DNA from: Microbacterium sp. 10M-3C3
Lineage (GTDB): Bacteria; Actinomycetota; Actinomycetes; Actinomycetales; Microbacteriaceae
DNA length: 64,000 nt
Assembly (NCBI RefSeq): GCF_003931875.1
Contig: NZ_CP034245.1
Span: 2,852,001 to 2,916,000 of the forward strand
Reading direction: 5' to 3'
The notes beneath the pieces are model-generated. The model worked only from the letters and a program-made list of their open reading frames with translations, searched no databases and was not told the origin of the DNA. This document shows positions 1-64,000 of the stretch, one piece after another; within the stretch, counting starts at the first letter, position 1, and each line of letters opens with the position of its first letter. The translations under genes and the position numbers were made by a program.

Positions 1-18
1 GCGGTCGCCGGCGCATCC

Positions 19-55
19 GCCGCATCCGGGCGGGGATTTCGCACCCGGATGCGGC
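19..55 (-). terminator. Hairpin after the nuclease/helicase gene
   Basis: A 12-bp perfect inverted repeat, 19-30 (GCCGCATCCGGG) with 44-55, and a 13-base loop. It lies just past the stop codon of the leftward gene at 89-3634, so it probably ends that transcript. There is no T tract, as is usual for actinobacterial terminators. Each arm contains the recurrent octamer CCGCATCC or GGATGCGG. Confidence 0.55.
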
Positions 56-88
56 GATCGCACCCGCGATCGGACGGTATGGGCCGCG

Positions 89-3000
89 TCAGCCGACGAG
101 GACGGGCGCGGGAACCTCGGAGCCCACGAGCCGCGCGAACGCGCTGAGGCGCGCGACCCCCTCGGGCGTGCGCGGCAGGTCGTCGAGCAGACCGGGCGAG
201 AAGACGAGGTACGCCGCCTGCATCGCGCGCGAAAGGGCCACGTTGAGGCGGTTCTGCAGCAGCAGGAACTCCGGCCCGCGGGGGGCGTCGCGGCCGGACG
301 ACGCCGCGAGCGACACGATCGCGACGACCGCCTCCTGACCCTGGAACCGGTCGACGGTGCCGACGCGGACCGCCGGGAAGCCGGCAGCGGCGAGCGCCTC
401 CTCCACCTCGACCTGCTGGGCGTTGTACGGCGTCACGACGATCACGTCCTCCGGCGCGAGCGGGCGCGGCGGCAGCATCCGCACCTCGCCGGTCTCGTCG
501 TCGACCGACGTGTCGGTCCAGCCGCGTCCGACGACGTCGGCGACGAGCCGCACGACCTCGGCCGCCTCCTCGGGCGAGCACGTCGCGTTGCCGGTGTGGC
601 GGAGCGGCACGGGGTGGACCCCCGGCTCGACACCCTCCAGGCGACGCAGGGCGGTGCCCGGATGCGACGCCAGCCGTCCCTCGTACGCGAGCCGCGACAC
701 CGGCCCGGCGACCCGCGGATGCATGCGCCACGTGCGGGAGAGGAAGTATCCGAGCTCGGGCGGCACGACCTCGGCGCCGTCCATCACCCAGCCGAGCGCC
801 GACGTGTCCACCGGCGCGGGATGCGTGCCCTGGCTCACCTGCGGCAGCTGCTGCGGATCGCCCAGGAGCAGCAGGCGCGGCGATGCCACGCTCACCGCGA
901 TCGTCGCGGCGAGCGAGAACTGGCCGGCCTCGTCGATCACGAGCAGGTCGAGGCCGCCGCGGGGGATGCGGCCCTCGTGGCTGAAGTCCCACGCCGTGCC
1001 GCCGACGACGAACCCGCCCGACGGATGCTCCGCCACGAACGCGCCCAGACCGTTTCGCGGCAGCGCCGTGAAGGCCGTGTCGGCCTGCGGGTCTTTCGGC
1101 GTCTTCGCGACGAGCGCGGCGGGAACGCCGGCCGCGACGATCCGATCCAGCATGTTCTCCACGACCGCGTGCGACTGGGCCACGACCCCGACGCGGAATC
1201 CGCGCTCGGCGACGAGCCGGGCGATGACGTGCGACCCGACGTAGGTCTTGCCCGTGCCCGGAGGACCCTGGACGGCGATGTATCCGCGGTCGAGCGCCGC
1301 GACGCTGCGCACGATCGCCGCGACATCGTCGCCCGTGGCGGGCGTCAGCCCGCCCGGGATCCGCGGCGCGCGTCGCAGGAGCACGTCGGTCGCGGGGTCG
1401 TCGGGGAGCGCGGGCGATGTCGCGAGCACCGCATCAGCCCACCCGTCGATCGCGGACTGCTGACGGCCCGCGCTGGGCGGAGCGGCGGGCGTCAGGGCGA
1501 GCGGGAGCTCCTGCCACGTGAAGCCCTCGACGGCGGTCTCCTCGACGATCGCGCCGTCGTCGAGCACCTCGACGACGCGCACCCACTTGGCCGTGTGGAT
1601 CCAGCGCGGCCGCGGCTGCGTCGGGAACGGCGCGGGCAGCTCGTACACCGCGAAGGGCTCGCCGCCCGCGCTCAGGCGCGTTCCCGGCGCGACGTCGCCG
1701 CGCAGCTCGACGACCCGGCGCTCTCCGCCACGCCCGGACTCGGGGATGTGCCAGTCCTCGACGACGCGCGAGCGCTCGGGATCGACGACGACGACGTCGC
1801 GCGCGTCCTCCCACACGGACACCGGTTCGCGCAGTCGCAGGAAGTGCGTCGCCCAGAACGACTTCGCCTCGCGCGGGTAGTAGTCGATCGCCGCGGCCGC
1901 GAGCTTGAGCGCCTCGGCCTCCGCCTCGGGCGCATCGGCCGCCCACCGCAGGAGGGCCGCGGCGCGGTCGGACTCGGTGTAGGCCACCTCATCGGGCTCG
2001 AGACCGCGCGCGGGCACGAGGCCCGCCTCGCGGGCGCGGTCGACGAGCCAGTCGCGCAGGCGCCGGGTCGACACGCAGTCGTACCGGTTGTAGTCGGCGA
2101 GGTCGGCGAGGATCGCCTCGGCGCCGGCGGTGTCGCCGTCGTCGGCGAGCGCGCGCGCCTCGACGTACTTGACGATCGAGTCGTCGCCGCGCTGCACGTC
2201 GGACGTGCGCACCTCGTCGCCCATGTACAGCGGCTCGAGCTTCTTGATCGAGTACGACCGCGAGCCCACGCGCAGCGCGCGGCGCACGATCGGGTACAGG
2301 TCGACGAACACGCCCTCGCGCAGCAGCCGGTCGACCTCCGCCTCGCGCACGCCGTAGCGCGCCGCCATCGTGAGGAGGTGCGCCGGCTCGTACGGCGCGT
2401 AGTGGTAGATGTGCATGTCGGGGTACCGGCCGCGGCGCAGCGCCACGAGGTCGAGGAAGCGCTCGAGCGCTTCCTTCTCATGCGCGAAGTCGTGCGCCCA
2501 CAGCGCCGTGTAGGTCTCGTCCATGTCGACGAGGCCGAACAGGTAATCCAGTCCCCACTGGGTCGCGGCGCCCTCGGTGTAGAGCGGGTCGCCCTCGAAG
2601 TCGAAGAACAGGTCGCCCCGGTCGGGCCGCGGCAGGGCGCCGAGAGCCTTCGGCGCGACGACCTCGTAGACCGGCACGACCGGGGCTTCCGTATCCACGG
2701 GTTCGGGCGTGCGCAGCTGCAGTCGCGCCTGCGTGCGCAGCGACGCGAACGTGTCGGCGTTCATGCCGGCGACCGGGGTGGATGCTGCGGCGAGCGCGTC
2801 GATCGTGTCGATTCCCGCCGCTCGCAGCCGCGTGCGCTGCACGGGCCGCATGCCCGCGACCAGCAGCAGGTCGCGGTGCGCGAGCACCTCCAGCTCGCAC
2901 GTCGCGCAGCGACCGCACGCGACGACGCCGAGGTCTCCGCGCGGGTCGCCCCACGCGATCGGATCGCCGGCGGCCCCGAGGTCGACCCGGCGGTCGGCGA

Positions 3001-3634
3001 TCAGCGCACGCAGCCGCGCACGGCGCAGCTCGAAGACCGGAAGGATGTCGTCGACGCGGTGGCTGCTCACCGTGCCGTCGCCGAGCAGCAGCTCCACGGT
3101 GTCGGCGCGCGGCACACCCAGCCGGTCGAGCTGGTCGACGTAGGCGGCGAGCTGCATGAGCGCGGTCACGCGGGCGTGACGCGCGAGCTTCGTGTCCTGC
3201 ACGAGCCACGCGCGAGGCCCTTCGACGGGTCCTTCGGCGGGCTCGGCGAGCGGGGCGCGGACGAGGAAGTCGGCGAAGCCGACGAAGTCGTCCGTCGCGA
3301 AGGCGGCCTGGTAGACGACGTCGGCCGACGAGTCCAACGCCGCGCGCGTGAGCTGGACCGCCGCGCCCAGCGCGTCGGCATCGGACGAGCGGGTCTCGGG
3401 GATCTCCACGACGCCGTCGCCGAACCGCGCGACGTAGTCGGCGAGCACGCGCCGCTCGTGCGCCGTTCCGAGCCGACCCGCGCGCTCGAGCGTCGCGTCT
3501 TCGGGCTCCTCGACGGCCGGCACGCGCCCGAGCTTCGCGTCGATGGCGCGGAGCCACGCGAACTCGCACTCGGCCGCCGCCTTCAGGTCGCTCGCGCTCC
3601 AGACGATCCGGCCTTCGTCTTCGATGTACCGCAT
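89..3634 (-). CDS. TM0106-family RecB-like nuclease fused to SF1 helicase
   Basis: 1181 residues. Predicted DNA nuclease/helicase acting in the cytoplasm, probably in repair or nucleic-acid processing. The N-terminal third looks like a RecB/Cas4-type PD-(D/E)XK nuclease (GFADFLVR, then VQDTKLAR near residue 150), followed by a Cys cluster (CGRCATC) with a helix-hairpin-helix-like stretch, an RNase H-like segment (LFFDFEGDP, about 343), and a C-terminal UPF1/Dna2-like SF1 helicase. The helicase has Walker A GPPGTGKT with Lys796, VIDEAGQ, LLGDPQQLPQ and TVDRFQGQE. The nuclease and helicase family assignments are confident; the cellular role is not known. It is the last gene on this strand before the window edge, separated from the ABC operon by a terminator hairpin. 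Confidence 0.85.
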   Translation of the reverse strand: MRYIEDEGRIVWSASDLKAAAECEFAWLRAIDAKLGRVPAVEEPEDATLERAGRLGTAHERRVLADYVARFGDGVVEIPETRSSDADALGAAVQLTRAALDSSADVVYQAAFATDDFVGFADFLVRAPLAEPAEGPVEGPRAWLVQDTKLARHARVTALMQLAAYVDQLDRLGVPRADTVELLLGDGTVSSHRVDDILPVFELRRARLRALIADRRVDLGAAGDPIAWGDPRGDLGVVACGRCATCELEVLAHRDLLLVAGMRPVQRTRLRAAGIDTIDALAAASTPVAGMNADTFASLRTQARLQLRTPEPVDTEAPVVPVYEVVAPKALGALPRPDRGDLFFDFEGDPLYTEGAATQWGLDYLFGLVDMDETYTALWAHDFAHEKEALERFLDLVALRRGRYPDMHIYHYAPYEPAHLLTMAARYGVREAEVDRLLREGVFVDLYPIVRRALRVGSRSYSIKKLEPLYMGDEVRTSDVQRGDDSIVKYVEARALADDGDTAGAEAILADLADYNRYDCVSTRRLRDWLVDRAREAGLVPARGLEPDEVAYTESDRAAALLRWAADAPEAEAEALKLAAAAIDYYPREAKSFWATHFLRLREPVSVWEDARDVVVVDPERSRVVEDWHIPESGRGGERRVVELRGDVAPGTRLSAGGEPFAVYELPAPFPTQPRPRWIHTAKWVRVVEVLDDGAIVEETAVEGFTWQELPLALTPAAPPSAGRQQSAIDGWADAVLATSPALPDDPATDVLLRRAPRIPGGLTPATGDDVAAIVRSVAALDRGYIAVQGPPGTGKTYVGSHVIARLVAERGFRVGVVAQSHAVVENMLDRIVAAGVPAALVAKTPKDPQADTAFTALPRNGLGAFVAEHPSGGFVVGGTAWDFSHEGRIPRGGLDLLVIDEAGQFSLAATIAVSVASPRLLLLGDPQQLPQVSQGTHPAPVDTSALGWVMDGAEVVPPELGYFLSRTWRMHPRVAGPVSRLAYEGRLASHPGTALRRLEGVEPGVHPVPLRHTGNATCSPEEAAEVVRLVADVVGRGWTDTSVDDETGEVRMLPPRPLAPEDVIVVTPYNAQQVEVEEALAAAGFPAVRVGTVDRFQGQEAVVAIVSLAASSGRDAPRGPEFLLLQNRLNVALSRAMQAAYLVFSPGLLDDLPRTPEGVARLSAFARLVGSEVPAPVLVG

Positions 3635-3701
3635 GTTCCCCTCTCGTCTTCGACCCTAACCGGGGTCTCCGACACCGCCGCAGGCGCGGCGGGCGAAGGG
3701 A

Positions 3702-3734
3702 AGGGCGGGCGGACGCCGCGCGTCCGCCCGCCCT
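3702..3734 (-). terminator. Strong hairpin terminator of sugar ABC operon
   Basis: A 15-bp perfect stem, 3702-3716 (AGGGCGGGCGGACGC) with 3720-3734, and a 3-base loop. It sits 12 bases after the stop of the binding-protein gene on the same strand and before the next leftward gene, so it most likely ends the three-gene ABC operon transcript. Confidence 0.7.
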
Positions 3735-3746
3735 GGGAGTGGCGGG

Positions 3747-5114
3747 TCAGCCCGCCGTCGCGCTGTCGTACGCGCGCTGCGCCGCGGCCTGTGCGTCGGC
3801 GAGGGCCTCCTCCGGCTCCTTGTCGCCGAGAAGCGCCGCGGTGATCGCGTTGTTCAGCTCGGTCTGGATCTCCTGACCCGCCGGCGAGGAACCGAACGAG
3901 GCGCCGTAGCCGACGACGTCGTAGTACGTCGCGATGACCTGGTCGAACCCGGCGCTGCCGGTGGGCACGACGTACTGGTCGCGGATCGCCTGGTCGGCCT
4001 CGGGCGAACCCGTGAACAGGCCGGTGTTGATGCCGCCGTTGCTCTTGAGCGTGTCGGCGCGGGCGGCGCCGGCGGCCATCCACGCGTCGGTCGAGGTGAG
4101 CTGCGTCATCCACGCGCACGCGGCGGCCGGGTTCTTCGCGCCGGCGGGGATGACGAACGCGGTGCCGGATGCGACGGAGAAGGGCTGCCCGTCCGCGTTG
4201 CGGAAGGGCACGGCCTGGATGTCGATCTGGTCCTTGTACGGCGAGAGCACGTTGGGGTACCACTGCGCGTTCACCTGCGCGGCGACCTGGTCGGCGACGA
4301 ACTGGTTGTTGTCGCCGAACGTGTCGAACGAGTCGGAGAAGCTCTTGACCGCCGCGAAGCCGCCCTGAGCATCGGTGATGCGCTTGAGCGCCTCGATGCC
4401 GGCGACGTTGCTCGGGTCGTCGAGGGTCGGCGCACCGTCGTCGTCGGTGAGCCGCCCGCCCATGCCGAGGATCCACAGGCCCCCCTGGCCGGTGGCGACC
4501 GGGTCGAACCCGAGGCGCGTGGGCACGCCGCCGCTCTCCTGATAGAGCGCGCCGATCGCGGTGAGCAGGCCGTCCATGTCGGACGTGTCGAACTGCTCGG
4601 GGCTCACGCCCGCCGCGTTCAGCGCGCGCATGTTCAGCAGGATCGCCGGCGGCTGGTAGAACTGCGGCACCGCCCACACCTTGTCGTCGTAGGTGACGTC
4701 GTCGACGACGTTCTGGTACCAGCGCTCGCTCGGCGTGACGTCCTGCGCCTCGAAGCACGCGTCCAGCGGAAGGATCAGGCCCTGCGCGGCGTAGGTCGTG
4801 ACGTAACGCCGGTCCATCTGCACGACGTCCGGCACGTCGCCCGAGGCGATGCGGGTCGTGAGCTTCTGCGCGTCGAACGCCGTCGCATCCAGCGTGATGT
4901 CGACGTCGCCGAGCTGTTCGGCGGCGAAGTCCAGGCGCGACTGGCCGACGTCGTCGGCGTTCTCGAAGCCCCACGCCTTCAGTTCGCCGCTGGGGGTGGC
5001 GGAGTAGTCGACGTCGTCGCTGGAGGTGTTCGAGCCCCCGCCGCCGCAGGCGGTGAGGACGGCGAGCGCCGAGACGGCCCCCGCGACGGCGAGGAGCGAG
5101 CGCGTGCGATTCAT
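3747..5114 (-). CDS. Sugar ABC transporter substrate-binding lipoprotein
   Basis: 455 residues, family 1 extracellular solute-binding protein (MalE-like). It captures a sugar outside the membrane and delivers it to the two permeases encoded upstream. The N-terminus has a short charged head, a hydrophobic core and the lipobox LTAC followed by a Gly run, so it is a lipoprotein. The start was chosen at the ATG giving MNRTRSLL; it has GAAGGGA upstream, whereas the open frame continues far upstream without a signal peptide. It is third in the operon after two permeases, 143 bases from the second. No ATPase gene is present, so it probably uses a shared MsiK-type ATPase encoded elsewhere. The substrate is not evident from sequence. 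Confidence 0.9.
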   Translation of the reverse strand: MNRTRSLLAVAGAVSALAVLTACGGGGSNTSSDDVDYSATPSGELKAWGFENADDVGQSRLDFAAEQLGDVDITLDATAFDAQKLTTRIASGDVPDVVQMDRRYVTTYAAQGLILPLDACFEAQDVTPSERWYQNVVDDVTYDDKVWAVPQFYQPPAILLNMRALNAAGVSPEQFDTSDMDGLLTAIGALYQESGGVPTRLGFDPVATGQGGLWILGMGGRLTDDDGAPTLDDPSNVAGIEALKRITDAQGGFAAVKSFSDSFDTFGDNNQFVADQVAAQVNAQWYPNVLSPYKDQIDIQAVPFRNADGQPFSVASGTAFVIPAGAKNPAAACAWMTQLTSTDAWMAAGAARADTLKSNGGINTGLFTGSPEADQAIRDQYVVPTGSAGFDQVIATYYDVVGYGASFGSSPAGQEIQTELNNAITAALLGDKEPEEALADAQAAAQRAYDSATAG

Positions 5115-5193
5115 GTGTGTTCCCTTCTCGGCGCCGACGGCAGCCTCACCGCCGGCGAGCGCCGGCCGAGAAGTGGCCACAGCCGACGCCCGA

Positions 5194-5219
5194 GTGAACC
5201 CTCCCCGGATGCGGTTCAC
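5194..5219 (-). other. Inverted repeat between permease and binding-protein genes
   Basis: GTGAACC at 5194-5200 faces GGTTCAC at 5213-5219 with a 12-base spacer. It lies in the 143-base gap between the second permease and the binding-protein gene. It could be a modest mRNA hairpin that adjusts relative expression, or a binding site for a promoter internal to the operon. The sequence alone does not decide. Confidence 0.35.
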
Positions 5220-5257
5220 CGAGACGGTTGACAATGCGACGTCCTCCGTGGGTGAGG

Positions 5258-6208
5258 TCAGCCCTTCCGGCCCTGCGTCGCGACGCCCTCGATGAAGTAC
5301 CGCTGCCCGAACGCGAACAGGATGAGCATCGGGAGCGTCACGAGGAGCGAGGCGACCATGACGTACTGGTAGTCGCCCTGGCCGCCCGCGGTGGGGCTGT
5401 ACTTCGTCATCGCGTAGGCGATGCCCAGCGGCGCCGTGAAGTCCTCGACCGAGCCGGCGTTGAGGTAGATCAGCGCCGCCTGCAGGTTGTTCCAGCTGGC
5501 CTGGAACTCGAACAGGAACACGATGACGAACGACGGGATCGACAGCGGCATCGCGATGCGCCAGAACAGCCCCCACGCGTTGGCGCCGTCGAGGCGCGCC
5601 GCCTCGAACAGCTCGCGCGGCAGGCCGAGGTAGAACTGGCGCTGCAGGAAGATGTAGAAGGCCGAGCCGAAGAGATTCATGCCCCACAGCGGCACCCACG
5701 TGCCGAGGAAGCCGGTCTCCTTCCAGATGAGGTAGATCGGGATCATCGTGACGGCGCCGGGCAGCATCATGGTCGCGAGCACGAGCCCGAACATCAGCGA
5801 GCGCCCCGGGAAGCGGAAGTACGCGAAGCCGAACGCGACGATCGAGCTCGAGATCGCCACCGTCCCGGCGGCCAGGAGCGCGATCGCGACGCTGTTGAAC
5901 ATCCAGCTGAGCAGCGGCAGCTGATTCCACACCTCGACGTAGTTGCCGGGCATCCACGTCTCGGGGATCAGCCGGTTGTCGAACACCTGCCCGCGGGGCT
6001 TGAGGCTCGCCGCCAGCAGCCACACGAACGGGTAGAGGAACAGCAGCGCGAATCCGACGAGGATGACGGTCAGCACGACGCGGCCGGCGAGGGTCTTCGG
6101 CTGCCCGAGCGCGCGGCGCCAGCGCGATCGGCGCGGCGGCGCGACAGCGGGGGCGGCGATCTCGGGAGCGGCCTGGGCGACCCCGGGGGTCTCGAGCGAC
6201 GTGGCCAT
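5258..6208 (-). CDS. Carbohydrate ABC transporter permease (MalG-like)
   Basis: 316 residues. Inner-membrane permease of a CUT1-type sugar importer. After a Pro/Ala-rich cytoplasmic head there are about six membrane segments, the first near VVLTVILVGFALLFLYPF. The family's EAA loop is visible as EAARLDGANAWGLF, which contacts the ATPase. The start MATSLETPG overlaps the stop of the preceding permease by one base (TGATG), indicating translational coupling. It ends in the usual MalG-like fashion after a Phe-rich segment (FIEGVATQGRKG). Its partner permease lies upstream and the binding protein downstream. Confidence 0.9.
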   Translation of the reverse strand: MATSLETPGVAQAAPEIAAPAVAPPRRSRWRRALGQPKTLAGRVVLTVILVGFALLFLYPFVWLLAASLKPRGQVFDNRLIPETWMPGNYVEVWNQLPLLSWMFNSVAIALLAAGTVAISSSIVAFGFAYFRFPGRSLMFGLVLATMMLPGAVTMIPIYLIWKETGFLGTWVPLWGMNLFGSAFYIFLQRQFYLGLPRELFEAARLDGANAWGLFWRIAMPLSIPSFVIVFLFEFQASWNNLQAALIYLNAGSVEDFTAPLGIAYAMTKYSPTAGGQGDYQYVMVASLLVTLPMLILFAFGQRYFIEGVATQGRKG

Positions 6209-7137
6209 CAGCGGTCTCCCTCGTAGTAGACGAATCGGTTGCCGAACTTCACCTGGATGAGGGTGACGATGAGGATGAGGACGAACAGCAGCCACGCCAT
6301 CGCGGCGGCGAATCCGAAGTCGAACTGACGGAACGCCTGCTGGAAGAGGTAGATCGCGTAGAACAGCGAGGCCTCCGGCGACGCGTTGCTCTGGTCGCGC
6401 CAGAACAGCACGTACGCCTGGTCGAAGATCTGGAACGCCGCGATCGAGAGCACGATCACGTTGAAGAACATGGCGCCGGAGATCATCGGCAGGGTGATCG
6501 AGAAGAACTTCCGGATCGGCCCGGCGCCGTCGATCGAGGCCACCTCGTAGAGCTCGACGGGCACGTTCTTCAGCGCGGCGAGGAAGATCACCATCGTGCC
6601 GGCCACCGTCCACAGCGCCATGATCACGATGCTCGGCTTCACCCACGCCGGATCGACGAGCCACTGCGGGCCGGGAAGTCCCACCGCGCGCAGCGCCTGG
6701 TTGACCGCGCCGCTGTTGCCGTTGAGGAGGAGGAAGAAGACGGATGCCGTCGCCACCGCCGGCGTCATCTTCGGCAGGTAGTACAGCGTGCGGAAGACCC
6801 CGGCGCCCCGGCCGACGCGGTTCAGGAGCATCGCCAGCACGAGGGCGAAGATGATCTCCAGCGGCACCGCCATGACGACGTAGAAGAGGGTGTTGCTCAG
6901 CGACACCGCCACACGTGGGTCCTCGAACAGGCGCGCGTAGTTGTCCACGCCGACCGGCCGCGCGGAGTTGGTGGCGAGGTTGTAGTCGCTGAAGGAGATG
7001 AAGAGGCTGTAGGCCATGGCGCCGGCCGTGAAAATGAGGAATCCAATGATCCACGGGGAGATGAACAGGTACCCGGCGAGCGCCTCGCGCCTGTTGTAGC
7101 GATCGCGCCGATGCACGGGTCGAACAGTGTCCGTCAT
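6208..7137 (-). CDS. Carbohydrate ABC transporter permease (MalF-like)
   Basis: 309 residues. First gene of the operon and first permease of the CUT1-type importer. The N-terminal YLFISPWIIGFLIF begins the first membrane helix; the EAA loop reads EVASIDGAGPIRKFF. The ATG at 7137 gives MTDTVRPVHRRDRYN and lies eight bases after a TACCGT -10 box, so the message has little or no leader. It is coupled to the next permease by a one-base overlap. The promoter carries a LacI-type palindrome, so sugar induction is likely. Confidence 0.9.
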   Translation of the reverse strand: MTDTVRPVHRRDRYNRREALAGYLFISPWIIGFLIFTAGAMAYSLFISFSDYNLATNSARPVGVDNYARLFEDPRVAVSLSNTLFYVVMAVPLEIIFALVLAMLLNRVGRGAGVFRTLYYLPKMTPAVATASVFFLLLNGNSGAVNQALRAVGLPGPQWLVDPAWVKPSIVIMALWTVAGTMVIFLAALKNVPVELYEVASIDGAGPIRKFFSITLPMISGAMFFNVIVLSIAAFQIFDQAYVLFWRDQSNASPEASLFYAIYLFQQAFRQFDFGFAAAMAWLLFVLILIVTLIQVKFGNRFVYYEGDR

Positions 7138-7145
7138 GGCGCCGG

Positions 7146-7174
7146 ACGGTAGAAGCGCTTCTCGGGACCACCAA
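7146..7174 (-). promoter_or_regulatory. Promoter of sugar ABC operon
   Basis: On the minus strand: -35 TTGGTG (7174-7169), a 17-base spacer, -10 TACCGT (7151-7146), then eight bases to the ATG at 7137. The LacI-type palindrome fills most of the spacer, so a bound repressor would block RNA polymerase directly. Confidence 0.6.
7151..7162. promoter_or_regulatory. LacI-family operator AGAAGCGCTTCT
   Basis: A perfect 12-bp palindrome with the central CG step typical of LacI/GalR operators, placed between the -35 and -10 of the ABC operon promoter. Its core GAAGCGCTTC matches the operators at 27248-27261 and 28375-28386, but the outer bases differ (A/T here, C/G there). It may therefore be read by the LacI at 27313-28329 or by a paralogue elsewhere. 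Confidence 0.7.
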
Positions 7175-7274
7175 GGCCCTTGTGGAACCACCCCCTTCCG
7201 TGCTTCGGTGACCGATTGCCCGCTTCTCCGAGCCGGTCGAGGCGCCCGGGCGCGGGGCCCGCACGCCTGACAGG

Positions 7275-9335
7275 ATGGGGATCGTGAACTCGTCACCGAC
7301 GTTCGAGAGCGTCTACCGCCACGGCTTCGCGCGCGTGGCCGCCTGCACCGTGCCGGTGGCCGTCGCCGACCCCGCAACCAACGCCGACGCGATCCTCGCC
7401 ACGGCGCACCGGCTCGACCAGGACGGCGTCGCCGTCGCCGTGTTCCCCGAGCTCGCCCTGTCCGGCTACGCGATCGACGACCTCGTGCTGCAGGACGCGG
7501 TGCTCGACGCCGTCGAGGCGGCGGTCGTCGCCATCGCCGCCGCATCCGCAGACCTGCGTCCGGTGCTCGTGTTCGGCGCGCCGCTGCGCCACCGCAACCG
7601 CCTCTACAACTGCGCCGTCGTCGTGCACGGCGGGCGCGTGCTGGGGGTGGCGCCGAAGTCGTATCTGCCCACGTACCGCGAGTTCTACGAGCGCCGGTGG
7701 TACGCGCCCGGCGACGACCAGCGCGGGCAGTCGCTGCGGCTGAGCGGGGTCGACGTGCCGTTCGGCCCCGACTTGCTGTTCGCGGCGACGGATGTCCCGG
7801 GCCTCGTCGTGCACGCCGAGGTGTGCGAGGACATGTGGGTGCCCGTGCCCCCGTCCTCGCACGCGGCGCTGGCCGGGGCCACCGTGCTGCTGAACCTGTC
7901 GGGCAGCCCCATCACGATCGGGCGCGCCGACGACCGCACCCTCCTCGCCCAGTCGCAGTCGCTGCGCTGCCTCGCCGCCTACGCGTACGCCGCGGCGGGG
8001 CAGGGCGAGTCGACGAACGACCTGTCGTGGGACGGGCAGACGATGATCTACGAGGGCGGTCAGCTGCTCGCCACGACCGATCGCTTCCCCGACGGCCCGC
8101 GCGAGAGCGTCGCCGACGTCGACCTCGACCAGCTGCGTCAGGATCGCCTGCGCCAGGGCACGTTCGACGACAACCGCCGCACCGGCACGCCCGACTTCCG
8201 CACCGTCGCGTTCGAGCTGCAGCCCCCGACGAGCGACATCGGACTGCGCCGGCACCTCGATCGCTTCCCGTTCGTCCCCGACGACCCCGCGCGCCTCGCG
8301 CAGGACTGCTACGAGGCGTTCAACATCCAGGTCTCGGGCCTCGAGCAGCGCCTCACCGCCATCGGCGGCCCGAAGCCCGTCATCGGGGTCAGCGGCGGCA
8401 TCGACTCCACGCACGCGCTGCTCGTGATCGCGCGCGCGATGGACCGGATGGGCCGGCCGCGCAGCGACATCCTCGCCTACACGATGCCCGGGTTCGCCAC
8501 CGGCGAGACGACCAAGCGCAACGCGATCGCCCTCGCGGAGGCTCTCGGCGCGCGCATCGAGGAGATCGACATCCGCCCGGCGGCGCTCGAGCTGCTCGCG
8601 AAGATCGGCCACCCGTTCGCCGCGGGCGAGCCCGTGCACGACGTGACGTTCGAGAATGTGCAGGCAGGACTGCGCACGGACTACCTCTTCCGCCTCGCGA
8701 ACCATCACGGCGGCCTCGTGATCGGCACGTCCGACATGTCCGAGCTGGCGCTCGGCTGGGCGACCTACGGCGTCGGCGACCACATGAGCCACTACGCCGT
8801 CAACGTCGGGCTCCCCAAGACCCTCATCCAGCACGTCATCCGGTGGGTGATCGCCGCGGGCGAGGTCGACGAGGCCAAGGACGTGCTGCAGGCGGTCCTC
8901 GACACCGAGATCAGCCCCGAGCTCGTGCCGGCCGACGCGTCGGGCCGGATGCAGTCGACCGAGGACCGCATCGGCCCCTACGCGCTGCACGACTTCACGC
9001 TGCACCACGTGCTGCGCTTCGGCTTCCGGCCCTCGAAGATCGCGTTCCTCGCGCACCACGCGTGGCGCGACGCCGACGCGGGCGACTGGCCCGCGGGCTT
9101 CCCCGCCGACGCGCGGGAGGCCTACGACCTGCCGACGATCGCGCGGTGGCTCGAGGTGTTCCTGCAGCGCTACTTCGCGTTCGCGCAGTTCAAGCGCTCC
9201 GCCATCCCCAATGGGCCGAAGGTGTCGCCCTCTGGCTCGCTGTCGCCGCGCGGCGACTGGCGCGCCCCGTCGGACGGCAACGCGCGGGCGTGGCTCGCGG
9301 AGCTCCACGCCGCGCTCCCCGACGTCTTCCGCTGA
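7275..9335 (+). CDS. nadE: Glutamine-dependent NAD+ synthetase
   Basis: 686 residues. Makes NAD from deamido-NAD, ATP and glutamine. The N-terminal nitrilase-type glutaminase has the catalytic triad Glu59 (FPELALSG), Lys128 (APKSYLP) and Cys184 (EVCEDMW). The C-terminal synthetase carries the ATP-binding loop GVSGGIDST near residue 373 and GTSDMSELALGWATYG. The length matches the long, glutamine-using form. An in-frame GTG at 7284, seven bases after CAGGAT, could be a leaderless start three codons downstream. It is transcribed away from the sugar ABC operon and converges on the 9496 gene, with a palindromic element between them. Confidence 0.95.
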   Translation: MGIVNSSPTFESVYRHGFARVAACTVPVAVADPATNADAILATAHRLDQDGVAVAVFPELALSGYAIDDLVLQDAVLDAVEAAVVAIAAASADLRPVLVFGAPLRHRNRLYNCAVVVHGGRVLGVAPKSYLPTYREFYERRWYAPGDDQRGQSLRLSGVDVPFGPDLLFAATDVPGLVVHAEVCEDMWVPVPPSSHAALAGATVLLNLSGSPITIGRADDRTLLAQSQSLRCLAAYAYAAAGQGESTNDLSWDGQTMIYEGGQLLATTDRFPDGPRESVADVDLDQLRQDRLRQGTFDDNRRTGTPDFRTVAFELQPPTSDIGLRRHLDRFPFVPDDPARLAQDCYEAFNIQVSGLEQRLTAIGGPKPVIGVSGGIDSTHALLVIARAMDRMGRPRSDILAYTMPGFATGETTKRNAIALAEALGARIEEIDIRPAALELLAKIGHPFAAGEPVHDVTFENVQAGLRTDYLFRLANHHGGLVIGTSDMSELALGWATYGVGDHMSHYAVNVGLPKTLIQHVIRWVIAAGEVDEAKDVLQAVLDTEISPELVPADASGRMQSTEDRIGPYALHDFTLHHVLRFGFRPSKIAFLAHHAWRDADAGDWPAGFPADAREAYDLPTIARWLEVFLQRYFAFAQFKRSAIPNGPKVSPSGSLSPRGDWRAPSDGNARAWLAELHAALPDVFR

Positions 9336-9343
9336 GCGGGTCC

Positions 9344-9446
9344 GCGGCGCAGCGGATCATGCTCCGGCGTGCGTCCCCCGGCCGCCTGCGGCGGCCTCCC
9401 GCCAGTCCCGAAGCCCGCACGCTCTCCGCATGATCCGCTGCGCCGC
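9344..9446. repeat. Intergenic palindromic element 1
   Basis: A perfect 19-bp inverted repeat: left arm GCGGCGCAGCGGATCATGC (9344-9362), right arm 9428-9446. A nested second pair follows, GCGTGCG (9367-9373) with CGCACGC (9416-9422), and an inner hairpin GCCGCC-TGC-GGCGGC (9381-9395). The base TCCG follows the left arm (9363-9366). It sits between convergent genes nadE and the 9496 gene. See the other two elements at 18542-18607 and 38686-38754. Confidence 0.7.
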
Positions 9447-9495
9447 TGACGCGTACGTCTGCACGCCGGACTCCCGCGACGCTCCTCCTTGAGGA

Positions 9496-10044
9496 CTAGT
9501 CGTGGAGGCCGACGCGGTCGGGGATGTCGAACGGGAGCCCCGGGAGCCACGTCGCCGGCTCCGGCCACGGCCGCGACGTCGGCAGGGCGCGCAGCAGCTG
9601 CCGCAGCGCCTGATCGCGCGGCGACGACGGCGCCGAGGCGGGCAGCACGCGCCGGGGCGCACGGGCCCCGAGCGCGCCGCACCACCAGTGCCGCCACGTC
9701 GTGTCCGCCGCATCCGGGTCCAGCACGATGTAGTAGTCGGGCATGATCGCCCGCCCCTCGGCGAAGTCGGCGAGCGCCGACTCCACCTCGATCTCGAGCG
9801 TGCCGAGGGTCGCGCGCTCCTCGTACAGCTCGACCCACGCGGCCGCCACGTGCACGAGCGGGTCGGCGTCGTGCACGACCCAGGGGGCGGATGCGGCGGC
9901 GATGCGCCGCGCGGCGATCGCCGGTTCGCTGTCGGTCAGGCGCAGGGTGTCGACCCCGCGCAGCCCCTCGAGGGTGTCCAGGGCGTCGTCGGATCCGCCG
10001 CCGACGATCGCCACGATCGTTCCGCTTCGCGATGTGTGCGCCAT
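9496..10044 (-). CDS. Conserved hypothetical protein, 182 aa
   Basis: I do not recognise the family. The 182-residue product is soluble, with no signal peptide or membrane segment. It begins with a Rossmann-like start (GTIVAIVGGGSDDALDTLEGL), has an acidic middle and is rich in Trp toward the end (TWRHWWCGA, RPWPEPATWLPGLPF). The ATG at 10044 gives MAHTSRSG and lies five bases after TACCGT (10055-10050), so it may be leaderless. It faces nadE tail to tail. An enzyme using a nucleotide is possible but unproven. Confidence 0.7.
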   Translation of the reverse strand: MAHTSRSGTIVAIVGGGSDDALDTLEGLRGVDTLRLTDSEPAIAARRIAAASAPWVVHDADPLVHVAAAWVELYEERATLGTLEIEVESALADFAEGRAIMPDYYIVLDPDAADTTWRHWWCGALGARAPRRVLPASAPSSPRDQALRQLLRALPTSRPWPEPATWLPGLPFDIPDRVGLHD

Positions 10045-10123
10045 GCTCCACGGTACGACGCGTGCTGCGAGGTTGTCAGCATCGGCACGGTCCGAGCAGC
10101 GCGGGGCGATGCTTTGGACCCGC

Positions 10124-10129
10124 TATCCT
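10124..10129 (+). promoter_or_regulatory. Leaderless -10 box TATCCT
   Basis: TATCCT followed by exactly six bases (GAGCGC) and the ATG at 10136. This is the geometry of leaderless actinobacterial promoters, where transcription starts at the A of the start codon. No clear -35 is seen. Confidence 0.5.
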
Positions 10130-10135
10130 GAGCGC

Positions 10136-10321
10136 ATGGAGCACGACGCCGCCCGCCGCCCGATCCTCGGCGCCGTCATCGGCTTCGTGCTGGGCGCGGT
10201 GTTCCTCGCGCTCGCGGGCATCGCGTTCTTCCTCGGCGGCGGGCCGTTCGTCGCGGCCATCGCGCTCGTGGGCGGTCTCGCGACCATCGCCGCCGGCATC
10301 GTCGTGCTCGTGCGACGATGA
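10136..10321 (+). CDS. Small two-helix membrane protein, 61 aa
   Basis: MEHDAARRPILGAVIG starts a 61-residue protein with two hydrophobic helices (GAVIGFVLGAVFLALAGIAF and AAIALVGGLATIAAGIVVLV) and a basic VRR tail. Probably a small inner-membrane protein; no function can be assigned. The start is supported by a TATCCT box six bases upstream. The next small membrane gene begins seven bases after its stop, so the two probably form one unit. Confidence 0.6.
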   Translation: MEHDAARRPILGAVIGFVLGAVFLALAGIAFFLGGGPFVAAIALVGGLATIAAGIVVLVRR

Positions 10322-10328
10322 AGACATC

Positions 10329-10454
10329 ATGATCCCCGAGAACGATCCGAAGAAGCCGTCCCCCGCCCGCGTCGGGATCTGGATCGTCGTGGGCGCGATC
10401 GGGGCGTACATGGTCGTCTCGGGCGTCATCGGAGCCCTGACCGCCGGCGGCTGA
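10329..10454 (+). CDS. Single-span membrane miniprotein, 41 aa
   Basis: MIPENDPKKPSPARVGIW begins a 41-residue product with one membrane helix (IWIVVGAIGAYMVVSGVIGAL) ending in TAGG. The N-terminus is Pro/Lys-rich and likely cytoplasmic. It follows the 61-residue membrane protein by seven bases. The reading frame is short, so confidence rests on its hydropathy, its placement and the lack of an alternative gene on either strand. Confidence 0.5.
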   Translation: MIPENDPKKPSPARVGIWIVVGAIGAYMVVSGVIGALTAGG

Positions 10455-10492
10455 GCCCGTCACGACCGCACGCCGCGTGCGCTCTGGTCGGC

Positions 10493-10498
10493 GAGAAT
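10493..10498 (+). promoter_or_regulatory. Leaderless -10 box GAGAAT
   Basis: GAGAAT then six bases (GAACGG) to the GTG at 10505. Same spacing as the other leaderless promoters in the window; it supports that GTG as the start of the nucleosidase gene. Confidence 0.4.
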
Positions 10499-10504
10499 GA
10501 ACGG

Positions 10505-11062
10505 GTGAGACTCCTCGTCGCCGCCCATGCCGCCGAACTCGGCGCGTTCGAGAACGACATCCCCGGCTTCGACCGGCTCCTCACCGGCGTCGGAAAGCTC
10601 CGCGCCGCGTACGAGCTCACCCGGGCCCTGGATGCGGCGAGCTACGACGAGATCGTCGTCGTCGGGACGGCGGGTGCCGTGGACGACGACCTGCCGGCGG
10701 GCATCTACGAGATCGACGGCGCCGTGCAGCACGACGTGAAGGACCTCGACGGCGTGCTCGGGCAGCACTTCTCCCTCCCCACCCGCGTGGACGTGCAGCC
10801 GGAGGGCGTGACGATCGCCACGGGCGACCACTTCGTCGACGACGCGGCCGCGGTCGCGGTCATCCGCGGGCTCGGCGCCCGCCTCGTCGACATGGAGTCG
10901 TACGCGTACGCGTGGGTGGCCTCGCAGTTCGGCGTGCCGATCCGCATCCTCAAGGCGGTGTCCGACCGCGCGCAGGACGGTGCGACGCAGCTGTGGGACG
11001 ACGTCGTGGCGGAGTGCTCGCGGCAGCTGCGCGAGCGCCTCCGCGCCGATTACGGCGTCTGA
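10505..11062 (+). CDS. Nucleoside phosphorylase/nucleosidase (MTA/SAH-type)
   Basis: 185 residues, short member of the PNP_UDP_1 family. Likely splits a purine nucleoside or thionucleoside such as methylthioadenosine or S-adenosylhomocysteine. Visible family marks are LLTGVGKLRAAYEL, VVVGTAGAVDDDL, the ribose-binding Met-Glu pair in VDMESYAYAW, and the base-contacting KAVSDRAQ. It is shorter than MtnN (about 230), so the exact substrate is uncertain. The GTG start follows a leaderless box. Its 3' end overlaps the convergent MFS gene by 13 bases. Confidence 0.75.
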   Translation: MRLLVAAHAAELGAFENDIPGFDRLLTGVGKLRAAYELTRALDAASYDEIVVVGTAGAVDDDLPAGIYEIDGAVQHDVKDLDGVLGQHFSLPTRVDVQPEGVTIATGDHFVDDAAAVAVIRGLGARLVDMESYAYAWVASQFGVPIRILKAVSDRAQDGATQLWDDVVAECSRQLRERLRADYGV

Positions 11063-12576
11063 TTCGCGCTGGCCGGCGTCACCGGCTCGCCGTGGCGCTT
11101 GCGCACCGCGAGGTCGACGACGCCCGCGATGAGCGCGAGCCCGAGGAAGATGCCGACGGCGATCATGCCGAACGCGTACGCGTCGTGGAAGACGGCCAGG
11201 TCGGCCTTCGCTCCCTGCTCGCGATACACCGTCGCGTAGAACAGCGCGAGCGCGACGGCGGTGCCGACGGCCGTCCCGACGCGCTGGCCGAGCTGGCCGA
11301 TGGATCCGGCGACACCGCCCTGGCGCACGGGGATCTCCGCGAGGGTGAGCGTCTGGTTCGGCGACACGACGAGCCCGCCGGCGAATCCGCCGAGCAGCAT
11401 GACGCCCGCGATCGCCCACGGCGTCCACGCCTCCGGCGTGAACAGCACGACGAGCACCAGCGCACCGACCGTCGCGAGCATCCCGACGATGCCCCCCACC
11501 ACGAGCGGCCGGCCGAGACGGTTCACGAGATTGCCGCCGATCCACGACGACCACGCCGACACCACGGCGAATCCGATCGTCACCATGCCGGCGAATACCG
11601 GCTGCAGGCCGAGGCCGCCCTGCAGATAGAGCGTCCCGAGGAGGAACATCGCGGGCGTGCCGGCGAAGTACGCCGAGGAGAGCAGGATGCCGTCGCGGTA
11701 GGACGTGTGGCGGAAGATCGCGAACGGGATGAGGGGCATCCGTCCGCGCGCGGCGTAGCGGTTCTCCCACCCGACGAACATCGCGATGAACACGACGCAC
11801 GCGACGAGCGTCCACCACCGGTTCGGGTCGTCGGTGGGAGCGCCCGTCGTGAACAGGAACGGCCACATGAGCGAGACGATCGCGAGCCCGAACAGCACGA
11901 CGCCGACGGGGTCGAGGTCGAGCTTGCGGTGCGAGCGCGTGCGCGTGTCGGGGAGGAAGAACGCGGCCAGGACGATGACGGCGACGGTCAGCGGCACGTT
12001 GATCCAGAAGATGAGCCGCCAGCCGTCGGTGTCGCCGCCGAGCGCGATGAGCAGGCCGCCGAGAGTGGGGCCGAAGGCGGTGGCGATGCCGATCGTCGCG
12101 CCGAACAGGCCGAACGCGCGACCGCGCTCCTTCCCCGAGAACAGCTGCTGCACGAGGCCGAGCACCTGCGGCATCTGGATGCCCGCAGCCACGCCCTGCA
12201 GGAGCCGGAAGATCAGCAGCAGCGTGCCGTTGGGCGCGAGCGCGCACGCGAGGCTCGCCACGAGGAACAGCGACAGGCCGACCACGAACAGCAGGCGGCG
12301 CGACCGCAGGTCGCCGAGGCGCCCGGCGGGCACGAGCACGAGGCCGAACGTCAGCACATACCCCGACACGATCAGCTGCAGCTCGGTCGGGCCGGCGTTC
12401 AGAGCCGTCTCGATCGAGGGCAGCGCGACGTTGACCTTCGTCAGGTCGAGGATCGTGATGGCCGCGACGGCGACGGCGATCCAGTAGGCCCGCCACCGAT
12501 GGGTGGGCGTGAGCTCGATGTCGCGCGTGACGGGATGCGCATCGCGCGGGGCCGGGGAGGAGGGAACGTCGGGCAT
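11050..12576 (-). CDS. MFS drug exporter, DHA2 family
   Basis: 508 residues with about 14 membrane helices, the size and layout of DHA2 (EmrB/QacA-type) proton-coupled exporters. Motif A is seen as GRLGDLRSRRLLF between helices 2 and 3, and the family-typical MPQVLGLVQQLFSGKERGRAFG loop follows (read in two parts around residue 150). The N-terminal tail is Pro-rich and cytoplasmic. The ATG at 12576 lies eight bases after TAACCT (12590-12585). No TetR or MarR regulator is adjacent, so the substrate is open. Confidence 0.85.
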   Translation of the reverse strand: MPDVPSSPAPRDAHPVTRDIELTPTHRWRAYWIAVAVAAITILDLTKVNVALPSIETALNAGPTELQLIVSGYVLTFGLVLVPAGRLGDLRSRRLLFVVGLSLFLVASLACALAPNGTLLLIFRLLQGVAAGIQMPQVLGLVQQLFSGKERGRAFGLFGATIGIATAFGPTLGGLLIALGGDTDGWRLIFWINVPLTVAVIVLAAFFLPDTRTRSHRKLDLDPVGVVLFGLAIVSLMWPFLFTTGAPTDDPNRWWTLVACVVFIAMFVGWENRYAARGRMPLIPFAIFRHTSYRDGILLSSAYFAGTPAMFLLGTLYLQGGLGLQPVFAGMVTIGFAVVSAWSSWIGGNLVNRLGRPLVVGGIVGMLATVGALVLVVLFTPEAWTPWAIAGVMLLGGFAGGLVVSPNQTLTLAEIPVRQGGVAGSIGQLGQRVGTAVGTAVALALFYATVYREQGAKADLAVFHDAYAFGMIAVGIFLGLALIAGVVDLAVRKRHGEPVTPASANQTP

Positions 12577-12587
12577 CGTCGTTCAGG

Positions 12588-15500
12588 TTACCGGCGCGCG
12601 AGGGCCCCCTGGCGGATGACGCTGGGTCCGTGGTCGCCGGCGGTGACGACCAGCTGCGCGGGAATCTGCTCCTTCATCGCGGCGACATGGCTGATGACCC
12701 CGACCGTCCGGCCGCCCGCGCGCAGCTCGTCGAGCGCGCGCATCGCGAGATCGAGGGTCTCCTCGTCGAGGGAGCCGAAGCCCTCGTCGATGAACAGCGT
12801 GTCGAGCCGGATGCCCCCAGCGCGGGCCGTCACGACCTCCGCGAGGCCCAGCGCCAGGGCGAGGGAGGCGAGGAAGGTCTCGCCGCCCGAGAGCGACTGC
12901 GGTGGCCGGGCCTGGCCGGTGAAGGCGTCGACGACCTCGAGACCGAGACCGGATGCGGCGCCCCGCGCTGCGAGGGCGTCGGAGTGCCGCAGGCGGTACC
13001 GGCCGGTGGACATCTCATCGAGGCGCACGTTCGCGGCGGCCACGATCTCTTCGAGCTCGGCGGCGAGGACGAACGTCTCGAGGGTCATGCGATGCGTGTT
13101 CGGCGCGCGTCCGGCGACGGTGTTCGCGAGCCGCGCGACGACCTCGGCCCGCTCGGTCGCCGCGGCGATCGCACGGTGGACGGCGTCGGTGCGCTCGGCG
13201 AGGTCGCGCAGACGGGAGACCGCCGCCTCGGCGCGCGTGCGGTCGGCGGCCGCGGCGGTGACCGCGTCGCGCGCGGCACGCACGGCCTCGCGGACGGGCT
13301 CGAGGTCGATCGGCTCGTCGGCGACGTCGGCGAGGGCGAGCTCCAGCTCGAGCAGCTGCTCGCGGCACGCGCGCAGCGCGGCGTCGTGCGCCGAGACCCG
13401 CTCCTCATCCGCGCGCCGCAGCTCCGGCGCCCGCCACGCCGCACGCACCGCGGCGGCGTCGGCGAAGGGCGAGGCCGCCAGCCGGGCGTCGCGCTCGGCG
13501 GCCGCGTCGGCGGCGAGCTGGTCGCGGACGGCCGCGTCGGCGACGGCGTCGCGGAGTGCGGCCAGGAGCCCGCGCCGGCGCCGCGCGTCGTCGTCGCGAT
13601 CGCGGATGCTCGCGGCCTCGCCGCGCGCCGTCGCGACGCGGGCGCGCAGGGCGTCGGCGCGCTGCGCGGCGAGCGCGGCGTCCTGGCGGTGCGCGGCCGC
13701 TTCCGCCACGAGGGCGTCGCGCCCCGCGGCCGCGAGGGCGTCCGCCTCGGCGAGGGCCGCACGCTCGGCACGGAGCTGATCGACCTGCGCGGCGGCGGTC
13801 TCGGCGGCGCGGACCGCCGCGTCGGCGTCCTGGACGGCGACCGCGGCCGCGTCGGGCTCGGCGCCGTGGGCGCGCGCCGCGGCAGCCGCGTGGTCGGCCC
13901 GCGCGCGCGAGAGGGCCTCCGCGGCGGAGCGGTCGGCCTCCCACGCGGCGTCCTTGGCCTCGGCCGCTGCATCCAGGTCGCGGTCGGTCACCGACTCGCC
14001 CGACGGCGCGGCGGGACGGGGGTGCTCGACACTGCCGCACACCGGGCACGCCTCGCCGTCGGCGAGGTGGCCGGCGAGGTCGGCGGCGGCGGCGGAGAGC
14101 CGACGCTGGAGCAGGCGCGTGTGGGCAGCGCTCGCCTCCGACAGGGCGACGGATGCGGCGAGGGCGTCGTGCTCGCGCGCTGCGACGTCGACCGCCAGTC
14201 GCTCCGCTTCGACGGCGGCGTCGCGGCGCGTCCGCGCATCGACCAGGCGCTCGCGCGCCGCGTCGAGGCGCGCCGCCGCCGCAGCGGCGTCCGCCAGCCG
14301 CGCGTCGAGGGCGGCGAGGGCGTCGGGAACCGCGGCGCGCTGCGCGTCGAGCGCCGCCACGGCGTCTTCGGCGTCGGCCGCCGCGGCGAGAGCCGCCGCC
14401 GCGTCGCGTTCGGCGTCGGCGAGCTCGCGCTCGGCGGCGAGGCCGTCGGCGCACGCGGCCCGGACCGCCGCGAGATCCTCGTCGCGCGCGGCGAGCGCCT
14501 CCGCGGTCGCGGCCGTCTCGCCCGCCGCGCGCCACGCCGCACGCGCCGTCTCTGCCGCCTCGCCGGCCTGCGCCGCGGCCTCCGCGGCGCGCTCGGCGGC
14601 GTCGACCAGGTCGCGCACCTCGGCGGCCTCGCGGGCGGCGTCGAGCAGCACGCGCAGCGCGGCGATGTCGTCGGCCTCGGCCTCGAGGGCCGCGAGCTTC
14701 TCGCGCAGCGCGGTGCGCGCGGCCTGCGCCTCGGCCCGCGCCGTCGCCTCGCGCTCGGCCGCCAGCGCCGCGTCCAGCGCCGATTCCGCGCGGCCGAGAG
14801 CCTCGGCCGCGGTGTCCGCGCGGTAGGCGGCGCGCTCGGCCGCCCGCACGACGGCCTCCAGGCGCGCGGCGGTGCCGGGCGCCGCGCCGTCGCCCGGCGA
14901 CCCGGCACCGGGCGATGCGTCGGGGAGCACGCCGTCGGCCGCGAGGCCGTGCTCGGCGACCACTCGCTCGGCGTCGTCGTGCAGCATCCGCACCCGCTCG
15001 AGATCGCTCTCCACCCCGCGGGCAGCCTCCTTGCGCATGTCGTCGAGGATCTCGGCGTACTGCTCGTACGTGCGCGTGCCGAAGAGGGTGCGCAGCAGGC
15101 CCTGCCGCTCGTCGTTGGTGGCGAGGAGGAAACGCGCGAAGCGGTTCTGGGCGAGCAGGATCACCTGCAGGAACTGCTGCTGCGAGAGCCCCAGCACCTC
15201 GTCGAGCTTCTCGCCCACGTCGCGCGGCCGGGCGGCGACGCCGGCCCACCTGTCGCCCTCGCGCACCTCGAGGAGCGCCTGGGGCGCCTGGGGCGTGAGC
15301 CCCGAGCCGTTCTTCTTCGGCCGGTCGTACTGCGGGGAGCGCGTCACGCGCCAGCGACGGCCGGCGGTGGAGAACTCCAGCACGACCTCGGTGGGGTCCT
15401 CGGGTGCGCAGTGGTCGCTGCGCAGCCGCTTGTCGGGCGTCTCGTAGCGCGGCACCCCGCCGTACAGGGCGAAGCACACGCCGTCGAGGATGCTCGACTT

Positions 15501-15620
15501 GCCGGCGCCGGTGCGTCCGGCGATGAGGAAGATGCCGTCGTCGGCGAAAGCGTCGAAGTCGACCGTCTGCCGCTCGCGGAACGGGCCGAACCCTTCGAGC
15601 TCGAGACGGTGGAGCTTCAT
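12588..15620 (-). CDS. sbcC: Exonuclease subunit SbcC
   Basis: 1010 residues. ATPase and coiled-coil subunit of the SbcCD (Mre11-Rad50-like) nuclease that opens hairpins and processes broken ends. The N-terminal Walker A is GRTGAGKSS (about 38); the zinc hook CPVC is at Cys525/Cys528 between two long Ala/Arg/Glu coiled coils; the C-terminal signature is LSGGETFLASLALAL with Walker B LDTLFIDEGFGSLDEE. The start MKLHRLELEGFGPF is 13 bases after sbcD, so the pair is an operon. Its coding strand is so Ala-rich that the antisense strand also stays open for about 1000 codons; that frame is not a gene. Confidence 0.95.
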   Translation of the reverse strand: MKLHRLELEGFGPFRERQTVDFDAFADDGIFLIAGRTGAGKSSILDGVCFALYGGVPRYETPDKRLRSDHCAPEDPTEVVLEFSTAGRRWRVTRSPQYDRPKKNGSGLTPQAPQALLEVREGDRWAGVAARPRDVGEKLDEVLGLSQQQFLQVILLAQNRFARFLLATNDERQGLLRTLFGTRTYEQYAEILDDMRKEAARGVESDLERVRMLHDDAERVVAEHGLAADGVLPDASPGAGSPGDGAAPGTAARLEAVVRAAERAAYRADTAAEALGRAESALDAALAAEREATARAEAQAARTALREKLAALEAEADDIAALRVLLDAAREAAEVRDLVDAAERAAEAAAQAGEAAETARAAWRAAGETAATAEALAARDEDLAAVRAACADGLAAERELADAERDAAAALAAAADAEDAVAALDAQRAAVPDALAALDARLADAAAAAARLDAARERLVDARTRRDAAVEAERLAVDVAAREHDALAASVALSEASAAHTRLLQRRLSAAAADLAGHLADGEACPVCGSVEHPRPAAPSGESVTDRDLDAAAEAKDAAWEADRSAAEALSRARADHAAAAARAHGAEPDAAAVAVQDADAAVRAAETAAAQVDQLRAERAALAEADALAAAGRDALVAEAAAHRQDAALAAQRADALRARVATARGEAASIRDRDDDARRRRGLLAALRDAVADAAVRDQLAADAAAERDARLAASPFADAAAVRAAWRAPELRRADEERVSAHDAALRACREQLLELELALADVADEPIDLEPVREAVRAARDAVTAAAADRTRAEAAVSRLRDLAERTDAVHRAIAAATERAEVVARLANTVAGRAPNTHRMTLETFVLAAELEEIVAAANVRLDEMSTGRYRLRHSDALAARGAASGLGLEVVDAFTGQARPPQSLSGGETFLASLALALGLAEVVTARAGGIRLDTLFIDEGFGSLDEETLDLAMRALDELRAGGRTVGVISHVAAMKEQIPAQLVVTAGDHGPSVIRQGALARR

Positions 15621-15633
15621 CGGGCGCGCTCCG

Positions 15634-16788
15634 TCACCGCGCCGCCTCGGTGAGCGTGCGGACGTCGACGAGGTCGCGGATGAGCGACCGCTCGGCCTCG
15701 GTCGCGCCCTCGCCGGCGCGCACGTGCGCGAGGAACGCGTCGATGAGCTCGGCGTCGTCACGGGCCGCGCGCACGCGGGTCGCATACGTGCCCTCGCTGG
15801 CCGTGTCGGTGCGCTCGGGAGCGTGCACGACCGTCGCGCAGAACGGGAAACGCTGCTGCAGCCGGCGCATCGGGTCGGGCTGCGGCGTCGCGTCGGTGTA
15901 GTGCACGCACACCCATGCGTCTTCGGCGTGGGCGTGGCGGGGGTCGGCGAGGATCTCCTCGAGCGGACCGCGGAGCGTGACCAGGCGACGCGGGACGGGC
16001 AGCTCGAGCCACTCGACCGACGCCAGCCCGCCGGCGTCGAGCTCGACGAGCCACGACCCGCGCGGCTTGTCGCCCTCCCCGAAGCTGTAGTGCAGCGGCG
16101 CTCCCGCGTACCGGACGCGCTCGGAGAGCTGCGCACGCCCGTGGATGTGGCCGAGCGCGACGTAGTCGGGGCCGCCGAACACCGGCAGCGGCACGACGTC
16201 GAGCCCGCCCTGGCGGATCTCGCGCTCGACACCGGGCGTCGCGTCGACCCCGGCGGCGAAGCAGTGCGCGATCGCGATCGAGCGGCCGCCGCGCTCGCCG
16301 AGGTCGGCCCGCACCAGGTCCATCGCGTGTGCCATCGTCTGCGCCTGGCTGCGCAGCTCGACGCCCTCCCACGCGTGGCGGACCACGGCCGGCTCGAGGT
16401 ACGGGATGCCGTACACGTGCACGGGTCCGTCGACATCCGCCACCGTGACCGGCGTGCCGACGGCGAGCGGGTCGGTGAGGACGGTGATGCCCTCGCGGAG
16501 GAGCGCCGCCTGGAACCCCAGCCGCGCGGCGGAGTCGTGGTTGCCGCTCGTCACGATCACCCGCGCGCCCGCGTCGGAGAGCGCGACGAGGGTGTCGGTG
16601 AGCAGCGCGTAGCACGCGGGGGCGGGGGCGGCGGAGTCGAAGACGTCGCCCGCCAGCAGGACGAGGTCGACGTCGTGCGCGCGCACCTGGGCGACGAGCG
16701 CGTCGAGCACCTCGCGCAGCGCATCGAGCGTGCCGTGTCCGTGGAAGGACCGCCCGATGTGCCAGTCGGAGGTGTGCAGGATGCGCAT
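15634..16788 (-). CDS. sbcD: Exonuclease subunit SbcD
   Basis: 384 residues, calcineurin-like metallophosphoesterase and nuclease subunit of SbcCD. Metal-binding motifs appear in order: HTSDWHIGRSF near the start, LLAGDVFDSAAP (about 50), TSGNHDSAARLG (about 84) and GHIHGRAQ (about 212). The start MRILHTSDWHI is canonical for the family; the frame stays open upstream but without homology. First gene of the sbcDC operon, divergent from the NUDIX gene. Confidence 0.95.
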   Translation of the reverse strand: MRILHTSDWHIGRSFHGHGTLDALREVLDALVAQVRAHDVDLVLLAGDVFDSAAPAPACYALLTDTLVALSDAGARVIVTSGNHDSAARLGFQAALLREGITVLTDPLAVGTPVTVADVDGPVHVYGIPYLEPAVVRHAWEGVELRSQAQTMAHAMDLVRADLGERGGRSIAIAHCFAAGVDATPGVEREIRQGGLDVVPLPVFGGPDYVALGHIHGRAQLSERVRYAGAPLHYSFGEGDKPRGSWLVELDAGGLASVEWLELPVPRRLVTLRGPLEEILADPRHAHAEDAWVCVHYTDATPQPDPMRRLQQRFPFCATVVHAPERTDTASEGTYATRVRAARDDAELIDAFLAHVRAGEGATEAERSLIRDLVDVRTLTEAAR

Positions 16789-16916
16789 GCAGATCACGGT
16801 ACGGCGGGCCCCCGACATCGCCGCGGAGGCACTCGGGAGGTTCGCCGACGGCGAGCACGCGGGCATGCGCCCGGGCCCGCATCCCGGCGCGCCACGCGCC
16901 CGAAACACGGGCGGGT

Positions 16917-16922
16917 TAGCCT
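16917..16922 (+). promoter_or_regulatory. Leaderless -10 box TAGCCT
   Basis: TAGCCT then six bases (CGGAGC) to the ATG at 16929 of the NUDIX gene. There is no room for a ribosome-binding site in the transcript, so this message is predicted to be leaderless. Confidence 0.5.
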
Positions 16923-16928
16923 CGGAGC

Positions 16929-17417
16929 ATGTCCCTGCCCGACGTGTGCGTCGTCTACCTGCTGCGCGATCGCGCCGACGGCGGGCTCGATGTGCTGCTC
17001 GGGTACAAGCGCACCGGGCTCGGCCTCGGCAAGGTCGTGGGCATCGGTGGCAAGGTCGAGCCGGGCGAGACGGTACGGCACGGCGCCGTGCGCGAGATCC
17101 ACGAGGAGACCGGCCTCGAGGTCGATCCCGACGATCTGCGCCCGGCCGGAACCCTCGACTACCTCTTCCCGACGCGCCCGGCGTGGTCGCAGCGCTCGCA
17201 CGTCTTCACGTGCCGGCGCTGGCGCGGCGAGCCGGTCGAGACCGACGAGATCGTGCCCGCCTGGTTCCGCGCCGAGGAGATCCCCTTCGGGCGCATGTGG
17301 GACGATGCGGCGCGCTGGCTGCCGGGCGTCCTGGCCGGCGGCACGGTCGACCACGTCTACACGTTCGGCGACGACCTCGCGACCGTGGTCGACGAGGCGC
17401 CGCGCCTCACGCTGTGA
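16929..17417 (+). CDS. NUDIX hydrolase, MutT/MTH1-like
   Basis: 162 residues. Predicted to hydrolyse an oxidised or other nucleoside triphosphate to the monophosphate. The NUDIX box runs from about residue 41 to 63 (GKVEPGETVRHGAVRE then IHEETGLEV) and fits GX5EX7REUXEEXGU. The rest (RPAWSQRSHVFTCRRW, DEIVPAWFRAEEIPFGRMWDD) resembles the human MTH1/8-oxo-dGTPase branch, so nucleotide-pool cleaning is likely. The start has a leaderless box. Its stop overlaps the convergent DUF2277 gene by 11 bases. Confidence 0.85.
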   Translation: MSLPDVCVVYLLRDRADGGLDVLLGYKRTGLGLGKVVGIGGKVEPGETVRHGAVREIHEETGLEVDPDDLRPAGTLDYLFPTRPAWSQRSHVFTCRRWRGEPVETDEIVPAWFRAEEIPFGRMWDDAARWLPGVLAGGTVDHVYTFGDDLATVVDEAPRLTL

Positions 17418-17703
17418 CGGCGCCCGGGCGCGGCGCGTAGCGGCCGGACCTCTCGGCGCGTGCCCGCGCCTTCGCCGCCTCCTCGTCGCGGTTCTTCGGC
17501 GGCGCGGCGGCCACGAGGTCGGCGAGGAGGTGCCCGGTGGCGTGCGCGATCTCGGCGACCGCTCTGTCGAACGCCTCCTGGTTCGCCTTCGACGGCTTCG
17601 TCGTGCCGGCGATCTTGCGCACGTACTGCAGCGCGGCGGCGTGCACCTCGGCGTCGGTCGCGGCCGGCTCGAAGTTGTGGAGCGTGTGGATGTTGCGGCA
17701 CAT
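17407..17703 (-). CDS. DUF2277 family protein
   Basis: 98 residues. It begins MCRNIHTLHNFEPAATDAE and continues with ALQYVRKIAGTTKPSKAN and NQEAFDRAVAEIAHAT, which are the conserved blocks of DUF2277. Function unknown in the family. The start at the MCRN methionine is fixed by homology and lies seven bases after TACCGT on this strand (17716-17711), so it is probably leaderless. It shares a 55-base divergent promoter region with the hydrolase at 17759. Confidence 0.85.
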   Translation of the reverse strand: MCRNIHTLHNFEPAATDAEVHAAALQYVRKIAGTTKPSKANQEAFDRAVAEIAHATGHLLADLVAAAPPKNRDEEAAKARARAERSGRYAPRPGAVTA

Positions 17704-17746
17704 GCCCGCCACGGTACGCCCGGCGGCCCGCCGCATCCAGACCCGC

Positions 17747-17752
17747 TACGGT
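17747..17752 (+). promoter_or_regulatory. Leaderless -10 box TACGGT
   Basis: TACGGT then six bases (CGGACC) to the GTG at 17759. It fixes the start of the alpha/beta hydrolase, whose open frame otherwise extends upstream through the divergent gene. Confidence 0.5.
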
Positions 17753-17758
17753 CGGACC

Positions 17759-18511
17759 GTGGAGCCCGAACTGTCCGACCGCGCGCAGGTGGGCTCGTTC
17801 TCCGCCGCCGGCAGCACGCTCGTGGCCGAGTCGGCCGGGCACGGCGACACGGTGTTCGTGCTCGTGCACGGCATCGGCATGGGACGCAGCGTGTTCGCCG
17901 ACGCCGCCCATCACCTCCGCCGCCACGGCCGCGTCGTGGCCGTCGACCTCCCCGGGTACGGCGAGGCGCCCGAGCCGCCACGCACGCCCGCGATCGAGCG
18001 CATGGCCGATCTCGTCGCGGCGTTCCTCGTCGCCCGCGTCTCCGGTCGCATCGTGCTCGTCGGGCATTCGATGGGCTCGCAGGTCGCGCTCGAAGTCGCG
18101 GCGCGGCATCCGGGGGTCGCGTCGTGCCTCGTGCTCGCGGCGCCCACCGTCGATCGCTCGGCCCGGCGGCCGTTCGTGCAGATCCTCCGGCTCGCGCGCG
18201 GCCTCGTGCACGAGCATCCGAAGGTCATCGCCGCCGGTGCGCGCGAGTACGTGCGCGCGGGCCCCCACCTGCGCCGGAAGTTCCGCGCCATGATGGCGCA
18301 CCGCCCCGAGCACGCGTGGGCGCGCGTCGGCGTCCCGACGCTCGTGCTGCGCGGCGCCGACGACCCCGTGTGCCCCGAGCCGTGGTGCCGTGAGGTCGCT
18401 GCGGGCATCCCCGACGCGCGCCTCGAGCACGTACCCGACCGCGGCCACGAGACGATGATCCGGGATGCGGCGCCCGTGGCCGCCCGCATCCTCGCCTTCC
18501 TCGCCGGCTGA
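17759..18511 (+). CDS. Alpha/beta-fold hydrolase
   Basis: 250 residues. Serine hydrolase of the alpha/beta fold, substrate unknown. The oxyanion-side motif LVHGIGMGRS (about 37), the nucleophile elbow GHSMGS (about 101), the acid in LRGADDPVCPE and the final His in DRGHETM are all present, so the triad looks intact. No signal peptide. The GTG start is supported by a leaderless box. The gene ends in a palindromic element facing a convergent small gene. Confidence 0.8.
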   Translation: MEPELSDRAQVGSFSAAGSTLVAESAGHGDTVFVLVHGIGMGRSVFADAAHHLRRHGRVVAVDLPGYGEAPEPPRTPAIERMADLVAAFLVARVSGRIVLVGHSMGSQVALEVAARHPGVASCLVLAAPTVDRSARRPFVQILRLARGLVHEHPKVIAAGAREYVRAGPHLRRKFRAMMAHRPEHAWARVGVPTLVLRGADDPVCPEPWCREVAAGIPDARLEHVPDRGHETMIRDAAPVAARILAFLAG

Positions 18512-18541
18512 GCCCGGTCGCTCGGGCTCGACAAGCGCGCA

Positions 18542-18607
18542 GAATTCAGGCTGTTCCGCCACCTGGGGCGCTCGCGGCGGCCTCAGACCCCGGCACAGCC
18601 TGAATTC
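18542..18607. repeat. Intergenic palindromic element 2
   Basis: A perfect 13-bp inverted repeat: GAATTCAGGCTGT (18542-18554) with ACAGCCTGAATTC (18595-18607). TCCG follows the left arm (18555-18558) and its CCG can pair with CGG at 18591-18593. GC-rich flanks extend the stem imperfectly. The centre contains GCGGCGGCCT (18574-18583), also found in element 1 at 9388-9397. It lies between convergent genes. Confidence 0.7.
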
Positions 18608-18637
18608 CGCCGCGCCGGCGGGTCAGCGTCGGCGGGG

Positions 18638-18955
18638 TCAGCGGGCGACGATCTCCGCCGCGAGCGCGCGGACGCGGTCGTCGTCGACGTCGAGGCCGAT
18701 GTCGCGGAAGCGCTGGCGCAGCACGTCGGCCACGCGCTCCTCCGAGGCGTCGCCGACGTCGGCGCGGGTCTGCGCGACGATGCCGGCGATGCGGTCCTCG
18801 TCGGTGGCGTCGTGCATGTCCATCGCGGGCGCGTCCTGCGTGCCGGGCGATGCCGCGGGGGCGTGCGCGTCGTGCGCGACGGCTCCGCCCTGCACGATCT
18901 CGGGCGGCTCGCCGTGCTGCACGGTGCTGTCGTCGGGGACGTTCGGGTCGGACAT
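18638..18955 (-). CDS. Acidic small hypothetical protein, 105 aa
   Basis: 105 residues, not recognised. The first half is disordered, rich in Asp, Glu, Ala and Pro (MSDPNVPDDSTVQHGEPPE). The second half looks helical and folded (DEDRIAGIVAQTRADVG, then ERVADVLRQRFRDIGLDVDD). No signal or membrane segment. It starts two bases after the stop of another acidic protein, so the two are probably cotranscribed. The composition suggests a stress-related or scaffold-like cytoplasmic protein, but nothing establishes that. Confidence 0.65.
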   Translation of the reverse strand: MSDPNVPDDSTVQHGEPPEIVQGGAVAHDAHAPAASPGTQDAPAMDMHDATDEDRIAGIVAQTRADVGDASEERVADVLRQRFRDIGLDVDDDRVRALAAEIVAR

Positions 18956-18956
18956 G

Positions 18957-19196
18957 TCAGCTCTCCTCATCCGTCGACAGGTCGGGGTCGATGCCGCGGG
19001 TGGGCACATCGCTCTCGACGGTGCCGTCCTCGTCGGTCGCCGGCTCGTCGGCCGACGATCCCGCGTCGCTCAGCTCGGGCGAGCCCGCGGCGTCCGCCGA
19101 GCGCTCGGCCGTCTCGTCGTCGGCGCTCGCGCCGCTCTCCCAGCCCCCGGGCGGGTCGGCGTTGATGACGCCTTCGGGCAGATCGCGTTCGGCCAT
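18957..19196 (-). CDS. Acidic low-complexity protein, 79 aa
   Basis: 79 residues beginning MAERDLPEGVINADPPGGW, then mostly Asp, Glu, Ser and Ala (SADDETAERSADAAGSPEL). Likely disordered throughout. A GGAAGGAG ribosome-binding site sits upstream of the ATG at 19196. The downstream 105-residue gene begins right after its stop. No family recognised. Confidence 0.6.
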   Translation of the reverse strand: MAERDLPEGVINADPPGGWESGASADDETAERSADAAGSPELSDAGSSADEPATDEDGTVESDVPTRGIDPDLSTDEES

Positions 19197-19274
19197 GGCG
19201 GCTCCTTCCGTCCTTTCCAGCCTCGCCCCTCGCGGCTCCGTACGCCGCGGGCTTGACGCCCGCGGTCGGCAGGA

Positions 19275-19682
19275 CTATCCGCGCCCGGCCGCCCGGTCGC
19301 GGGCCACCTGCCCCGCGACGACCTGCGCGCCGCTGGTGACGAGCGCGCGCCGCCACGGCAGCACGCCGTCGATCTCGATCTGGATGCTGAGGGAGAGCAC
19401 GGTGCGGATGAGCACCACGATCGCGAGGATCACAGCGTCCTCGATCGACGGGTTCGAGGTGATCGTGCGGATGAGGTCGGCGGCCACGAGCACTTCGAGA
19501 CCCAGGAGGATCGCGCCGCCGAGCGTCGTGCGCAGGGTCGTGAATGCCGCGGCGCCGCCCTCCCGCCGGGCGAGGGCGCGGATGCTGAGCACCACCGCGA
19601 GCACGAAGCCCGCGGCCATCGCGACGGCACCGAGGGTCTCGAAGGCGACCGCGACGGTCGTGAAGGCGTCTTCCATCCGCAC
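19275..19682 (-). CDS. DUF1622 family membrane protein
   Basis: 135 residues with three membrane helices (VAMAAGFVLAVVLSIRALA, LRTTLGGAILLGLEVLVAADL and DAVILAIVVLIRTVLSLSI). These blocks match DUF1622, an inner-membrane family of unknown function. The GTG at 19682 is preferred over the ATG two codons later because TAGGCT (19694-19689) lies exactly six bases upstream on this strand. The C-terminus is basic and cytoplasmic. Confidence 0.8.
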   Translation of the reverse strand: MRMEDAFTTVAVAFETLGAVAMAAGFVLAVVLSIRALARREGGAAAFTTLRTTLGGAILLGLEVLVAADLIRTITSNPSIEDAVILAIVVLIRTVLSLSIQIEIDGVLPWRRALVTSGAQVVAGQVARDRAAGRG

Positions 19683-19688
19683 GCGCTC

Positions 19689-19694
19689 AGCCTA
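19689..19694 (-). promoter_or_regulatory. Leaderless -10 box TAGGCT
   Basis: On the minus strand, TAGGCT then six bases (GAGCGC) to the GTG at 19682. The same six-base linker GAGCGC occurs after TATCCT at 10124. Confidence 0.5.
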
Positions 19695-19758
19695 GGGCCG
19701 CGCGTGCGCGTCGTCGCCGGCGAAGGGCGACGCCGCGCGGCGACCGGAGCGCAGGGCG

Positions 19759-20082
19759 TCAGGCGGTGCGGGCGCGGAGGATGCCGGCGCGCTCGGGGTG
19801 CTGGTCGAACCACTCCGCGACGTACCAGCACACCGGGATGACCTCGCGGTCGCCGGCGGCCTCGAGGTGCGCGACGGCGCGCTCGACGAGCTCGCCCGCG
19901 CAGCCGTGGCCGCGGTAGGTGGGAATCGTGAAGGCGCGCGTCATCGCGACGCTGCGGCCGTCGTCGTTGTAGTCCAGGACGCTGACGAGGGCGTCACCGC
20001 GGTGCAGCGTGTAGCGCGACGCGTCCTTCTCGTCGGTGAAGCGCAGGTCGCCGCCCGCGCCGGAGTCCCCGCGCATGCTCAT
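19759..20082 (-). CDS. GNAT N-acetyltransferase, YjdJ/Gtn10-like
   Basis: 107 residues, the mini-GNAT type. The acetyl-CoA loop is IPTYRGHGCAGELVERAV; the C-terminal EVIPVCWYVAEWFDQHPE is typical of this small group. The substrate is unknown. The ATG giving MSMRGDSG lies six bases after TACGCT (20094-20089), so the message is predicted leaderless. It is separate from the glucosidase operon that ends at 20227. Confidence 0.8.
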   Translation of the reverse strand: MSMRGDSGAGGDLRFTDEKDASRYTLHRGDALVSVLDYNDDGRSVAMTRAFTIPTYRGHGCAGELVERAVAHLEAAGDREVIPVCWYVAEWFDQHPERAGILRARTA

Positions 20083-20088
20083 CGCTCC

Positions 20089-20094
20089 AGCGTA
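20089..20094 (-). promoter_or_regulatory. Leaderless -10 box TACGCT
   Basis: On the minus strand, TACGCT then six bases (GGAGCG) to the ATG at 20082. Confidence 0.5.
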
Positions 20095-20226
20095 CGCCCG
20101 CTCGGAGACGCGGGATCCGCGCCCCGCCCGCGCGGGGAGAGCATCACGAGCCACGCGTCGGCCTCAGGCCCGAGCTCCCGTTGTCCTCGACGACCCCGTC
20201 GTCCGGGCGCGCCGCGGCGAAGCGGG

Positions 20227-21678
20227 TCAGGCGGGCAGCACGCCGGTGCGGGCGAGCTCGGCGTACCAGCGACCGCTGTCCTTCACCGTGCGCTCGAGCG
20301 TGTCGAAGTCCACGCGCACGATGCCGAAGCGCTTGGCGTAGCCGTAGCCCCACTCGAAGTTGTCGAGCAGCGACCACACGAAGTACCCGCGCAGGTCGAC
20401 GCCCCGCTGCATCGCGCGGTGCGCGGCGGTGAAGTGGCGGCGGAGGTAGTCGAGGCGCTCAGGGTCGGGCACCGATCCGTCGGCGGCCACGACGTCGTCG
20501 AAGGCCGCGCCGTTCTCCGTCACCATGAGCGGCTGGTCCGGGAACTGGTCGCGCAGCGACAGCAGGAGCTCCTCGAGCCCGTCGGGGGCGATGTTCCACC
20601 CCATCGCCGTGTACGGGCCCGGCTGCTCGAGGAACTCCAGCACATCGGCGCTCCCCGGCCACGCCGTGCCGCCATCCGACGCCTTGTGCCCGTCGTCCGC
20701 CTGCTTCGGCGACTGCCCGTCCCACATCTGCACGGTCACGGTCGAGTAGTAGTTCACGCCGAGCACGTCGATCGGCTGGTGGATGGCGGCGAGGTCGCCG
20801 TCCTGCACGAAGCCCCAGTCGGTGACGGATGCGGTGTCCTCGAGCAGGTCGGCGGGGTACTCGCCGCGCAGCATCGGTCCCGTGAACGCGCGGTTGGCGA
20901 GCGCGTCGACACGGCGCACGGCCTCGGCGCCCCGGTCGCCGCGACCGCGGGCGACATGGAAGTTGAGCGTCACGGAGTACTGCGGATCGCCCGTCGAGGT
21001 GGCGCGCAGCGCTCGGATGGCGCGGCCGTGCGCGAGGTTCAGGTGGTGCACGGCCGCGAGGGCGGCCGCCGGCTCGTGCCGGCCGGGCGCGTGGCCGCCC
21101 TGGCCGTAGCCGAGGTAGGCGGAGCACCACGGCTCGTTGAGGGTCGTCCACGTGTGGATGCGGTCGCCGAGCGCGCCGCCGACGACCTCCGCGTAGCGCT
21201 CGAAGGCGTCCGCCGTGGCGCGCGCCGGCCACCCGCCGGCATCTTCGAGGGGCTGCGGCAGGTCCCAGTGGTACAGCGTCGCGACGGGCCGGATGCCGCG
21301 GGCGAGGAGCCCGTCGACCAATCGCGAGTAGAAGTCGATGCCCGCCTGGTTGGCCGCCCCGGTGCCGGTGGGGATGATGCGCGGCCACGCGATCGAGAAC
21401 CGGTAGGCGCCGAGGCCCAGCTCGGCCATGAGGTCGAGGTCGCTCTCCCACCGGTGGTAGTGGTCGCACGCGACGTCGCCGGTGTCGCCGTTCCACACCT
21501 TCCCGGGCGTCTTGCTGAACGTGTCCCAGATGGAGGGGAGGCGTCCGTCCTCGGCCGCGGCGCCCTCCACCTGGTAGGACGCGGTGGCCGAGCCGAACGT
21601 GAAGCCGCCGGGGAAGACGAGGCCCCTCCCCCGGTAGTCGGCGCCGTCGCGGTCGTCGGGGCGGGCGGTGTCGGTCAT
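20227..21678 (-). CDS. GH1 beta-glucosidase
   Basis: 483 residues. Retaining beta-glucosidase of glycoside hydrolase family 1, acting in the cytoplasm on imported beta-glucosides such as cellobiose or xyloglucan fragments. Acid/base Glu182 lies in TLNEPW, nucleophile Glu388 in VTENGA, and the N-terminal [15 protein letters not shown] is diagnostic. No signal peptide. The ATG overlaps the GH31 stop by four bases (ATGA). It is the last gene of the LacI-controlled operon. Confidence 0.93.
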
Positions 21679-23906
21679 CGGGTGACCTCCGAGAGATTCG
21701 CGGTGAGCACGGTCGACCGGCCGTCCGGTGTCGTGACAATGACCTCGCGCGTTCCCTCGCCGCCGGGGAAGACCCGCAGCGACAGCCCGTCGAGGTAGTC
21801 GTAGTCCGGACGATCGGAGCGCGCCCCCCACGGGAGGACAGCGCCGGGTCGAACATACAGCGGCAGACTGTCGAAGCCGTGACGCTCGCGTCGCCAGCCG
21901 CCCCCCGTGACGGTCTCCCCGGTGAGCAGGTGCGTCCACTCCCCCGCCGGCACGTAGAACTCCACGTCGCCCTCCGCGGAGAAGACGGGCGCGACGAGCA
22001 GCTCGGGGCCGAGCATGTACTGCCGGTCGAGGTGCGCGGCCGCCGGGTCGTCGGGGAACTCCAGCGCCATCGGGCGCATCACCGGCACCCCGGATGCGGC
22101 GGCCTCGAGCCCGCGCTGGAAGAGGTAGGGCATGAGGCGCATCTTCAGCTGCGTGAAGCGGCGCGTCACCTCGACGGCCTCGTCGTCGAACTGCCACGGC
22201 ACACGGTAGGACTCCGAGCCGTGGAAGCGGCTGTGCGTGCCGAGCAGGCCGAAGGCGGTCCAGCGCTTGAACACCGCCGCATCCGGCGTGCCCTCGAAGC
22301 CGCCGATGTCGTGGCTCCAGTGCGCGAAGCCGCTCATCGCGAGCGACAGGCCGCCGCGGAGGGTCTCGGCCATCGACACGAACGTCGACGTGGAGTCGCC
22401 GCCCCAGTGCACGGGCATGCTCTGGCCGCCCGCGGTCGCCGACCGGGCGAACAGCACGGCCTCGCCCTCGCCGCGCTCGGCGACGAGCACGTCGTACACG
22501 GCGCGGTTGTACAGCTCGGTGTAGAGGTTGTGCATGCGGTCGGGTGCGCTGCCGTCGGCGTAGACGACGTCGAGGGGGATCCGCTCGCCGAAGTCGGTCT
22601 TGAAGCAGTCGACGCCCTGGCGCACGAGGCGGCGGAGGTGGTCCTGGTACCACCGCGTCGCGTCGGGGTTCGTGAAGTCGACGAGGCCCATGCCCGCCTG
22701 CCACAGGTCCCACTGCCATACCGAGCCGTCGGCGCGCCGGACGAGATAGCCGCGCTCGGCCGCCTCGGCGAACAGCGGCGACGCCTGCCCGATGTACGGG
22801 TTGATCCACACCGATACGCGCAGGTCGCGCGCGTGCAGGCGCTCGAGCATGCCGTCGGGGTCGGGGAAGACGCGCGCGTCCCATTCGAAGTCGCACCACT
22901 GGAACTCGCGCATCCAGAAGCAGTCGAAGTGGAACACCGACACCGGCAGCTCGCGGCGCGCCATCTCGTCGATGAACGACGTGACGGTGGCCTCGTCGTA
23001 GTCGGTCGTGAAGCTCGTCGAGAGCCACAGCCCGTACGACCACGCCGGCACCACGGGCGGGCGCCCGGTGAGCGCGGTGTAGCGCGCGAGCACGTCCTTG
23101 GGCGTGGGTCCGTCGATCACGAAGTACTCCAGCGCCTCGCCGGGCACCGAGAACTGCACGCGCTCGACCGCCTCCGAGCCGATCTCGAACGACACGTGGC
23201 CGGGGTCGTTCACGAGCACGCCGTAGCCGCGGTTGGACAGGTAGAGCGGCACGTTCTTGTACGCCTGCTCGCTGGAGGTGCCGCCGTCGGCGTTCCAGAT
23301 GTCGACGGTCTGGCCGTTCTTCACGAACGGTCCGAACCGCTCGCCCAGGCCGTAGACGAGCTCGCCGACCCCGAGCTCGAGCTGCTCGTGGACGAACGCC
23401 CGCGGACGCCCGACGGGGCTCCCCGTGCGCGCGTTGCCGACGATGCCCGGATCGACCTGCGCGTCGGGCGCGAGCGTGATGTAGCCCTGCGCCTTGGGCC
23501 CGCTGGCCGTGAGCGGGCGGCCGCCGGAGGAGAACGCCAGGCTCCAGGGCGCCCCTCGGCGCACGCGGGCTTCGAGCGCGCCCGTGCACAGCGCCCCGGC
23601 TTCGTCGTCGACCGCGACGGTCGCCGCCGCATCCGTGGCACCGGGGAGGGCGAACGTGAGCCCGCGACCACCGCCGGTGTGGTGCTCGATGCGCACGCGC
23701 ACGACGCCCTCGAGCGGCGAGGACAGCGTCACGGTGAGCACGGGTCGGTTGAGGGTGTCGCCGCGGCGCTCGATCGTCTTGGTGGGGGCGAGCACGCGGA
23801 TGCCGGCGCCGTCGGCGGTCTCGACCTCGCGGACGTCGAACGCCTCCTGCCCGTACAGCGCGGTGACGCCGGGGCGCAGCTGCCAGAACCCATCGGTGAA
23901 CTTCAT
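21675..23906 (-). CDS. yicI: GH31 alpha-xylosidase
   Basis: 743 residues. Alpha-xylosidase of glycoside hydrolase family 31, releasing xylose from isoprimeverose-type ends. Nucleophile Asp438 sits in [12 protein letters not shown], the same context as E. coli YicI (KTDFGERIP); acid/base Asp504 is in WGGDST. The N-terminal [14 protein letters not shown] also follows YicI. With the GH1 enzyme this suggests xyloglucan oligosaccharides. The start overlaps the TAA of the upstream permease by one base, and the stop overlaps the GH1 start by four. Confidence 0.9.
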
Positions 23907-24814
23907 TACTTGACTGCTCCTGCGGTGATGCCGCGCGTGAGGGTGCGCTGGAAGATGAGGAAGAAGAGGAGGGTCGGGATGATGCCCAGGAGCGCGGAGG
24001 CGCTCGTGGTCGTCACATCCATGAGGCGGTCGCCCTGCAGCACGCTGATCGCGACGGGCACGGTCTGGTTCTCGTTCGAGACGAGGAAGGTCAGCGGAAT
24101 GAGGAACTCGTTCCACGTCCAGATGAAGAAGAAGATGAGCAGCACCGACAGTGTCGGGCGGCTGATCGGGAAGACCACGCGCCACAGGATCGTCCAGCGG
24201 CCGGCGCCGTCCATCGCCGCGGCCTCGAGCACCTCCTTGGGAAAGGTGCCGTACACGGACGCCAGCAGGTAGGTGCCGAAGGCGGCCTGGATGACCGTGA
24301 AGATGATGATTACCGACCACACGTTGTTGTACAGGCCGACCGCTTTGGCCATGTAGTACAGCGGGTACAGCAGAGCCTCCTGCGGCAGCAGGTTCGCCAG
24401 GAGGAACAGCAGCACGATCCACGAGCGGCCGCGCACGCGGCCGATGCCGATCGCGAACGCGTTGAGCATCGACACGAGCACCGCGAGCACCGCGACCATG
24501 CCGGCGATGAAGAACGAGTTCCCTACCTTCTGCGGGAAGTCCACGCGCTCCCAGAACGCCGCGACGCCGTCGAACGACAGCCCCGTGGGCAGGGCCAGCG
24601 GCCCGCCGTTGGAGTAGTCGGCCGGCGACTTGAAGGAGTTCAGGAGGATCAGCAGGAAGGGAGCGACCACGAGCAGCGCGCCGACGGCGACGAGCGCGAG
24701 GACGAGCCAGTCGATCGCGCGCGGGTGCGCCATGCCGCGGCGGCGGCGCGCGGGGGTCGGCGACGTCGCGGGCGCGCCGGGGCGTCCGGTGGTCAGGGTC
24801 GCGGTGGCGGCCAT
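23906..24814 (-). CDS. Carbohydrate ABC transporter permease (MalG-like)
   Basis: 302 residues, second permease of the oligosaccharide importer. After a Pro/Arg-rich head the first helix is [20 protein letters not shown]. The EAA loop reads [15 protein letters not shown]. The start at MAATATLT overlaps the stop of the preceding permease by one base, and its TAA overlaps the GH31 ATG by one base, so translation of these genes is tightly coupled. Confidence 0.9.
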
Positions 24815-25791
24815 CACAGTCCCGCCCTTTCCTTGCGCTCGGCCGCGTTCTGCGCGCGGATGAAGATGACGGCGATCACGCCGATGACGACGGTCAGCGC
24901 GGTCGCGATCGTCGCGCCGTACCCGACCTGCTGCGATTGGAAGAATTCGCTGTACGCGTAGTAGGCGGGCACGATCGTGGAGGTGCCGGGGCCGCCGCGG
25001 GTCAGCACGTACACCGGCCCGAAGACCTTCAGCGCCGCGATCGTCGTCGTGAGGGTCACGACGTAGACCTCGGGGCGGATGATGCTCACCGTGATCGAGC
25101 GGAACCGCTGGAACCAGTTGGCGCCGTCGAGCTCGGCGGCCTCGTACAGCTCGGGGTCCACGCGCTGGAGCGCGGCCATGAAGATGACGACCGGATAGCC
25201 GATCTGCACCCAGATGAGGACGACCATGATCGCCGGGAGGGCCGTGTCGGGGCTGCCGAGCCAGTTGTGGGCGAGGAAGCCGAGACCCACGCTCTGGAGG
25301 ATCGAGTTCAGGGCGCCGTCCTGGGGGCGGAGGATCCAGCCGATCACGATGCCGGCGACGGCGACGGGCAGGATCTGCGGCAGGTAGAACGTGGCGCGCA
25401 GGAAACTCGCGGTGCGTCCGCCGAATTTGCGGCCGACGAGGTCGAAGAGCACGGCGGCGAGGAGGAGGCCGAGGACGGTCGGCACGATCACCATCGCGAC
25501 GATCATCCAGATGCTGTTGACGAACGAGGTCCAGAACTTCGCGTCCTGGAAGAGATCGATCCAGTTCTGCAGGCCGATCCACTCCGGCGGGCGGATGCCG
25601 CGCCACTCCGTGAAGGTGAGGTACACGTTCCACACGAGCGGGATCACCACGACCACCGCGAGCAGCACGAGGCCCGGGAGCAGGTACAGCCAGTAGCCGG
25701 CCGAGCCGCCGCGCCCGCGCTGCGGGATGAGCGGTTCGTCGGGCGGGAGCCGTCGCGGCCGGGCGGGCCGGACGAAGGGGACTGCGGTCAT
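24814..25791 (-). CDS. Carbohydrate ABC transporter permease (MalF-like)
   Basis: 325 residues, first permease of the importer. The first helix is GYWLYLLPGLVLLAVVVVIP; the EAA loop is EAAELDGANWFQRF. A GGACCCCCC stretch precedes the ATG at 25791. Between it and the binding-protein gene lies a 15-bp hairpin at 25826-25860, so the permease is likely made in smaller amounts than the binding protein. Confidence 0.9.
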   Translation of the reverse strand: MTAVPFVRPARPRRLPPDEPLIPQRGRGGSAGYWLYLLPGLVLLAVVVVIPLVWNVYLTFTEWRGIRPPEWIGLQNWIDLFQDAKFWTSFVNSIWMIVAMVIVPTVLGLLLAAVLFDLVGRKFGGRTASFLRATFYLPQILPVAVAGIVIGWILRPQDGALNSILQSVGLGFLAHNWLGSPDTALPAIMVVLIWVQIGYPVVIFMAALQRVDPELYEAAELDGANWFQRFRSITVSIIRPEVYVVTLTTTIAALKVFGPVYVLTRGGPGTSTIVPAYYAYSEFFQSQQVGYGATIATALTVVIGVIAVIFIRAQNAAERKERAGL

Positions 25792-25825
25792 GGGGGGTCC
25801 TTCTGCCGTCGCGGGAGGGAACGGG

Positions 25826-25860
25826 GCGGGGTGGGGCGGCGTACGGCCGCCCCACCCCGC
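25826..25860 (-). terminator. Intercistronic hairpin after binding-protein gene
   Basis: A 15-bp perfect stem, 25826-25840 (GCGGGGTGGGGCGGC) with 25846-25860, and a 5-base loop. It lies five bases past the binding-protein stop and 34 before the permease start. Such hairpins in ABC operons act as partial terminators or 3' stabilisers and raise the binding-protein to permease ratio. That role is inferred from position. Confidence 0.65.
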
Positions 25861-25865
25861 GGGTG

Positions 25866-27179
25866 TCAACGCAGGGACGAGACGTACGACTCGTACTCGT
25901 CGCCGAGCGCCGAGTCGACGTCGGCCGGCGACGTGCCGTTGAGCAGGTTCTGCAGCTGGGCGTTGAGGGTGTCGTAGAACGTCGGCGTCGGCCAGTCCGG
26001 GTAGAAGGCCAGGCCGTCGGCGTCGGTCACGGCGTTGAACGCGCTGATGAGCTCCTGGCTCTTCGGGTCGGTGATGTCGGCCGGCTCGGCGGCGACGGGC
26101 ACGCCGCCGTTGTTGCCGATGATCGCCTGGATCTCGGGGCGCATCGTGATGTCGATGAACTTGTACGCGAGCTCCTTGTTCTTCGCGTTCTCCGGCACGA
26201 CCCACAGGTTGCCCGAGGAGCCGAGGGAGAAGTCGGCGCCCGGGAAGGGGAAGATGCCCCACTCGGCGTTGGTCATCTCCGCGATGAATCGCCCGTACCA
26301 CCAGCTGCCCGACACGAACATCGGGTATGTGCCGTTGATGAAGGCGGTGCCCGCATCCTCGGCCTTCATGCCGGTGGCGTCCTTCGAGATGTACCCGGCA
26401 TCGACGTACTTCTTGAGCGTCTCGCTCGCGTAGCTGATCTCGCTGCCCTGCCAGTCGACGGGGCCGGCGTACAGCTGGTAGTCGTCGATCCACGAGCGAT
26501 CGGCCTTCGTGAGGGCGAGCTGGTACCACAGCTGGCCGAGCGGGTACTCGGCGCCGGCTTCCGCCAGCGGCGTGATGCCCTTGGCGACGAACGCGTCCAT
26601 GACGTCCACGAACTCGTCGTACGTCGTGGGGACCTGCAGTCCCGCCTGGGCGAACATGTCCTCGTTGTAGTAGACGGTGACGAACTCGCCGTAGTTGGGG
26701 ACGCCGTACCACGCGTCGCCGCCCATGACGCCGTCCTCGTCGTACTTCGCCGTCGTCTGCAGCGACGGGGCGAGCTTGTCGGCCCAGCCGTACTCGTCGA
26801 CCGCGTCGCTGATGTCGGTGAGCAGGCCCTGGCTCGCGAGCAGGCCCGCGGTCGCGTTGCCCTTGTTGTACTCCATGAGGTCGGGCGCCTCGTCGGAGTT
26901 GAGCACCTGGCTGGCGGTCGATCGAATCTGCTCGAAGCCCTTCTCTTCTAAGTTCACCGTGACGTCGGGGTTCTCCTCCTGGAAGACCTTGATCGCCTCG
27001 TTCCAGGCCTTGCCCATCGCGCTCGTCTCGGATTCGTAGTGCCACAGGGTGAGGCTGTCGCCGCTCTCCTCCCCGCTCGAGCCGGAGCCGGAGCATCCGG
27101 CCAGCGCCAGGGCGGCGACCGTCGCCGTCCCGACGACCGCGGCGATGCGGCGCTGGTTCCTCGTGGTGTTGCGTGCCAT
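25866..27179 (-). CDS. Sugar ABC transporter substrate-binding lipoprotein
   Basis: 437 residues, family 1 solute-binding protein. The signal peptide ends in the lipobox LAGC followed by a Ser/Gly/Glu linker, so the protein is lipid-anchored outside the membrane. LTLWHYESETSAMGKAW begins the mature domain. The ATG giving MARNTTRN is eight bases after AAAGGAG; a GTG three codons upstream overlaps that site and is rejected. First gene of the oligosaccharide operon, directly behind the LacI operator. Confidence 0.9.
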   Translation of the reverse strand: MARNTTRNQRRIAAVVGTATVAALALAGCSGSGSSGEESGDSLTLWHYESETSAMGKAWNEAIKVFQEENPDVTVNLEEKGFEQIRSTASQVLNSDEAPDLMEYNKGNATAGLLASQGLLTDISDAVDEYGWADKLAPSLQTTAKYDEDGVMGGDAWYGVPNYGEFVTVYYNEDMFAQAGLQVPTTYDEFVDVMDAFVAKGITPLAEAGAEYPLGQLWYQLALTKADRSWIDDYQLYAGPVDWQGSEISYASETLKKYVDAGYISKDATGMKAEDAGTAFINGTYPMFVSGSWWYGRFIAEMTNAEWGIFPFPGADFSLGSSGNLWVVPENAKNKELAYKFIDITMRPEIQAIIGNNGGVPVAAEPADITDPKSQELISAFNAVTDADGLAFYPDWPTPTFYDTLNAQLQNLLNGTSPADVDSALGDEYESYVSSLR

Positions 27180-27247
27180 CGTCGGCACTCCTTTCGTGGT
27201 GGTCGCGGCGGCCGGCAGGACGCCACAGGGGTCGTGCGAGCCGAAGA

Positions 27248-27261
27248 TCGAAGCGCTTCGA
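27248..27261. promoter_or_regulatory. LacI operator TCGAAGCGCTTCGA
   Basis: A perfect 14-bp palindrome 69 bases before the binding-protein start. On the minus strand a weak promoter fits around it: -35 TTCACA (27288-27283), 16 bases, then -10 CAGAGT (27266-27261) touching the operator. Identical in its 12-bp core to the site at 28375-28386 before the lacI-type gene. Confidence 0.75.
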
Positions 27262-27312
27262 CTCTGGTCGTGCGTATGCAGTTGTGAAGGGGTGCGCAGG
27301 AGAGGTGGGTGG

Positions 27313-28329
27313 TCAGCGACGCGGCGGCGGGGCCACCGTGCCGTGGGACAGATAGGTCGGCGGGATGAGATGCACGGCCGGGTCGAGCCGGCGATCCTCC
27401 ACGGCCTTCACGGCGAGCTCGATCGCGAGGTCGCACGAGGCCTGCGGGATGAGAGGGATCGTGTCGACGGCGACCGCCTGCGCCGCGGTGTCGAAGGAGG
27501 CGCCGACGGCGACCACCGACACGTCACCGGGGATGTCGTGCCCGCCGCGGGCGACCTCCTCGAGCACCGCCTCGTGGGCGTCGGCGGCGCAGTGCAGGAC
27601 GAGCGCGGTGGCACCGTCGGCGAGCAGCTCGCGCACGGCGCGCCGCGCGGCTGCCAGCTCGGTGAGCGTCACGCCGGTCGTGCGGAACGCCCACTCGACG
27701 TCGCGCTCGGCGGCGCGCTCGCCCACGGCGGCCCGCACGCGCGGCGGGAAGTTCGACTTCTCGTACGCGATGTCGGTCTGGCCGACGAGCCCGATGCGAC
27801 GGTGCCCGACGTCGACGAGTGCGTCGACCGCCATGCGTGCGGCGGCCTCGAAGTCGAGGTCCACGCACGTCAGGCCTTCGTGGTCGTCGGGGATGCCGAT
27901 GAACACCGTGGGCGTCGCGATCGCCCGCGCGAGCGGCACGCGGTCGTCGTCGGGCGCGACGTCGAGCACGACGATGCCGTCGACGAGGCCCGTCGCGGCG
28001 ACGCGGCTCATCCCCTCGCGCGCCTGCTCCTCGGTCAGTAGGAGCACGTCGTACTCGTGGCGCCGCGCGGCGATCGCGGTCGCGAGCACGAAGGCCATGT
28101 GCGTCGGGGCGTGCGTATCGCTGCGCAGCGGCTCGGTGAGGGCGAAGATGTGGGTGCGGCTGCCGGCGAGCATCCGCGCCCCCGCGTTCGGGCTGTAGCC
28201 GAGCTCGTGCACCGCCCGCTCGACGCGCTCGCGCGTGCGCTGGGAGACCGGCCGCTTGCCGCTGAGCGCGTAGGACACCGTGCTGATCGAGACGCCGGCG
28301 GCCTCGGCCACCTCGTTGATCTTCACCAT
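27313..28329 (-). CDS. LacI-family transcriptional repressor
   Basis: 338 residues. The N-terminal helix-turn-helix and hinge (MVKINEVAEAAGVSISTVSYALSG, read as two parts, then YSPNAGARMLAGS) are classic LacI/GalR; the rest is a periplasmic-binding-protein-like sensor. It lies 133 bases upstream of the binding-protein gene on the same strand and has two operators on its own promoter, so it probably represses itself and the oligosaccharide operon. The inducer is likely a beta-glucosyl or xylosyl oligosaccharide. The ATG was chosen at MVKINEV; the upstream in-frame extension has no homology. Confidence 0.9.
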   Translation of the reverse strand: MVKINEVAEAAGVSISTVSYALSGKRPVSQRTRERVERAVHELGYSPNAGARMLAGSRTHIFALTEPLRSDTHAPTHMAFVLATAIAARRHEYDVLLLTEEQAREGMSRVAATGLVDGIVVLDVAPDDDRVPLARAIATPTVFIGIPDDHEGLTCVDLDFEAAARMAVDALVDVGHRRIGLVGQTDIAYEKSNFPPRVRAAVGERAAERDVEWAFRTTGVTLTELAAARRAVRELLADGATALVLHCAADAHEAVLEEVARGGHDIPGDVSVVAVGASFDTAAQAVAVDTIPLIPQASCDLAIELAVKAVEDRRLDPAVHLIPPTYLSHGTVAPPPRR

Positions 28330-28374
28330 GTCGGACTCCGTCGTCGTGTCTGCCGCCGTGAGCGGCGGGAATAT

Positions 28375-28398
28375 CGAAGCGCTTCGCGAAACGCTTCG
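28375..28398. promoter_or_regulatory. Tandem LacI operators on the repressor promoter
   Basis: CGAAGCGCTTCG (28375-28386, perfect palindrome) directly abuts CGAAACGCTTCG (28387-28398, one pair off perfect). They sit just downstream of the -10 of the repressor gene, covering the expected transcription start, which indicates autorepression. Confidence 0.75.
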
Positions 28399-28404
28399 AC
28401 GGAT

Positions 28405-28434
28405 ACGGTAGGCGACGCGGGGCGGCAGGCGCAA
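28405..28434 (-). promoter_or_regulatory. Promoter of the LacI-type gene
   Basis: Minus strand: -35 TTGCGC (28434-28429), 18-base spacer, -10 TACCGT (28410-28405). The tandem operators begin seven bases downstream. Confidence 0.55.
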
Positions 28435-28532
28435 GTGTTTTCGCGAAGTCGGCAACAAACCGATCCGCCGTACCGTCCCGACTGAGCAGAACGTCATATT
28501 CCGTTATCTGGCGCGTCTCGCGACGTAGCGAT

Positions 28533-28562
28533 TTGACGCGTGGAGACGCATTCGGTCATAAT
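28533..28562 (+). promoter_or_regulatory. Strong leaderless promoter of the Cys leader peptide
   Basis: -35 TTGACG (28533-28538), 18-base spacer, -10 CATAAT (28557-28562), then exactly six bases (CGCGAC) to the ATG at 28569. It is the clearest -35/-10 pair in the window, and the spacing predicts transcription from the first base of the start codon. Confidence 0.65.
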
Positions 28563-28568
28563 CGCGAC

Positions 28569-28667
28569 ATGACCGACAACGCGCGTTCTCTGTCCGCCTG
28601 GGAGGCGAACTGGACTGCCGGGATGATGATGCCCGGCCGCGTCGTGCTGTGTCGAATGTGTCGCTGA
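28569..28667 (+). CDS. Leaderless leader peptide ending CRMCR
   Basis: A 32-codon frame, MTDNARSLSAWEANWTAG then MMMPGRVVLCRMCR and TGA. It is too short for normal gene calling. The C-terminal LCRMCR with two Cys-Arg pairs resembles the Cys-containing leader peptides of other actinobacteria, where ribosome stalling at Cys codons under cysteine shortage controls downstream genes. The -10 box lies six bases before the ATG, so the ribosome loads directly on the 5' end. The 188 bases to the regulator at 28855 hold two hairpins (28738-28758, 28777-28793). The coding assignment is inference from motif, promoter and position. Confidence 0.6.
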   Translation: MTDNARSLSAWEANWTAGMMMPGRVVLCRMCR

Positions 28668-28737
28668 CACGGTGACCCCCGCCGGACGCCGCTCGCGCTT
28701 CTGAACGCCGAGCACGGTCGTCCCCGAGCGCATCGGA

Positions 28738-28793
28738 CTACGCGTCGATCAGGCGTAGCCGTGTGCCTCGTCTCCCGGGCCCCGCAGCGGCCC
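28738..28793 (+). promoter_or_regulatory. Candidate attenuator hairpins before winged-helix gene
   Basis: Two stems in the leader between the Cys peptide and the regulator: CTACGC (28738-28743) with GCGTAG (28753-28758), loop nine; and GGGCC (28777-28781) with GGCCC (28789-28793), loop seven. Neither is a textbook terminator. They could switch with ribosome position on the leader peptide. Confidence 0.35.
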
Positions 28794-28854
28794 TCGCGCA
28801 CATCTCCCGGATCCGCGCACTGCGCGCATCCCTTCCGCAAGGACACCCATCATC

Positions 28855-29583
28855 ATGTCGACCGCCGCCCTCCTCGACCGTCCCGCCCGCATCCGCCACC
28901 TCCGCGCCGTCCCCGACACCACGTCCGCTCCGGCTTCCGCTCCGGCCGCTCCCGCCCCCGCGCGCAGCCTCCCCGCCGGGACTGCTCCGCGCGGCTTCGC
29001 CCTGTACGTCGGCATCGACGAGGACAAGGCCGCCGCCGACGGCGTCTCGCTCCCCCAGCTCGTCGAGGCCCTGCGCCGCACGCTCGCCGAGCTCGCGCCC
29101 AGCGCGCAGACCCACGCGACCGTCGCGCTGGCTCCCGTCGGCGCCGGCGGCCGCGACGTCGATGTCGTGCGCCTCGCCCTCCACGAGCCCTCCGCCGTCG
29201 CGCGCACCAAGCCCGAGCCCGAGGAGGATGAGGATCGCGCTCCCGGGGGCGTCGTCGTCGACATCTCCCGTAAGCGCGTGCTGCTGGACGGCCAGTCGGC
29301 CGCCTTCACGTTCAAGGAGTTCGAGCTGCTGCAGTACCTCGTCCTGCGCGAGGGACGCACGATCGACCGCAGCGAGCTCGTCGCGTCGCTGTGGCAGGGC
29401 GCCGGCGAGGACGAGGCCCCGGGCGAGCGCACGATCGACGTTCACGTGCGCCGGCTGCGCGCGAAGCTCGGCGCGTACGAGGACATCGTGCGCACCGTCC
29501 GCGGCGTCGGCTATCGCTTCGACCGTCACGCCGACGTCGTCATCCGCTACGGCCACGGCACGCCCTCGCCCGACCGCTTCTGA
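28855..29583 (+). CDS. Winged-helix DNA-binding regulator without receiver domain
   Basis: 242 residues. The C-terminal third is an OmpR/PhoB-type winged helix: FTFKEFELLQYLVLREGRT, then ERTIDVHVRRLRAKLG and VRGVGYRFDRH. The N-terminal part has no receiver Asp pocket; it has a Pro/Ala-rich stretch and a short alpha/beta segment (GFALYVGIDEDKAAADGVS) of unknown role. It is therefore not a standard response regulator and must be controlled another way, perhaps by level through the upstream leader. AAGGA lies 11 bases before the ATG. Confidence 0.8.
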   Translation: MSTAALLDRPARIRHLRAVPDTTSAPASAPAAPAPARSLPAGTAPRGFALYVGIDEDKAAADGVSLPQLVEALRRTLAELAPSAQTHATVALAPVGAGGRDVDVVRLALHEPSAVARTKPEPEEDEDRAPGGVVVDISRKRVLLDGQSAAFTFKEFELLQYLVLREGRTIDRSELVASLWQGAGEDEAPGERTIDVHVRRLRAKLGAYEDIVRTVRGVGYRFDRHADVVIRYGHGTPSPDRF

Positions 29584-29660
29584 TCACCGCCCGTCGGCGT
29601 TCCGGCTCGCCGCGCCCTACGCGTGCGCGACTGCGGGCGCGCGGTGTCGGCGAACGGACG

Positions 29661-29666
29661 TAGAGT
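29661..29666 (+). promoter_or_regulatory. Leaderless -10 box TAGAGT
   Basis: TAGAGT then six bases (GCCGGG) to the GTG at 29673 of the glycosylase gene. Confidence 0.5.
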
Positions 29667-29672
29667 GCCGGG

Positions 29673-30611
29673 GTGAGCCCGATCGTCGCCCCGCCGCGTC
29701 CGGTCGAGACGACGTACCGGCCGCGGCATGCCGTCGACGTCGCCCGGGCGGTGCTCGCGCAGCGGCACGGCGCCAACGACCCCGCGCTCACCGTGGCCAA
29801 CGGCGTCGTGTGGCGCGCGAGCCGCACGCCCGACGGCGTCGCGACGCTCGCGCTGCGCCCCACGGCCGACGGCTCGGTCCGGGTGGCCGCGTGGGGGCCC
29901 GGCGCGCGCTGGGCGCTCGGCCAGCTGCCGCGGCTGTGCGGCGCCGACGACGACCCCACGGGCTTCGACGCGTCGCTGCATCCGCTCGTCGCCGAGGCCC
30001 ACCACCGCCATCCCGGGCTGCGGATCGGACGCACCGACCTCGTCTTCGAGGCGGTCGCGAGCGCGATCATGGAGCAGAAGGTGACGGGGCTGCAGGCGTT
30101 CTCCGCGTGGCGGCGCCTGCTCACGTGGTTCGGCGAGCGCGCCCCCGGACCCACGCCGCGACCGATGTTCGCCCCGCCCGACATCGACGGCTGGCGCCGC
30201 ATCCCGTCGTGGTCGTGGCATCGCGCGGGACTCGAGCCGCCGCAGTCGCGCACGATCGTCGAGGCCGCGCGACGGGGCGCGTCGCTCGTCGCGGCTGCCG
30301 AGGCCGCGGTCGACGGCGACGCGCGCGATCGCGTCTTCACGAGCATCCGCGGCATCGGCGTGTGGACGAGCGCCGAAGCGCGCATCCGCGCGTTCGGCGA
30401 CCCCGACGCGGTGAGTGTCGGCGACTACCACCTCGCCCACCAGGTCGGATACGCGCTCACCGGCTCGCGGGTCGACGACGACGGCATGCTCGAGCTCCTG
30501 GAGCCGTGGCTCGGGCACCGGCAGCGCGCCATCCGGTACATCCTCGCCGCGGGCGTGTTCGAACCGCGTCGCGGTCCGCGCGTGCACCCCGAGGATCACC
30601 GCGACCGTTGA
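29673..30611 (+). CDS. DNA-3-methyladenine glycosylase, AlkA-like
   Basis: 312 residues. HhH-GPD superfamily DNA glycosylase that removes alkylated bases. LVFEAVASAIMEQKVTGLQ is the AlkA-type core helix; the helix-hairpin-helix is IRGIGVWTSAEARI, and catalytic Asp251 is in SVGDYHLAH. The N-terminal half resembles the AlkA N-domain. No iron-sulfur Cys cluster is present, as expected for this branch. Start GTG by leaderless box. Confidence 0.85.
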   Translation: MSPIVAPPRPVETTYRPRHAVDVARAVLAQRHGANDPALTVANGVVWRASRTPDGVATLALRPTADGSVRVAAWGPGARWALGQLPRLCGADDDPTGFDASLHPLVAEAHHRHPGLRIGRTDLVFEAVASAIMEQKVTGLQAFSAWRRLLTWFGERAPGPTPRPMFAPPDIDGWRRIPSWSWHRAGLEPPQSRTIVEAARRGASLVAAAEAAVDGDARDRVFTSIRGIGVWTSAEARIRAFGDPDAVSVGDYHLAHQVGYALTGSRVDDDGMLELLEPWLGHRQRAIRYILAAGVFEPRRGPRVHPEDHRDR

Positions 30612-30642
30612 CGTTCCGTCGGACGCCGGGGGCGCCGCCGTC

Positions 30643-30648
30643 TAGGGT
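30643..30648 (+). promoter_or_regulatory. Leaderless -10 box TAGGGT
   Basis: TAGGGT then six bases (GGGAAC) to the ATG at 30655. Confidence 0.5.
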
Positions 30649-30654
30649 GGGAAC

Positions 30655-30876
30655 ATGGCAGAGCGTCGCACCGGATGGCCCCGCGGCCGCATGCCGTGGC
30701 TCCTGGGGACCGTCGTGCTCCTCGGACTCGGCGTGCTGTTCGGCCTCGTCTTCGGCAGCGTCTGGCTCGGCATCGTGCTCGCCGCCGCCGTCTCGATCGG
30801 CTGGCTCATCGCCTACGAGTCGTGGCGCGGCCGCAACAGCGGCGTGAACGACGAGGACCGCGGCATCCAGCTCTGA
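30655..30876 (+). CDS. Small membrane protein, 73 aa
   Basis: 73 residues: a basic head (MAERRTGWPRGRMPW), two hydrophobic helices (LLGTVVLLGLGVLFGLVFGS and WLGIVLAAAVSIGWLIAY) and a charged tail. No family recognised. The start is set by the TAGGGT box six bases upstream. It converges on the aldo/keto reductase gene with a 30-base gap. Confidence 0.65.
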   Translation: MAERRTGWPRGRMPWLLGTVVLLGLGVLFGLVFGSVWLGIVLAAAVSIGWLIAYESWRGRNSGVNDEDRGIQL

Positions 30877-30906
30877 CGCCCGCCGTGCGGACCGGATGCG
30901 GCGGGC

Positions 30907-31740
30907 TCACATCTCCTCGTGCGTGTCGGGGTCGCCGCCCCACAGCCGGCCGCGGCGCAGGCCCGACAGGGCCGCCATCTCGTCGTCGGTGAGAGCGAAG
31001 CCGAACACGTCGGCGTTCTCGCGCTGCCGGTCCGGGTCGGCCGACTTCGGGATCGGGGTGGAGCCGAGCTGCACGTGCCAGCGGAGGACCGCGCGGGTGG
31101 GAGTCACCCCGTGGGCCGCCGCGATGTCGGCGACGACCGGCTCTGCCAGCAGCTCGCTCCGCCGGGCGAGCGGGCTCCAGCTCTCGGTGCGGATGCCGAG
31201 CTCGGCGTGGACCGCGCGCAGCTCGTCCTGCGGGTAGTACGGATGCAGCTCCACCTGGTTCACGACGGGCACCACGCCGGTCGCTTCGGCGAGTCGGCGC
31301 AGCATCGGCTCGGTGAAGTTCGACACGCCGATCGACCGCGCGACGCCCCGGCGCTGCAGCTCGATCATCGCGCGCCACGTGTCGAGCCACTTGCCCACGC
31401 TCGGGTTCGGCCAGTGGATCAGGTACAGGTCGATGCGGTCGAGCCCGAGCGCCTCGAGCGATCGCGACGCGCTCGCCAGGGTCTCGTCGTACCCGTGGTC
31501 GCGCCCGGGGATCTTCGTCGTGACGAGGATCTCGTCGCGGTCGATGCCGCTGCGGCGCACCGCTTCGCCGACCTCGCCCTCATTCTCGTAGTTCACGGCC
31601 GAATCCAGCAGCCGGTAGCCCGACTCGAGCGCCGCGACGATCGCGGCCACGCCGTCGTCGCCGCGCAGCTTGTACGTGCCGAGGCCGAGCTCGGGGAAGG
31701 CGACGCCGTCGGCGAGGGTCACGGTGGGAATGTTGGTCAT
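30907..31740 (-). CDS. Aldo/keto reductase
   Basis: 277 residues, NADPH-dependent oxidoreductase of the AKR5-like group (2,5-diketo-D-gluconate reductase-type). The catalytic tetrad is visible: Asp in LLDSAVNYENE with Tyr following, Lys in VTTKIPGRDHG and His in LYLIHWPNP. The cofactor motif IPKSADPDRQRENADVFGF is near the end. The ATG gives MTNIPTVTLADGV. The substrate cannot be set from sequence. Confidence 0.88.
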   Translation of the reverse strand: MTNIPTVTLADGVAFPELGLGTYKLRGDDGVAAIVAALESGYRLLDSAVNYENEGEVGEAVRRSGIDRDEILVTTKIPGRDHGYDETLASASRSLEALGLDRIDLYLIHWPNPSVGKWLDTWRAMIELQRRGVARSIGVSNFTEPMLRRLAEATGVVPVVNQVELHPYYPQDELRAVHAELGIRTESWSPLARRSELLAEPVVADIAAAHGVTPTRAVLRWHVQLGSTPIPKSADPDRQRENADVFGFALTDDEMAALSGLRRGRLWGGDPDTHEEM

Positions 31741-31799
31741 ACCGTCATCCTCGCCGACGTGCGGGCGCGGCGCGCCGTTGCGCGACACGCCCGCCGGAG

Positions 31800-33779
31800 C
31801 TAGGCCCCACGTCCGAGATCTCCGCCGCGCGACGACGCACCCTCGTAGCCGTCGCGCTCGAAGCCGCCCGCGAAAGCGAGGATGCGCCCCATCACGAACG
31901 CTCCGGCGTACTGCGCCATCGCCTGGAACTTGTCGGACACATCGCCCTCGCGCGCGACACCGGACTGCTCGTACGCACCGGTCGTCACGATCGCGTCGGT
32001 GGCGTTGTCGGCGAGGACACCCAGCGCGCGGGCCGTCTGCTCGCGCCCCAGATCGAGGGCTCGGGTGAGCACCGTCTCGGACGAGACCCCCACGAGGTTC
32101 AGGTTCTCGTCCAGGACGCCGTTGTTGTAGTACTTCTCGATGAGCACGGCGTTGCGCGCGTAGTTCGCGTAGCCGTAGCCCATGGCGGCGTAGGCGGCGT
32201 TCGCGCCGGTGCCGACGTACTGCTCGATCGTCGGCAGCGACTGCTGGGCGGTCCACGACAGCGCGACGTCGAGGTCGATGCCACTCAGCCGGCTCCGGAA
32301 CACGTCCGTCGACACGCCGCGGGCCTCCGCCGCGGGCTGCAGCACGCCGGTCTCGAAAGCCGCCCAGTCGGCGTCGGCGGCGCGACGGAAGAACGAGGCG
32401 ATCGTCTCGAGCTCGGCCCCCTCCGCGATCGCCGCGCCCTCGTTGTCGCGCCCGATCGTGAACACCGACTCGGCGAACGCGAGCTGCCCGCGCGAGAAGT
32501 CGTAGTAGATCAACGGGAGCAGCACGTCCGTGAGGAGCTGTTCGATCGAGGTGTAGCCGGCGGATGCGATCGTGTCGGCGATGTTCTGCAGGGCGCCCAC
32601 CGCGTACTGCTGGAGGGAGTACGCATCGAAGGCGTTGCCGTACGCCGAGATAAGCGCCTCGGCGTCGGCGAGGGTCTGGGGCGTGTACGTTCCGAGCGAG
32701 TCGAGGAAGGCCACGAACTCGGTCTCGGCGGTCTGAGCTGCCTGCAGCTGAGCGTCGATCGCGGTGCCGCCCGTGGTCAGCAGCGACTGCATCGTCTGGA
32801 ACGCGCTCGTCGTCGCCTGCATGAGCAGCGCCGCTTGGGAGGCCTCGAAGAACGCGCCGCCCTGCAGGCCCTGCGTCTGCAGGCTCCGCGCACGGTCGGC
32901 GGATGCCGCGGCGTCGGCGGGAAGCGTGCCGGCCGAGGCCTGCAGCGCGGGATCCAGCGCCGTGAACTCCGCCGCCGCGCGGTCGTAGGTCGCGAGCATG
33001 GTGTCGGCCTCGCTGCGGAACTTCGCGTAGCCCGTCTCGCTCGCCTTCGGCGTGTCGGGCTGGGCGGGGCGCGGCAGCTCGCTGCCGGTGAGGAGCGGAT
33101 AGGCCTCGTACAGATCGGCCACCTCGACGACCTCGACGCCGCCCGACGCACCGAGCTGCACGACGTCGACGAGCTCGCCCTGCGCGTTCGGCGAGTTGCG
33201 CTGCCCGGCGGGGATCAGGACGGTGTCGAGCTCGCCCGCGTCGATGACGCCCTGAACCTTCTCGGGGATGCCGCCGACCGTGCCGACCGTGCCCATCGGG
33301 TTGATCGTGCCGGTCATCGTGGCGTCGGGCGAGATGTCGTCGCCGTAGTACAGCGACAGCAGGCCCACCGTGGTGAGCGCGCCCGCGCTCGGCCCGTCGA
33401 TTCTGCCGTCAAATGCGAACCGGTAGGCGACGTCGAGAGGCGCGCCGGTGAGCAGCGTCGCGACCGAGACGGCGTTCCACGAAGCGGCCTGGGTCATCGC
33501 GCCGACGCCGCTCACCTCGTCTTCGGAGATGTCGATGCTCAATTCGCCGTCGTCCGACGGGCGCACGGAGACCCGCTGCTGCGCGACGCCGCCGGTGTCG
33601 CCGGCTGCGTACAGCACGTTGAGCGTGGCCTCGCTCGAACGGAATCCGGTCGATTCCTCGCCGGCGGACTCGCCGAACGACACAGGGAACGGGAAGACGG
33701 AGCAGCCGGTGACGGCGAGTGCGGTCGCGACGGCGAGCACGGGGAGGGCGGCGGCGCGGTGAAGAGCAGGACGGGGCAT
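31800..33779 (-). CDS. Lipoprotein with Lon-type (S16) protease domain
   Basis: 659 residues. The signal peptide ends at the lipobox VTGC (Cys26), so the mature protein should be anchored outside the membrane. Residues about 90-205 match the Lon protease fold: DGPSAGALTTVGLL holds Ser131 and GTVGGIPEKVQGVID holds Lys174. Their 43-residue spacing equals Ser679-Lys722 of E. coli Lon. There is no AAA+ ATPase and no PDZ domain, unlike Lon and YlbL-type proteases. About 450 C-terminal residues are helical and Ala-rich with no recognised family. The start MPRPALHRAA is the only one giving a signal peptide. Substrate and partners unknown. Confidence 0.75.
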   Translation of the reverse strand: MPRPALHRAAALPVLAVATALAVTGCSVFPFPVSFGESAGEESTGFRSSEATLNVLYAAGDTGGVAQQRVSVRPSDDGELSIDISEDEVSGVGAMTQAASWNAVSVATLLTGAPLDVAYRFAFDGRIDGPSAGALTTVGLLSLYYGDDISPDATMTGTINPMGTVGTVGGIPEKVQGVIDAGELDTVLIPAGQRNSPNAQGELVDVVQLGASGGVEVVEVADLYEAYPLLTGSELPRPAQPDTPKASETGYAKFRSEADTMLATYDRAAAEFTALDPALQASAGTLPADAAASADRARSLQTQGLQGGAFFEASQAALLMQATTSAFQTMQSLLTTGGTAIDAQLQAAQTAETEFVAFLDSLGTYTPQTLADAEALISAYGNAFDAYSLQQYAVGALQNIADTIASAGYTSIEQLLTDVLLPLIYYDFSRGQLAFAESVFTIGRDNEGAAIAEGAELETIASFFRRAADADWAAFETGVLQPAAEARGVSTDVFRSRLSGIDLDVALSWTAQQSLPTIEQYVGTGANAAYAAMGYGYANYARNAVLIEKYYNNGVLDENLNLVGVSSETVLTRALDLGREQTARALGVLADNATDAIVTTGAYEQSGVAREGDVSDKFQAMAQYAGAFVMGRILAFAGGFERDGYEGASSRGGDLGRGA

Positions 33780-33928
33780 ACGCGTTTTCCGGAGCGGAGG
33801 AGCCGGTGGACGCGGCAGGTGGCGGCGTCGACCCGGATGTGTGACGGGGGTGGTTCCAGCATCGCTGAACCGGTTGAGGCCGCCGCGCTTACTCACACCC
33901 CAGTTGTGGGGGGATCGTGCCCGCGCGG

Positions 33929-35110
33929 TCAGGCCAGGGCGGCGGCCACCGCGTCCCACCACGTCGACGCGGCCGATCGATGGCCGGCGAGCCGCGCCGC
34001 CGCCTCGCGCGCGATCCGAGGGGCGGATGCGGCGGCCGCATCGAGGCGCGCCGGCGCGTCCGCCAGCTCATCGAGGTCGAGTACCGCGTCCTGTCCCCAG
34101 TGGCCGAGCGCGCCGCCGAGCTTGATGCGCGTGTACGCGTCCGCGGCGAGCGAAAGGATCGGGACGCCCGCCGGCGCGGCGAAGACCGCCGGGTGGTAGC
34201 GGCTGGTCACGAGCACGCGCGCGGTGCGCGCCAGCGCCGCTGCGGTGCGCGAGTCGCCGCTGGGCACGACCTCGCTCGGCCGCCGCATCCGCGACCGCAC
34301 GCGCTCGTGCAGCGCGGCGTCGCCGGCCGGGACGGCGCCGGCCGTCTCGGGGCCGAAGTGGGCGTGGAAGACGACGGGCCCGACCGTGTCGGCTGCGCGG
34401 TCGAGGAGGGCGGCGATGCCGCGCTCGACCTCGTCGGCCGGGCGCCCGGCGAACCACCCCGACAGGCTCACGAGGACGGGGCCGGATGCGGCGGGGCCGT
34501 TCGTCGCGCGCGGACCGCCGCCGAGGAACGACGCATCGTCGACGCCCGCGTGCACCGCCGCGCCCCACGAGCGCGCGAGCTGGGCCGAGGCGTGCTCGCG
34601 CACCCCCGTGCGCGCCGCGGCGCGCACCATGCCGGCCACCCGGTCGGCGTCGGCGGGCTCCAGGTCGGGACCGAACGTCTGCCCCGACACGACGACGGGC
34701 AGCCCGCGCGCCCGCGCCATCGCGGCGAGGGTCGTCCGCTCGAAGACGTGCACCGGCCACCGGGACGCGAGGTTGCCGCCGCCGGCGATCAGCACACCCG
34801 AGGCGTCGCCGAGCGCCGCGAGCGCGGCGGCGGCGGGGTCGCCGGACTCGAGCGTCGCGCGGCCCCCAGCGGCGGCGACGAGGCGCTCGGCGCGCCGCGC
34901 CGCGGCATCGCGATCCAGCCCCACGAAGCCGAGCCGCGGCACGCACGGCACGCCGTACCGGGCGGAGGATTCCTCCGGCGCGGAGGACACGCCCACGATG
35001 TCGACGCCGCGCGCGCCCAGCTCGTCGCGTGCCGCCTCGAACATGGCCTCGTCGCCGATGTGGATCATCCCCGACACCACGCCGATGTCGCCGATCGTCA
35101 GAACGCCCAC
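33929..35110 (-). CDS. Polysaccharide pyruvyl transferase family protein
   Basis: 393 residues. Family PF04230 (CsaB/WcaK-like), which adds pyruvate ketals to surface glycans. Seen in sequence: IHIGDEAMFEAARDELG near the start, GGGNLASRWP in the middle, VVSGQTFGPDL, TSRYHPAVFAAPAGVPIL toward the end. The GTG at 35110 follows a GAGGGAGA ribosome-binding site. It is divergent from the glycosyltransferase operon at 35230, sharing a 119-base promoter region, so all three genes likely serve the same envelope glycan. Confidence 0.82.
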   Translation of the reverse strand: MGVLTIGDIGVVSGMIHIGDEAMFEAARDELGARGVDIVGVSSAPEESSARYGVPCVPRLGFVGLDRDAAARRAERLVAAAGGRATLESGDPAAAALAALGDASGVLIAGGGNLASRWPVHVFERTTLAAMARARGLPVVVSGQTFGPDLEPADADRVAGMVRAAARTGVREHASAQLARSWGAAVHAGVDDASFLGGGPRATNGPAASGPVLVSLSGWFAGRPADEVERGIAALLDRAADTVGPVVFHAHFGPETAGAVPAGDAALHERVRSRMRRPSEVVPSGDSRTAAALARTARVLVTSRYHPAVFAAPAGVPILSLAADAYTRIKLGGALGHWGQDAVLDLDELADAPARLDAAAASAPRIAREAAARLAGHRSAASTWWDAVAAALA

Positions 35111-35229
35111 GCGTCTCCCTCGCAGAAATGCGGAGCCGAACTTCGGCGCCCCGTCAACCGTAGGCTCTGTTCGGATTGTCCCAGTACGATTCCCGACGGC
35201 GCCCGCTCGGCGCCGGCTCGGAGGGCAAC

Positions 35230-37374
35230 ATGGGCATTCAGACGGCGATGGACCGCATCACCGAGGCACCCTCGATCGTGGAGGCGATGCGCGCCGCAGA
35301 CGACCTCGCGTTCGAGGCCGGTCGCGATCCCGGCGTCCGCACGCTGCGCGTGCTGTCGGCGGCGCTCGCCGGCGACGACGACCTCGCGGCGATCGCCGCG
35401 GTGCACGCCCTCGCGGAGATGAACGACGAGGAGGCCGCGCGGCTGCTGTCGAGCCTGCTCTCCTCCCGCCGGCCGTACATCGTCGAGCACGCCGCAGCGG
35501 CGCTCGGCCGACGCCCCGCCCGGCCCGACGCGGTCGGGCGCCTCATCCGGCTCGTCGCCGACGGGGGCTTCACCGGCATGATCGCGCAGCACACGCTCGA
35601 GAAGTGGTCGACGGGAGCCGGCGAGCTGCTCGCGGTCGCGCTGGAGACGGCGAGCACCGGCACCCTTCCCTACGACGCGCGAGCGCGCCTCGTCGAGACG
35701 ATGGGCCTCGTGCGCCACCCGCTCGCCGTGCGACCGCTGCGCGCGTGGGCGACGGACGCCACAGCCCCCGCCGCCGTCCGCGAGGCGGCGGTGGCCGCAC
35801 TGGGCCAGCGTCGCGAGCACGCCGCCCTCGCGACGCTCGAGGACCTCGTGGTCGAGGGCGGCGTCCTCGGCGACCTTGCGCGGCTCGCGCTCATCGACGC
35901 CGAGCCGGCCCCCGTCGTCCGCGACGCCGGGGGCGGACTCACGATCGCGCAACTGTTCCTCCACGCCGACGTCGACCCATCGCTCTCCGCCGCAGGCGCG
36001 GGCGACAACGGCGGCATCGCGACCCTGCTCGTGCGCCTGGGCGACGCCCTCATCGCGGCCGACGGCGACGTCCGGCGCGTCCTGACCCTCTCGCGCGGCA
36101 CCGCGGCCCAGGCCGGGCCCGACCTCCTGCAGGTCGCGGGCGGCGAGGCGGGGCACGTGTACGGCCACGTCCCGCTCAGCCCGCCCCCGGTCGCGTCGGC
36201 CGCGGCCTGGCCCCTGCGCGTGAGCGTGCGCCGCGGCATCCGGCGCCTGCTGCGCGCCGCCGGCCGCGTCGACGTGCTCCACCTCCGCATGGCCGACGTC
36301 GGGAGCCTCGCCGCCGCCGACGTCGCGCGCGAGCTGGGCATCCCGACGGTCTTCACCGTCGCGCCCGACCCGCACAGTGTGATCGCGTCGCTCGAGCGGT
36401 CGGGCACGCTCACGCGCGAGGACTTCGGCCCCGCCGACCTCGCCGAGCACTTCTGGTTCCGCACGCACCTCGTCCAGAGCCTCGCCGCCTCCGCCGCGCA
36501 CTCGGTGTTCTTCCCCCGGCCCGAGCTCGAGCGCGACATGCGCGCGCTCGTCGGCATCGACCTCTCCTCGCACCCCGAGCGTCACACCGTCGTCGCGGAA
36601 GGCGTCGACCTCGAGGTCGTCGATCGTGCGGTGGCACGGGCTCGCGCCGTCGCCGAGGGCGCGGCGCCCCAGGGCGCCCTCGCCGAGCTCGCGGGCCTCC
36701 TCGACGCACTCCCCGAGGAGCGCCGCCGCCTTCCGCTCCTCGTGACGGCCGGGCGGATGCACCGCATCAAGGGCATGGCGACCCTCGTCCAGGCGTGGGC
36801 GGACGGGCCGCTCGCCGACGCCGCGAACCTGCTCGTGATCGGGGGCGACCTCGAGAACCCGTCGGCCGACGAGCGCGAGCAGCTCGACCGCATCCGCGTC
36901 GCCGTGCCGCCGGCCGAGCGCGCCGCGCGCGGGCTGCTGCTCACGGGCCACCGCTCGAACGACGTCGCGGCGGACTGGCTCGCGGCCGCGCGCTTCGGTC
37001 TCCCCGGCCGGGCCGCCGCGGGCGGGGTGTATGTATGCGCGAGCCTCAAGGAGGAGTTCGGCCTCGCGATCCTCGAGGCCATGGCGACGGGCCTCCTCGT
37101 CGTCGCGCCCGACAGCGGCGGACCGGCCACCTACGTCGAGGACGGCCTTACGGGCTTCCTCACCGAGACGGCCGACCCGGGGAAGCTCGTCGCCGCGGTC
37201 GGTCAGGCTCTCGAGCGGGCGGCGGCGGGCGACGACGGCGCGGCGCGTCAGGCGCGCGACCTCGTCGCGGCGCGCTTCACGATCCAGGGCATGGCCGCGA
37301 TGCTCGCGCCGGTGTACCGGTCGGTCGCGCAGGGCGAGGCCGAGCTGCAGCGTGCGGCGGGCCTGCTCGCATGA
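35230..37374 (+). CDS. HEAT-repeat / GT4 glycosyltransferase fusion
   Basis: 714 residues. Residues 1-250 are helical HEAT-like repeats (e.g. AAIAAVHALAEMNDEEAARL, then IVEHAAAALGRRPARPDAV). Residues about 280-710 form a GT-B glycosyltransferase of family 4: VDVLHLRMADVGSL, TAGRMHRIKGMATLVQAW and the EX7E motif with Glu608 and Glu616 in EEFGLAILE. It should transfer a sugar from a nucleotide donor at the cytoplasmic face. GGAGGG lies upstream of the ATG at 35230. The stop overlaps the next glycosyltransferase by four bases. Confidence 0.82.
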   Translation: MGIQTAMDRITEAPSIVEAMRAADDLAFEAGRDPGVRTLRVLSAALAGDDDLAAIAAVHALAEMNDEEAARLLSSLLSSRRPYIVEHAAAALGRRPARPDAVGRLIRLVADGGFTGMIAQHTLEKWSTGAGELLAVALETASTGTLPYDARARLVETMGLVRHPLAVRPLRAWATDATAPAAVREAAVAALGQRREHAALATLEDLVVEGGVLGDLARLALIDAEPAPVVRDAGGGLTIAQLFLHADVDPSLSAAGAGDNGGIATLLVRLGDALIAADGDVRRVLTLSRGTAAQAGPDLLQVAGGEAGHVYGHVPLSPPPVASAAAWPLRVSVRRGIRRLLRAAGRVDVLHLRMADVGSLAAADVARELGIPTVFTVAPDPHSVIASLERSGTLTREDFGPADLAEHFWFRTHLVQSLAASAAHSVFFPRPELERDMRALVGIDLSSHPERHTVVAEGVDLEVVDRAVARARAVAEGAAPQGALAELAGLLDALPEERRRLPLLVTAGRMHRIKGMATLVQAWADGPLADAANLLVIGGDLENPSADEREQLDRIRVAVPPAERAARGLLLTGHRSNDVAADWLAAARFGLPGRAAAGGVYVCASLKEEFGLAILEAMATGLLVVAPDSGGPATYVEDGLTGFLTETADPGKLVAAVGQALERAAAGDDGAARQARDLVAARFTIQGMAAMLAPVYRSVAQGEAELQRAAGLLA

Positions 37375-38666
37375 CGCTGCTGATCATCAGCCCCGACTAC
37401 GCCTCCCACCTCCTCCCGCTCGCAGCGCTCGGCACCGCGTGGCGCGACGCGGGCGATGACGTCGTCGTCGCGACCGGCCCCGCCACCGCGCCGATCGTCG
37501 CGGAGTTCGGCTACCGCCGCGTCGACCTCCCGCTCGGACGCGGCGCGAACGCGGGCGTCATCCGCAGCTCCGAGCAGCAGGCGGAGGAGGCGGCCTCCCT
37601 CGAGGGCTTCTTCGCCGCGACGCGCGAGGGGATGGTTCCCACGCTCGCCTACCAGGCCCGCGAGCGGCTGACCGACCTCATGTGGCAGCCGGTCGACCGG
37701 GCCCGCGCGACGCTCCGTGTGATCGACGAGGTGCGCCCCGACGCGATCCTCGTCGACCACCTGGCGTACAGCGCGCGCCTCGCTCTGCACACGCGCGGCA
37801 TCGCGTACGGCGACGTCGTGCTCGGCCACCCGAGCGCCCTGCCGGTCGCCGGCGAGGTCTACGGCTATCCGCCCGCGTGGCCCGCCGCCTTCTCCCCCGA
37901 CCCGGCCGACCTCGCCGACCTGCGCCGCGTGTGCGACGAGGTGGCGCGGCGGTTCACCGCGCAATGGAACGAGGCCGCGTCCGTTCTCGATCCGGATGCG
38001 GCGCCCGTCGCCGACGCGTTCGCGCTGCACGGCGACACGGTGCTGTACAACTACCCCGCCGAGCTCGCCGCCGGCGACGGCCGCGCGCTTCCGCCGCACC
38101 GGTTCCTCGGGTCGACGCCGCGCGCCGAGGCCGCCGCATCCGGGGTCGAGGGGTGGATCGCCGAGGGCGGGCCGTTCGTGTACGTGAGCTTCGGCAGCTT
38201 CCTCTCGGTGCGCGGCGACGTGCTCGCGCGCGTGGCGGCGGCGCTGCGGCAGGCGGGCCTGCGCGCGGCCATCGCGACCGGCACGACGGATGCCGCCGAC
38301 CTCGGTCCGATCCCGGGCCACTGGCTCGTCGCGGAGTACCTGCCGCAGGTGCGTCTGCTCGCCTCGGCGGCCGCGGCGGTGACGCACGGGGGCAACAACT
38401 CCGTGACCGAGGCGGTCGGCCACGGCGTGCCGCTGCTCGTGCTGCCCTTCTCCACCGACCAGTTCGCCGGGGCCGCGGCGATCGAGCGCACCGGCTTCGG
38501 CCGAACGCTCGATCCGAACGCCGCGTCCGTCGACGAGCTCGCCGCCGCCCTGCGCGACATCGCCGAGCCCTCGTTCGCGGGCCGCGCGGCGCTGGCCGCC
38601 GCGGCCGCGGCGCAGCGCGCGCAGCCCGGCCCGCGCATCGCGCGCGCGACCGTGGGCGGCGCGTAG
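37371..38666 (+). CDS. GT1 (UGT/MGT-like) glycosyltransferase
   Basis: 431 residues. GT-B fold of family 1. The N-terminal MTLLIISPDYASHLLPLAALG matches the acceptor side of macrolide/flavonoid-type enzymes; the donor-binding block VTHGGNNSVTEAVGHGVPLL near residue 342 and FVYVSFGSF are typical. The ATG overlaps the HEAT-GT4 stop (ATGA). The partner gene suggests an envelope glycan or glycolipid rather than drug glycosylation, but the acceptor is unknown. Confidence 0.85.
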   Translation: MTLLIISPDYASHLLPLAALGTAWRDAGDDVVVATGPATAPIVAEFGYRRVDLPLGRGANAGVIRSSEQQAEEAASLEGFFAATREGMVPTLAYQARERLTDLMWQPVDRARATLRVIDEVRPDAILVDHLAYSARLALHTRGIAYGDVVLGHPSALPVAGEVYGYPPAWPAAFSPDPADLADLRRVCDEVARRFTAQWNEAASVLDPDAAPVADAFALHGDTVLYNYPAELAAGDGRALPPHRFLGSTPRAEAAASGVEGWIAEGGPFVYVSFGSFLSVRGDVLARVAAALRQAGLRAAIATGTTDAADLGPIPGHWLVAEYLPQVRLLASAAAAVTHGGNNSVTEAVGHGVPLLVLPFSTDQFAGAAAIERTGFGRTLDPNAASVDELAAALRDIAEPSFAGRAALAAAAAAQRAQPGPRIARATVGGA

Positions 38667-38685
38667 CCGGCCGGCGGGTCGGCTT

Positions 38686-38754
38686 CGGGAGGAGATTCCG
38701 CTTCGGGAGGACGGATGCGGCGGATCGGCCCTCCGCACGCCGGATCTCCTCCCG
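38686..38754. repeat. Intergenic palindromic element 3
   Basis: Inverted repeat CGGGAGGAGAT (38686-38696) with ATCTCCTCCCG (38744-38754). TCCG follows the left arm (38697-38700); its CCG pairs with CGG at 38741-38743. The centre repeats CTTCGGGAGGA and holds GCGGCGG. Placed between convergent glycosyltransferase genes. Confidence 0.65.
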
Positions 38755-38781
38755 GGGGGCACGGTGGGGGCACGGCGCAGG

Positions 38782-39471
38782 TCAGGCGCGGGGTGCGGCC
38801 ACGAGTCCTATCAGGGCCGCCATCTCAGCCGGGTTGCCGGCCGCCGCACGGTACTGCTCCATGCGCGCCGCGCTGGCGTCGTAGTGCGCGCCCGCACGCA
38901 CCTCGCCGACGTGGTGCAGCGCGTAGACCCGGCCGTGATGGCGCTGGGGCGGGGAGCCCAGCAGGGTCGTGTGCGCGAGGTTCCATGCCGCATCCTCGAA
39001 GCCCCACCCACGGAAGCGCTCGTCCTGACCGCCGTGACGCGCCCACACGCGAGGGGTCGCGACGTAGACCCCCGAGCACGCTCCGTCGACGAACTGCTCG
39101 ACGGTGCATTCGGGCAGCGGCACGCCCGCGGCGTAGTCGGCCGACCCGCTGCGTCCGAGCCACCGGTACTCGTCGTACGGCAGCTGGACGAGGCTGCTCG
39201 TGGCGGCCGTGAGGATCGCCTCGATCAGCGGCTCGCGCTCCGGAATCGTGTCGGCGTCGCCCACGACGACGACCTCGTCGGCGTCGGCTTCGCGCATCGC
39301 CCGGTTGCGGCACGCCGCGAGCACGAACGGATCGTCGTCGGTGTCGACGGTCTGCACGGGCACACCGGGAAGCGCCGCGCGGTACCACGCAACGACACGC
39401 TCGAACGCGTCGAGACGCGACGGGGCGGGGCGCCACGGGATGACGACACGCGTGGGCGGCAGCGCGGTCAC
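38782..39471 (-). CDS. Galactosyltransferase-like GT-A enzyme
   Basis: 229 residues. GT-A glycosyltransferase resembling the C-terminal catalytic part of beta-1,4-galactosyltransferases: VVIPWRPAPSRLDAF at the start, a VVVGDADTIP metal site, SGVYVATPRVW and the GWGFEDAAW motif. No membrane segment. The GTG start overlaps the upstream GNAT stop by four bases (GTGA). It likely works with the neighbouring glycosyltransferases, although on the other strand. Confidence 0.75.
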   Translation of the reverse strand: MTALPPTRVVIPWRPAPSRLDAFERVVAWYRAALPGVPVQTVDTDDDPFVLAACRNRAMREADADEVVVVGDADTIPEREPLIEAILTAATSSLVQLPYDEYRWLGRSGSADYAAGVPLPECTVEQFVDGACSGVYVATPRVWARHGGQDERFRGWGFEDAAWNLAHTTLLGSPPQRHHGRVYALHHVGEVRAGAHYDASAARMEQYRAAAGNPAEMAALIGLVAAPRA

Positions 39472-39938
39472 TCGGCGCCCTCCGCGACAGCCGGCTCAGC
39501 GGGCCGACGCATCGGGATGTGCGGGATGGCGTCCTCCTCGTACGGGTCGCCGACGCGCACGAAGCCGAACCGGCCGTACCAGTCCTCGAGCTGCATCTGC
39601 GCGTCGAGGTCGATGGGCAGGTCGGGCGCGAGGTGCGCACAGCGCTCGAGGGCGGCCCGCATGAGATCGGCCGCGAGCCCGCGTCCGCGCGCCGGCACGG
39701 CGGTCGCGACACGGCCGATGCGCAGCGCCTCATCGCCGCACAGGATGCGCAGCGTCGCGAGGATCTCGCCGTCCTCGACCGCCCACATGAGCTCGGCGCC
39801 CGGCTCGAGGTCTCGGCCGTCGATCTCGGGATACGCCGCCTGCTGCTCGACGACGAAAACCGTCACGCGCAGCCACAGGATGCGGTACAGGGCGACGGGG
39901 TCGATGTCGGCGACGTTCGCCCGGTGGATCTCTCTCAC
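39468..39938 (-). CDS. ElaA-like GNAT N-acetyltransferase
   Basis: 156 residues. ElaA family: YRILWLRVTVFVVEQQ, YPEIDGRDLEP, the CoA loop VATAVPARGRGLAADLM, and EDWYGRFGFVRVG with EEDAIPHIPM near the end. The substrate is unknown. The GTG at 39938 lies six bases after TAGCGT (39950-39945); the linker GAAGGA can also act as a ribosome-binding site, so it could be read either way. Confidence 0.85.
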   Translation of the reverse strand: MREIHRANVADIDPVALYRILWLRVTVFVVEQQAAYPEIDGRDLEPGAELMWAVEDGEILATLRILCGDEALRIGRVATAVPARGRGLAADLMRAALERCAHLAPDLPIDLDAQMQLEDWYGRFGFVRVGDPYEEDAIPHIPMRRPAEPAVAEGAE

Positions 39939-39944
39939 TCCTTC

Positions 39945-39950
39945 ACGCTA
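39945..39950 (-). promoter_or_regulatory. -10 box TAGCGT of ElaA-like gene
   Basis: On the minus strand, TAGCGT then six bases (GAAGGA) to the GTG at 39938. Same geometry as the leaderless promoters. Confidence 0.45.
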
Positions 39951-39997
39951 GTCGCGCCGCAGCGGGGCCCGCGCCGCCGGAGGGTAGCGTCGGGTGG

Positions 39998-40969
39998 GTG
40001 ACGGACGCGACGACGACGCCGACCGGCCGCTGGGCACCCGAATACGCCGAACGCGTGCGACGCCTGTGGGACGTTCCCGGCGATCCCACCGACCCCGCCG
40101 CCGACGGCGTCGACGCGTGGGCCGAGATCGCGGCGCCCTTCGGGCCGCCGGAGGCGGGCGAGCTGCAGGTCGTGGATCGGCTCATCCCCGGCCCGCACGG
40201 TGACGTTCCCGTGCGCGTCTACGCACGGCCGGGCTCCCTGCCGGCGACGGCCGTGCAGTGGATGCACGGCGGAGCGTTCATCGGCGGCGACCTCGACATG
40301 CCGGAGGCGGATGCCGTGGCCCGCGGCCTGGCGCTGCGCACGGGCGCGCGCGTGGTGTCGGTGGACTACCGGCTCGCGGTCGACGGCGTGCACCATCCGG
40401 TTCCGGGCGACGACTGCGACGCCGTCTACGCGTGGCTGCGCGGTCAGGGGTACGCGCGCGTCGTGGTGGGCGGGGCGAGCGCCGGCGGCAACCTCGCCGC
40501 CGGCGTCGCCCGGCGCGCCGCGCTCGCGGGCGCCGCCCCCGACCTCGCGCTGCTGCTGTACCCCGTGCTGCACGCCGCGCTGCCGCCCGCGGACGCCGAG
40601 CTCGAGGCGTGTGTCGCGCAGGTGCCCGAGGCGTTCCGCTTCCGCCCCGAGGCCACCGCCGAGCTGAACGCCAACTACCTCGGCGGCGCCTCCGCCACTG
40701 CCGACGCGTTCCCCGGGCTCGCCGACGACCTGTCCGCGTTCCCGCCGACGTACCTCGAGACGGACGAGTTCGACGACCTGCGCTCGTCGGGTGCCGCGTT
40801 CGCCGCGCAGCTGCGCGACGCCGGCGTCGACGTCGAGGAGGTCGTGGCCGCCGGCGTCCCGCACGGTCACCTGAACGCGGTCGGATCGCCCTACGCCGCC
40901 GCGAGCATGGACCGCATGGGCCGCCGCATCCGCACCCTGGACTGCGGTTCGACTGGGGAGATCCGATGA
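39998..40969 (+). CDS. Alpha/beta hydrolase, HSL-type esterase
   Basis: 323 residues. Hormone-sensitive-lipase-type esterase: oxyanion motif MHGGAFIGG (about 88), nucleophile elbow GGASAGGN (about 160), acid in YLETDEFDDL and His in GVPHGHLN. The fold and triad are complete. TAGCGT (39985-39990) lies seven bases before the GTG at 39998. A structured intergenic region with a probable small RNA follows. Confidence 0.85.
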   Translation: MTDATTTPTGRWAPEYAERVRRLWDVPGDPTDPAADGVDAWAEIAAPFGPPEAGELQVVDRLIPGPHGDVPVRVYARPGSLPATAVQWMHGGAFIGGDLDMPEADAVARGLALRTGARVVSVDYRLAVDGVHHPVPGDDCDAVYAWLRGQGYARVVVGGASAGGNLAAGVARRAALAGAAPDLALLLYPVLHAALPPADAELEACVAQVPEAFRFRPEATAELNANYLGGASATADAFPGLADDLSAFPPTYLETDEFDDLRSSGAAFAAQLRDAGVDVEEVVAAGVPHGHLNAVGSPYAAASMDRMGRRIRTLDCGSTGEIR

Positions 40970-40990
40970 GCGGCTTAAGAATCACGAAAA

Positions 40991-41035
40991 GGTAACGGGA
41001 AACTCTTCCGCGCCGTTACCTCGCCGTTATACAAT
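40991..41035 (+). promoter_or_regulatory. Promoter with inverted GGTAACGG/CCGTTACC boxes
   Basis: GGTAACGG (40991-40998) and CCGTTACC (41013-41020) form an inverted repeat. GTTAC (41015-41019) plus six bases plus GTTAT (41026-41030) also make a direct repeat like the GTnAC-n6 boxes of actinobacterial OmpR-family regulators (GlnR, MtrA). A -10 TACAAT (41030-41035) follows, with only a weak -35. It points at the small-RNA candidate starting near 41041. Confidence 0.45.
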
Positions 41036-41040
41036 CTTCG

Positions 41041-41144
41041 CACGGTGATCGTTTTGCTGTGGCGATCACCGGCATGTGATTGCAGGACACTCTTGGTGCA
41101 AGGGACAAGGGCCGGTCGGAAGCCTCTCCGACCGGCCCTTACTG
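41041..41144 (+). ncRNA. Candidate small RNA with terminator
   Basis: About 100 bases of noncoding, locally lower-GC sequence. Stem 1 is CGGTGATCG (41043-41051) with CGATCACCG (41063-41071); a weak stem TTGCA (41080-41084) with TGCAA (41097-41101) follows. The 3' end is a 13-bp perfect hairpin, 41107-41119 (AAGGGCCGGTCGG) with 41128-41140, ending CCCTTACT. A TACAAT box lies just upstream. It does not match 6C RNA loops or SRP RNA as I know them. It could instead be an attenuated leader of the gene at 41208. Confidence 0.5.
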
Positions 41145-41207
41145 CGTCCGCCCGGACCCGCACGCGCGGAGGCGTGGGAGGCTGGACACCCCGCCGAGAG
41201 GAGCGCC

Positions 41208-41639
41208 GTGTTCACGATGGTCGAGCGTGTCGAGATCGCCCGCGACGCCGCATCCGTCTTCGCATTCCTCACCGATCCGGCGCGTCGCGCCGAGTGGGAC
41301 CGCTCGGTCGTCTCGGAGGAGCTGCTGACGCCCCCGCCGGTGAAGATCGGCAGCGCGATCCGCACGCGCATGACGGTCATGGGCCGCGAGATCGAGTTCG
41401 ACTGGCGGGTGACCGCGTTCGACCCGCCGACGACGATGGCCGCCACGAGCACGTCGGGCACGATGCCGACGAGGCTGCGGTTCGACGTCGCCGACACGGA
41501 TGCCGGATGCCGCGTCACCGCCACGATCGAGGCGTCGCCGAGCGGGATGCTGCGGATCGTCGAGCCGATCGTCGCGGAGTCGGCGCGCTCGACCCTGGCC
41601 GCCGGCCTCGCCCGCGCGAAGGCCCTGCTCGAGGGCTGA
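41208..41639 (+). CDS. SRPBCC family protein
   Basis: 143 residues. START/Bet v 1-like SRPBCC fold, a ligand-binding cavity family: VERVEIARDAASVFAFLTD, then RRAEWDRSVVSEE. No membrane segment. The GTG at 41208 (MFTMVERV) has GAGAGGAG five bases upstream and is preferred to the ATG three codons later. Its function is unassigned, perhaps binding a lipid or polyketide-like ligand. Confidence 0.8.
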   Translation: MFTMVERVEIARDAASVFAFLTDPARRAEWDRSVVSEELLTPPPVKIGSAIRTRMTVMGREIEFDWRVTAFDPPTTMAATSTSGTMPTRLRFDVADTDAGCRVTATIEASPSGMLRIVEPIVAESARSTLAAGLARAKALLEG

Positions 41640-41646
41640 GGGCGGC

Positions 41647-42252
41647 TCAGTCGGCCGCGCGGGCGTTGTAGACGAGCGAGCCGCCGACGTCGACCGACTC
41701 GCGGTAGGCGCGGAAGACGGCGAGAGCCTCATCGCGCAGCACGCCGTCGACGACGTCGATGCCGCGGGCCCGGAACTGGTCGGCCCAGTCCTCGCGCATC
41801 GGGCCCTCGTCGAAGGTCGTGATCTCCTCGAGCTCCGGACCCGACCCCGCCACGACGAGCGTGCGCACGCCCGACCACATCGTCGCGCCGTAGCACTGCA
41901 CGCACGGCCGCCAGTTGACGACGAGCTCGTGCTCGGGAAGCCCCGCGCCGCCCAGATCCCACGAGCCGACCGCCCGCTGCGCGGTGCCCAGCGCCATCAC
42001 CTCGGCGTGCCCGGACGACACGCCGCTGCCGAGGACGACGTTGACGCCGACCGACACGATGCGCCCGGTCGCGGACTCGGCGACGAGTGCCGCGAACGGA
42101 CCGCCGTTGCCCTCGCGCCAGTTGCGGTCGGCGAGCGCGTGCACCAGCCGCATCCGCTCCTCCCGCGTGGGCAGCACGTCGGGGACGTCGGCGAGGGCAT
42201 CGCCGATCCAGGACGGCAGGGCGAGGGTGTACGAGTCGGCGGACAGCTGCAT
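41647..42252 (-). CDS. Nucleoside deaminase (CDA fold)
   Basis: 201 residues. Zinc-dependent cytidine-deaminase-like fold, similar to guanine/tRNA-type deaminases. The zinc site is His-Ala-Glu in SSGHAEVMALG and PCVQC in NWRPCVQCYGATMW. The remaining C-terminal part (TFDEGPMREDWADQF) is longer than in TadA, so the substrate may be a free base or nucleoside. GAAGGAAAG precedes the ATG. Converges on the SRPBCC gene with a 7-base gap. Confidence 0.8.
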   Translation of the reverse strand: MQLSADSYTLALPSWIGDALADVPDVLPTREERMRLVHALADRNWREGNGGPFAALVAESATGRIVSVGVNVVLGSGVSSGHAEVMALGTAQRAVGSWDLGGAGLPEHELVVNWRPCVQCYGATMWSGVRTLVVAGSGPELEEITTFDEGPMREDWADQFRARGIDVVDGVLRDEALAVFRAYRESVDVGGSLVYNARAAD

Positions 42253-42382
42253 GCGGTTCTTTCCTTCGGTGCTCGGCGCCGCCGCGCGGCGCCCGCGTCC
42301 AGCATGCGCCGCGCGTGTTGACGCGGAGTTTCCCGTTGTGTCCGACGTGTAACGCCGCCGGCGCGGACCGGCCCGGCCCGGC

Positions 42383-44092
42383 TCAGTCGCTCAGCAGGCG
42401 CTCGCGCACGGCGCGGCGCTGCACCTTGCCGATGAGCGAGCGCGGGAGGTCGTCGACGGCGACGATGCGCTTGGGCACCTTGTAGGCGGCGAGTTGGCCG
42501 CGGCAGAACTCGCGGAGAGCGCTCGCGTCGAACGCGGCGCCCTCGCGGAGCACGACGGCGGCGACGACCTCCTCGCCGCCGGCGGACCGCGGCAGCCCGA
42601 CGACGGCGGCGGCGGAGACATCCGGATGCTGCGCCAGCACCGACTCGACCTCGCTCGGGCTGACGTTGAACCCGCCCGTGATGATGAGCTCCTTCACGCG
42701 GTCGACGACGCTCACGAAGCCATCATCCGAGACCGTCACGATGTCGCCCGTGCGCAGCCACCCGTCGGCGAGCAGCACGGCGGCCGTCTCGTCGGGGCGC
42801 CCCCAGTACCCCTGGAACACCTGGGGGCCGCGGACCAGCAGCTCCCCCGCCTCACCCGGCGCGCGGTCGACGCTCGGGTCGTCGGGGTCGACGACGCGGA
42901 TCTCGGTGCTCGGGAACGGCACCCCAACCGTGCCCGGCCGCCGCGTGGGTCCGATCGGATTGCCGAGGGCCACCGGTGAGGTCTCCGTCATCCCGTACCC
43001 CTCGACCAGCAGGCCGCCGGTGGCCTCCTCCCAGCGCGCGACAGTGGCGACCGGCAGGCTCATCGCCCCCGAGATCGCGAAGCGGATGCTGGAGAGGTCG
43101 ACGCCCTTGCGCGTCGTCGCGCGGGCGAGCGCGTCGTACATCGGCGGGACGCCGGGGAGGAACGTCGGCGGGCTCTTGCGCGCCGCCGACACGACGAGGT
43201 CGACGTCGAACCGCGGGAAGAGCACGATCCGGGCACCGATCGAGATCGCGAACGTGAGGCACAGCGTGAGGCCGTAGGCGTGGAACATCGGCAGCACGGC
43301 GTAGAAGGTCTCCTCGCCCTCGTGCAGCCCCGGCACCCACGCGCGCCCCTGCGCGGCGTTGGAGCGGAGGTTGCGGTGCGTGAGGATCGCCGCCTTCGGG
43401 GTGCCGGTGGTGCCGCTCGTCAGCTGCAGCAGCGCGATGTCGTCGAGTGCGGGCGCGGGATGCCGCCGGGGCAGGCGCCGGCCGCCGACGAAGCGCGACC
43501 ACTCGATCACGCCCTTCGCGGTCGGGGTCGCGGTGAGGGCGGCGCGCGACTCGCGTGCGCGGGGCACAGGCAGCCGCAGTGCGGCGCGCGTCGTCCACGG
43601 CATGGCCTCCGTCAGGTCGACCGCGACGATCGCCGCGGGCGCGATGTCGGCCGGGAAGTCGGCGACGACGTCGGCGACCTTGTCCCACACGATCGCCACG
43701 ACGGCCTCGTGCACCTCGAACTGGTGGCGCAGCTCGCGCGGCGTGTAGAGGGGGTTGTGCTCGACGACGATCGCACCCAGGCGCAGCGCCGCGTAGAACG
43801 CGACGACGTGCTGCGGGCAGTTCGGCAGCACGAGCGCGACCCGGTCGCCCGCTTCGACCCCGAGACGGCGCAGCGCGTTCGCCGCGCGCGAGACCCGGTC
43901 GCCGAGCTCCGCGTAGGTCGTCTGCGCACCGAAGAACTCCAGCGCGACGTCGCGGCCGTAGCGGGCGACGGATGCGTCGAGCATGTCCACGAGAGTCTCC
44001 TCGACGGGCGCGATCTCGGGCGGCACGCCCTCGGCGTAGGCCGAGAGCCACGGACGGTCGGACAGCGGGCGGGGCGCACTCTCGGAGGTCAC
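42383..44092 (-). CDS. Long-chain acyl-CoA synthetase (AMP-binding)
   Basis: 569 residues. ANL-family ligase activating a fatty acid to acyl-CoA through an acyl-AMP. Phosphate loop LTSGTTGTPKAA (about 206), GYGMTETSP (about 360), GWLRTGDIV (about 450) and the C-terminal Lys in LPRSLIGKVQRR. The GTG at 44092 lies seven bases after TACTGT (44105-44100), so the message is probably leaderless; upstream in-frame sequence lacks homology. It is divergent from the GNAT gene at 44193. Confidence 0.9.
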   Translation of the reverse strand: MTSESAPRPLSDRPWLSAYAEGVPPEIAPVEETLVDMLDASVARYGRDVALEFFGAQTTYAELGDRVSRAANALRRLGVEAGDRVALVLPNCPQHVVAFYAALRLGAIVVEHNPLYTPRELRHQFEVHEAVVAIVWDKVADVVADFPADIAPAAIVAVDLTEAMPWTTRAALRLPVPRARESRAALTATPTAKGVIEWSRFVGGRRLPRRHPAPALDDIALLQLTSGTTGTPKAAILTHRNLRSNAAQGRAWVPGLHEGEETFYAVLPMFHAYGLTLCLTFAISIGARIVLFPRFDVDLVVSAARKSPPTFLPGVPPMYDALARATTRKGVDLSSIRFAISGAMSLPVATVARWEEATGGLLVEGYGMTETSPVALGNPIGPTRRPGTVGVPFPSTEIRVVDPDDPSVDRAPGEAGELLVRGPQVFQGYWGRPDETAAVLLADGWLRTGDIVTVSDDGFVSVVDRVKELIITGGFNVSPSEVESVLAQHPDVSAAAVVGLPRSAGGEEVVAAVVLREGAAFDASALREFCRGQLAAYKVPKRIVAVDDLPRSLIGKVQRRAVRERLLSD

Positions 44093-44192
44093 CTCCCACA
44101 CAGTACGGCGCGGCGCCGAGCGTCGCCTGGCAGTGCGGGTCTGCCGCGGGGGGGGTGGTGCGCCGAGCGCGACCGGACGAGGATGGGGCGCC

Positions 44193-44945
44193 ATGTGGAT
44201 CGAGTGCTTCGCGCAGGACGAGCGGGTCGACGGCGACGACATCGACGCCCTCATCGACGACATGCTGCGGCACGTGCGCTCGGCGCACGACGTGCCGTAC
44301 CACGACGACGAGGTGCGCGCATGGGCGCGCAACTTCGCCGAGGCATCGAGACGGCAGACCGGGCCGACCGAGCGGCTCGACGCGATCGGGCCGATCGAGG
44401 TGCATCCGGTGACGCCCGACCGCATCGACGACTGGCTGCAGTTCTTCGACCACGAGGCGTTCGCGGACAATCCCGACTGGGCGTCGTGCTACTGCCTGAG
44501 CCCGCACACCGGCGAGGACGCCGAGCGGCCGTGGCGCGACATCCGGGCCGACATGATCGAGCGCCTGCGGGCGGGCGCGACCCTCGGCTACCTCGCGTAC
44601 GTGGACGGGCACGTCGCGGGGTGGGTGAACGCGTCGCCGCGCGCGACCTATCGCAAGTACGCCGACGTCGACCCCGGCGGCCCCGACCCCGCCCGCGTCG
44701 CCGGCGTCTCGTGCTTCGTCGTCGCGCCGCCCTACCGCCGCCACGGCGTCTCGTCCGCGCTGCTGGACCGCGTGGTCGCGGATGCGGCGGCGCGGGGCCT
44801 CACGCACGTCGAGGGGTATCCCGTCGACGCGGAGGGCTCCTCGGACGCGGCGCAGTTCCGCGGGCCGCGCGGGCTGTTCGCGGCGCGCGACTTCCGCCCC
44901 GTCGAGGAGAAGGAGCGCTACACCGTCGTGCGCCGCGACGTGTGA
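44193..44945 (+). CDS. GNAT N-acetyltransferase, 250 aa
   Basis: 250 residues. A larger GNAT enzyme: an N-terminal helical extension (MWIECFAQDERVDGDDIDAL) and a C-terminal domain with WASCYCLSPHTGED, AGWVNASPRATYRKY and the CoA loop VAPPYRRHGVSSALLD. The YCL/GWVNA blocks occur in a GNAT group often tied to small-molecule or antibiotic acetylation. The specific substrate is unknown. The ATG gives MWIECF. Confidence 0.8.
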   Translation: MWIECFAQDERVDGDDIDALIDDMLRHVRSAHDVPYHDDEVRAWARNFAEASRRQTGPTERLDAIGPIEVHPVTPDRIDDWLQFFDHEAFADNPDWASCYCLSPHTGEDAERPWRDIRADMIERLRAGATLGYLAYVDGHVAGWVNASPRATYRKYADVDPGGPDPARVAGVSCFVVAPPYRRHGVSSALLDRVVADAAARGLTHVEGYPVDAEGSSDAAQFRGPRGLFAARDFRPVEEKERYTVVRRDV

Positions 44946-45000
44946 GCGCGAGCGCGCCGCGCGGACCGGGAAATCTTCACCGAATGTTCGAATCCTCCGA

Positions 45001-45030
45001 TTGACGCAGAGGGATTTCCTTTCCTACGGT
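45001..45030 (+). promoter_or_regulatory. Promoter of the pilus operon
   Basis: -35 TTGACG (45001-45006), 18 bases, -10 TACGGT (45025-45030). The leader to the GTG at 45151 is about 115 bases, so unlike many genes here the pilus message has a real 5' UTR. Confidence 0.5.
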
Positions 45031-45150
45031 TTAGACAAGAGTCCAACTTCGGGCGTCACATCCCCCTCGACGCTCCGCAAGTCCGTCCCCCGGATCCCGC
45101 CGTCCCCCCGGCGATGTTCGGCGACCTTCGGCCTGCCGAAAGAGAGATCC

Positions 45151-48100
45151 GTGCTTTCCCGCTCCCCCCATGCCCGTTCGTCGCGCGCACGACGCCGAGC
45201 CGACCGCATCGCGCGTGTCGCGACGGCGGTCGCGCTCGTCGCCGGGGCGCTCATGGCACCCGGAGGCGTCGCGGCAGCGGCCACGGCACCGAGCGCACCG
45301 CAGAGCGCGGAGCCGAGCGCGGAGCCGACGAGCGCGCCCTCGGCCACCCCGACGGATGCGCCGTCCCCCGGGACCGAGGCGGCGCCCGCGCCGGCATCCC
45401 CCGCGGCCGAGTCGGACGCCGGCGCATCGCCGGATGTCCCCGAGGCGTCCAAGCCGTCGGAGCCCACCGCGCCGACCTCTGCGACCGGGCCTGCCGACCC
45501 CGGCGGCGACGCGCCGAGATCGAGCTCTGCGGACGCGACGCCCGAGACCACGGCGCTTCCCTTCGCCCCGCGCGCCGCCATCGGAGTTCTCGCCGCCGGA
45601 GTCCCCGAGCAGCCCGGTCAGGTGTGGGTCGAGACGTTCGAACAGGGGCTGAGCACCACGACGCCGACGGGCATCTCCACGTACGCGTCCGGCCGTTACA
45701 CCGCCTCCACCGGGTGGGCCAACGGCACCGCCTGCACGGGCGTCCTGGTCAACTACACCGCGACGTACCCCAACACGGCCTTCTGCCCGTCGCAATCGCT
45801 CGGCGTCAGCACGCTCGCCGCCCGCGAAACCCGCCGCCTCGCCGACGTCCTCGGTCAGGTGGCGGCAGGGGTCGCCGGCGGGTCGGCGGCGAACGCGCCG
45901 GTGACCGGCTCGACCGCCTCCACCCGGAGCAATCACGCACTCGTCGCGTTCCCCTACGGGACCGTGACCGGGGGCAGCATCGTCGCGCAGACCACATCGG
46001 GCATCGGCGTGTTCGCCGGCGCATCCCGGTATTACACGCTGCAGTTCGACGCCGCGGGCGCACAGTGCGGCACGAACAACGCGTCCCTCTCGCTCGCCCT
46101 CGTCAGTGGCGCGACCGTTCTCCTGAATGCGTTCCCGAGCGGCGTCGTGCCGTGCGCGGCGACCGGCAGCGTCTTCTACGCCTCCTCCCCCGCACTGCCG
46201 GCGCAGGGCGGTGCTCTCGATCCCGCCCTCTCGGCCTCCGCGCGGGCGGCGACCTTCACGGGATCGGCCGCGGCCCTGCTCACTCCGGCGCAGATCGCGG
46301 CTGCGCAAGTGCGCCTGACGAATGCCACCACGGGAGCCGGCAGCGCCTTCGGCGTCGACGGCATCCGCGTGCTCGACGCGACCCCGAGCCTGGACTGGGC
46401 CTTCGCCCCCGCGACCGTCGCGGCGGGCACCCGCTCCACGCTGACATACACCATCACCAACACGAGCGAACTCGCCGCCAAAGCGGACTGGTCGTTCACC
46501 AACACGCTCCCGTCGGGACTCGTCGTCGCTCCCACACCCAACATCGCGGGCACGTGCACGCAGGCGACGGGCACGGCGTTCGCCGTGTCAGCCGCGGCCG
46601 GCGCCACCACGATCGGCGCGACCGGCGGCGATCTGCCGGCGGGCACGGCGAGCTGCACGGTGACCGTCGACGTCGTCGCCGCCGAGGCCGGCACCTACGC
46701 GAACACCCCGGCCTCGGTGGCGACGGTGCTGGCGGCTCCTGAGACCGCGAGCCTCACCGTGACGCCGGCGACACGCATCACGGTCCGCAAGAACCTCCCC
46801 GCGCGCACCGCATCCACCGACCAGGTCACCCTCTCGCTGCGCAGCGGAGGGACGGTGCTCGCGTCGGCGACCACCACGGGCACGGCGACCGGCATCCAGG
46901 CCGAGCAGATCACCCGGTTCATCGTCAGCCCCAACACCGCCTACACGATCCACGAGACGCCGACCTCCGGCGCGGCGCTCGGCTATGCGAGCAGCTACGA
47001 GTGCACACGCGACGGCACCGTGGTGGCGACGGGCGCGTCGCGCTCCGGCACCATCACGACTCCTCCCGATGCCGGCGCGGAACTCGTGTGCACCTTCTCC
47101 AACACGCTTCAGCAGGTCAAGCTCGCGTGCGACTCGGGGCTGTTCTACTCCGTCACGGGCACCGGCGCGCTCGTGCAGGCCGACATCGTCAACGGAGCGC
47201 AGACGACGGTCGGCACATGGCCGAATGCGACCGGCGCGAACTCCCTCGGGGTGGGCGCCGGCGGCTCCGTGGCGTACGCGGTCAACCGTTCGGCCTCCGA
47301 CGGGGCCGGCGTGGTGTCCATGCTGAAGTGGTCGACGACGGGCGGCTTCCAAACACTGGCCGACACCGCGTACACGACGGTGACGGGGACCGGCGCAGCG
47401 GTCCCCGGCAGCATCGTCGCCGGGGCCGTCGACCTGACCGGTGGACGCTACATCTTCGGAAAGTTCAACGCGGGCCTGTTCCACCTGTGGAGCTTCACCG
47501 AGACCAATCCGGGCGCCAGCCGCTTCGCATATCTGGGCTCGTTCAGCACCGGCACGGCGCCGAACGGCAACGGCGACATGGCCTTCGATGCGCGCGGCAA
47601 CCTCTACGTGCTGGGCGCCGCCACGGTGAACAACGCCAGCAGCGCCGCGATCTTCACGATCACGGCCGACGCGCTGTCGGCCGCCAACGGCGGGACGCTG
47701 CCGGTGAACACCTCCCTGACCCGCGCCCTCGTGGGACTGGACGCCTCCCCGGCCTTCGGCAGCGTGAACGGTCTGGCGTTCTCCCCGCGCGGCACCGTGT
47801 ACCTCTCGAGCAGCACGAGCGTGTACGAGTTCGATCCGAACACGTGGACCCGCGTCAGCGGTTCGCCGCGCATCGACCTGGCCTCGACCGACCTGGGCAG
47901 CTGCACCGGCCCGGGCACCGTCTCGGTGCTGAAGAACGTCGTCGGTCGCGCCGCGCCTTCCGACCAGTTCCAGGTGACCCTGTCCGGCAGTGCCGGCGCG
48001 ATCGCCTCCTTCACGACCGCCGGATCGACCACCGGCCGCCAGACCCCGCAGATCGGCCCCTACCCGGCGGCGGTGGGGACGGCCCTGTCGATCTCGGAGG

Positions 48101-49446
48101 CGATGGCGACCGGGTCGGCCTCCGTGATCGGCGCCTATACGATCCGCGCCGAGTGCTGGAGCGACGGTGTGCGCGTCGCGAACGGCACGAGCGCGACCCT
48201 GGCCTTCACGATGCCGGCCACCTTCGGGGCGAACGTGGTGTGCACGTTCTTCAACTCGCCCTCGCCGGTGGCCACGGTCACCGTCACCAAGCGGGTGCTC
48301 GACCCGGCGACGACGCAGTCGGCGCCCGCGGCGGGCTGGACACTGGGCACCGCGGCCACCGCGACGACCGGCACCGCGACCGTCCTGCCGAGCGAAGCCC
48401 CGCGGCAGGTGACGGATGCGGCGGGCACCGCGACGTGGACGGTGCTGTTCGGCGCGGCATCCTCGCGCGCGACCCTGACCATCTCGGAGGTGCAGCAGCC
48501 CCGCTTCACCTTCGTGAGCGCCTCCTGCACCGTCAACGGCACCGCCGTCCCGGTGACGTTCACGTCCAGCGGCGGGGTGGTCAGCGGCGCCCTGACGAAC
48601 ATCGCCCCCTCCGCGAGCATCGCGTGCACGCTCGTCAACCAACCGCTCACGACGATGAGCCTGGTGAAGAAGGTCTCCTTCGGCGCCGCGTCGCCGGCCG
48701 CGTGGACGCTCACGGCCACGGCGCCCGCGGGTGCACTTCCCGGGCCGACGGGTGTCTCCGGCAGCGCCGGTGCGACCGGCGTCGCCGTGAGTCCCGGCCG
48801 CACGTACCGCCTCGCGGAGTCCACGACACAGGGAGCCTACGTCCAGGTCGGGGCGTGGAGTTGCGTGGACGCGACCGGGGCGGTCGTGCCCGTGTCGGAC
48901 GTCGGTGACGTCACACCCGCCACCGGGTCCGCGCTGACGTGCACAGTCACGAATGCGACCGCCGCCATCGTGCTGCTCGCGCAGGTGGTCACCCCCCGGC
49001 CGGGATTCCAACCGCCGCAGTGGACGATCACCGCCGCCCCGGCGAGCCTTCCCGGCGTCTCGCTGCCGGTGCAGAGTCGCGTGGGCGCCGACTACGACGC
49101 GGCCAACGGCAACCCGGCCAACACGATCGAAGTGCGCCCCGGCCATGCCTACACGCTGTCGGAGGCGGTGACCACGCCCTCGCGGCTGGCGTACCAGCAG
49201 CTGCGCCTCGAGCGGCTGGAAGGCACCACGTGGATTCCCGTCACGGGGTCGACGATCACCGCGCCCGCCGCCGGCCAGACCGTCGCGTACCGGTTCGTCA
49301 ACGCCGCGGTGCCGCCGCTGACGCTGCCGCTCACCGGCGGGATCGGTGCGGACGCCTTCCTCTTCGCCGGTGCCGCCGTGCTCGCGCTCGTCCTGACCAC
49401 CGCCGCCGTGCGCTCGTGGCGCCGCGGAAGGAGGCGGTGGTCGTGA
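45151..49446 (+). CDS. LPXTG-anchored surface/pilus-tip protein
   Basis: 1431 residues. An Arg-rich signal peptide with core VATAVALVAGALMAPG is followed by a Pro/Ala/Ser linker (about 50-140). Then come a lectin-like N-terminal domain with Cys pairs, a DUF11-type domain (LTYTITNTSELAA), prealbumin-like domains (ITVRKNLPARTAS), a propeller-like insert (about 650-920; FDARGNLYVLGAA, LAFSPRGTVYLSSS), more prealbumin-like repeats (SVLKNVVGRAAPSDQ), and the sorting signal LPLTG at 1392-1396, a membrane helix and a basic tail. Start GTG with AAAGAGAG. It leads the operon and is probably the tip adhesin or a minor pilin. Confidence 0.8.
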   Translation: MLSRSPHARSSRARRRADRIARVATAVALVAGALMAPGGVAAAATAPSAPQSAEPSAEPTSAPSATPTDAPSPGTEAAPAPASPAAESDAGASPDVPEASKPSEPTAPTSATGPADPGGDAPRSSSADATPETTALPFAPRAAIGVLAAGVPEQPGQVWVETFEQGLSTTTPTGISTYASGRYTASTGWANGTACTGVLVNYTATYPNTAFCPSQSLGVSTLAARETRRLADVLGQVAAGVAGGSAANAPVTGSTASTRSNHALVAFPYGTVTGGSIVAQTTSGIGVFAGASRYYTLQFDAAGAQCGTNNASLSLALVSGATVLLNAFPSGVVPCAATGSVFYASSPALPAQGGALDPALSASARAATFTGSAAALLTPAQIAAAQVRLTNATTGAGSAFGVDGIRVLDATPSLDWAFAPATVAAGTRSTLTYTITNTSELAAKADWSFTNTLPSGLVVAPTPNIAGTCTQATGTAFAVSAAAGATTIGATGGDLPAGTASCTVTVDVVAAEAGTYANTPASVATVLAAPETASLTVTPATRITVRKNLPARTASTDQVTLSLRSGGTVLASATTTGTATGIQAEQITRFIVSPNTAYTIHETPTSGAALGYASSYECTRDGTVVATGASRSGTITTPPDAGAELVCTFSNTLQQVKLACDSGLFYSVTGTGALVQADIVNGAQTTVGTWPNATGANSLGVGAGGSVAYAVNRSASDGAGVVSMLKWSTTGGFQTLADTAYTTVTGTGAAVPGSIVAGAVDLTGGRYIFGKFNAGLFHLWSFTETNPGASRFAYLGSFSTGTAPNGNGDMAFDARGNLYVLGAATVNNASSAAIFTITADALSAANGGTLPVNTSLTRALVGLDASPAFGSVNGLAFSPRGTVYLSSSTSVYEFDPNTWTRVSGSPRIDLASTDLGSCTGPGTVSVLKNVVGRAAPSDQFQVTLSGSAGAIASFTTAGSTTGRQTPQIGPYPAAVGTALSISEAMATGSASVIGAYTIRAECWSDGVRVANGTSATLAFTMPATFGANVVCTFFNSPSPVATVTVTKRVLDPATTQSAPAAGWTLGTAATATTGTATVLPSEAPRQVTDAAGTATWTVLFGAASSRATLTISEVQQPRFTFVSASCTVNGTAVPVTFTSSGGVVSGALTNIAPSASIACTLVNQPLTTMSLVKKVSFGAASPAAWTLTATAPAGALPGPTGVSGSAGATGVAVSPGRTYRLAESTTQGAYVQVGAWSCVDATGAVVPVSDVGDVTPATGSALTCTVTNATAAIVLLAQVVTPRPGFQPPQWTITAAPASLPGVSLPVQSRVGADYDAANGNPANTIEVRPGHAYTLSEAVTTPSRLAYQQLRLERLEGTTWIPVTGSTITAPAAGQTVAYRFVNAAVPPLTLPLTGGIGADAFLFAGAAVLALVLTTAAVRSWRRGRRRWS

Positions 49447-49564
49447 TCCTTTTCGCCGCGCGGCCTCGCGCCCCGGTGCGCGCCCTCGGTCCGCCGCGCC
49501 CCCATAGACCTGTTCCATCCACCACCATCACCGCTCCACCGACCTGATCAGGGGAAAACACATC

Positions 49565-51109
49565 ATGTCCACGTCCTTCAGAAAGCGGGCGGGCGCCGTT
49601 CTCGGCGTCTTGACGCTCGGCGCGATCGCCGCCTTCGGCGCGGCCGCACCAGCATCCGCGGTCACCTTGCCGGGCAACATCGACACCACGGTGACCCGCA
49701 CGCTCACCATCCACAAGCACGCGCTCGGCCCGTCGACGCCGAACAACCCCATCTCCGACGGGCAGCAGCTGGCCACGCCGCCGGCAGACCCCCTGGCCGG
49801 CGCACAGTTCACGGCGACCCTCGTCTCGGGAGTCGACCTGTCGACGTCCGCCGGGTGGACGCAGGCGGCTCAGCTGACGCCGGCGCAGGCGGCCCAACGG
49901 CCGAATACGGTGAGTTTCACCTCGTCGCTGTCCAACGCCTCGGGCGTAGCGACGTTCTCGCCCGACGCCGCGCAGTACCCCAACGGACTGCCGATCGGCC
50001 TGTACCTCATCACGGAGACGGTGACGCCGCCGACGGCGACCAACCCGGCCGCCCCGTTCCTGCTGACCCTGCCGCTGCCCACCGGCCCGCAGGCGACGGC
50101 CAACGCGAACCAGTGGATCTACGACGTGCACGTGTACCCGAAGAACGCGGTCACGCAGCTGACGAAGACCCGCATCCCCGCCCCCGCGGGCTCGGTCGAG
50201 GCGCGTAACCCCGACCTCATCCGGTGGGCCGTGGCCTCGTCGATCCCGACGCTCGCGGCGGGTGACGCGATCGACGTCTTCACCCTGCAGGACCAGCTGC
50301 CGGCCGAGCTGACCTACCTCACCGGGCCCAGCACGCCGACCGGAGTGGCACCGTCGAGCGTGACCGTCACCAACGCCGCCGGCGTGGCGCAGACCTTCAC
50401 GGAGGGCACCGATTACACCGTCACCGCAGCGGCGAGCACGGCGACACCGCCCGGAACGAACGTGACGCTCACCTTCACGGGCCCCGGCCTCACTCGCCTG
50501 ACCGCGCTGCAGGGCGGCACCGTGACGCTGAACGTGCTCACGCGAGCGAACGCGATCCCCGCGAGCGGCGTCATCGTCAACACCGCGTCCGCGAACATCA
50601 ACGGCGCGACCGAGACCGTCACCGGCAGCACCCCGATCGGCCAGCTGACGGTCGCCGCCTACGCGACGTCGAACGGAGCCCGGCAGAACCTGGCCGGCGC
50701 GGTCTACCAGGTCTTCCTGACCGAGCAGGACGCGATCAACGGCGGGAACCCGATCCAGATCAACGGAGAGACGAACTGGACGACGGGAGCGGACGGTCAG
50801 GTCGTCATCCCCATCATCACGCCCGGCAACTACTGGGTGCGGGAGATCACGCCGCCCACGGGTTACCAGCTGCCCTCGCCGGATCGCGTGCTGACGGCCG
50901 TCGTGCCGGGTGCGAGCTCGACGACCACGCCGGTGCGCAACTACGTCGAATTCGCCCACAACCAGGTGCCCGCTTTCGCACTGCCCATCACGGGTGGTGA
51001 CGGCGGCCTGTGGTTCGGCGTCGGCGGCACCGCGCTCGTGACGGTCATGATCGGAGCGGCGTTCGTCGTCGCCCGCCGTCGGGCCCAGGTCGCGCGCGTC
51101 AGCGCCTGA
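49565..51109 (+). CDS. Major pilin, SpaH/EbpB type
   Basis: 514 residues. Shaft pilin polymerised by class C sortase. The signal peptide ends near APASA. The pilin motif WIYDVHVYPKN places the acceptor Lys at 193; the E-box-like YWVREITPP is near 420; the sorting signal LPITG is at 473-477, followed by a helix and RRR. The N-terminal TRTLTIHKHA is typical of the family. AGGGGAAAAC precedes the ATG. Gap to the sortase is 14 bases. Confidence 0.92.
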   Translation: MSTSFRKRAGAVLGVLTLGAIAAFGAAAPASAVTLPGNIDTTVTRTLTIHKHALGPSTPNNPISDGQQLATPPADPLAGAQFTATLVSGVDLSTSAGWTQAAQLTPAQAAQRPNTVSFTSSLSNASGVATFSPDAAQYPNGLPIGLYLITETVTPPTATNPAAPFLLTLPLPTGPQATANANQWIYDVHVYPKNAVTQLTKTRIPAPAGSVEARNPDLIRWAVASSIPTLAAGDAIDVFTLQDQLPAELTYLTGPSTPTGVAPSSVTVTNAAGVAQTFTEGTDYTVTAAASTATPPGTNVTLTFTGPGLTRLTALQGGTVTLNVLTRANAIPASGVIVNTASANINGATETVTGSTPIGQLTVAAYATSNGARQNLAGAVYQVFLTEQDAINGGNPIQINGETNWTTGADGQVVIPIITPGNYWVREITPPTGYQLPSPDRVLTAVVPGASSTTTPVRNYVEFAHNQVPAFALPITGGDGGLWFGVGGTALVTVMIGAAFVVARRRAQVARVSA

Positions 51110-51123
51110 CCGAGTACGCAGCG

Positions 51124-52050
51124 ATGACCGAGGGGGCGGCGGGGCCGGCGACACCGGCTCCGCCGCCTCCGCTCGCGTCGCATCGTGCCGCGCGGCGACG
51201 CCGGTGGCGGCTGCCCGTCGTGCCGCTGCTGCTCGCCGTCGGCGCTCTGGTGGGCGTCGGGCTGCTCATGTATCCGACCGTCGCCGCGTGGTTCGCCCAG
51301 TACGCGCAGTCCCAGACGATCGGCACCTACAGCGACCAAGTGCAGGACCTCGGGGCCCAGACGCTCCGGGACGAGCTCGACCGCGCACGTCGCTACAACG
51401 ACCGTCTCGTCGACGGCGGCGCCGAGATCGGCGCCAACGAACGGCTCCCGCTCGCCAACGAGCCCGATCAGCCGGGCGATTACCGGGACCAGCTCGCCGC
51501 CGACCCGAACGGACTGATGGCTCGCCTGCGCATCCCCGCCATCGCCGTGGACCTTCCCGTCTATCACGGCACGAGCGAAGAGGTGCTCTACAAGGGCGTC
51601 GGTCATCTCGAGGGCACGGCCCTGCCCATCGGCGGCACCTCCACGCACGCCGTCCTCACGGCCCACCGCGGGCTGGCCACGGCGGAGCTCTTCACGTATC
51701 TGGACCGCGTGGCGGTCGACGACACGTTCACGATCGAGGTCTTCGGCGAGGTCCTCGCCTACCGCGTCGTCGATACGCGCGTCGTCGAGCCGAGCGACAC
51801 GGAGTCGCTCGCACCGGTGATCGGCGAAGACCTCGTGACGCTCGTCACATGCACGCCCTTGGGCGTCAACAGCCACCGGATCCTCGTGACCGGCCAACGC
51901 ATCATCCCCACACCGCAGAAAGACCTGGACGATGCCGGCAAGCGTCCCGACATCCCGACGTTCCCGTGGTGGACCCTCGTCGCCGGCGGCGCGATGCTGA
52001 CCGCGGGCGTGTACGTGTGGTTGTCTGGCCGGGTCACGACCGGCGGATGA
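51124..52050 (+). CDS. srtC: Class C sortase
   Basis: 308 residues. Pilus-polymerising transpeptidase. N-terminal helix VVPLLLAVGALVGVGLLMYP and a C-terminal helix (WWTLVAGGAMLTAGVYVWL) bracket the catalytic domain, as in class C enzymes. His181 (LTAHRG), Cys243 (VTCTPLG) and Arg252 (NSHRILVTG) form the active site. A lid region may be DPNGLMARLRIP. It follows the pilin by 14 bases. Confidence 0.93.
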   Translation: MTEGAAGPATPAPPPPLASHRAARRRRWRLPVVPLLLAVGALVGVGLLMYPTVAAWFAQYAQSQTIGTYSDQVQDLGAQTLRDELDRARRYNDRLVDGGAEIGANERLPLANEPDQPGDYRDQLAADPNGLMARLRIPAIAVDLPVYHGTSEEVLYKGVGHLEGTALPIGGTSTHAVLTAHRGLATAELFTYLDRVAVDDTFTIEVFGEVLAYRVVDTRVVEPSDTESLAPVIGEDLVTLVTCTPLGVNSHRILVTGQRIIPTPQKDLDDAGKRPDIPTFPWWTLVAGGAMLTAGVYVWLSGRVTTGG

Positions 52051-52138
52051 CGTGTGCGCCGTCCGGGACGCCTCGCGCGCGACGCCCCGTCACAGCGGCG
52101 ACGCCGCAGCCCGGCACCCTCCGGAGGGGAAGACCCAC

Positions 52139-52696
52139 ATGAGAACGCTCCGCTACTCCATCAACGTCACGCTCGACGGCTGCGTGCACCACGAAGCCGG
52201 GCTCGGCCCGGACGCGGAGTCGATGCGGTACTGGACCGCGCAGATGGAGCGCGCCGACGCCCTCCTGTTCGGCCGGTCGACGTACGAGATGATGGCGGCC
52301 GCGTGGCGACGGCCCGCATCGGGCGCCTGGCCGGAGTGGATGGCCGAGAACGAGGTCCCCTTCGCCGAGGCGATCGACGCGGCGCGCAAGCACGTCGTCT
52401 CGAGCACACTCGAACAGGTCGACTGGAACGCCGAGCTGGTGCGCGGCGATGTCGTCGACGCCGTCCGTCGGCTGAAGGACGAGCCGGGCGATGCGCTGTG
52501 GGTGGGCGGCGTGACGCTGCCGCGAGCCCTGGCCGACGCGGGGCTCATCGACGAATACGAGTTCGTCGTGCACCCCGTCGTGGCCGGCCGCGGACCGCAC
52601 CTGCTCGCAGGCCTTCGCCGGCCACTGAAGCTCCAGCTCGTCGAACGCCGCGAGTTCGGCTCGGGTGCGGCCCTCATGCGATACCGGCCGGCGTGA
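52139..52696 (+). CDS. Dihydrofolate-reductase-like reductase (RibD C-domain)
   Basis: 185 residues. RibD_C superfamily, NADPH-binding: LRYSINVTLDGCVHHEAG at the start, LLFGRSTYEMMAAAW, DALWVGGVTLPRALAD (nucleotide site), DEYEFVVHPVVAGRGPHL. Stand-alone members are widespread and mostly uncharacterised. The ATG giving MRTLRYS has GGAGGGGA nine bases upstream. It follows the sortase by 88 bases and may share its transcript. Confidence 0.85.
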   Translation: MRTLRYSINVTLDGCVHHEAGLGPDAESMRYWTAQMERADALLFGRSTYEMMAAAWRRPASGAWPEWMAENEVPFAEAIDAARKHVVSSTLEQVDWNAELVRGDVVDAVRRLKDEPGDALWVGGVTLPRALADAGLIDEYEFVVHPVVAGRGPHLLAGLRRPLKLQLVERREFGSGAALMRYRPA

Positions 52697-53263
52697 CACC
52701 GGCTGAGCCCTGTGCGCCGGTTCATTGTTCGATTCCAGAACAGGTGACCAATCGTGGCCGCGCTGATCTGGGATTCCTTCATCACTCTGAGCCGACACGA
52801 ATGAGGCTGCTGTCAACAAACGTGGCCACGGTCGGACGACGACTCTGCCGAGGGAGCCGCAGACCCCGGCCGCGATGGGCCTGTAGCGACATCGCCGGCT
52901 GACATTCGTCGCCCCAGGGTGACTGCGACAAGGAGCAGAAGGAGCACTCCGATGACCCGCCTCGTCCATGTGTCCGATGCGATCGCCAGGAAGACGGAGC
53001 CGACGACGAGCCCCTCCACGACGGCAGGGATCAACGGCAGAACGGTTCTAAGTGGTGCATCTCGTCGATGAAGCCAGAGTGTGCGAACGCGTCACCCACG
53101 ATCGCCGGATCAGCAGGGCGCGGGTGGATTCCTTCGCGGGTATGACCGCAGCGATCAAGGCGATCGCCAGTGTGCTCGCACCTGGGAGCGCTGCCTTCGC
53201 AGACTCCGACGATCACCGCCGCGACCGCGGACTCAGATCGGGCACACGGCAGCCCCGGCGCTC
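52697..53263. other. 567-base junction with no clear gene
   Basis: GC content is visibly lower than in the neighbours. The best frame is on the minus strand, 52813-53034 (TTG start, 73 codons, two hydrophobic stretches, SVFLAIASDTW and VIGVLLLLLVAVTL). On the same strand, two overlapping frames upstream encode short hydrophobic pieces (AVIVGVCEG; LAIALIAAVIPAKE) out of register. This looks like a decayed membrane-protein gene, or noncoding remnant, between the pilus block and the inositol cluster. A hairpin TGTTC/GAACA lies at 52726-52742. Confidence 0.5.
52813..53034 (-). pseudogene. Possible remnant of a membrane protein, 73 codons
   Basis: TTG-initiated frame with two hydrophobic segments and a Ser/Asp-rich tail (AAPSAESSSDRGHVC). 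It has no convincing ribosome-binding site or domain. The upstream hydrophobic fragments in other registers suggest frameshift decay. It might instead be a genuine small membrane protein. Confidence 0.3.
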
Positions 53264-53662
53264 TTACGCACCGCGTCCTGGCACCGCGAGCTCTCCGGTG
53301 AGGTACTGGGCGCGTCCGTATCCGAACGACCAGTCTTCGGGGCCGTTCTCGACGTAGCCGATGAACACGTCTGCTCCGGCGACGCCGACCTTCTCGAGCC
53401 GGCTGGCGATCTCCGCGTATAGTCTCTGCTTCTGCTCGGCGGTGCGGCCGCGCTGCGTGAAGATTTGCACGATCACCGGGTCGGTGCGCTCGAACCCGAG
53501 GCCGGCGTCCTCGGCGATGATCGTGGCCGCCGGGCGGGGCGCGTGAATCTGGAACCGGTCGCGTTCGGGGATGCCGTAGACGGCGACGATCGCGTCGTGC
53601 ACCGCCGCGCCCAACTGCGCGGCGTCACGGTGTTCGCTGTAGTCGATGCGGACGAGAGGCAT
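53264..53662 (-). CDS. Tautomerase family protein
   Basis: 132 residues. Tautomerase_2-type protein with the catalytic N-terminal Pro after Met (MPLVRIDYSEHR). FERTDPVIVQIFTQRGRT and EKVGVAGADVFIGYVEN are typical of the family. Substrate unknown. It sits 62 bases after the UPF0303 gene on the same strand, so it may be the last gene of the inositol operon and act on a keto/enol intermediate. Confidence 0.82.
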   Translation of the reverse strand: MPLVRIDYSEHRDAAQLGAAVHDAIVAVYGIPERDRFQIHAPRPAATIIAEDAGLGFERTDPVIVQIFTQRGRTAEQKQRLYAEIASRLEKVGVAGADVFIGYVENGPEDWSFGYGRAQYLTGELAVPGRGA

Positions 53663-53724
53663 GATCCTCCTGGAATGCGTGATGGGCGGTGAGGCGGCTC
53701 AGCGTTGGAGAGCGTTCCTGGTCA

Positions 53725-54234
53725 TCACCGGTCGCCGTGGTGGGAGCGGAGAGCCTCGACCACGAGGGCGTGGTCTTCGTGCATCTCGAGCCCGCTGACG
53801 CCGACCGCGCCCACGAGGGCGCCGCGGACGCGGATCGGCACAGCACCGCCCGCGGCGGCGTACAGTTGCGGGTCCAGGTGCGCGTCGGTCTCGAAGCTCT
53901 CCCCGGCGGCGAGATACTGCGCGTGCACGGTGAGGCTGGAGTGCCCGTAATGGCGCACGACCCGGAACTTGCGGTCGAGCCACGCGTCGTTGAGAGCGGC
54001 GGCACCTGTCGTGCCGACGTGGAACGCACGTTGTTCGCCCAGGACGATGCCGATCCCGATCCCGAGAGCGCGTTCGACGGCGACGGTGCGCAGCGAGACG
54101 CCGAGCGCCCACGCATCGTCGAGGCTGAACCGGTCGAAGTCGAGCTCTCGTTCTTCGGCGAGGAGCACCTCGACAAGCCCTGCCGCATCGACGGAGCGGT
54201 AGCGCGCAGCCGCGCCGACGTGCGGGGTGCTCAT
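53725..54234 (-). CDS. UPF0303 family protein
   Basis: 169 residues. UPF0303 (GlcG/HbpS-like fold; sometimes called heme-degrading domain). LLAEERELDFDRFSLDDAWALG and GGAVPIRVRGALVGAVGVSG are its conserved blocks, with DHALVVEALR at the end. Function unproven. The ATG overlaps the stop of the upstream epimerase by four bases, placing it firmly in the inositol operon. Confidence 0.82.
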   Translation of the reverse strand: MSTPHVGAAARYRSVDAAGLVEVLLAEERELDFDRFSLDDAWALGVSLRTVAVERALGIGIGIVLGEQRAFHVGTTGAAALNDAWLDRKFRVVRHYGHSSLTVHAQYLAAGESFETDAHLDPQLYAAAGGAVPIRVRGALVGAVGVSGLEMHEDHALVVEALRSHHGDR

Positions 54235-55109
54235 GCGGTGTGCATCGCGACGAGCTCGCGCAGGCGGGTGAGCTGGTGGCGGGCGGAGTCCTCCCACCGC
54301 TCATCCTCGGCGAAGACGTTCGAGACGATGATCGCGTCCTCGCGGTCGAGGAACCCGGTCGCTCCGAGCGTCGCGAACAGCGTCTCCCAGTCCACGTCGC
54401 CGGCGCCGAGGTCGAGGTGCTGGTGCACGCGGGCGGCGTTGCCGGGCGGGTTGCTGATGTAGCGCAGACCATGCGAGCGATGGTGGTCGAAGGTGTCGGC
54501 CGCGTACACGGCGCCCAGCCGGAGGCCGATCTCCGGCAGCAGCGTGGCGGCGCGGTCGCCGTAGTGGAACGTGTGCGACCCGACGTACACGAACCCGACG
54601 TGCGGGTTGTTGAGTCCGCGGATCACTCGCCATGCTTCCAGCCCGTCTTCGACGAAGTCGTCGGGGTGCGGGTCGATATTGAGCGTGATGCCCTCTCGCT
54701 CCAGGTCGGGCAGCAGCTCTTCCATCGACTGGTAGAACGCCGCCTCGCTGTCCTCTGCCCGCTCCGGGCGTCCGCTGAACTCGGTGTTGATCACGGTGAC
54801 CTCGAGCTCGGCGGCGAGCTGGATCACGCGACGGAAGTTCCGCACCGCGGCGGCGCGCTGTGCCTCGTCGGGCCAGCTGATCCGCTGCACCGGCAGCAGC
54901 GACGTGATCGTCACGCCGGCGTCCGCCACGCGCTTGCGCAGCGCGGCGACCAGCTGGTCGTCCGCCTTGGGGTGGCGGAAGAACGGCGAGAAGTCGGCGT
55001 GCGGGGTGAGCTGGAAGTGCTCGAACCCAAGCCGGGCGACGACGTCGGGGAACTCCAGCAGCGGGAACTCGTGATGCAGTGGGGTCGGGTCGTAGGCGAT
55101 CTTCACCAT
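54231..55109 (-). CDS. iolH: IolH-type sugar phosphate isomerase/epimerase
   Basis: 292 residues. Xylose-isomerase-like TIM barrel. MVKIAYDPTPLHHEFP, TPHADFSPFFRHPKADD, INTEFSGRPERAEDSE, NIDPHPDDFVEDG and NPPGNAARVHQHLD fit the IolH/IolE group of inositol clusters; the metal ligands Glu, Asp and His are present. An AGGAGA site precedes the ATG. The exact reaction is not fixed by sequence; it lies 43 bases behind iolD. Confidence 0.8.
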   Translation of the reverse strand: MVKIAYDPTPLHHEFPLLEFPDVVARLGFEHFQLTPHADFSPFFRHPKADDQLVAALRKRVADAGVTITSLLPVQRISWPDEAQRAAAVRNFRRVIQLAAELEVTVINTEFSGRPERAEDSEAAFYQSMEELLPDLEREGITLNIDPHPDDFVEDGLEAWRVIRGLNNPHVGFVYVGSHTFHYGDRAATLLPEIGLRLGAVYAADTFDHHRSHGLRYISNPPGNAARVHQHLDLGAGDVDWETLFATLGATGFLDREDAIIVSNVFAEDERWEDSARHQLTRLRELVAMHTA

Positions 55110-55152
55110 GTCGGTCTCCTGTCGGGTCGCGGATCGGGTTGAGCGGCGGTGC

Positions 55153-57066
55153 TCAACCCAGCAGCGGGCGCTGGGCCTTCTGCTGTTCGAGGTACTCGGT
55201 GCGGGCACGCTGGGTGGACTCCAGCGTCGAGACCTCGGGAACGGGCACGTCCCACCAGCCGGCGCCGTCGGGCGCGTAGATCAGCGGGTCGCTGTTGATG
55301 TGGATGAACGTGGATCGGTCGGACGCCTTCGCACGCGCGACCGCGGCCTTCAGGTCGTCGATCGCAGACGCCCCGGGGGCGACCTCGATGACGTCGAGGC
55401 CGTAGCTGCGGGCGTTCATGGCGAGGTCGACGGGCAGGATCTTCTCGCCCTGGAAGTTGCGCGCCTCGCCGTCGTACTCGCGATACCAGGTGCCGAACCG
55501 CTCGGAGCCGACCGTCTCGGACAGGTGCCCGATCGACGCGTATCCGTGGTTCTGGATCAGCACGACGATCACCTTGATGCCCTCGGCGACCGCGGTGACG
55601 AGCTCGGTGTTGAGCATCAGGTACGACCCGTCGCCGACCATGACGATCACGTCCCGATCGTCCCCTGCCGCGACGAGGCCGCGCTTGACTCCGATGCCGC
55701 CGGCGATCTCGTACCCCATGCACGAGAACGCGTACTCGACGTGATAGCCGAGCGCGTCGCGCACGCGCCACAGCTTGTGCAGGTCGCCAGGAAGGGAGCC
55801 GGCCGCCTGGACGACGACGTCCTCCGGTGCGCTGGCCTGCTGCACCGCGCCGATGATCTCGGGCTGGCCGGGCAGCGCCAGGCCGGACGGCGCGAACGCC
55901 GCGTCGACCGTGGCGTCCCACTCGGCCTTCTCCCGGGCGATGCGCCCCGCGTACCCGGCGTCGACGCGCAGCCCGGCGAGTGCCTCAGTGAGCTCGACGA
56001 TCGCCTCGCGGGCGTCGGCCACGACGGGCAGCTGGGTGCCGTGCTTGTACGCGTCGAACGGCGCGACGTTGATGTTCACGAAGGTGACGTCGGGGTTCTG
56101 GAACGCGGTGCGGCTGGCAGTGGTGAAGTCGCTGTACCGGGTGCCGATGCCGATGATCACGTCGGCCTCGGCGGCGAGCCGGTTCGCGGCAAGGGCGCCG
56201 GTGGCGCCGACGCCGCCGAGGTACTGCGGGTGGTCCCAGGTCAGCACGCCGCCGCCGGCCTGCGAGGTGCCCACGGGGATTCCGGTCGCCTCGACGAGCG
56301 CACGCAGCTCGTTCTCGGCGTCGGAGTACAGCACACCGCCGCCGGCGACGATGAACGGGCGCTTTCCGGCGCGGATCGCCGCTGCGGCACGAGCGATCGC
56401 GTCGCGGTCGGGACGGGGGCGGCGGATGTGCCACTCGCGGGGCTGGAGGAACTCCACGGGCACGTCGAGCGCCTCGGCCTGGACGTCCTCTGGCAGCGCG
56501 ATCGTGACCGCGCCGGTCTCGACCGGGTCGGTCAGCACCCGCAGCGCGGCGAGGGCGATGGAGTACAGCTGCTCGGGGCGCTGCACGCGGTCGAAGAACC
56601 GCGACACGGGACGGAACGCGTCGGTGACCTGGACGCCCAGGTCGTGCGGGTGCTCGATCTGCTGCAGCACCGGATCGGCGACGCGGGTGGCGAAGGTGTC
56701 GCTGGGCAGCAGCAGCGCCGGCAGCCGGTTCGAGGTCGCCACCGCGGCGCCGGTGAGCATGTTCGCCGCGCCCGGGCCGACCGAGGCGGCCGAAGCGTAC
56801 GTGCCGCGGCGGCGGTGGATGCGAGCGTAGCCGACGGACTGATGAACCATCGCCTGCTCATTGCGGGCCTGGTAGTACGGCATCAGGTCGGGGCTCTCGA
56901 CGTTGAGCTGCTTGAGCGCCTGCCCGATGCCGGCGACGTTGCCGTGCCCGAAGATGCCGAACACGCCGGGGATCGTCCGCTCCCGGACGATCCCGTCGAC
57001 CGTCCACTGGTTGGCCAGGAACTCGATGAGCGCCTGGCTCACGGTCATGCGCTTCGTCGAGCCCAT
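55153..57066 (-). CDS. iolD: Trihydroxycyclohexane-1,2-dione hydrolase
   Basis: 637 residues. Thiamine-diphosphate enzyme opening the ring of 3D-trihydroxycyclohexane-1,2-dione in inositol breakdown. N-terminal GVFGIFGHGNVAGIGQAL and YYQARNEQAMVHQSVGYA hold the activating Glu; the ThDP motif GDGSYLML followed by VVLIQN is near 475. The length matches IolD. The ATG at 57066 overlaps the iolB stop by one base. Confidence 0.93.
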   Translation of the reverse strand: MGSTKRMTVSQALIEFLANQWTVDGIVRERTIPGVFGIFGHGNVAGIGQALKQLNVESPDLMPYYQARNEQAMVHQSVGYARIHRRRGTYASAASVGPGAANMLTGAAVATSNRLPALLLPSDTFATRVADPVLQQIEHPHDLGVQVTDAFRPVSRFFDRVQRPEQLYSIALAALRVLTDPVETGAVTIALPEDVQAEALDVPVEFLQPREWHIRRPRPDRDAIARAAAAIRAGKRPFIVAGGGVLYSDAENELRALVEATGIPVGTSQAGGGVLTWDHPQYLGGVGATGALAANRLAAEADVIIGIGTRYSDFTTASRTAFQNPDVTFVNINVAPFDAYKHGTQLPVVADAREAIVELTEALAGLRVDAGYAGRIAREKAEWDATVDAAFAPSGLALPGQPEIIGAVQQASAPEDVVVQAAGSLPGDLHKLWRVRDALGYHVEYAFSCMGYEIAGGIGVKRGLVAAGDDRDVIVMVGDGSYLMLNTELVTAVAEGIKVIVVLIQNHGYASIGHLSETVGSERFGTWYREYDGEARNFQGEKILPVDLAMNARSYGLDVIEVAPGASAIDDLKAAVARAKASDRSTFIHINSDPLIYAPDGAGWWDVPVPEVSTLESTQRARTEYLEQQKAQRPLLG

Positions 57067-57977
57067 CAACGCAGTCCTTCCTCGTCGGTGTAAGGCAGTC
57101 GGTGATCCAGTTCCTGCCCGCTCCAGGTGTCGCGCACCCATGCGTGCGCGGGGTCGTCGGTGATGAGCCAGTCCCGCTCAGGATCGGGCCCGGCCATCAC
57201 GTTGAGGTAGTAGAGGTCGTAGCCGGGGGCCGCCACCGCCGGCCCGTGATACCCATACGGGACCAGGGCGATGTCGCCGGTGCGGACCTGCGCGTTGATG
57301 TCGATCTGCCCGGCCGGCGACGAGTAGGTGCTGAACATCCCGAACGCCGATTCGCGCGCGGCACCGGAGCCGCGCACCGGGGCGGACTCGAAGTAGTAGA
57401 TCTCCTCCAGGCGGGTCTCATGACCCGGGACGCGCTCGTCGTGCTTGTGCGGCGGGTAGGACGACCAGTTCTCGGCGGGAGTGATGACCTCGCACACGAT
57501 CAGCCGCGCCGCATCCAGCGCCTGTGGGGTGCCGAAGTTGTGCACCTGCCGGCTGGAGCGCCCCGCGCCGCGCAACTCGACCGGCACATCCTGCACGGGC
57601 ACGTAACGGCTGGGGCGAACGGCCTGTGTCGGGGAGGTCGCGACGGCGACCCGCCCAGCGCCGGTGAGCTCGGCGGTCGCGGCGGCGGACAGGTACAGCA
57701 CGTCGGTCGGGCCGTCGAACACCGACGCACGCCCCGTCAGCCGGGTCGTCTGAGTGCGGGCGTCCTCGGAGTACGCGACCGTGAACGAGCCCGCCAGGGG
57801 CACGATGATCCGCTCGACGCCGGTCTGCGCGAGATCAAGTCTCTGTCCGCCCGTCACCTCGGCGACGCGGATGCCGGTGTGCGCCCAGCCGGGCGTGGTC
57901 TCGTCGACGACGCTCTCCCACCCGTCTTGGGCGAGATCTCCCTTGCGGTGGAACCAGCGCTGGTCGGTGGTGCTCAT
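57066..57977 (-). CDS. iolB: 5-deoxy-glucuronate isomerase
   Basis: 303 residues. Cupin-fold isomerase converting 5-deoxy-glucuronate to 2-deoxy-5-keto-gluconate. WSSYPPHKHDE gives the metal-binding His pair, EEIYYFESAP the Glu, and LVPYGYHGPAVAAPGYDLYYLNVM the later His; all are family marks. It is tightly coupled to iolD and separated from iolA by a hairpin-bearing gap of 109 bases. Confidence 0.93.
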   Translation of the reverse strand: MSTTDQRWFHRKGDLAQDGWESVVDETTPGWAHTGIRVAEVTGGQRLDLAQTGVERIIVPLAGSFTVAYSEDARTQTTRLTGRASVFDGPTDVLYLSAAATAELTGAGRVAVATSPTQAVRPSRYVPVQDVPVELRGAGRSSRQVHNFGTPQALDAARLIVCEVITPAENWSSYPPHKHDERVPGHETRLEEIYYFESAPVRGSGAARESAFGMFSTYSSPAGQIDINAQVRTGDIALVPYGYHGPAVAAPGYDLYYLNVMAGPDPERDWLITDDPAHAWVRDTWSGQELDHRLPYTDEEGLR

Positions 57978-58018
57978 GCGTCTCTCTCGGATTCGGTGGC
58001 GGAGGTGGCGGGCGCGGC

Positions 58019-58069
58019 GCCGCGGCCCGGCCGCATCATGGTCCTGATGCGATCATGCCGGGCCGCGGC
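58019..58069 (-). terminator. Intercistronic hairpin between iolA and iolB
   Basis: A 12-bp perfect stem, 58019-58030 (GCCGCGGCCCGG) with 58058-58069, enclosing a second hairpin GCATCA (58033-58038) with TGATGC (58045-58050). Placed after the iolA stop. Partial termination or mRNA processing is likely, separating iolC-J-A from iolB-D-H. Confidence 0.55.
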
Positions 58070-58086
58070 ACAAGGGTGAGGGCGGC

Positions 58087-59643
58087 TCAGTCGTTCTGGG
58101 GGAAGCCCAGGTTGATGCCGCCGTGCGTGGCGGGGTCGAGCCAGCGGCTGGTGACCGCCTTCTCGCGGGTGAAGAAGTCGAAGCCGTGCACGCCGTACGC
58201 CTTCGCGTCGCCGAACAGCGACTGCTTCCATCCGCCGAACGAGTGGTACGCCACCGGCACCGGGATGGGCACGTTGATGCCGATCATGCCGACCTGGATC
58301 TCGTTCTGGAACCGGCGGGCGGCTCCCCCGTCGTTCGTGAAGATCGCCGTGCCGTTGCCGAACTGGCCGGAGTTGATCAGGTCCACGCCCTCGGCGAAGG
58401 TCTTCACGCGCACGACCGACAGCACCGGTCCGAAGATCTCCTCGGTGTAGGCGCGGGAGGTCAGCGGCACCTCGTCCAGCAGCGTCGGGCCGAAGAAGAA
58501 CCCGTCCTCGTGCCCGGGCACGGTCAGGCCGCGGCCGTCGACGACGACCTTCGCACCGTCTGCCTCGGCGATATCGACGTAGCCCGACACCTTCTCCCTG
58601 TGCTGGGCGGAGATCAGCGGTCCCAGGTCGGGCTCGACGCCGTCCTGGCCGGCGCCGTTGCCGACACGGAGCTTCGCGATCCGCTCCTGGATCTTCTCGA
58701 TCAGCTCGTCGGCGGCCGGCTCGACCGCGAGGACGACCGAGATGGCCATGCATCGCTCGCCCGCGGCGCCGTAGCCGGCGTTGACGGCCTGGTCGGCGAC
58801 GAGGTCGAGGTCTGCGTCGGGCAGGACCAGCATGTGGTTCTTCGCGCCGCCGAGCGCCTGCACGCGCTTGCCGTGCTTGGACGCCGTCTCGTAGATGTAC
58901 TGCGCGATCGGGGTGGAGCCGACGAAGGAGATCGACTGCACGCGGGGGTCGGTGAGCAGCCCGTCCACGGCGAGCTTGTCGCCCTGCAGCACGGTGAACA
59001 CGCCGTCGGGGAGACCGGCTTCCTTCCACAGCGCGGCGAGCCACAGCGCCGCGGAGGGGTCCTTCTCCGACGGCTTGACGACGACGGCGTTGCCGGCGGC
59101 GATCGCGACGGGGAAGAACCACATCGGCACCATCGCGGGGAAGTTGAACGGAGAGATGATGCCCACCACCCCGAGCGGCTGCTTCAGCGAGTACACGTCG
59201 ATCCCGGTCGACGCGTTCTCCGAGAACGCACCCTTGATCAGGTGCGGGAACCCCGTCGCGAGCTCCACGACCTCCTGGCCACGCAGGATCTCACCCATCG
59301 CATCCGACACCACCTTGCCGTGCTCCGCGGTGATGATCTCCGCCAGCTCGCGCTTGCGCGCGTTCAGCAGCTCGCGGAACGCGAACAGCACGGTCTGGCG
59401 CTTGGCGATCGAGAACCGCGACCACATCTCGAAGCCGCGCTGCGCCGAGGCGATCGCCGCCTCGACCTCGGCCTCATCGGCGAGGGCCACATCAGCGGTC
59501 ACGACGCCGGTGGCGGGGTTGTACACGGGGGCGGTGCGTCCGCTGGTCGAGGGGGCCTCGGCGCCGTCGATCCAGTGCGAGATGACGCGCGGCGAGAGGC
59601 GGGCAGCCTCGGTGTCGGGCAGTTCGGTGGTGTTGGTGCTCAT
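58087..59643 (-). CDS. iolA: Methylmalonate-semialdehyde dehydrogenase
   Basis: 518 residues. CoA-acylating aldehyde dehydrogenase (MmsA/IolA) producing acetyl- or propionyl-CoA at the end of inositol or valine breakdown. GIISPFNFPAMVPMWFFP, VGSTPIAQYIYETA and the catalytic Cys298 in GERCMAIS are diagnostic. The C-terminal GGWKQSLFGDAKAYG is typical. It lies 34 bases behind the Cgl0159-type aldolase. Confidence 0.92.
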   Translation of the reverse strand: MSTNTTELPDTEAARLSPRVISHWIDGAEAPSTSGRTAPVYNPATGVVTADVALADEAEVEAAIASAQRGFEMWSRFSIAKRQTVLFAFRELLNARKRELAEIITAEHGKVVSDAMGEILRGQEVVELATGFPHLIKGAFSENASTGIDVYSLKQPLGVVGIISPFNFPAMVPMWFFPVAIAAGNAVVVKPSEKDPSAALWLAALWKEAGLPDGVFTVLQGDKLAVDGLLTDPRVQSISFVGSTPIAQYIYETASKHGKRVQALGGAKNHMLVLPDADLDLVADQAVNAGYGAAGERCMAISVVLAVEPAADELIEKIQERIAKLRVGNGAGQDGVEPDLGPLISAQHREKVSGYVDIAEADGAKVVVDGRGLTVPGHEDGFFFGPTLLDEVPLTSRAYTEEIFGPVLSVVRVKTFAEGVDLINSGQFGNGTAIFTNDGGAARRFQNEIQVGMIGINVPIPVPVAYHSFGGWKQSLFGDAKAYGVHGFDFFTREKAVTSRWLDPATHGGINLGFPQND

Positions 59644-59677
59644 GGTGAGGTTCCTTCGGATCGTTGCGGATCGGCGG

Positions 59678-60601
59678 TCAGAGAGCCGGGTGGACGAGCG
59701 ACGCGGCCACGTCGACGGCGGCAGCGACGTCGTCGTCCGGCGGGTAGAGGAGCGTGCGGCCGACGACGAGGCCGCGCACGCCGGGCAGCGCGAGCGCGGC
59801 CTGCCAGGAGGCGTAGGTCTCGTCGGGGCTGGTGTCGGCGTCGCCACCGAGCAACAGGGTGGGCAGAGTGGTCGCGTCGAGCACCCGCTCCATCTCGGCC
59901 ACGACGGGCAGCTTCAGCCACGTGTAGGACGAGTCCACGCCGAGGCCGGATGCGATCGCCACCGACCGGATCACCCCGTCGGTGGACAGATCGTTCACGA
60001 TGCGCCCATCGACCCACTCGGACAGGAACGGCTCGAGCATCAGCGGCACCTTGGCCCGCGCCGCGGCGGTGACGGCGTTCGCCGTCGCCTCGAGGGTGCG
60101 CGCAGTGGCGGCATCGGCGAGGTTGACGCGGACGAGGAGCTTGGCCATGTCCAGGCCCGCCTCGACCGTGCGGGCGATGTCGTGGCCGGTGAAGCGGTCG
60201 TCCATCTCGAACACGGCGCCGCGCAGGCCGCCACGATTGAGGGAGGACACGGCGATCTTGCCGTCGAGGACACCCAGCACCGCCAGGTCGTCGAGGATGT
60301 CCGGGGTCCCCAGCACACCGTCCACGCCCGGCCGCGACAGGGCAAGGGTGAGGCGGCGCAACAGGTCGGTGCGGCTGGCCATCGCCATCGCATCCTGCCG
60401 CACGCCGAGAGCGCCGCGAGCGGGGTGATCGGCGGCGACGATGAACATGCGGCCGTCGCCGCCGAGCAGGTCGCGGCGCGTGCGTGCCCGGTAGGCGTCG
60501 GCGATCGCGCCCGGCCGTTCGGCCCGCAGCTGCCGCACGCGGGCGATCTCGGCGTCCGTGGCGACCAACGCGGGACGGTGGACGGTGTCAGCCTGCGACA
60601 T
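59678..60601 (-). CDS. Cgl0159-family aldolase-like protein (IolJ role)
   Basis: 307 residues. The (beta/alpha)8 Cgl0159 family found in corynebacterial-type inositol clusters, thought to split 2-deoxy-5-keto-gluconate 6-phosphate in place of IolJ. MFIVAADHPARGALG, DMAKLLVRVNLADAAT, LLGGDADTSPDETY and GLVVGRTLLYP are seen. The start MSQADTVHRP overlaps the iolC 3' end by 14 bases, so translation is coupled. The aldolase role is inferred from context. Confidence 0.8.
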   Translation of the reverse strand: MSQADTVHRPALVATDAEIARVRQLRAERPGAIADAYRARTRRDLLGGDGRMFIVAADHPARGALGVRQDAMAMASRTDLLRRLTLALSRPGVDGVLGTPDILDDLAVLGVLDGKIAVSSLNRGGLRGAVFEMDDRFTGHDIARTVEAGLDMAKLLVRVNLADAATARTLEATANAVTAAARAKVPLMLEPFLSEWVDGRIVNDLSTDGVIRSVAIASGLGVDSSYTWLKLPVVAEMERVLDATTLPTLLLGGDADTSPDETYASWQAALALPGVRGLVVGRTLLYPPDDDVAAAVDVAASLVHPAL

Positions 60602-61550
60602 GGACGGCCCTTTCCATGAGCTGCTCGACCTCCGCGGTGGTGGGCATCGCGGTGGAGCACTCCCGGCGACTGGCGACGACCGCACCGGCGATGTTCGCGA
60701 AGCGCAGGATGCGCTCCAGCGGCCATTCCTGCAGCAGCCCATAGCACAGCGCGCCGCCGAAGCCGTCCCCGGCGCCGAGGCCGTTGACGACGTCGACCGG
60801 GTACGGAGGCACCTCCACCGTCTCGTCTTTCGTCTTGGCGAGAACCCCGCGGGGACCCTGCTTCACGATCGCGAGTTCGAGGCCCCGCTCCAGCAGAGCG
60901 TCGGCGGCGCGGTGAGGATCGGTCTCGCCGACGGCGATCTCGCACTCCTCCCTGTTGCCGACCGCGACGGTCACCTTCTCCAATGCGCGCGCGACCTGGG
61001 CGGTCGCGGCTTCCTGCGTCGACCAGAACATCGGCCGATAGTCGAGGTCGAGGATCGTGCGCGGCGCGCGTCCGCGGGCCTCCCACGCGGTGTGGTGGGC
61101 GGTGCGGCTCGGGTCCTGCGACAGGCCCGTGACCGTCGACCAATACACGCGGGCACGGGATATCGCGCCGATGTCGAGGTGCTGGTTGTTGAGCACCAGG
61201 TCGGGGGCGATCGGGTCGCGGTAGAAGTACAGCGGGAAGTCGTCCGGCGGGAAGATCTCGCAGAACGTCACCGGCGTCTTCAGGCGGTCCACCGTCGCCA
61301 CGTACCGGTCGTCGACGCCCAAGCGCTGCAGCTCGAGGTGCGCGAAGCGCCCGAACGGGTCGTCCCCGGTGGCGGTGATCACCGCAGAGTGCAGTCCGTG
61401 ACGGGCCGCGGCGATCGAGACGTTCGTGGCACTGCCGCCGAGGAACTTCCCGAACGTCTCCACGTCCTCCAGGCCCACCCCGTCCTGCAGGGGGTAGATA
61501 TCGACACCGATCCGCCCGATCGTCAGTACGTCGTAAGGGGTACTGCTCAT
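60588..61550 (-). CDS. iolC: 5-dehydro-2-deoxygluconokinase
   Basis: 320 residues. PfkB-family sugar kinase phosphorylating 2-deoxy-5-keto-gluconate. LTIGRIGVDIYPLQDGVG and FLGGSATNVSIAAARHG form the substrate side; VNGLGAGDGFGGAL holds the catalytic Asp around residue 262. GGAGGGACGTC precedes the ATG. First gene of the iol catabolic run, with IolR-like sites upstream. Confidence 0.93.
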   Translation of the reverse strand: MSSTPYDVLTIGRIGVDIYPLQDGVGLEDVETFGKFLGGSATNVSIAAARHGLHSAVITATGDDPFGRFAHLELQRLGVDDRYVATVDRLKTPVTFCEIFPPDDFPLYFYRDPIAPDLVLNNQHLDIGAISRARVYWSTVTGLSQDPSRTAHHTAWEARGRAPRTILDLDYRPMFWSTQEAATAQVARALEKVTVAVGNREECEIAVGETDPHRAADALLERGLELAIVKQGPRGVLAKTKDETVEVPPYPVDVVNGLGAGDGFGGALCYGLLQEWPLERILRFANIAGAVVASRRECSTAMPTTAEVEQLMERAVHVAG

Positions 61551-61592
61551 GACGTCCCTCCTTTCCCGGCCACGTTGACGCGACTCACACTT

Positions 61593-61610
61593 TGTCCTAT
61601 CAACCTAACA
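61593..61610. promoter_or_regulatory. Two tandem IolR-like sites before iolC
   Basis: TGTCCTATCA (61593-61602) matches the C. glutamicum IolR motif KGWCHTRACA at nine of ten bases. CAACCTAACA (61601-61610) matches at eight of ten. They lie about 43 bases upstream of the iolC ATG, in the 67-base gap after the Gfo/Idh gene. A GntR-type repressor is suggested, although no regulator gene is in view. Confidence 0.5.
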
Positions 61611-61617
61611 TAAATCA

Positions 61618-62634
61618 TCATGTCCGGTAGAACGCGGGGCGGTCAGGGGACGCCACCGCGATCCGGTCGCCTTGCTCGAGCGCAATGACGCCGGCCTCGC
61701 AGGCGAGCGCGACGAGGTATCCGTCCCAGGCGCTCGGGCCGTCCACGAGAACTCCTGCACGTACGGCGTCGACCCAGCGTTGCAGCTGGGTGTCGTAGGC
61801 ATCAGCGAACCGCGTTGCGAAGCTCGTATGGTCGGCGACCCGGAATGAACCGTCGCGCCACTGCTGCAATCCGCGAGGTTCGCCGATGCGGGCGAGACCG
61901 TTCTCGAAGACCGCCTGCGTGGCGACCTGGTAGCCGAACCCGACGCTGACGTTCATCTCCACGTCGACCAGTACGTCATTCTCCAGCTCGAACAGCACGA
62001 GGATCGGCTCACGCAGGTGTCGCGGGGATCGACCGTTCCTGCGCGGATGCCTGACCTCGACACTGCGGACGGCGGCGCCCGCGAGCCACGGTGCCACGTC
62101 GAACTCGTGCACCACGGAGTCGTTGATGAGCATCTGCTGCGTGTACGAGTCGGGCACAGAGGGGTTGCGGTGAACGCAGCGCAGCATAAGCAGCTCGCCG
62201 GCGTCCTTGGACGCGATGAGCTCGCGCAACTCCGCGTACTCGCGGTCGAACCGGCGCATGAACCCGACCTGGATGTGCGGACGGTCCAGCTGCTGTTCGC
62301 GTTCGAGGATCCGAAGCGCTGATGCGGAGTCCGGGGTGAGCGGCTTCTCGCACAGCACCGGGAGCCCCGCGTCGAGCGCCGGGAGCAGGACCTGCTCGTG
62401 GAAGCGTCCGGGCGTGGCCACGAGCACCGCGTCGACCAGCCCCGCGTCAAGGGCATCCTCGACGCGGGGAAAGACGCGGGCGCCCGTTTCAGCCGCGACG
62501 GCGGATCCACGCTCCGTGTCGGGCTCGACGATGGCGGTCACCTCGGCGCCGACGATCCGGTGGGTGATGCGGGAGACGTGATCCGCCCCCATAAGGCCGG
62601 CGCCGACGACGCCGATCCGAACCTGATGCGTCAT
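61618..62634 (-). CDS. Gfo/Idh/MocA dehydrogenase
   Basis: 338 residues. NAD(P)-dependent oxidoreductase. RIGVVGAGLMGADHV is the Rossmann loop; CEKPLTPDSASALRI holds the family's EKP with catalytic Lys; HEFDVAPWLAG the His region. In this place it most likely oxidises myo-inositol or scyllo-inositol to inosose (IolG-like), but the substrate is not proven. The start MTHQVRIGVVG follows the ATPase gene by seven bases. Confidence 0.88.
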   Translation of the reverse strand: MTHQVRIGVVGAGLMGADHVSRITHRIVGAEVTAIVEPDTERGSAVAAETGARVFPRVEDALDAGLVDAVLVATPGRFHEQVLLPALDAGLPVLCEKPLTPDSASALRILEREQQLDRPHIQVGFMRRFDREYAELRELIASKDAGELLMLRCVHRNPSVPDSYTQQMLINDSVVHEFDVAPWLAGAAVRSVEVRHPRRNGRSPRHLREPILVLFELENDVLVDVEMNVSVGFGYQVATQAVFENGLARIGEPRGLQQWRDGSFRVADHTSFATRFADAYDTQLQRWVDAVRAGVLVDGPSAWDGYLVALACEAGVIALEQGDRIAVASPDRPAFYRT

Positions 62635-62641
62635 CGCTCGG

Positions 62642-63445
62642 TCACTTCCGCAGCGTGATCGTGCCGGTGAGGCGGGCGAGGTCGGCTTCCAGCTCGGCCA
62701 TCGCCTCGCCACCGGCCATGAGGTCCGTGATCTGCTCGCGCGTGCGCTCACCTTTACGGAACCCGTCGGCCCTGCGGCCGTGGATGAGCACGGCGAACTG
62801 GTCTCCGACCGCCATGGCGTGGGTCACGTTATGCGTCACGAAGATCACGGCGATGCCCTGAGCGCGCGCCTGCATGATGAGGCGGAGGACGTGCGTAGCC
62901 TGCTTCACTCCGAGCGCGGACGTCGGCTCGTCGAGGATGAGGACCTTCGCACCGAAGTAGACGGCGCGGGCGATGGCGAGCGACTGCCGCTCACCGCCGG
63001 ACAGCGCTCCGGCCAGGCGGGTGCCGTCGGTGACGCGGGTGATTCCGAGCTTCTGCATCTCGCGGACGGTGATCTCACCGGCCTTCTTCTGGTCGAAGAA
63101 CCGGAAGGGCCAGAACCCTTTCGTCGGTTCCTTCCCGACGAAGAAGTTGCGCGCGACGGACATCAGCGGGAACGTGCCGCCGTACTGGTGTACGGTCGCG
63201 ATGCCGACGTCGCCGGCGTCCTTGGGACTGTCGAACACAACCGGCTCGCCGTTGACACTCAACGTGCCGGAGCTGGGCTTGTGCACGCCGGAGAGCACCT
63301 TGATGAGTGTCGACTTGCCGGCGCCGTTGTCGCCGAGCAGGCACAGCACCTCGCCGGCGTTCACCTCGAGGGAGATGTCACTGAGGGCAATGTTCCCGGC
63401 GAACGACTTGGAGACGCCGCGGAGGGTGAGCAATGGATTCGTCAT
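62642..63445 (-). CDS. Sugar ABC transporter ATP-binding protein (single domain)
   Basis: 267 residues. ATPase of a CUT2-type importer. Walker [10 protein letters not shown], signature [14 protein letters not shown], Walker [12 protein letters not shown]. Only one nucleotide-binding domain is present, so it should work as a homodimer (FrcA-like) rather than as the double RbsA type. The ATG overlaps the permease stop by four bases. Likely imports inositol, given the neighbours. Confidence 0.9.
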
Positions 63446-64000
63446 GATCTGTTTCCCAACTTCGCGGTCTTGACCTTGCCGCCGCTGAGCGCGAGGCGAC
63501 GGAAGGTGTTGTTCATGAGGACGGCGGCCAGCAACAGGATGCCGAGGATCAGGGAGGCCCAGTCCGAGTTCCAGCCGGTGTAGTAGATGCCCTGGTTCAC
63601 GATCGCAAAGGTCAGGCAGCCGAGCATGACGCCGACGACGGATCCGTATCCGCCGGTCAGCAGCACACCGCCAACGACGACCGCGATGATCGAGTTGAAC
63701 ACGAACGACTGCCCGGTGCCGGTCTGGGCTCCGTTGTAGAGCAACGTCTGGATGATGCCGACGAGCGACGCGCCGACGCTGGTGGAGACGAACAGGGCGA
63801 TCTTCGTGCCGGCGACGGGGATTCCCGAGGCGCGCGCGCTGACCGCGTCGCCGCCGATCGCGAAGATCCAGTTGCCGTACTTCGTCATCTGCAGGATCCA
63901 GGCCACGACGACGGCGATGCCGACAGCCCAGAAGATCGCGACTTCGAACTGGCCGTTGATCAACGTGCCGAACAGAACCTTGAAGAACGGGTCGGCGGGG
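63442..64000 (-). CDS. Sugar ABC transporter permease (RbsC-like), 5' end missing
   Basis: The last 186 codons of a CUT2-type permease. The frame stays open to the right edge ([15 protein letters not shown] reads through), so the true start lies outside. Membrane helices such as [16 protein letters not shown] and [15 protein letters not shown]; the conserved [14 protein letters not shown] motif is present. It pairs with the ATPase downstream by a four-base overlap. Confidence 0.88.

Follow-up and report, generated by a model that had tools for sequence, protein, structure and literature searches.

The window analysed here is a 64,000-nucleotide stretch of the genome of Microbacterium sp. 10M-3C3, in which a short open reading frame of 32 codons plus stop (28569..28667, forward strand; ATG at 28569, TGA at 28665-28667), encoding the peptide MTDNARSLSAWEANWTAGMMMPGRVVLCRMCR, is followed after a spacer of 187 bases by the ATG (28855) of a gene for a winged-helix regulator. 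A promoter can be read in front of the short frame at 28533..28562 on the same strand, with TTGACG as the -35 element (28533-28538), an 18-base spacer and CATAAT as the -10 element (28557-28562), the latter lying six bases from the ATG. By this geometry the leader would be leaderless. The initial annotation had proposed both the 32-codon frame and a promoter that places the transcript start on its ATG; frame and geometry can indeed be read in the window, and both recur in its relatives.

The regulator (28855..29583, forward strand) is 242 residues long, of which 147-222 form an OmpR/PhoB-type DNA-binding domain (PF00486, E 9.7e-21, 74.1 bits for a cut-off of 26.2), which is its only Pfam match. 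The phospho-receiver model PF00072 found no match in it at 1e-3, in agreement with the earlier description of an OmpR-type DNA-binding protein devoid of a receiver. The N-terminal region is conserved and matches no receiver model. In a profile search the best solved relatives were 8hml (E 1.4e-21) and 8hig (E 3.7e-21), both of which we take to be GlnR, and the similarity covered the DNA-binding part only; among the matches listed (120 of 4649 relatives) the source names were winged helix-turn-helix protein, transcriptional regulator or OmpR/PhoB-type. The AlphaFold model of the regulator (mean pLDDT 67, pTM 0.43) is too weak to bear on the question of a receiver. The genes neighbouring the regulator vary between genera. 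In the window, a LacI-family gene (27313-28329, reverse strand) lies divergently next to a minus-strand set of transporter genes, with an operator-like stretch, GAAGCGCTTCGCGAAACGCTTCGA, near its start (about 28370-28405), and a 312-residue protein encoded downstream of the regulator (29673-30611, forward strand) matched neither Pfam nor NCBIfam models at 1e-3. A copy that is 81% identical (P0073) has been deposited as a Coraliomargarita plasmid; this 3.15 Mb record may in fact be a Microbacterium chromosome from a mixed culture.

A scan of named genomes through the regulator gene, by which the presence of the regulator is given by construction, retrieved 80 related loci, most of them named Microbacterium. 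A homologous leader was found at all 78 loci with upstream DNA (L039 and L075 have none), the leaders being picked by a C/R-C-R-M-C/R end with an in-frame stop, and the typical sequence among relatives is MTDNARSLSAWEANGTAGMMMAGRVVMCCRMC[RH]. When the order was sampled evenly, all 23 genomes of family f1, presumably Microbacteriaceae, and all 23 of family f6, presumably Micrococcaceae, proved to have the regulator. Where f1 genomes had upstream DNA, the leader could be read in all 22 of them (the window, L089-L097 and L129-L140); G139, which is cut by its contig, is left out of this count, and L141, likewise cut, was left out too. CGAATG was required when the leaders of L089-L097 and L129-L140 were picked; zero f1 loci with upstream DNA were lost through the end-pattern conditions. 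The initial annotation had made its case depend on conservation of the short frame before orthologues of the regulator, and the frame is thus kept throughout these sets. In f6 the same regulator is preceded, in 15 of the 23 genomes, by a diverged leader that presumably starts on GTG and ends, for example, on CCRM[HQ]A, L146 being a weak case; the search found no leader in the other eight (L098-L102, L107, L108 and L113), which could hold leaders failing its conditions. No such leader end was found at 13 more distant loci (L116-L128). Because close relatives are frequent among the loci and some species occur more than once, these counts are not independent.

The promoter is conserved together with the frame: TTGAC-N18-20-ATAAT with six or seven bases before the ATG occurs in 83 of 100 f1 leaders, and the remaining 17 have TTGAC with a diverged -10. 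Since the ORF lengths in this set are multiples of three by construction, a frame-free test served as control. Starting from the promoter-anchored ATG, the next CGAATG was in frame in 71/71 cases, at 84, 87 or 90 bases, which indicates that length changes preserve the frame.

Conservation is strictest at the leader end, the core of which reads TGT CGA ATG TGT in the window (28650..28661, forward strand). The hexamer CGAATG (28653-28658) is found in every leader compared, that is in 97/97 of one set (88 f1 and 9 f6) and in 100/100 of the f1 set. Most relatives end on Met-Cys-Cys-Arg(CGA)-Met-Cys, and the window copy on Leu-Cys-Arg(CGA)-Met-Cys. In the last eight codons, 94 of the 100 leaders have three Cys (mostly MCCRMC[RH]), four have two, L091 has one and one leader has four; by comparison, a single Cys codon was counted in the 600 nt of regulator coding sequence taken from each of the 78 loci. 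The window copy, with two Cys in this stretch and no adjacent Cys codons, is therefore atypical. Fewer Cys are also seen in L048, L091, L106 and L146, and the adjacent terminal pair, present in most of the 97 leaders, is missing in the window, L048, L091 and L106 among others. Arg(CGA)-Met is retained in leaders that lost Cys. As for the C-terminal CR..CR, the conservation of which the initial annotation proposed as a check, the terminal Cys codons are kept, but CGA-ATG is conserved more strictly than they are.

The leader is also constrained at the level of single letters. In a set of 49 leaders (those not 102 nt long, or identical, were dropped), crude counting gave a pS of 0.114 and a pN of 0.168, the corresponding values for 48 regulator codons from the same loci being 0.317 and 0.020, so that silent sites change 2.8 times less in the leader, and GC3 is 0.75 in the leader versus 0.94 in the regulator. 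The lower pS taken together with the lower GC3 indicates that silent sites are constrained beyond codon use. This constraint, the stricter conservation of CGA-ATG and the Cys-poor copies all count against a reading by Cys codons alone. Over the whole leader the crude pN/pS is 1.5, and for codons 27-33 it is 0.5. The Arg codon of the leader end is CGA in 49/49, although CGA makes up 2.2% of the Arg codons in regulator genes (32/1472), and at the two adjacent Cys positions 43 and 48 of the 49 leaders have TGT, whereas all six Cys codons of background genes are TGC.

Three stems can be drawn in the 187-base spacer, for which 188 bases and two hairpins had initially been described. Two were recognized by eye, namely CTACGC-GTCGATCAG-GCGTAG (28738..28758, forward strand), with CGCGTCGATCACGCG in many relatives, and H1, GGGCC-CCGCAGC-GGCCC (28777..28793, forward strand). 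The third, H2 (28809..28831, forward strand; in the window GGATCCGCGC-ACT-GCGCGCATCC, drawn by eye), precedes the ribosome-binding site AAGGA of the regulator (28839..28843, forward strand) without overlapping it, and is backed by compensatory changes. In an alignment of 56 rows, from which distant or near-identical loci were dropped and in which AGGA is invariant, two-sided changes occur at six of the six pairs of H2, amounting to 15 cells versus 2.6 +/- 1.4 in shuffles. As many as 87.3% of the cells are paired and slid versions are all lower, even though the innermost pair fails to form in 21 rows. Of the three stems, H2 is the one whose conservation the alignment bears out. An explicit fold hiding the ribosome site did not emerge. 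In an alignment of 34 loci, the motif TCTGAAC (28700..28706, forward strand), about 33 nt past the leader stop, is kept in many relatives; GAAC recurs in relatives' leaders and in H2, and TCTGAAC may compete for GUUC.

The leader end and the spacer may pair over a long range. In f6, the spacer carries GCATTCGA or a variant complementary to the leader end, followed by a GCCG..CGGC hairpin and the ribosome site, and the variants in L105, L145 and L146 are still complementary. In this comparison, in which L114 and L115 were unparsed, 12 of 13 loci have their longest exact match between leader end and spacer (7-8 nt) at the leader core, L112 having a longer one elsewhere, and the complementarity reaches 5% or better against spacer shuffles in 11 of 13. 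Pairing is therefore likely in f6. In f1 it is suggestive. The candidate partner B (28797..28806, forward strand) is placed like GCATTCGA of f6 and is weak in the window; over 58 loci, filtered as for H2, complementarity of the leader core to the B region is raised by 0.75 nt (se 0.18), as compared with -0.09 to +0.28 for seven other leader windows, and the rest of the spacer is depleted in complementarity to the core (-0.92, se 0.12). Calculated duplex energies of the f1 leader end with B were not better than in shuffles (rank 0.05 or below in 3/79), and partner swaps between loci carried no significant cost within either family (0.122 and 0.395; 57 loci, filtered likewise), the two families together giving 0.035. 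The long complement is missing in L036, L040, L043 and L046 among others, and the pairing register differs between families. These points weigh against the proposed pairing. The spacer contains more C than G in 79/79 loci; the 120 bases past the stop are mildly C-rich in the window, where 9.9% of stretches reach that value, the mean over loci being 1.1%. Rho involvement is possible.

We favour, with a probability of roughly 0.65, the view that the element is a translated, leaderless and ribosome-dependent attenuator of the regulator gene. Transcription would start on the leader ATG and the ribosome would load at the 5' end, so that its progress over the last codons would decide whether the leader end stays covered. 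Once free, the leader end could pair with the segment that adjoins H2 and the regulator's ribosome site; in addition or instead, the free state could open the C-rich RNA past the stop to Rho. A slow or stalled ribosome would block the pairing or Rho and set the regulator at another, expectedly higher, level. Comparison between loci brings out the leader, its frame, the promoter geometry, the letter-level constraint, H2 and, in f6, a spacer complementary to the leader end. From these we infer a switch, together with its direction and its signal. If the attenuator indeed responds to cysteine, a cysteine-type leader with an invariant rare codon would govern a transcription factor rather than an enzyme in two actinobacterial families, and a receiver-less OmpR-type protein would gain an input. 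That cysteine supply sets the amount of the regulator, as the initial annotation proposed, now seems the likeliest special case of the attenuator. A more elaborate form of it, which we regard as tentative and rather doubtful in its full extent, is that the leader is dual-coded: the stall site, Cys-Cys-Arg(CGA)-Met with its rare codons, would be at the same time one strand of a long-range RNA switch. The position of the ribosome on this site would free or occupy the partner strand next to the hairpin at the ribosome site of the regulator, and cysteine supply, sensed through translation, would thereby set the dose of the regulator. Translation would then take the place of phosphorylation as input to an orphan protein resembling a response regulator, in a genus that also has a cysteine leader before cystathionine beta-synthase. 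A literature search, in which subscription papers were sparsely covered, found no description of such a leader in these bacteria.

The case for cysteine as the signal draws on a second leader in the same genome. At one of five PALP loci, a GTG-started frame encoding VQTCRCCR (L165:1501-1527, corresponding to G000:C1:2758050 onwards), with a -10-like hexamer (TATGCT) six bases upstream, lies 71 bases before the start of a gene whose product is a cystathionine beta-synthase (TIGR01137, 523 bits for a cut-off of 510). All three Cys codons of this frame are TGT; for Arg it uses CGT and CGC rather than CGA. A pattern scan of 39 genomes of the genus returned 18 places in 17 genomes, as compared with five for the reversed control. 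Fifteen of the 18 are V[LQ]TCRCCR-type leaders before a cystathionine beta-synthase-type gene, in 15 of the 39 genomes, the own genome included (L165 plus L158-L160, L162, L163 and L166-L174). Fourteen of these have Cys-Cys, L173 having CRCRR, and the stop comes three codons later in L159 and L174; because the scan demanded TGT codons, it cannot show a TGT preference. The other places, L161, L164 and L175, are not leaders of cystathionine beta-synthase genes. Searched with NCBIfam, seven of the fourteen other downstream proteins had TIGR01137 as best model, below its cut-off and over the first 320-327 of its 457 positions. Leaderless cysteine leaders thus exist in this genus, and the polycysteine leader in the same genome makes cysteine control by such leaders likely there. 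On its account our estimate for a cysteine signal at the regulator was raised from tentative to about even odds. Charged Cys-tRNA would be the likeliest signal at the regulator leader. The enzyme leader has no counterpart of CGA-ATG, and the regulator leader is long and conserved at the level of letters, which speaks for more than cysteine.

The metabolic background may bear on the source of cysteine. PF01507 (PAPS reductase family) found no match in the own genome and is present in all 14 control genomes; within the genus it occurs in 23 of 59 genomes (23/52 among the more complete ones) and is missing from 36, so that sulfate assimilation looks patchy in the genus. Its absence would fit cysteine obtained from methionine or by uptake. 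Upstream of PF01507 genes in six genomes, a search for ATG starts only found three Cys-rich frames, none of them placed directly before a large gene.

The main alternative to a Cys-tRNA signal is general slowing at the rare TGT-TGT-CGA run. In this reading, the leader would be a sensor based on the nascent peptide or on slow codons, in which TGT-TGT-CGA-ATG stalls the ribosome under general translation stress or in the presence of a small molecule or metal, not specifically when cysteine is low. The invariant use of CGA for Arg, the preference for TGT, which contrasts with the TGC of background genes, and the persistence of Arg(CGA)-Met where Cys is lost would all be expected of it. However, over most of the leader amino acids vary more than silent sites, which is unlike an arrest peptide, and TGT also suits cysteine leaders, as in the cystathionine beta-synthase leader all three Cys codons are TGT; we consider such a sensor unlikely. 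Amino acids less constrained than silent sites also argue against a trans-acting small protein, for example a metal binder. Although Met-Met-Met and Cys-Cys-Arg-Met-Cys could conceivably bind metal, f6 retains only the last residues and the Met codons coincide with a candidate hairpin loop, which makes this reading very improbable. As to a chance ORF without function, no point was found in its favour, and the conservation across loci and genomes already refutes it.

The low synonymous divergence and low GC3 might alternatively mean that the letters are conserved mainly as a nucleic-acid element, either a structured RNA or an autoregulatory DNA operator, that happens to be readable as an ORF. 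A candidate hairpin, GCCGGG..CCCGGC with the Met-Met-Met codons as loop (28617..28637, forward strand; helix 49-54/64-69 of the 102-nt leader), would fit a structured RNA: in its GCCGG..CCGGC form, with the ATGATGATG run as loop, 87.4% of cells are paired and two-sided changes occur at three of six pairs. The candidate leader helices together show 15 two-sided cells versus 6.5 +/- 2.2 in shuffles. Yet slid versions reach 16 and 15, the outer helix P1 is mixed, with up to 23 of 49 rows unpaired at single pairs, and RNAalifold, which recovered neither candidate helix, gave no supported fold in the leader. An operator is suggested by an 11-base repeat at the leader end, TTGTCATGTG/TTGTCGAATG, and by GAC-spaced repeats in the promoter spacer, the spacing of which would suit OmpR-type proteins; against this, the promoter pattern of the window occurs once in its own genome, with no second copy within three mismatches. 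The frame, moreover, survives length changes in 71/71 cases. We regard a mainly nucleic-acid element as improbable, somewhat more so than the stall sensor, and continue to prefer the translated attenuator.

Related sequences elsewhere were also surveyed. A search of the own genome for further copies of the leader end gave 13 hits to TGYMGNATGTGY, as compared with nine for the reversed control. The exact pattern TGTTGTCGAATGYR, which misses variants including that of the window, was found at 28 places in 26 of 297 genomes of the order versus two places for the reversed control. Eighteen of these lie in f1 and f6, 16 of them before the regulator, one elsewhere (G207:C1:199024) and one unplaced (G139:C80); the other ten belong to other families. 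The leader promoters of several f6 loci (L104, L109-L111, L114, L115 and L142-L144) carry TTGTTACNTGC..CATTGTTAC repeats, a possible operator; the f6 repeats were found at one place each in 9 of 15 genomes, at the leader promoter, the reversed control giving five places.

Searches for known elements returned no assignment. Rfam had no match in the window at gathering score, and relaxing the threshold brought up sR45 (E 0.099) and mgtE (E 2.6) alone, both below their cut-offs; the NCBIfam leader-peptide models had no match up to E 10 for four leaders, and the plasmids and phages searched gave no match. The regulator shares the C-terminal winged-helix domain of OmpR/PhoB response regulators, but their N-terminal phospho-receiver was not found in it at 1e-3. 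Its DNA-binding domain, shared with 8hml and 8hig, presumably likens it to the GlnR-type orphan OmpR regulators, from which it differs in that its N-terminal part matches no receiver model. Within the genome, the closest parallel to the regulator leader is the VQTCRCCR leader. Both would be leaderless by geometry and both have terminal Cys and Arg codons, TGT and a TGA stop; they differ in length (8 versus 32 codons), the GTG start, the enzyme gene downstream and the absence of CGA-ATG from the shorter one, and no resemblance was noticed beyond the Cys-Arg end.

Polycysteine leaderless short ORFs of mycobacteria were reportedly described by Canestrari et al. in 2020. These are leaderless short ORFs with Cys codons upstream of the gene they control, for which ribosome speed at the Cys codons is the proposed signal (PMC9031893, PMC9094748, PMC13236596). 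The window leader resembles them in being leaderless by promoter geometry and in having Cys codons upstream of a gene, but it has no contiguous Cys codons, and its downstream gene encodes a winged-helix regulator, not a protein of sulfur or cysteine metabolism. Since the window copy has no adjacent Cys codons and its target lies outside sulfur metabolism, we did not file the leader in the polycysteine family. More generally, the regulator leaders differ from the mycobacterial ones in the CGA-ATG of every leader, the letter-level conservation and the tested hairpin before the ribosome site. The whiB7-type leader governs how much of a transcription factor is made, as we propose for the present one, the target being a WhiB protein there and an OmpR-type protein here. 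Leader attenuation of the whiB7 type is itself named in one source (PMC13236596).
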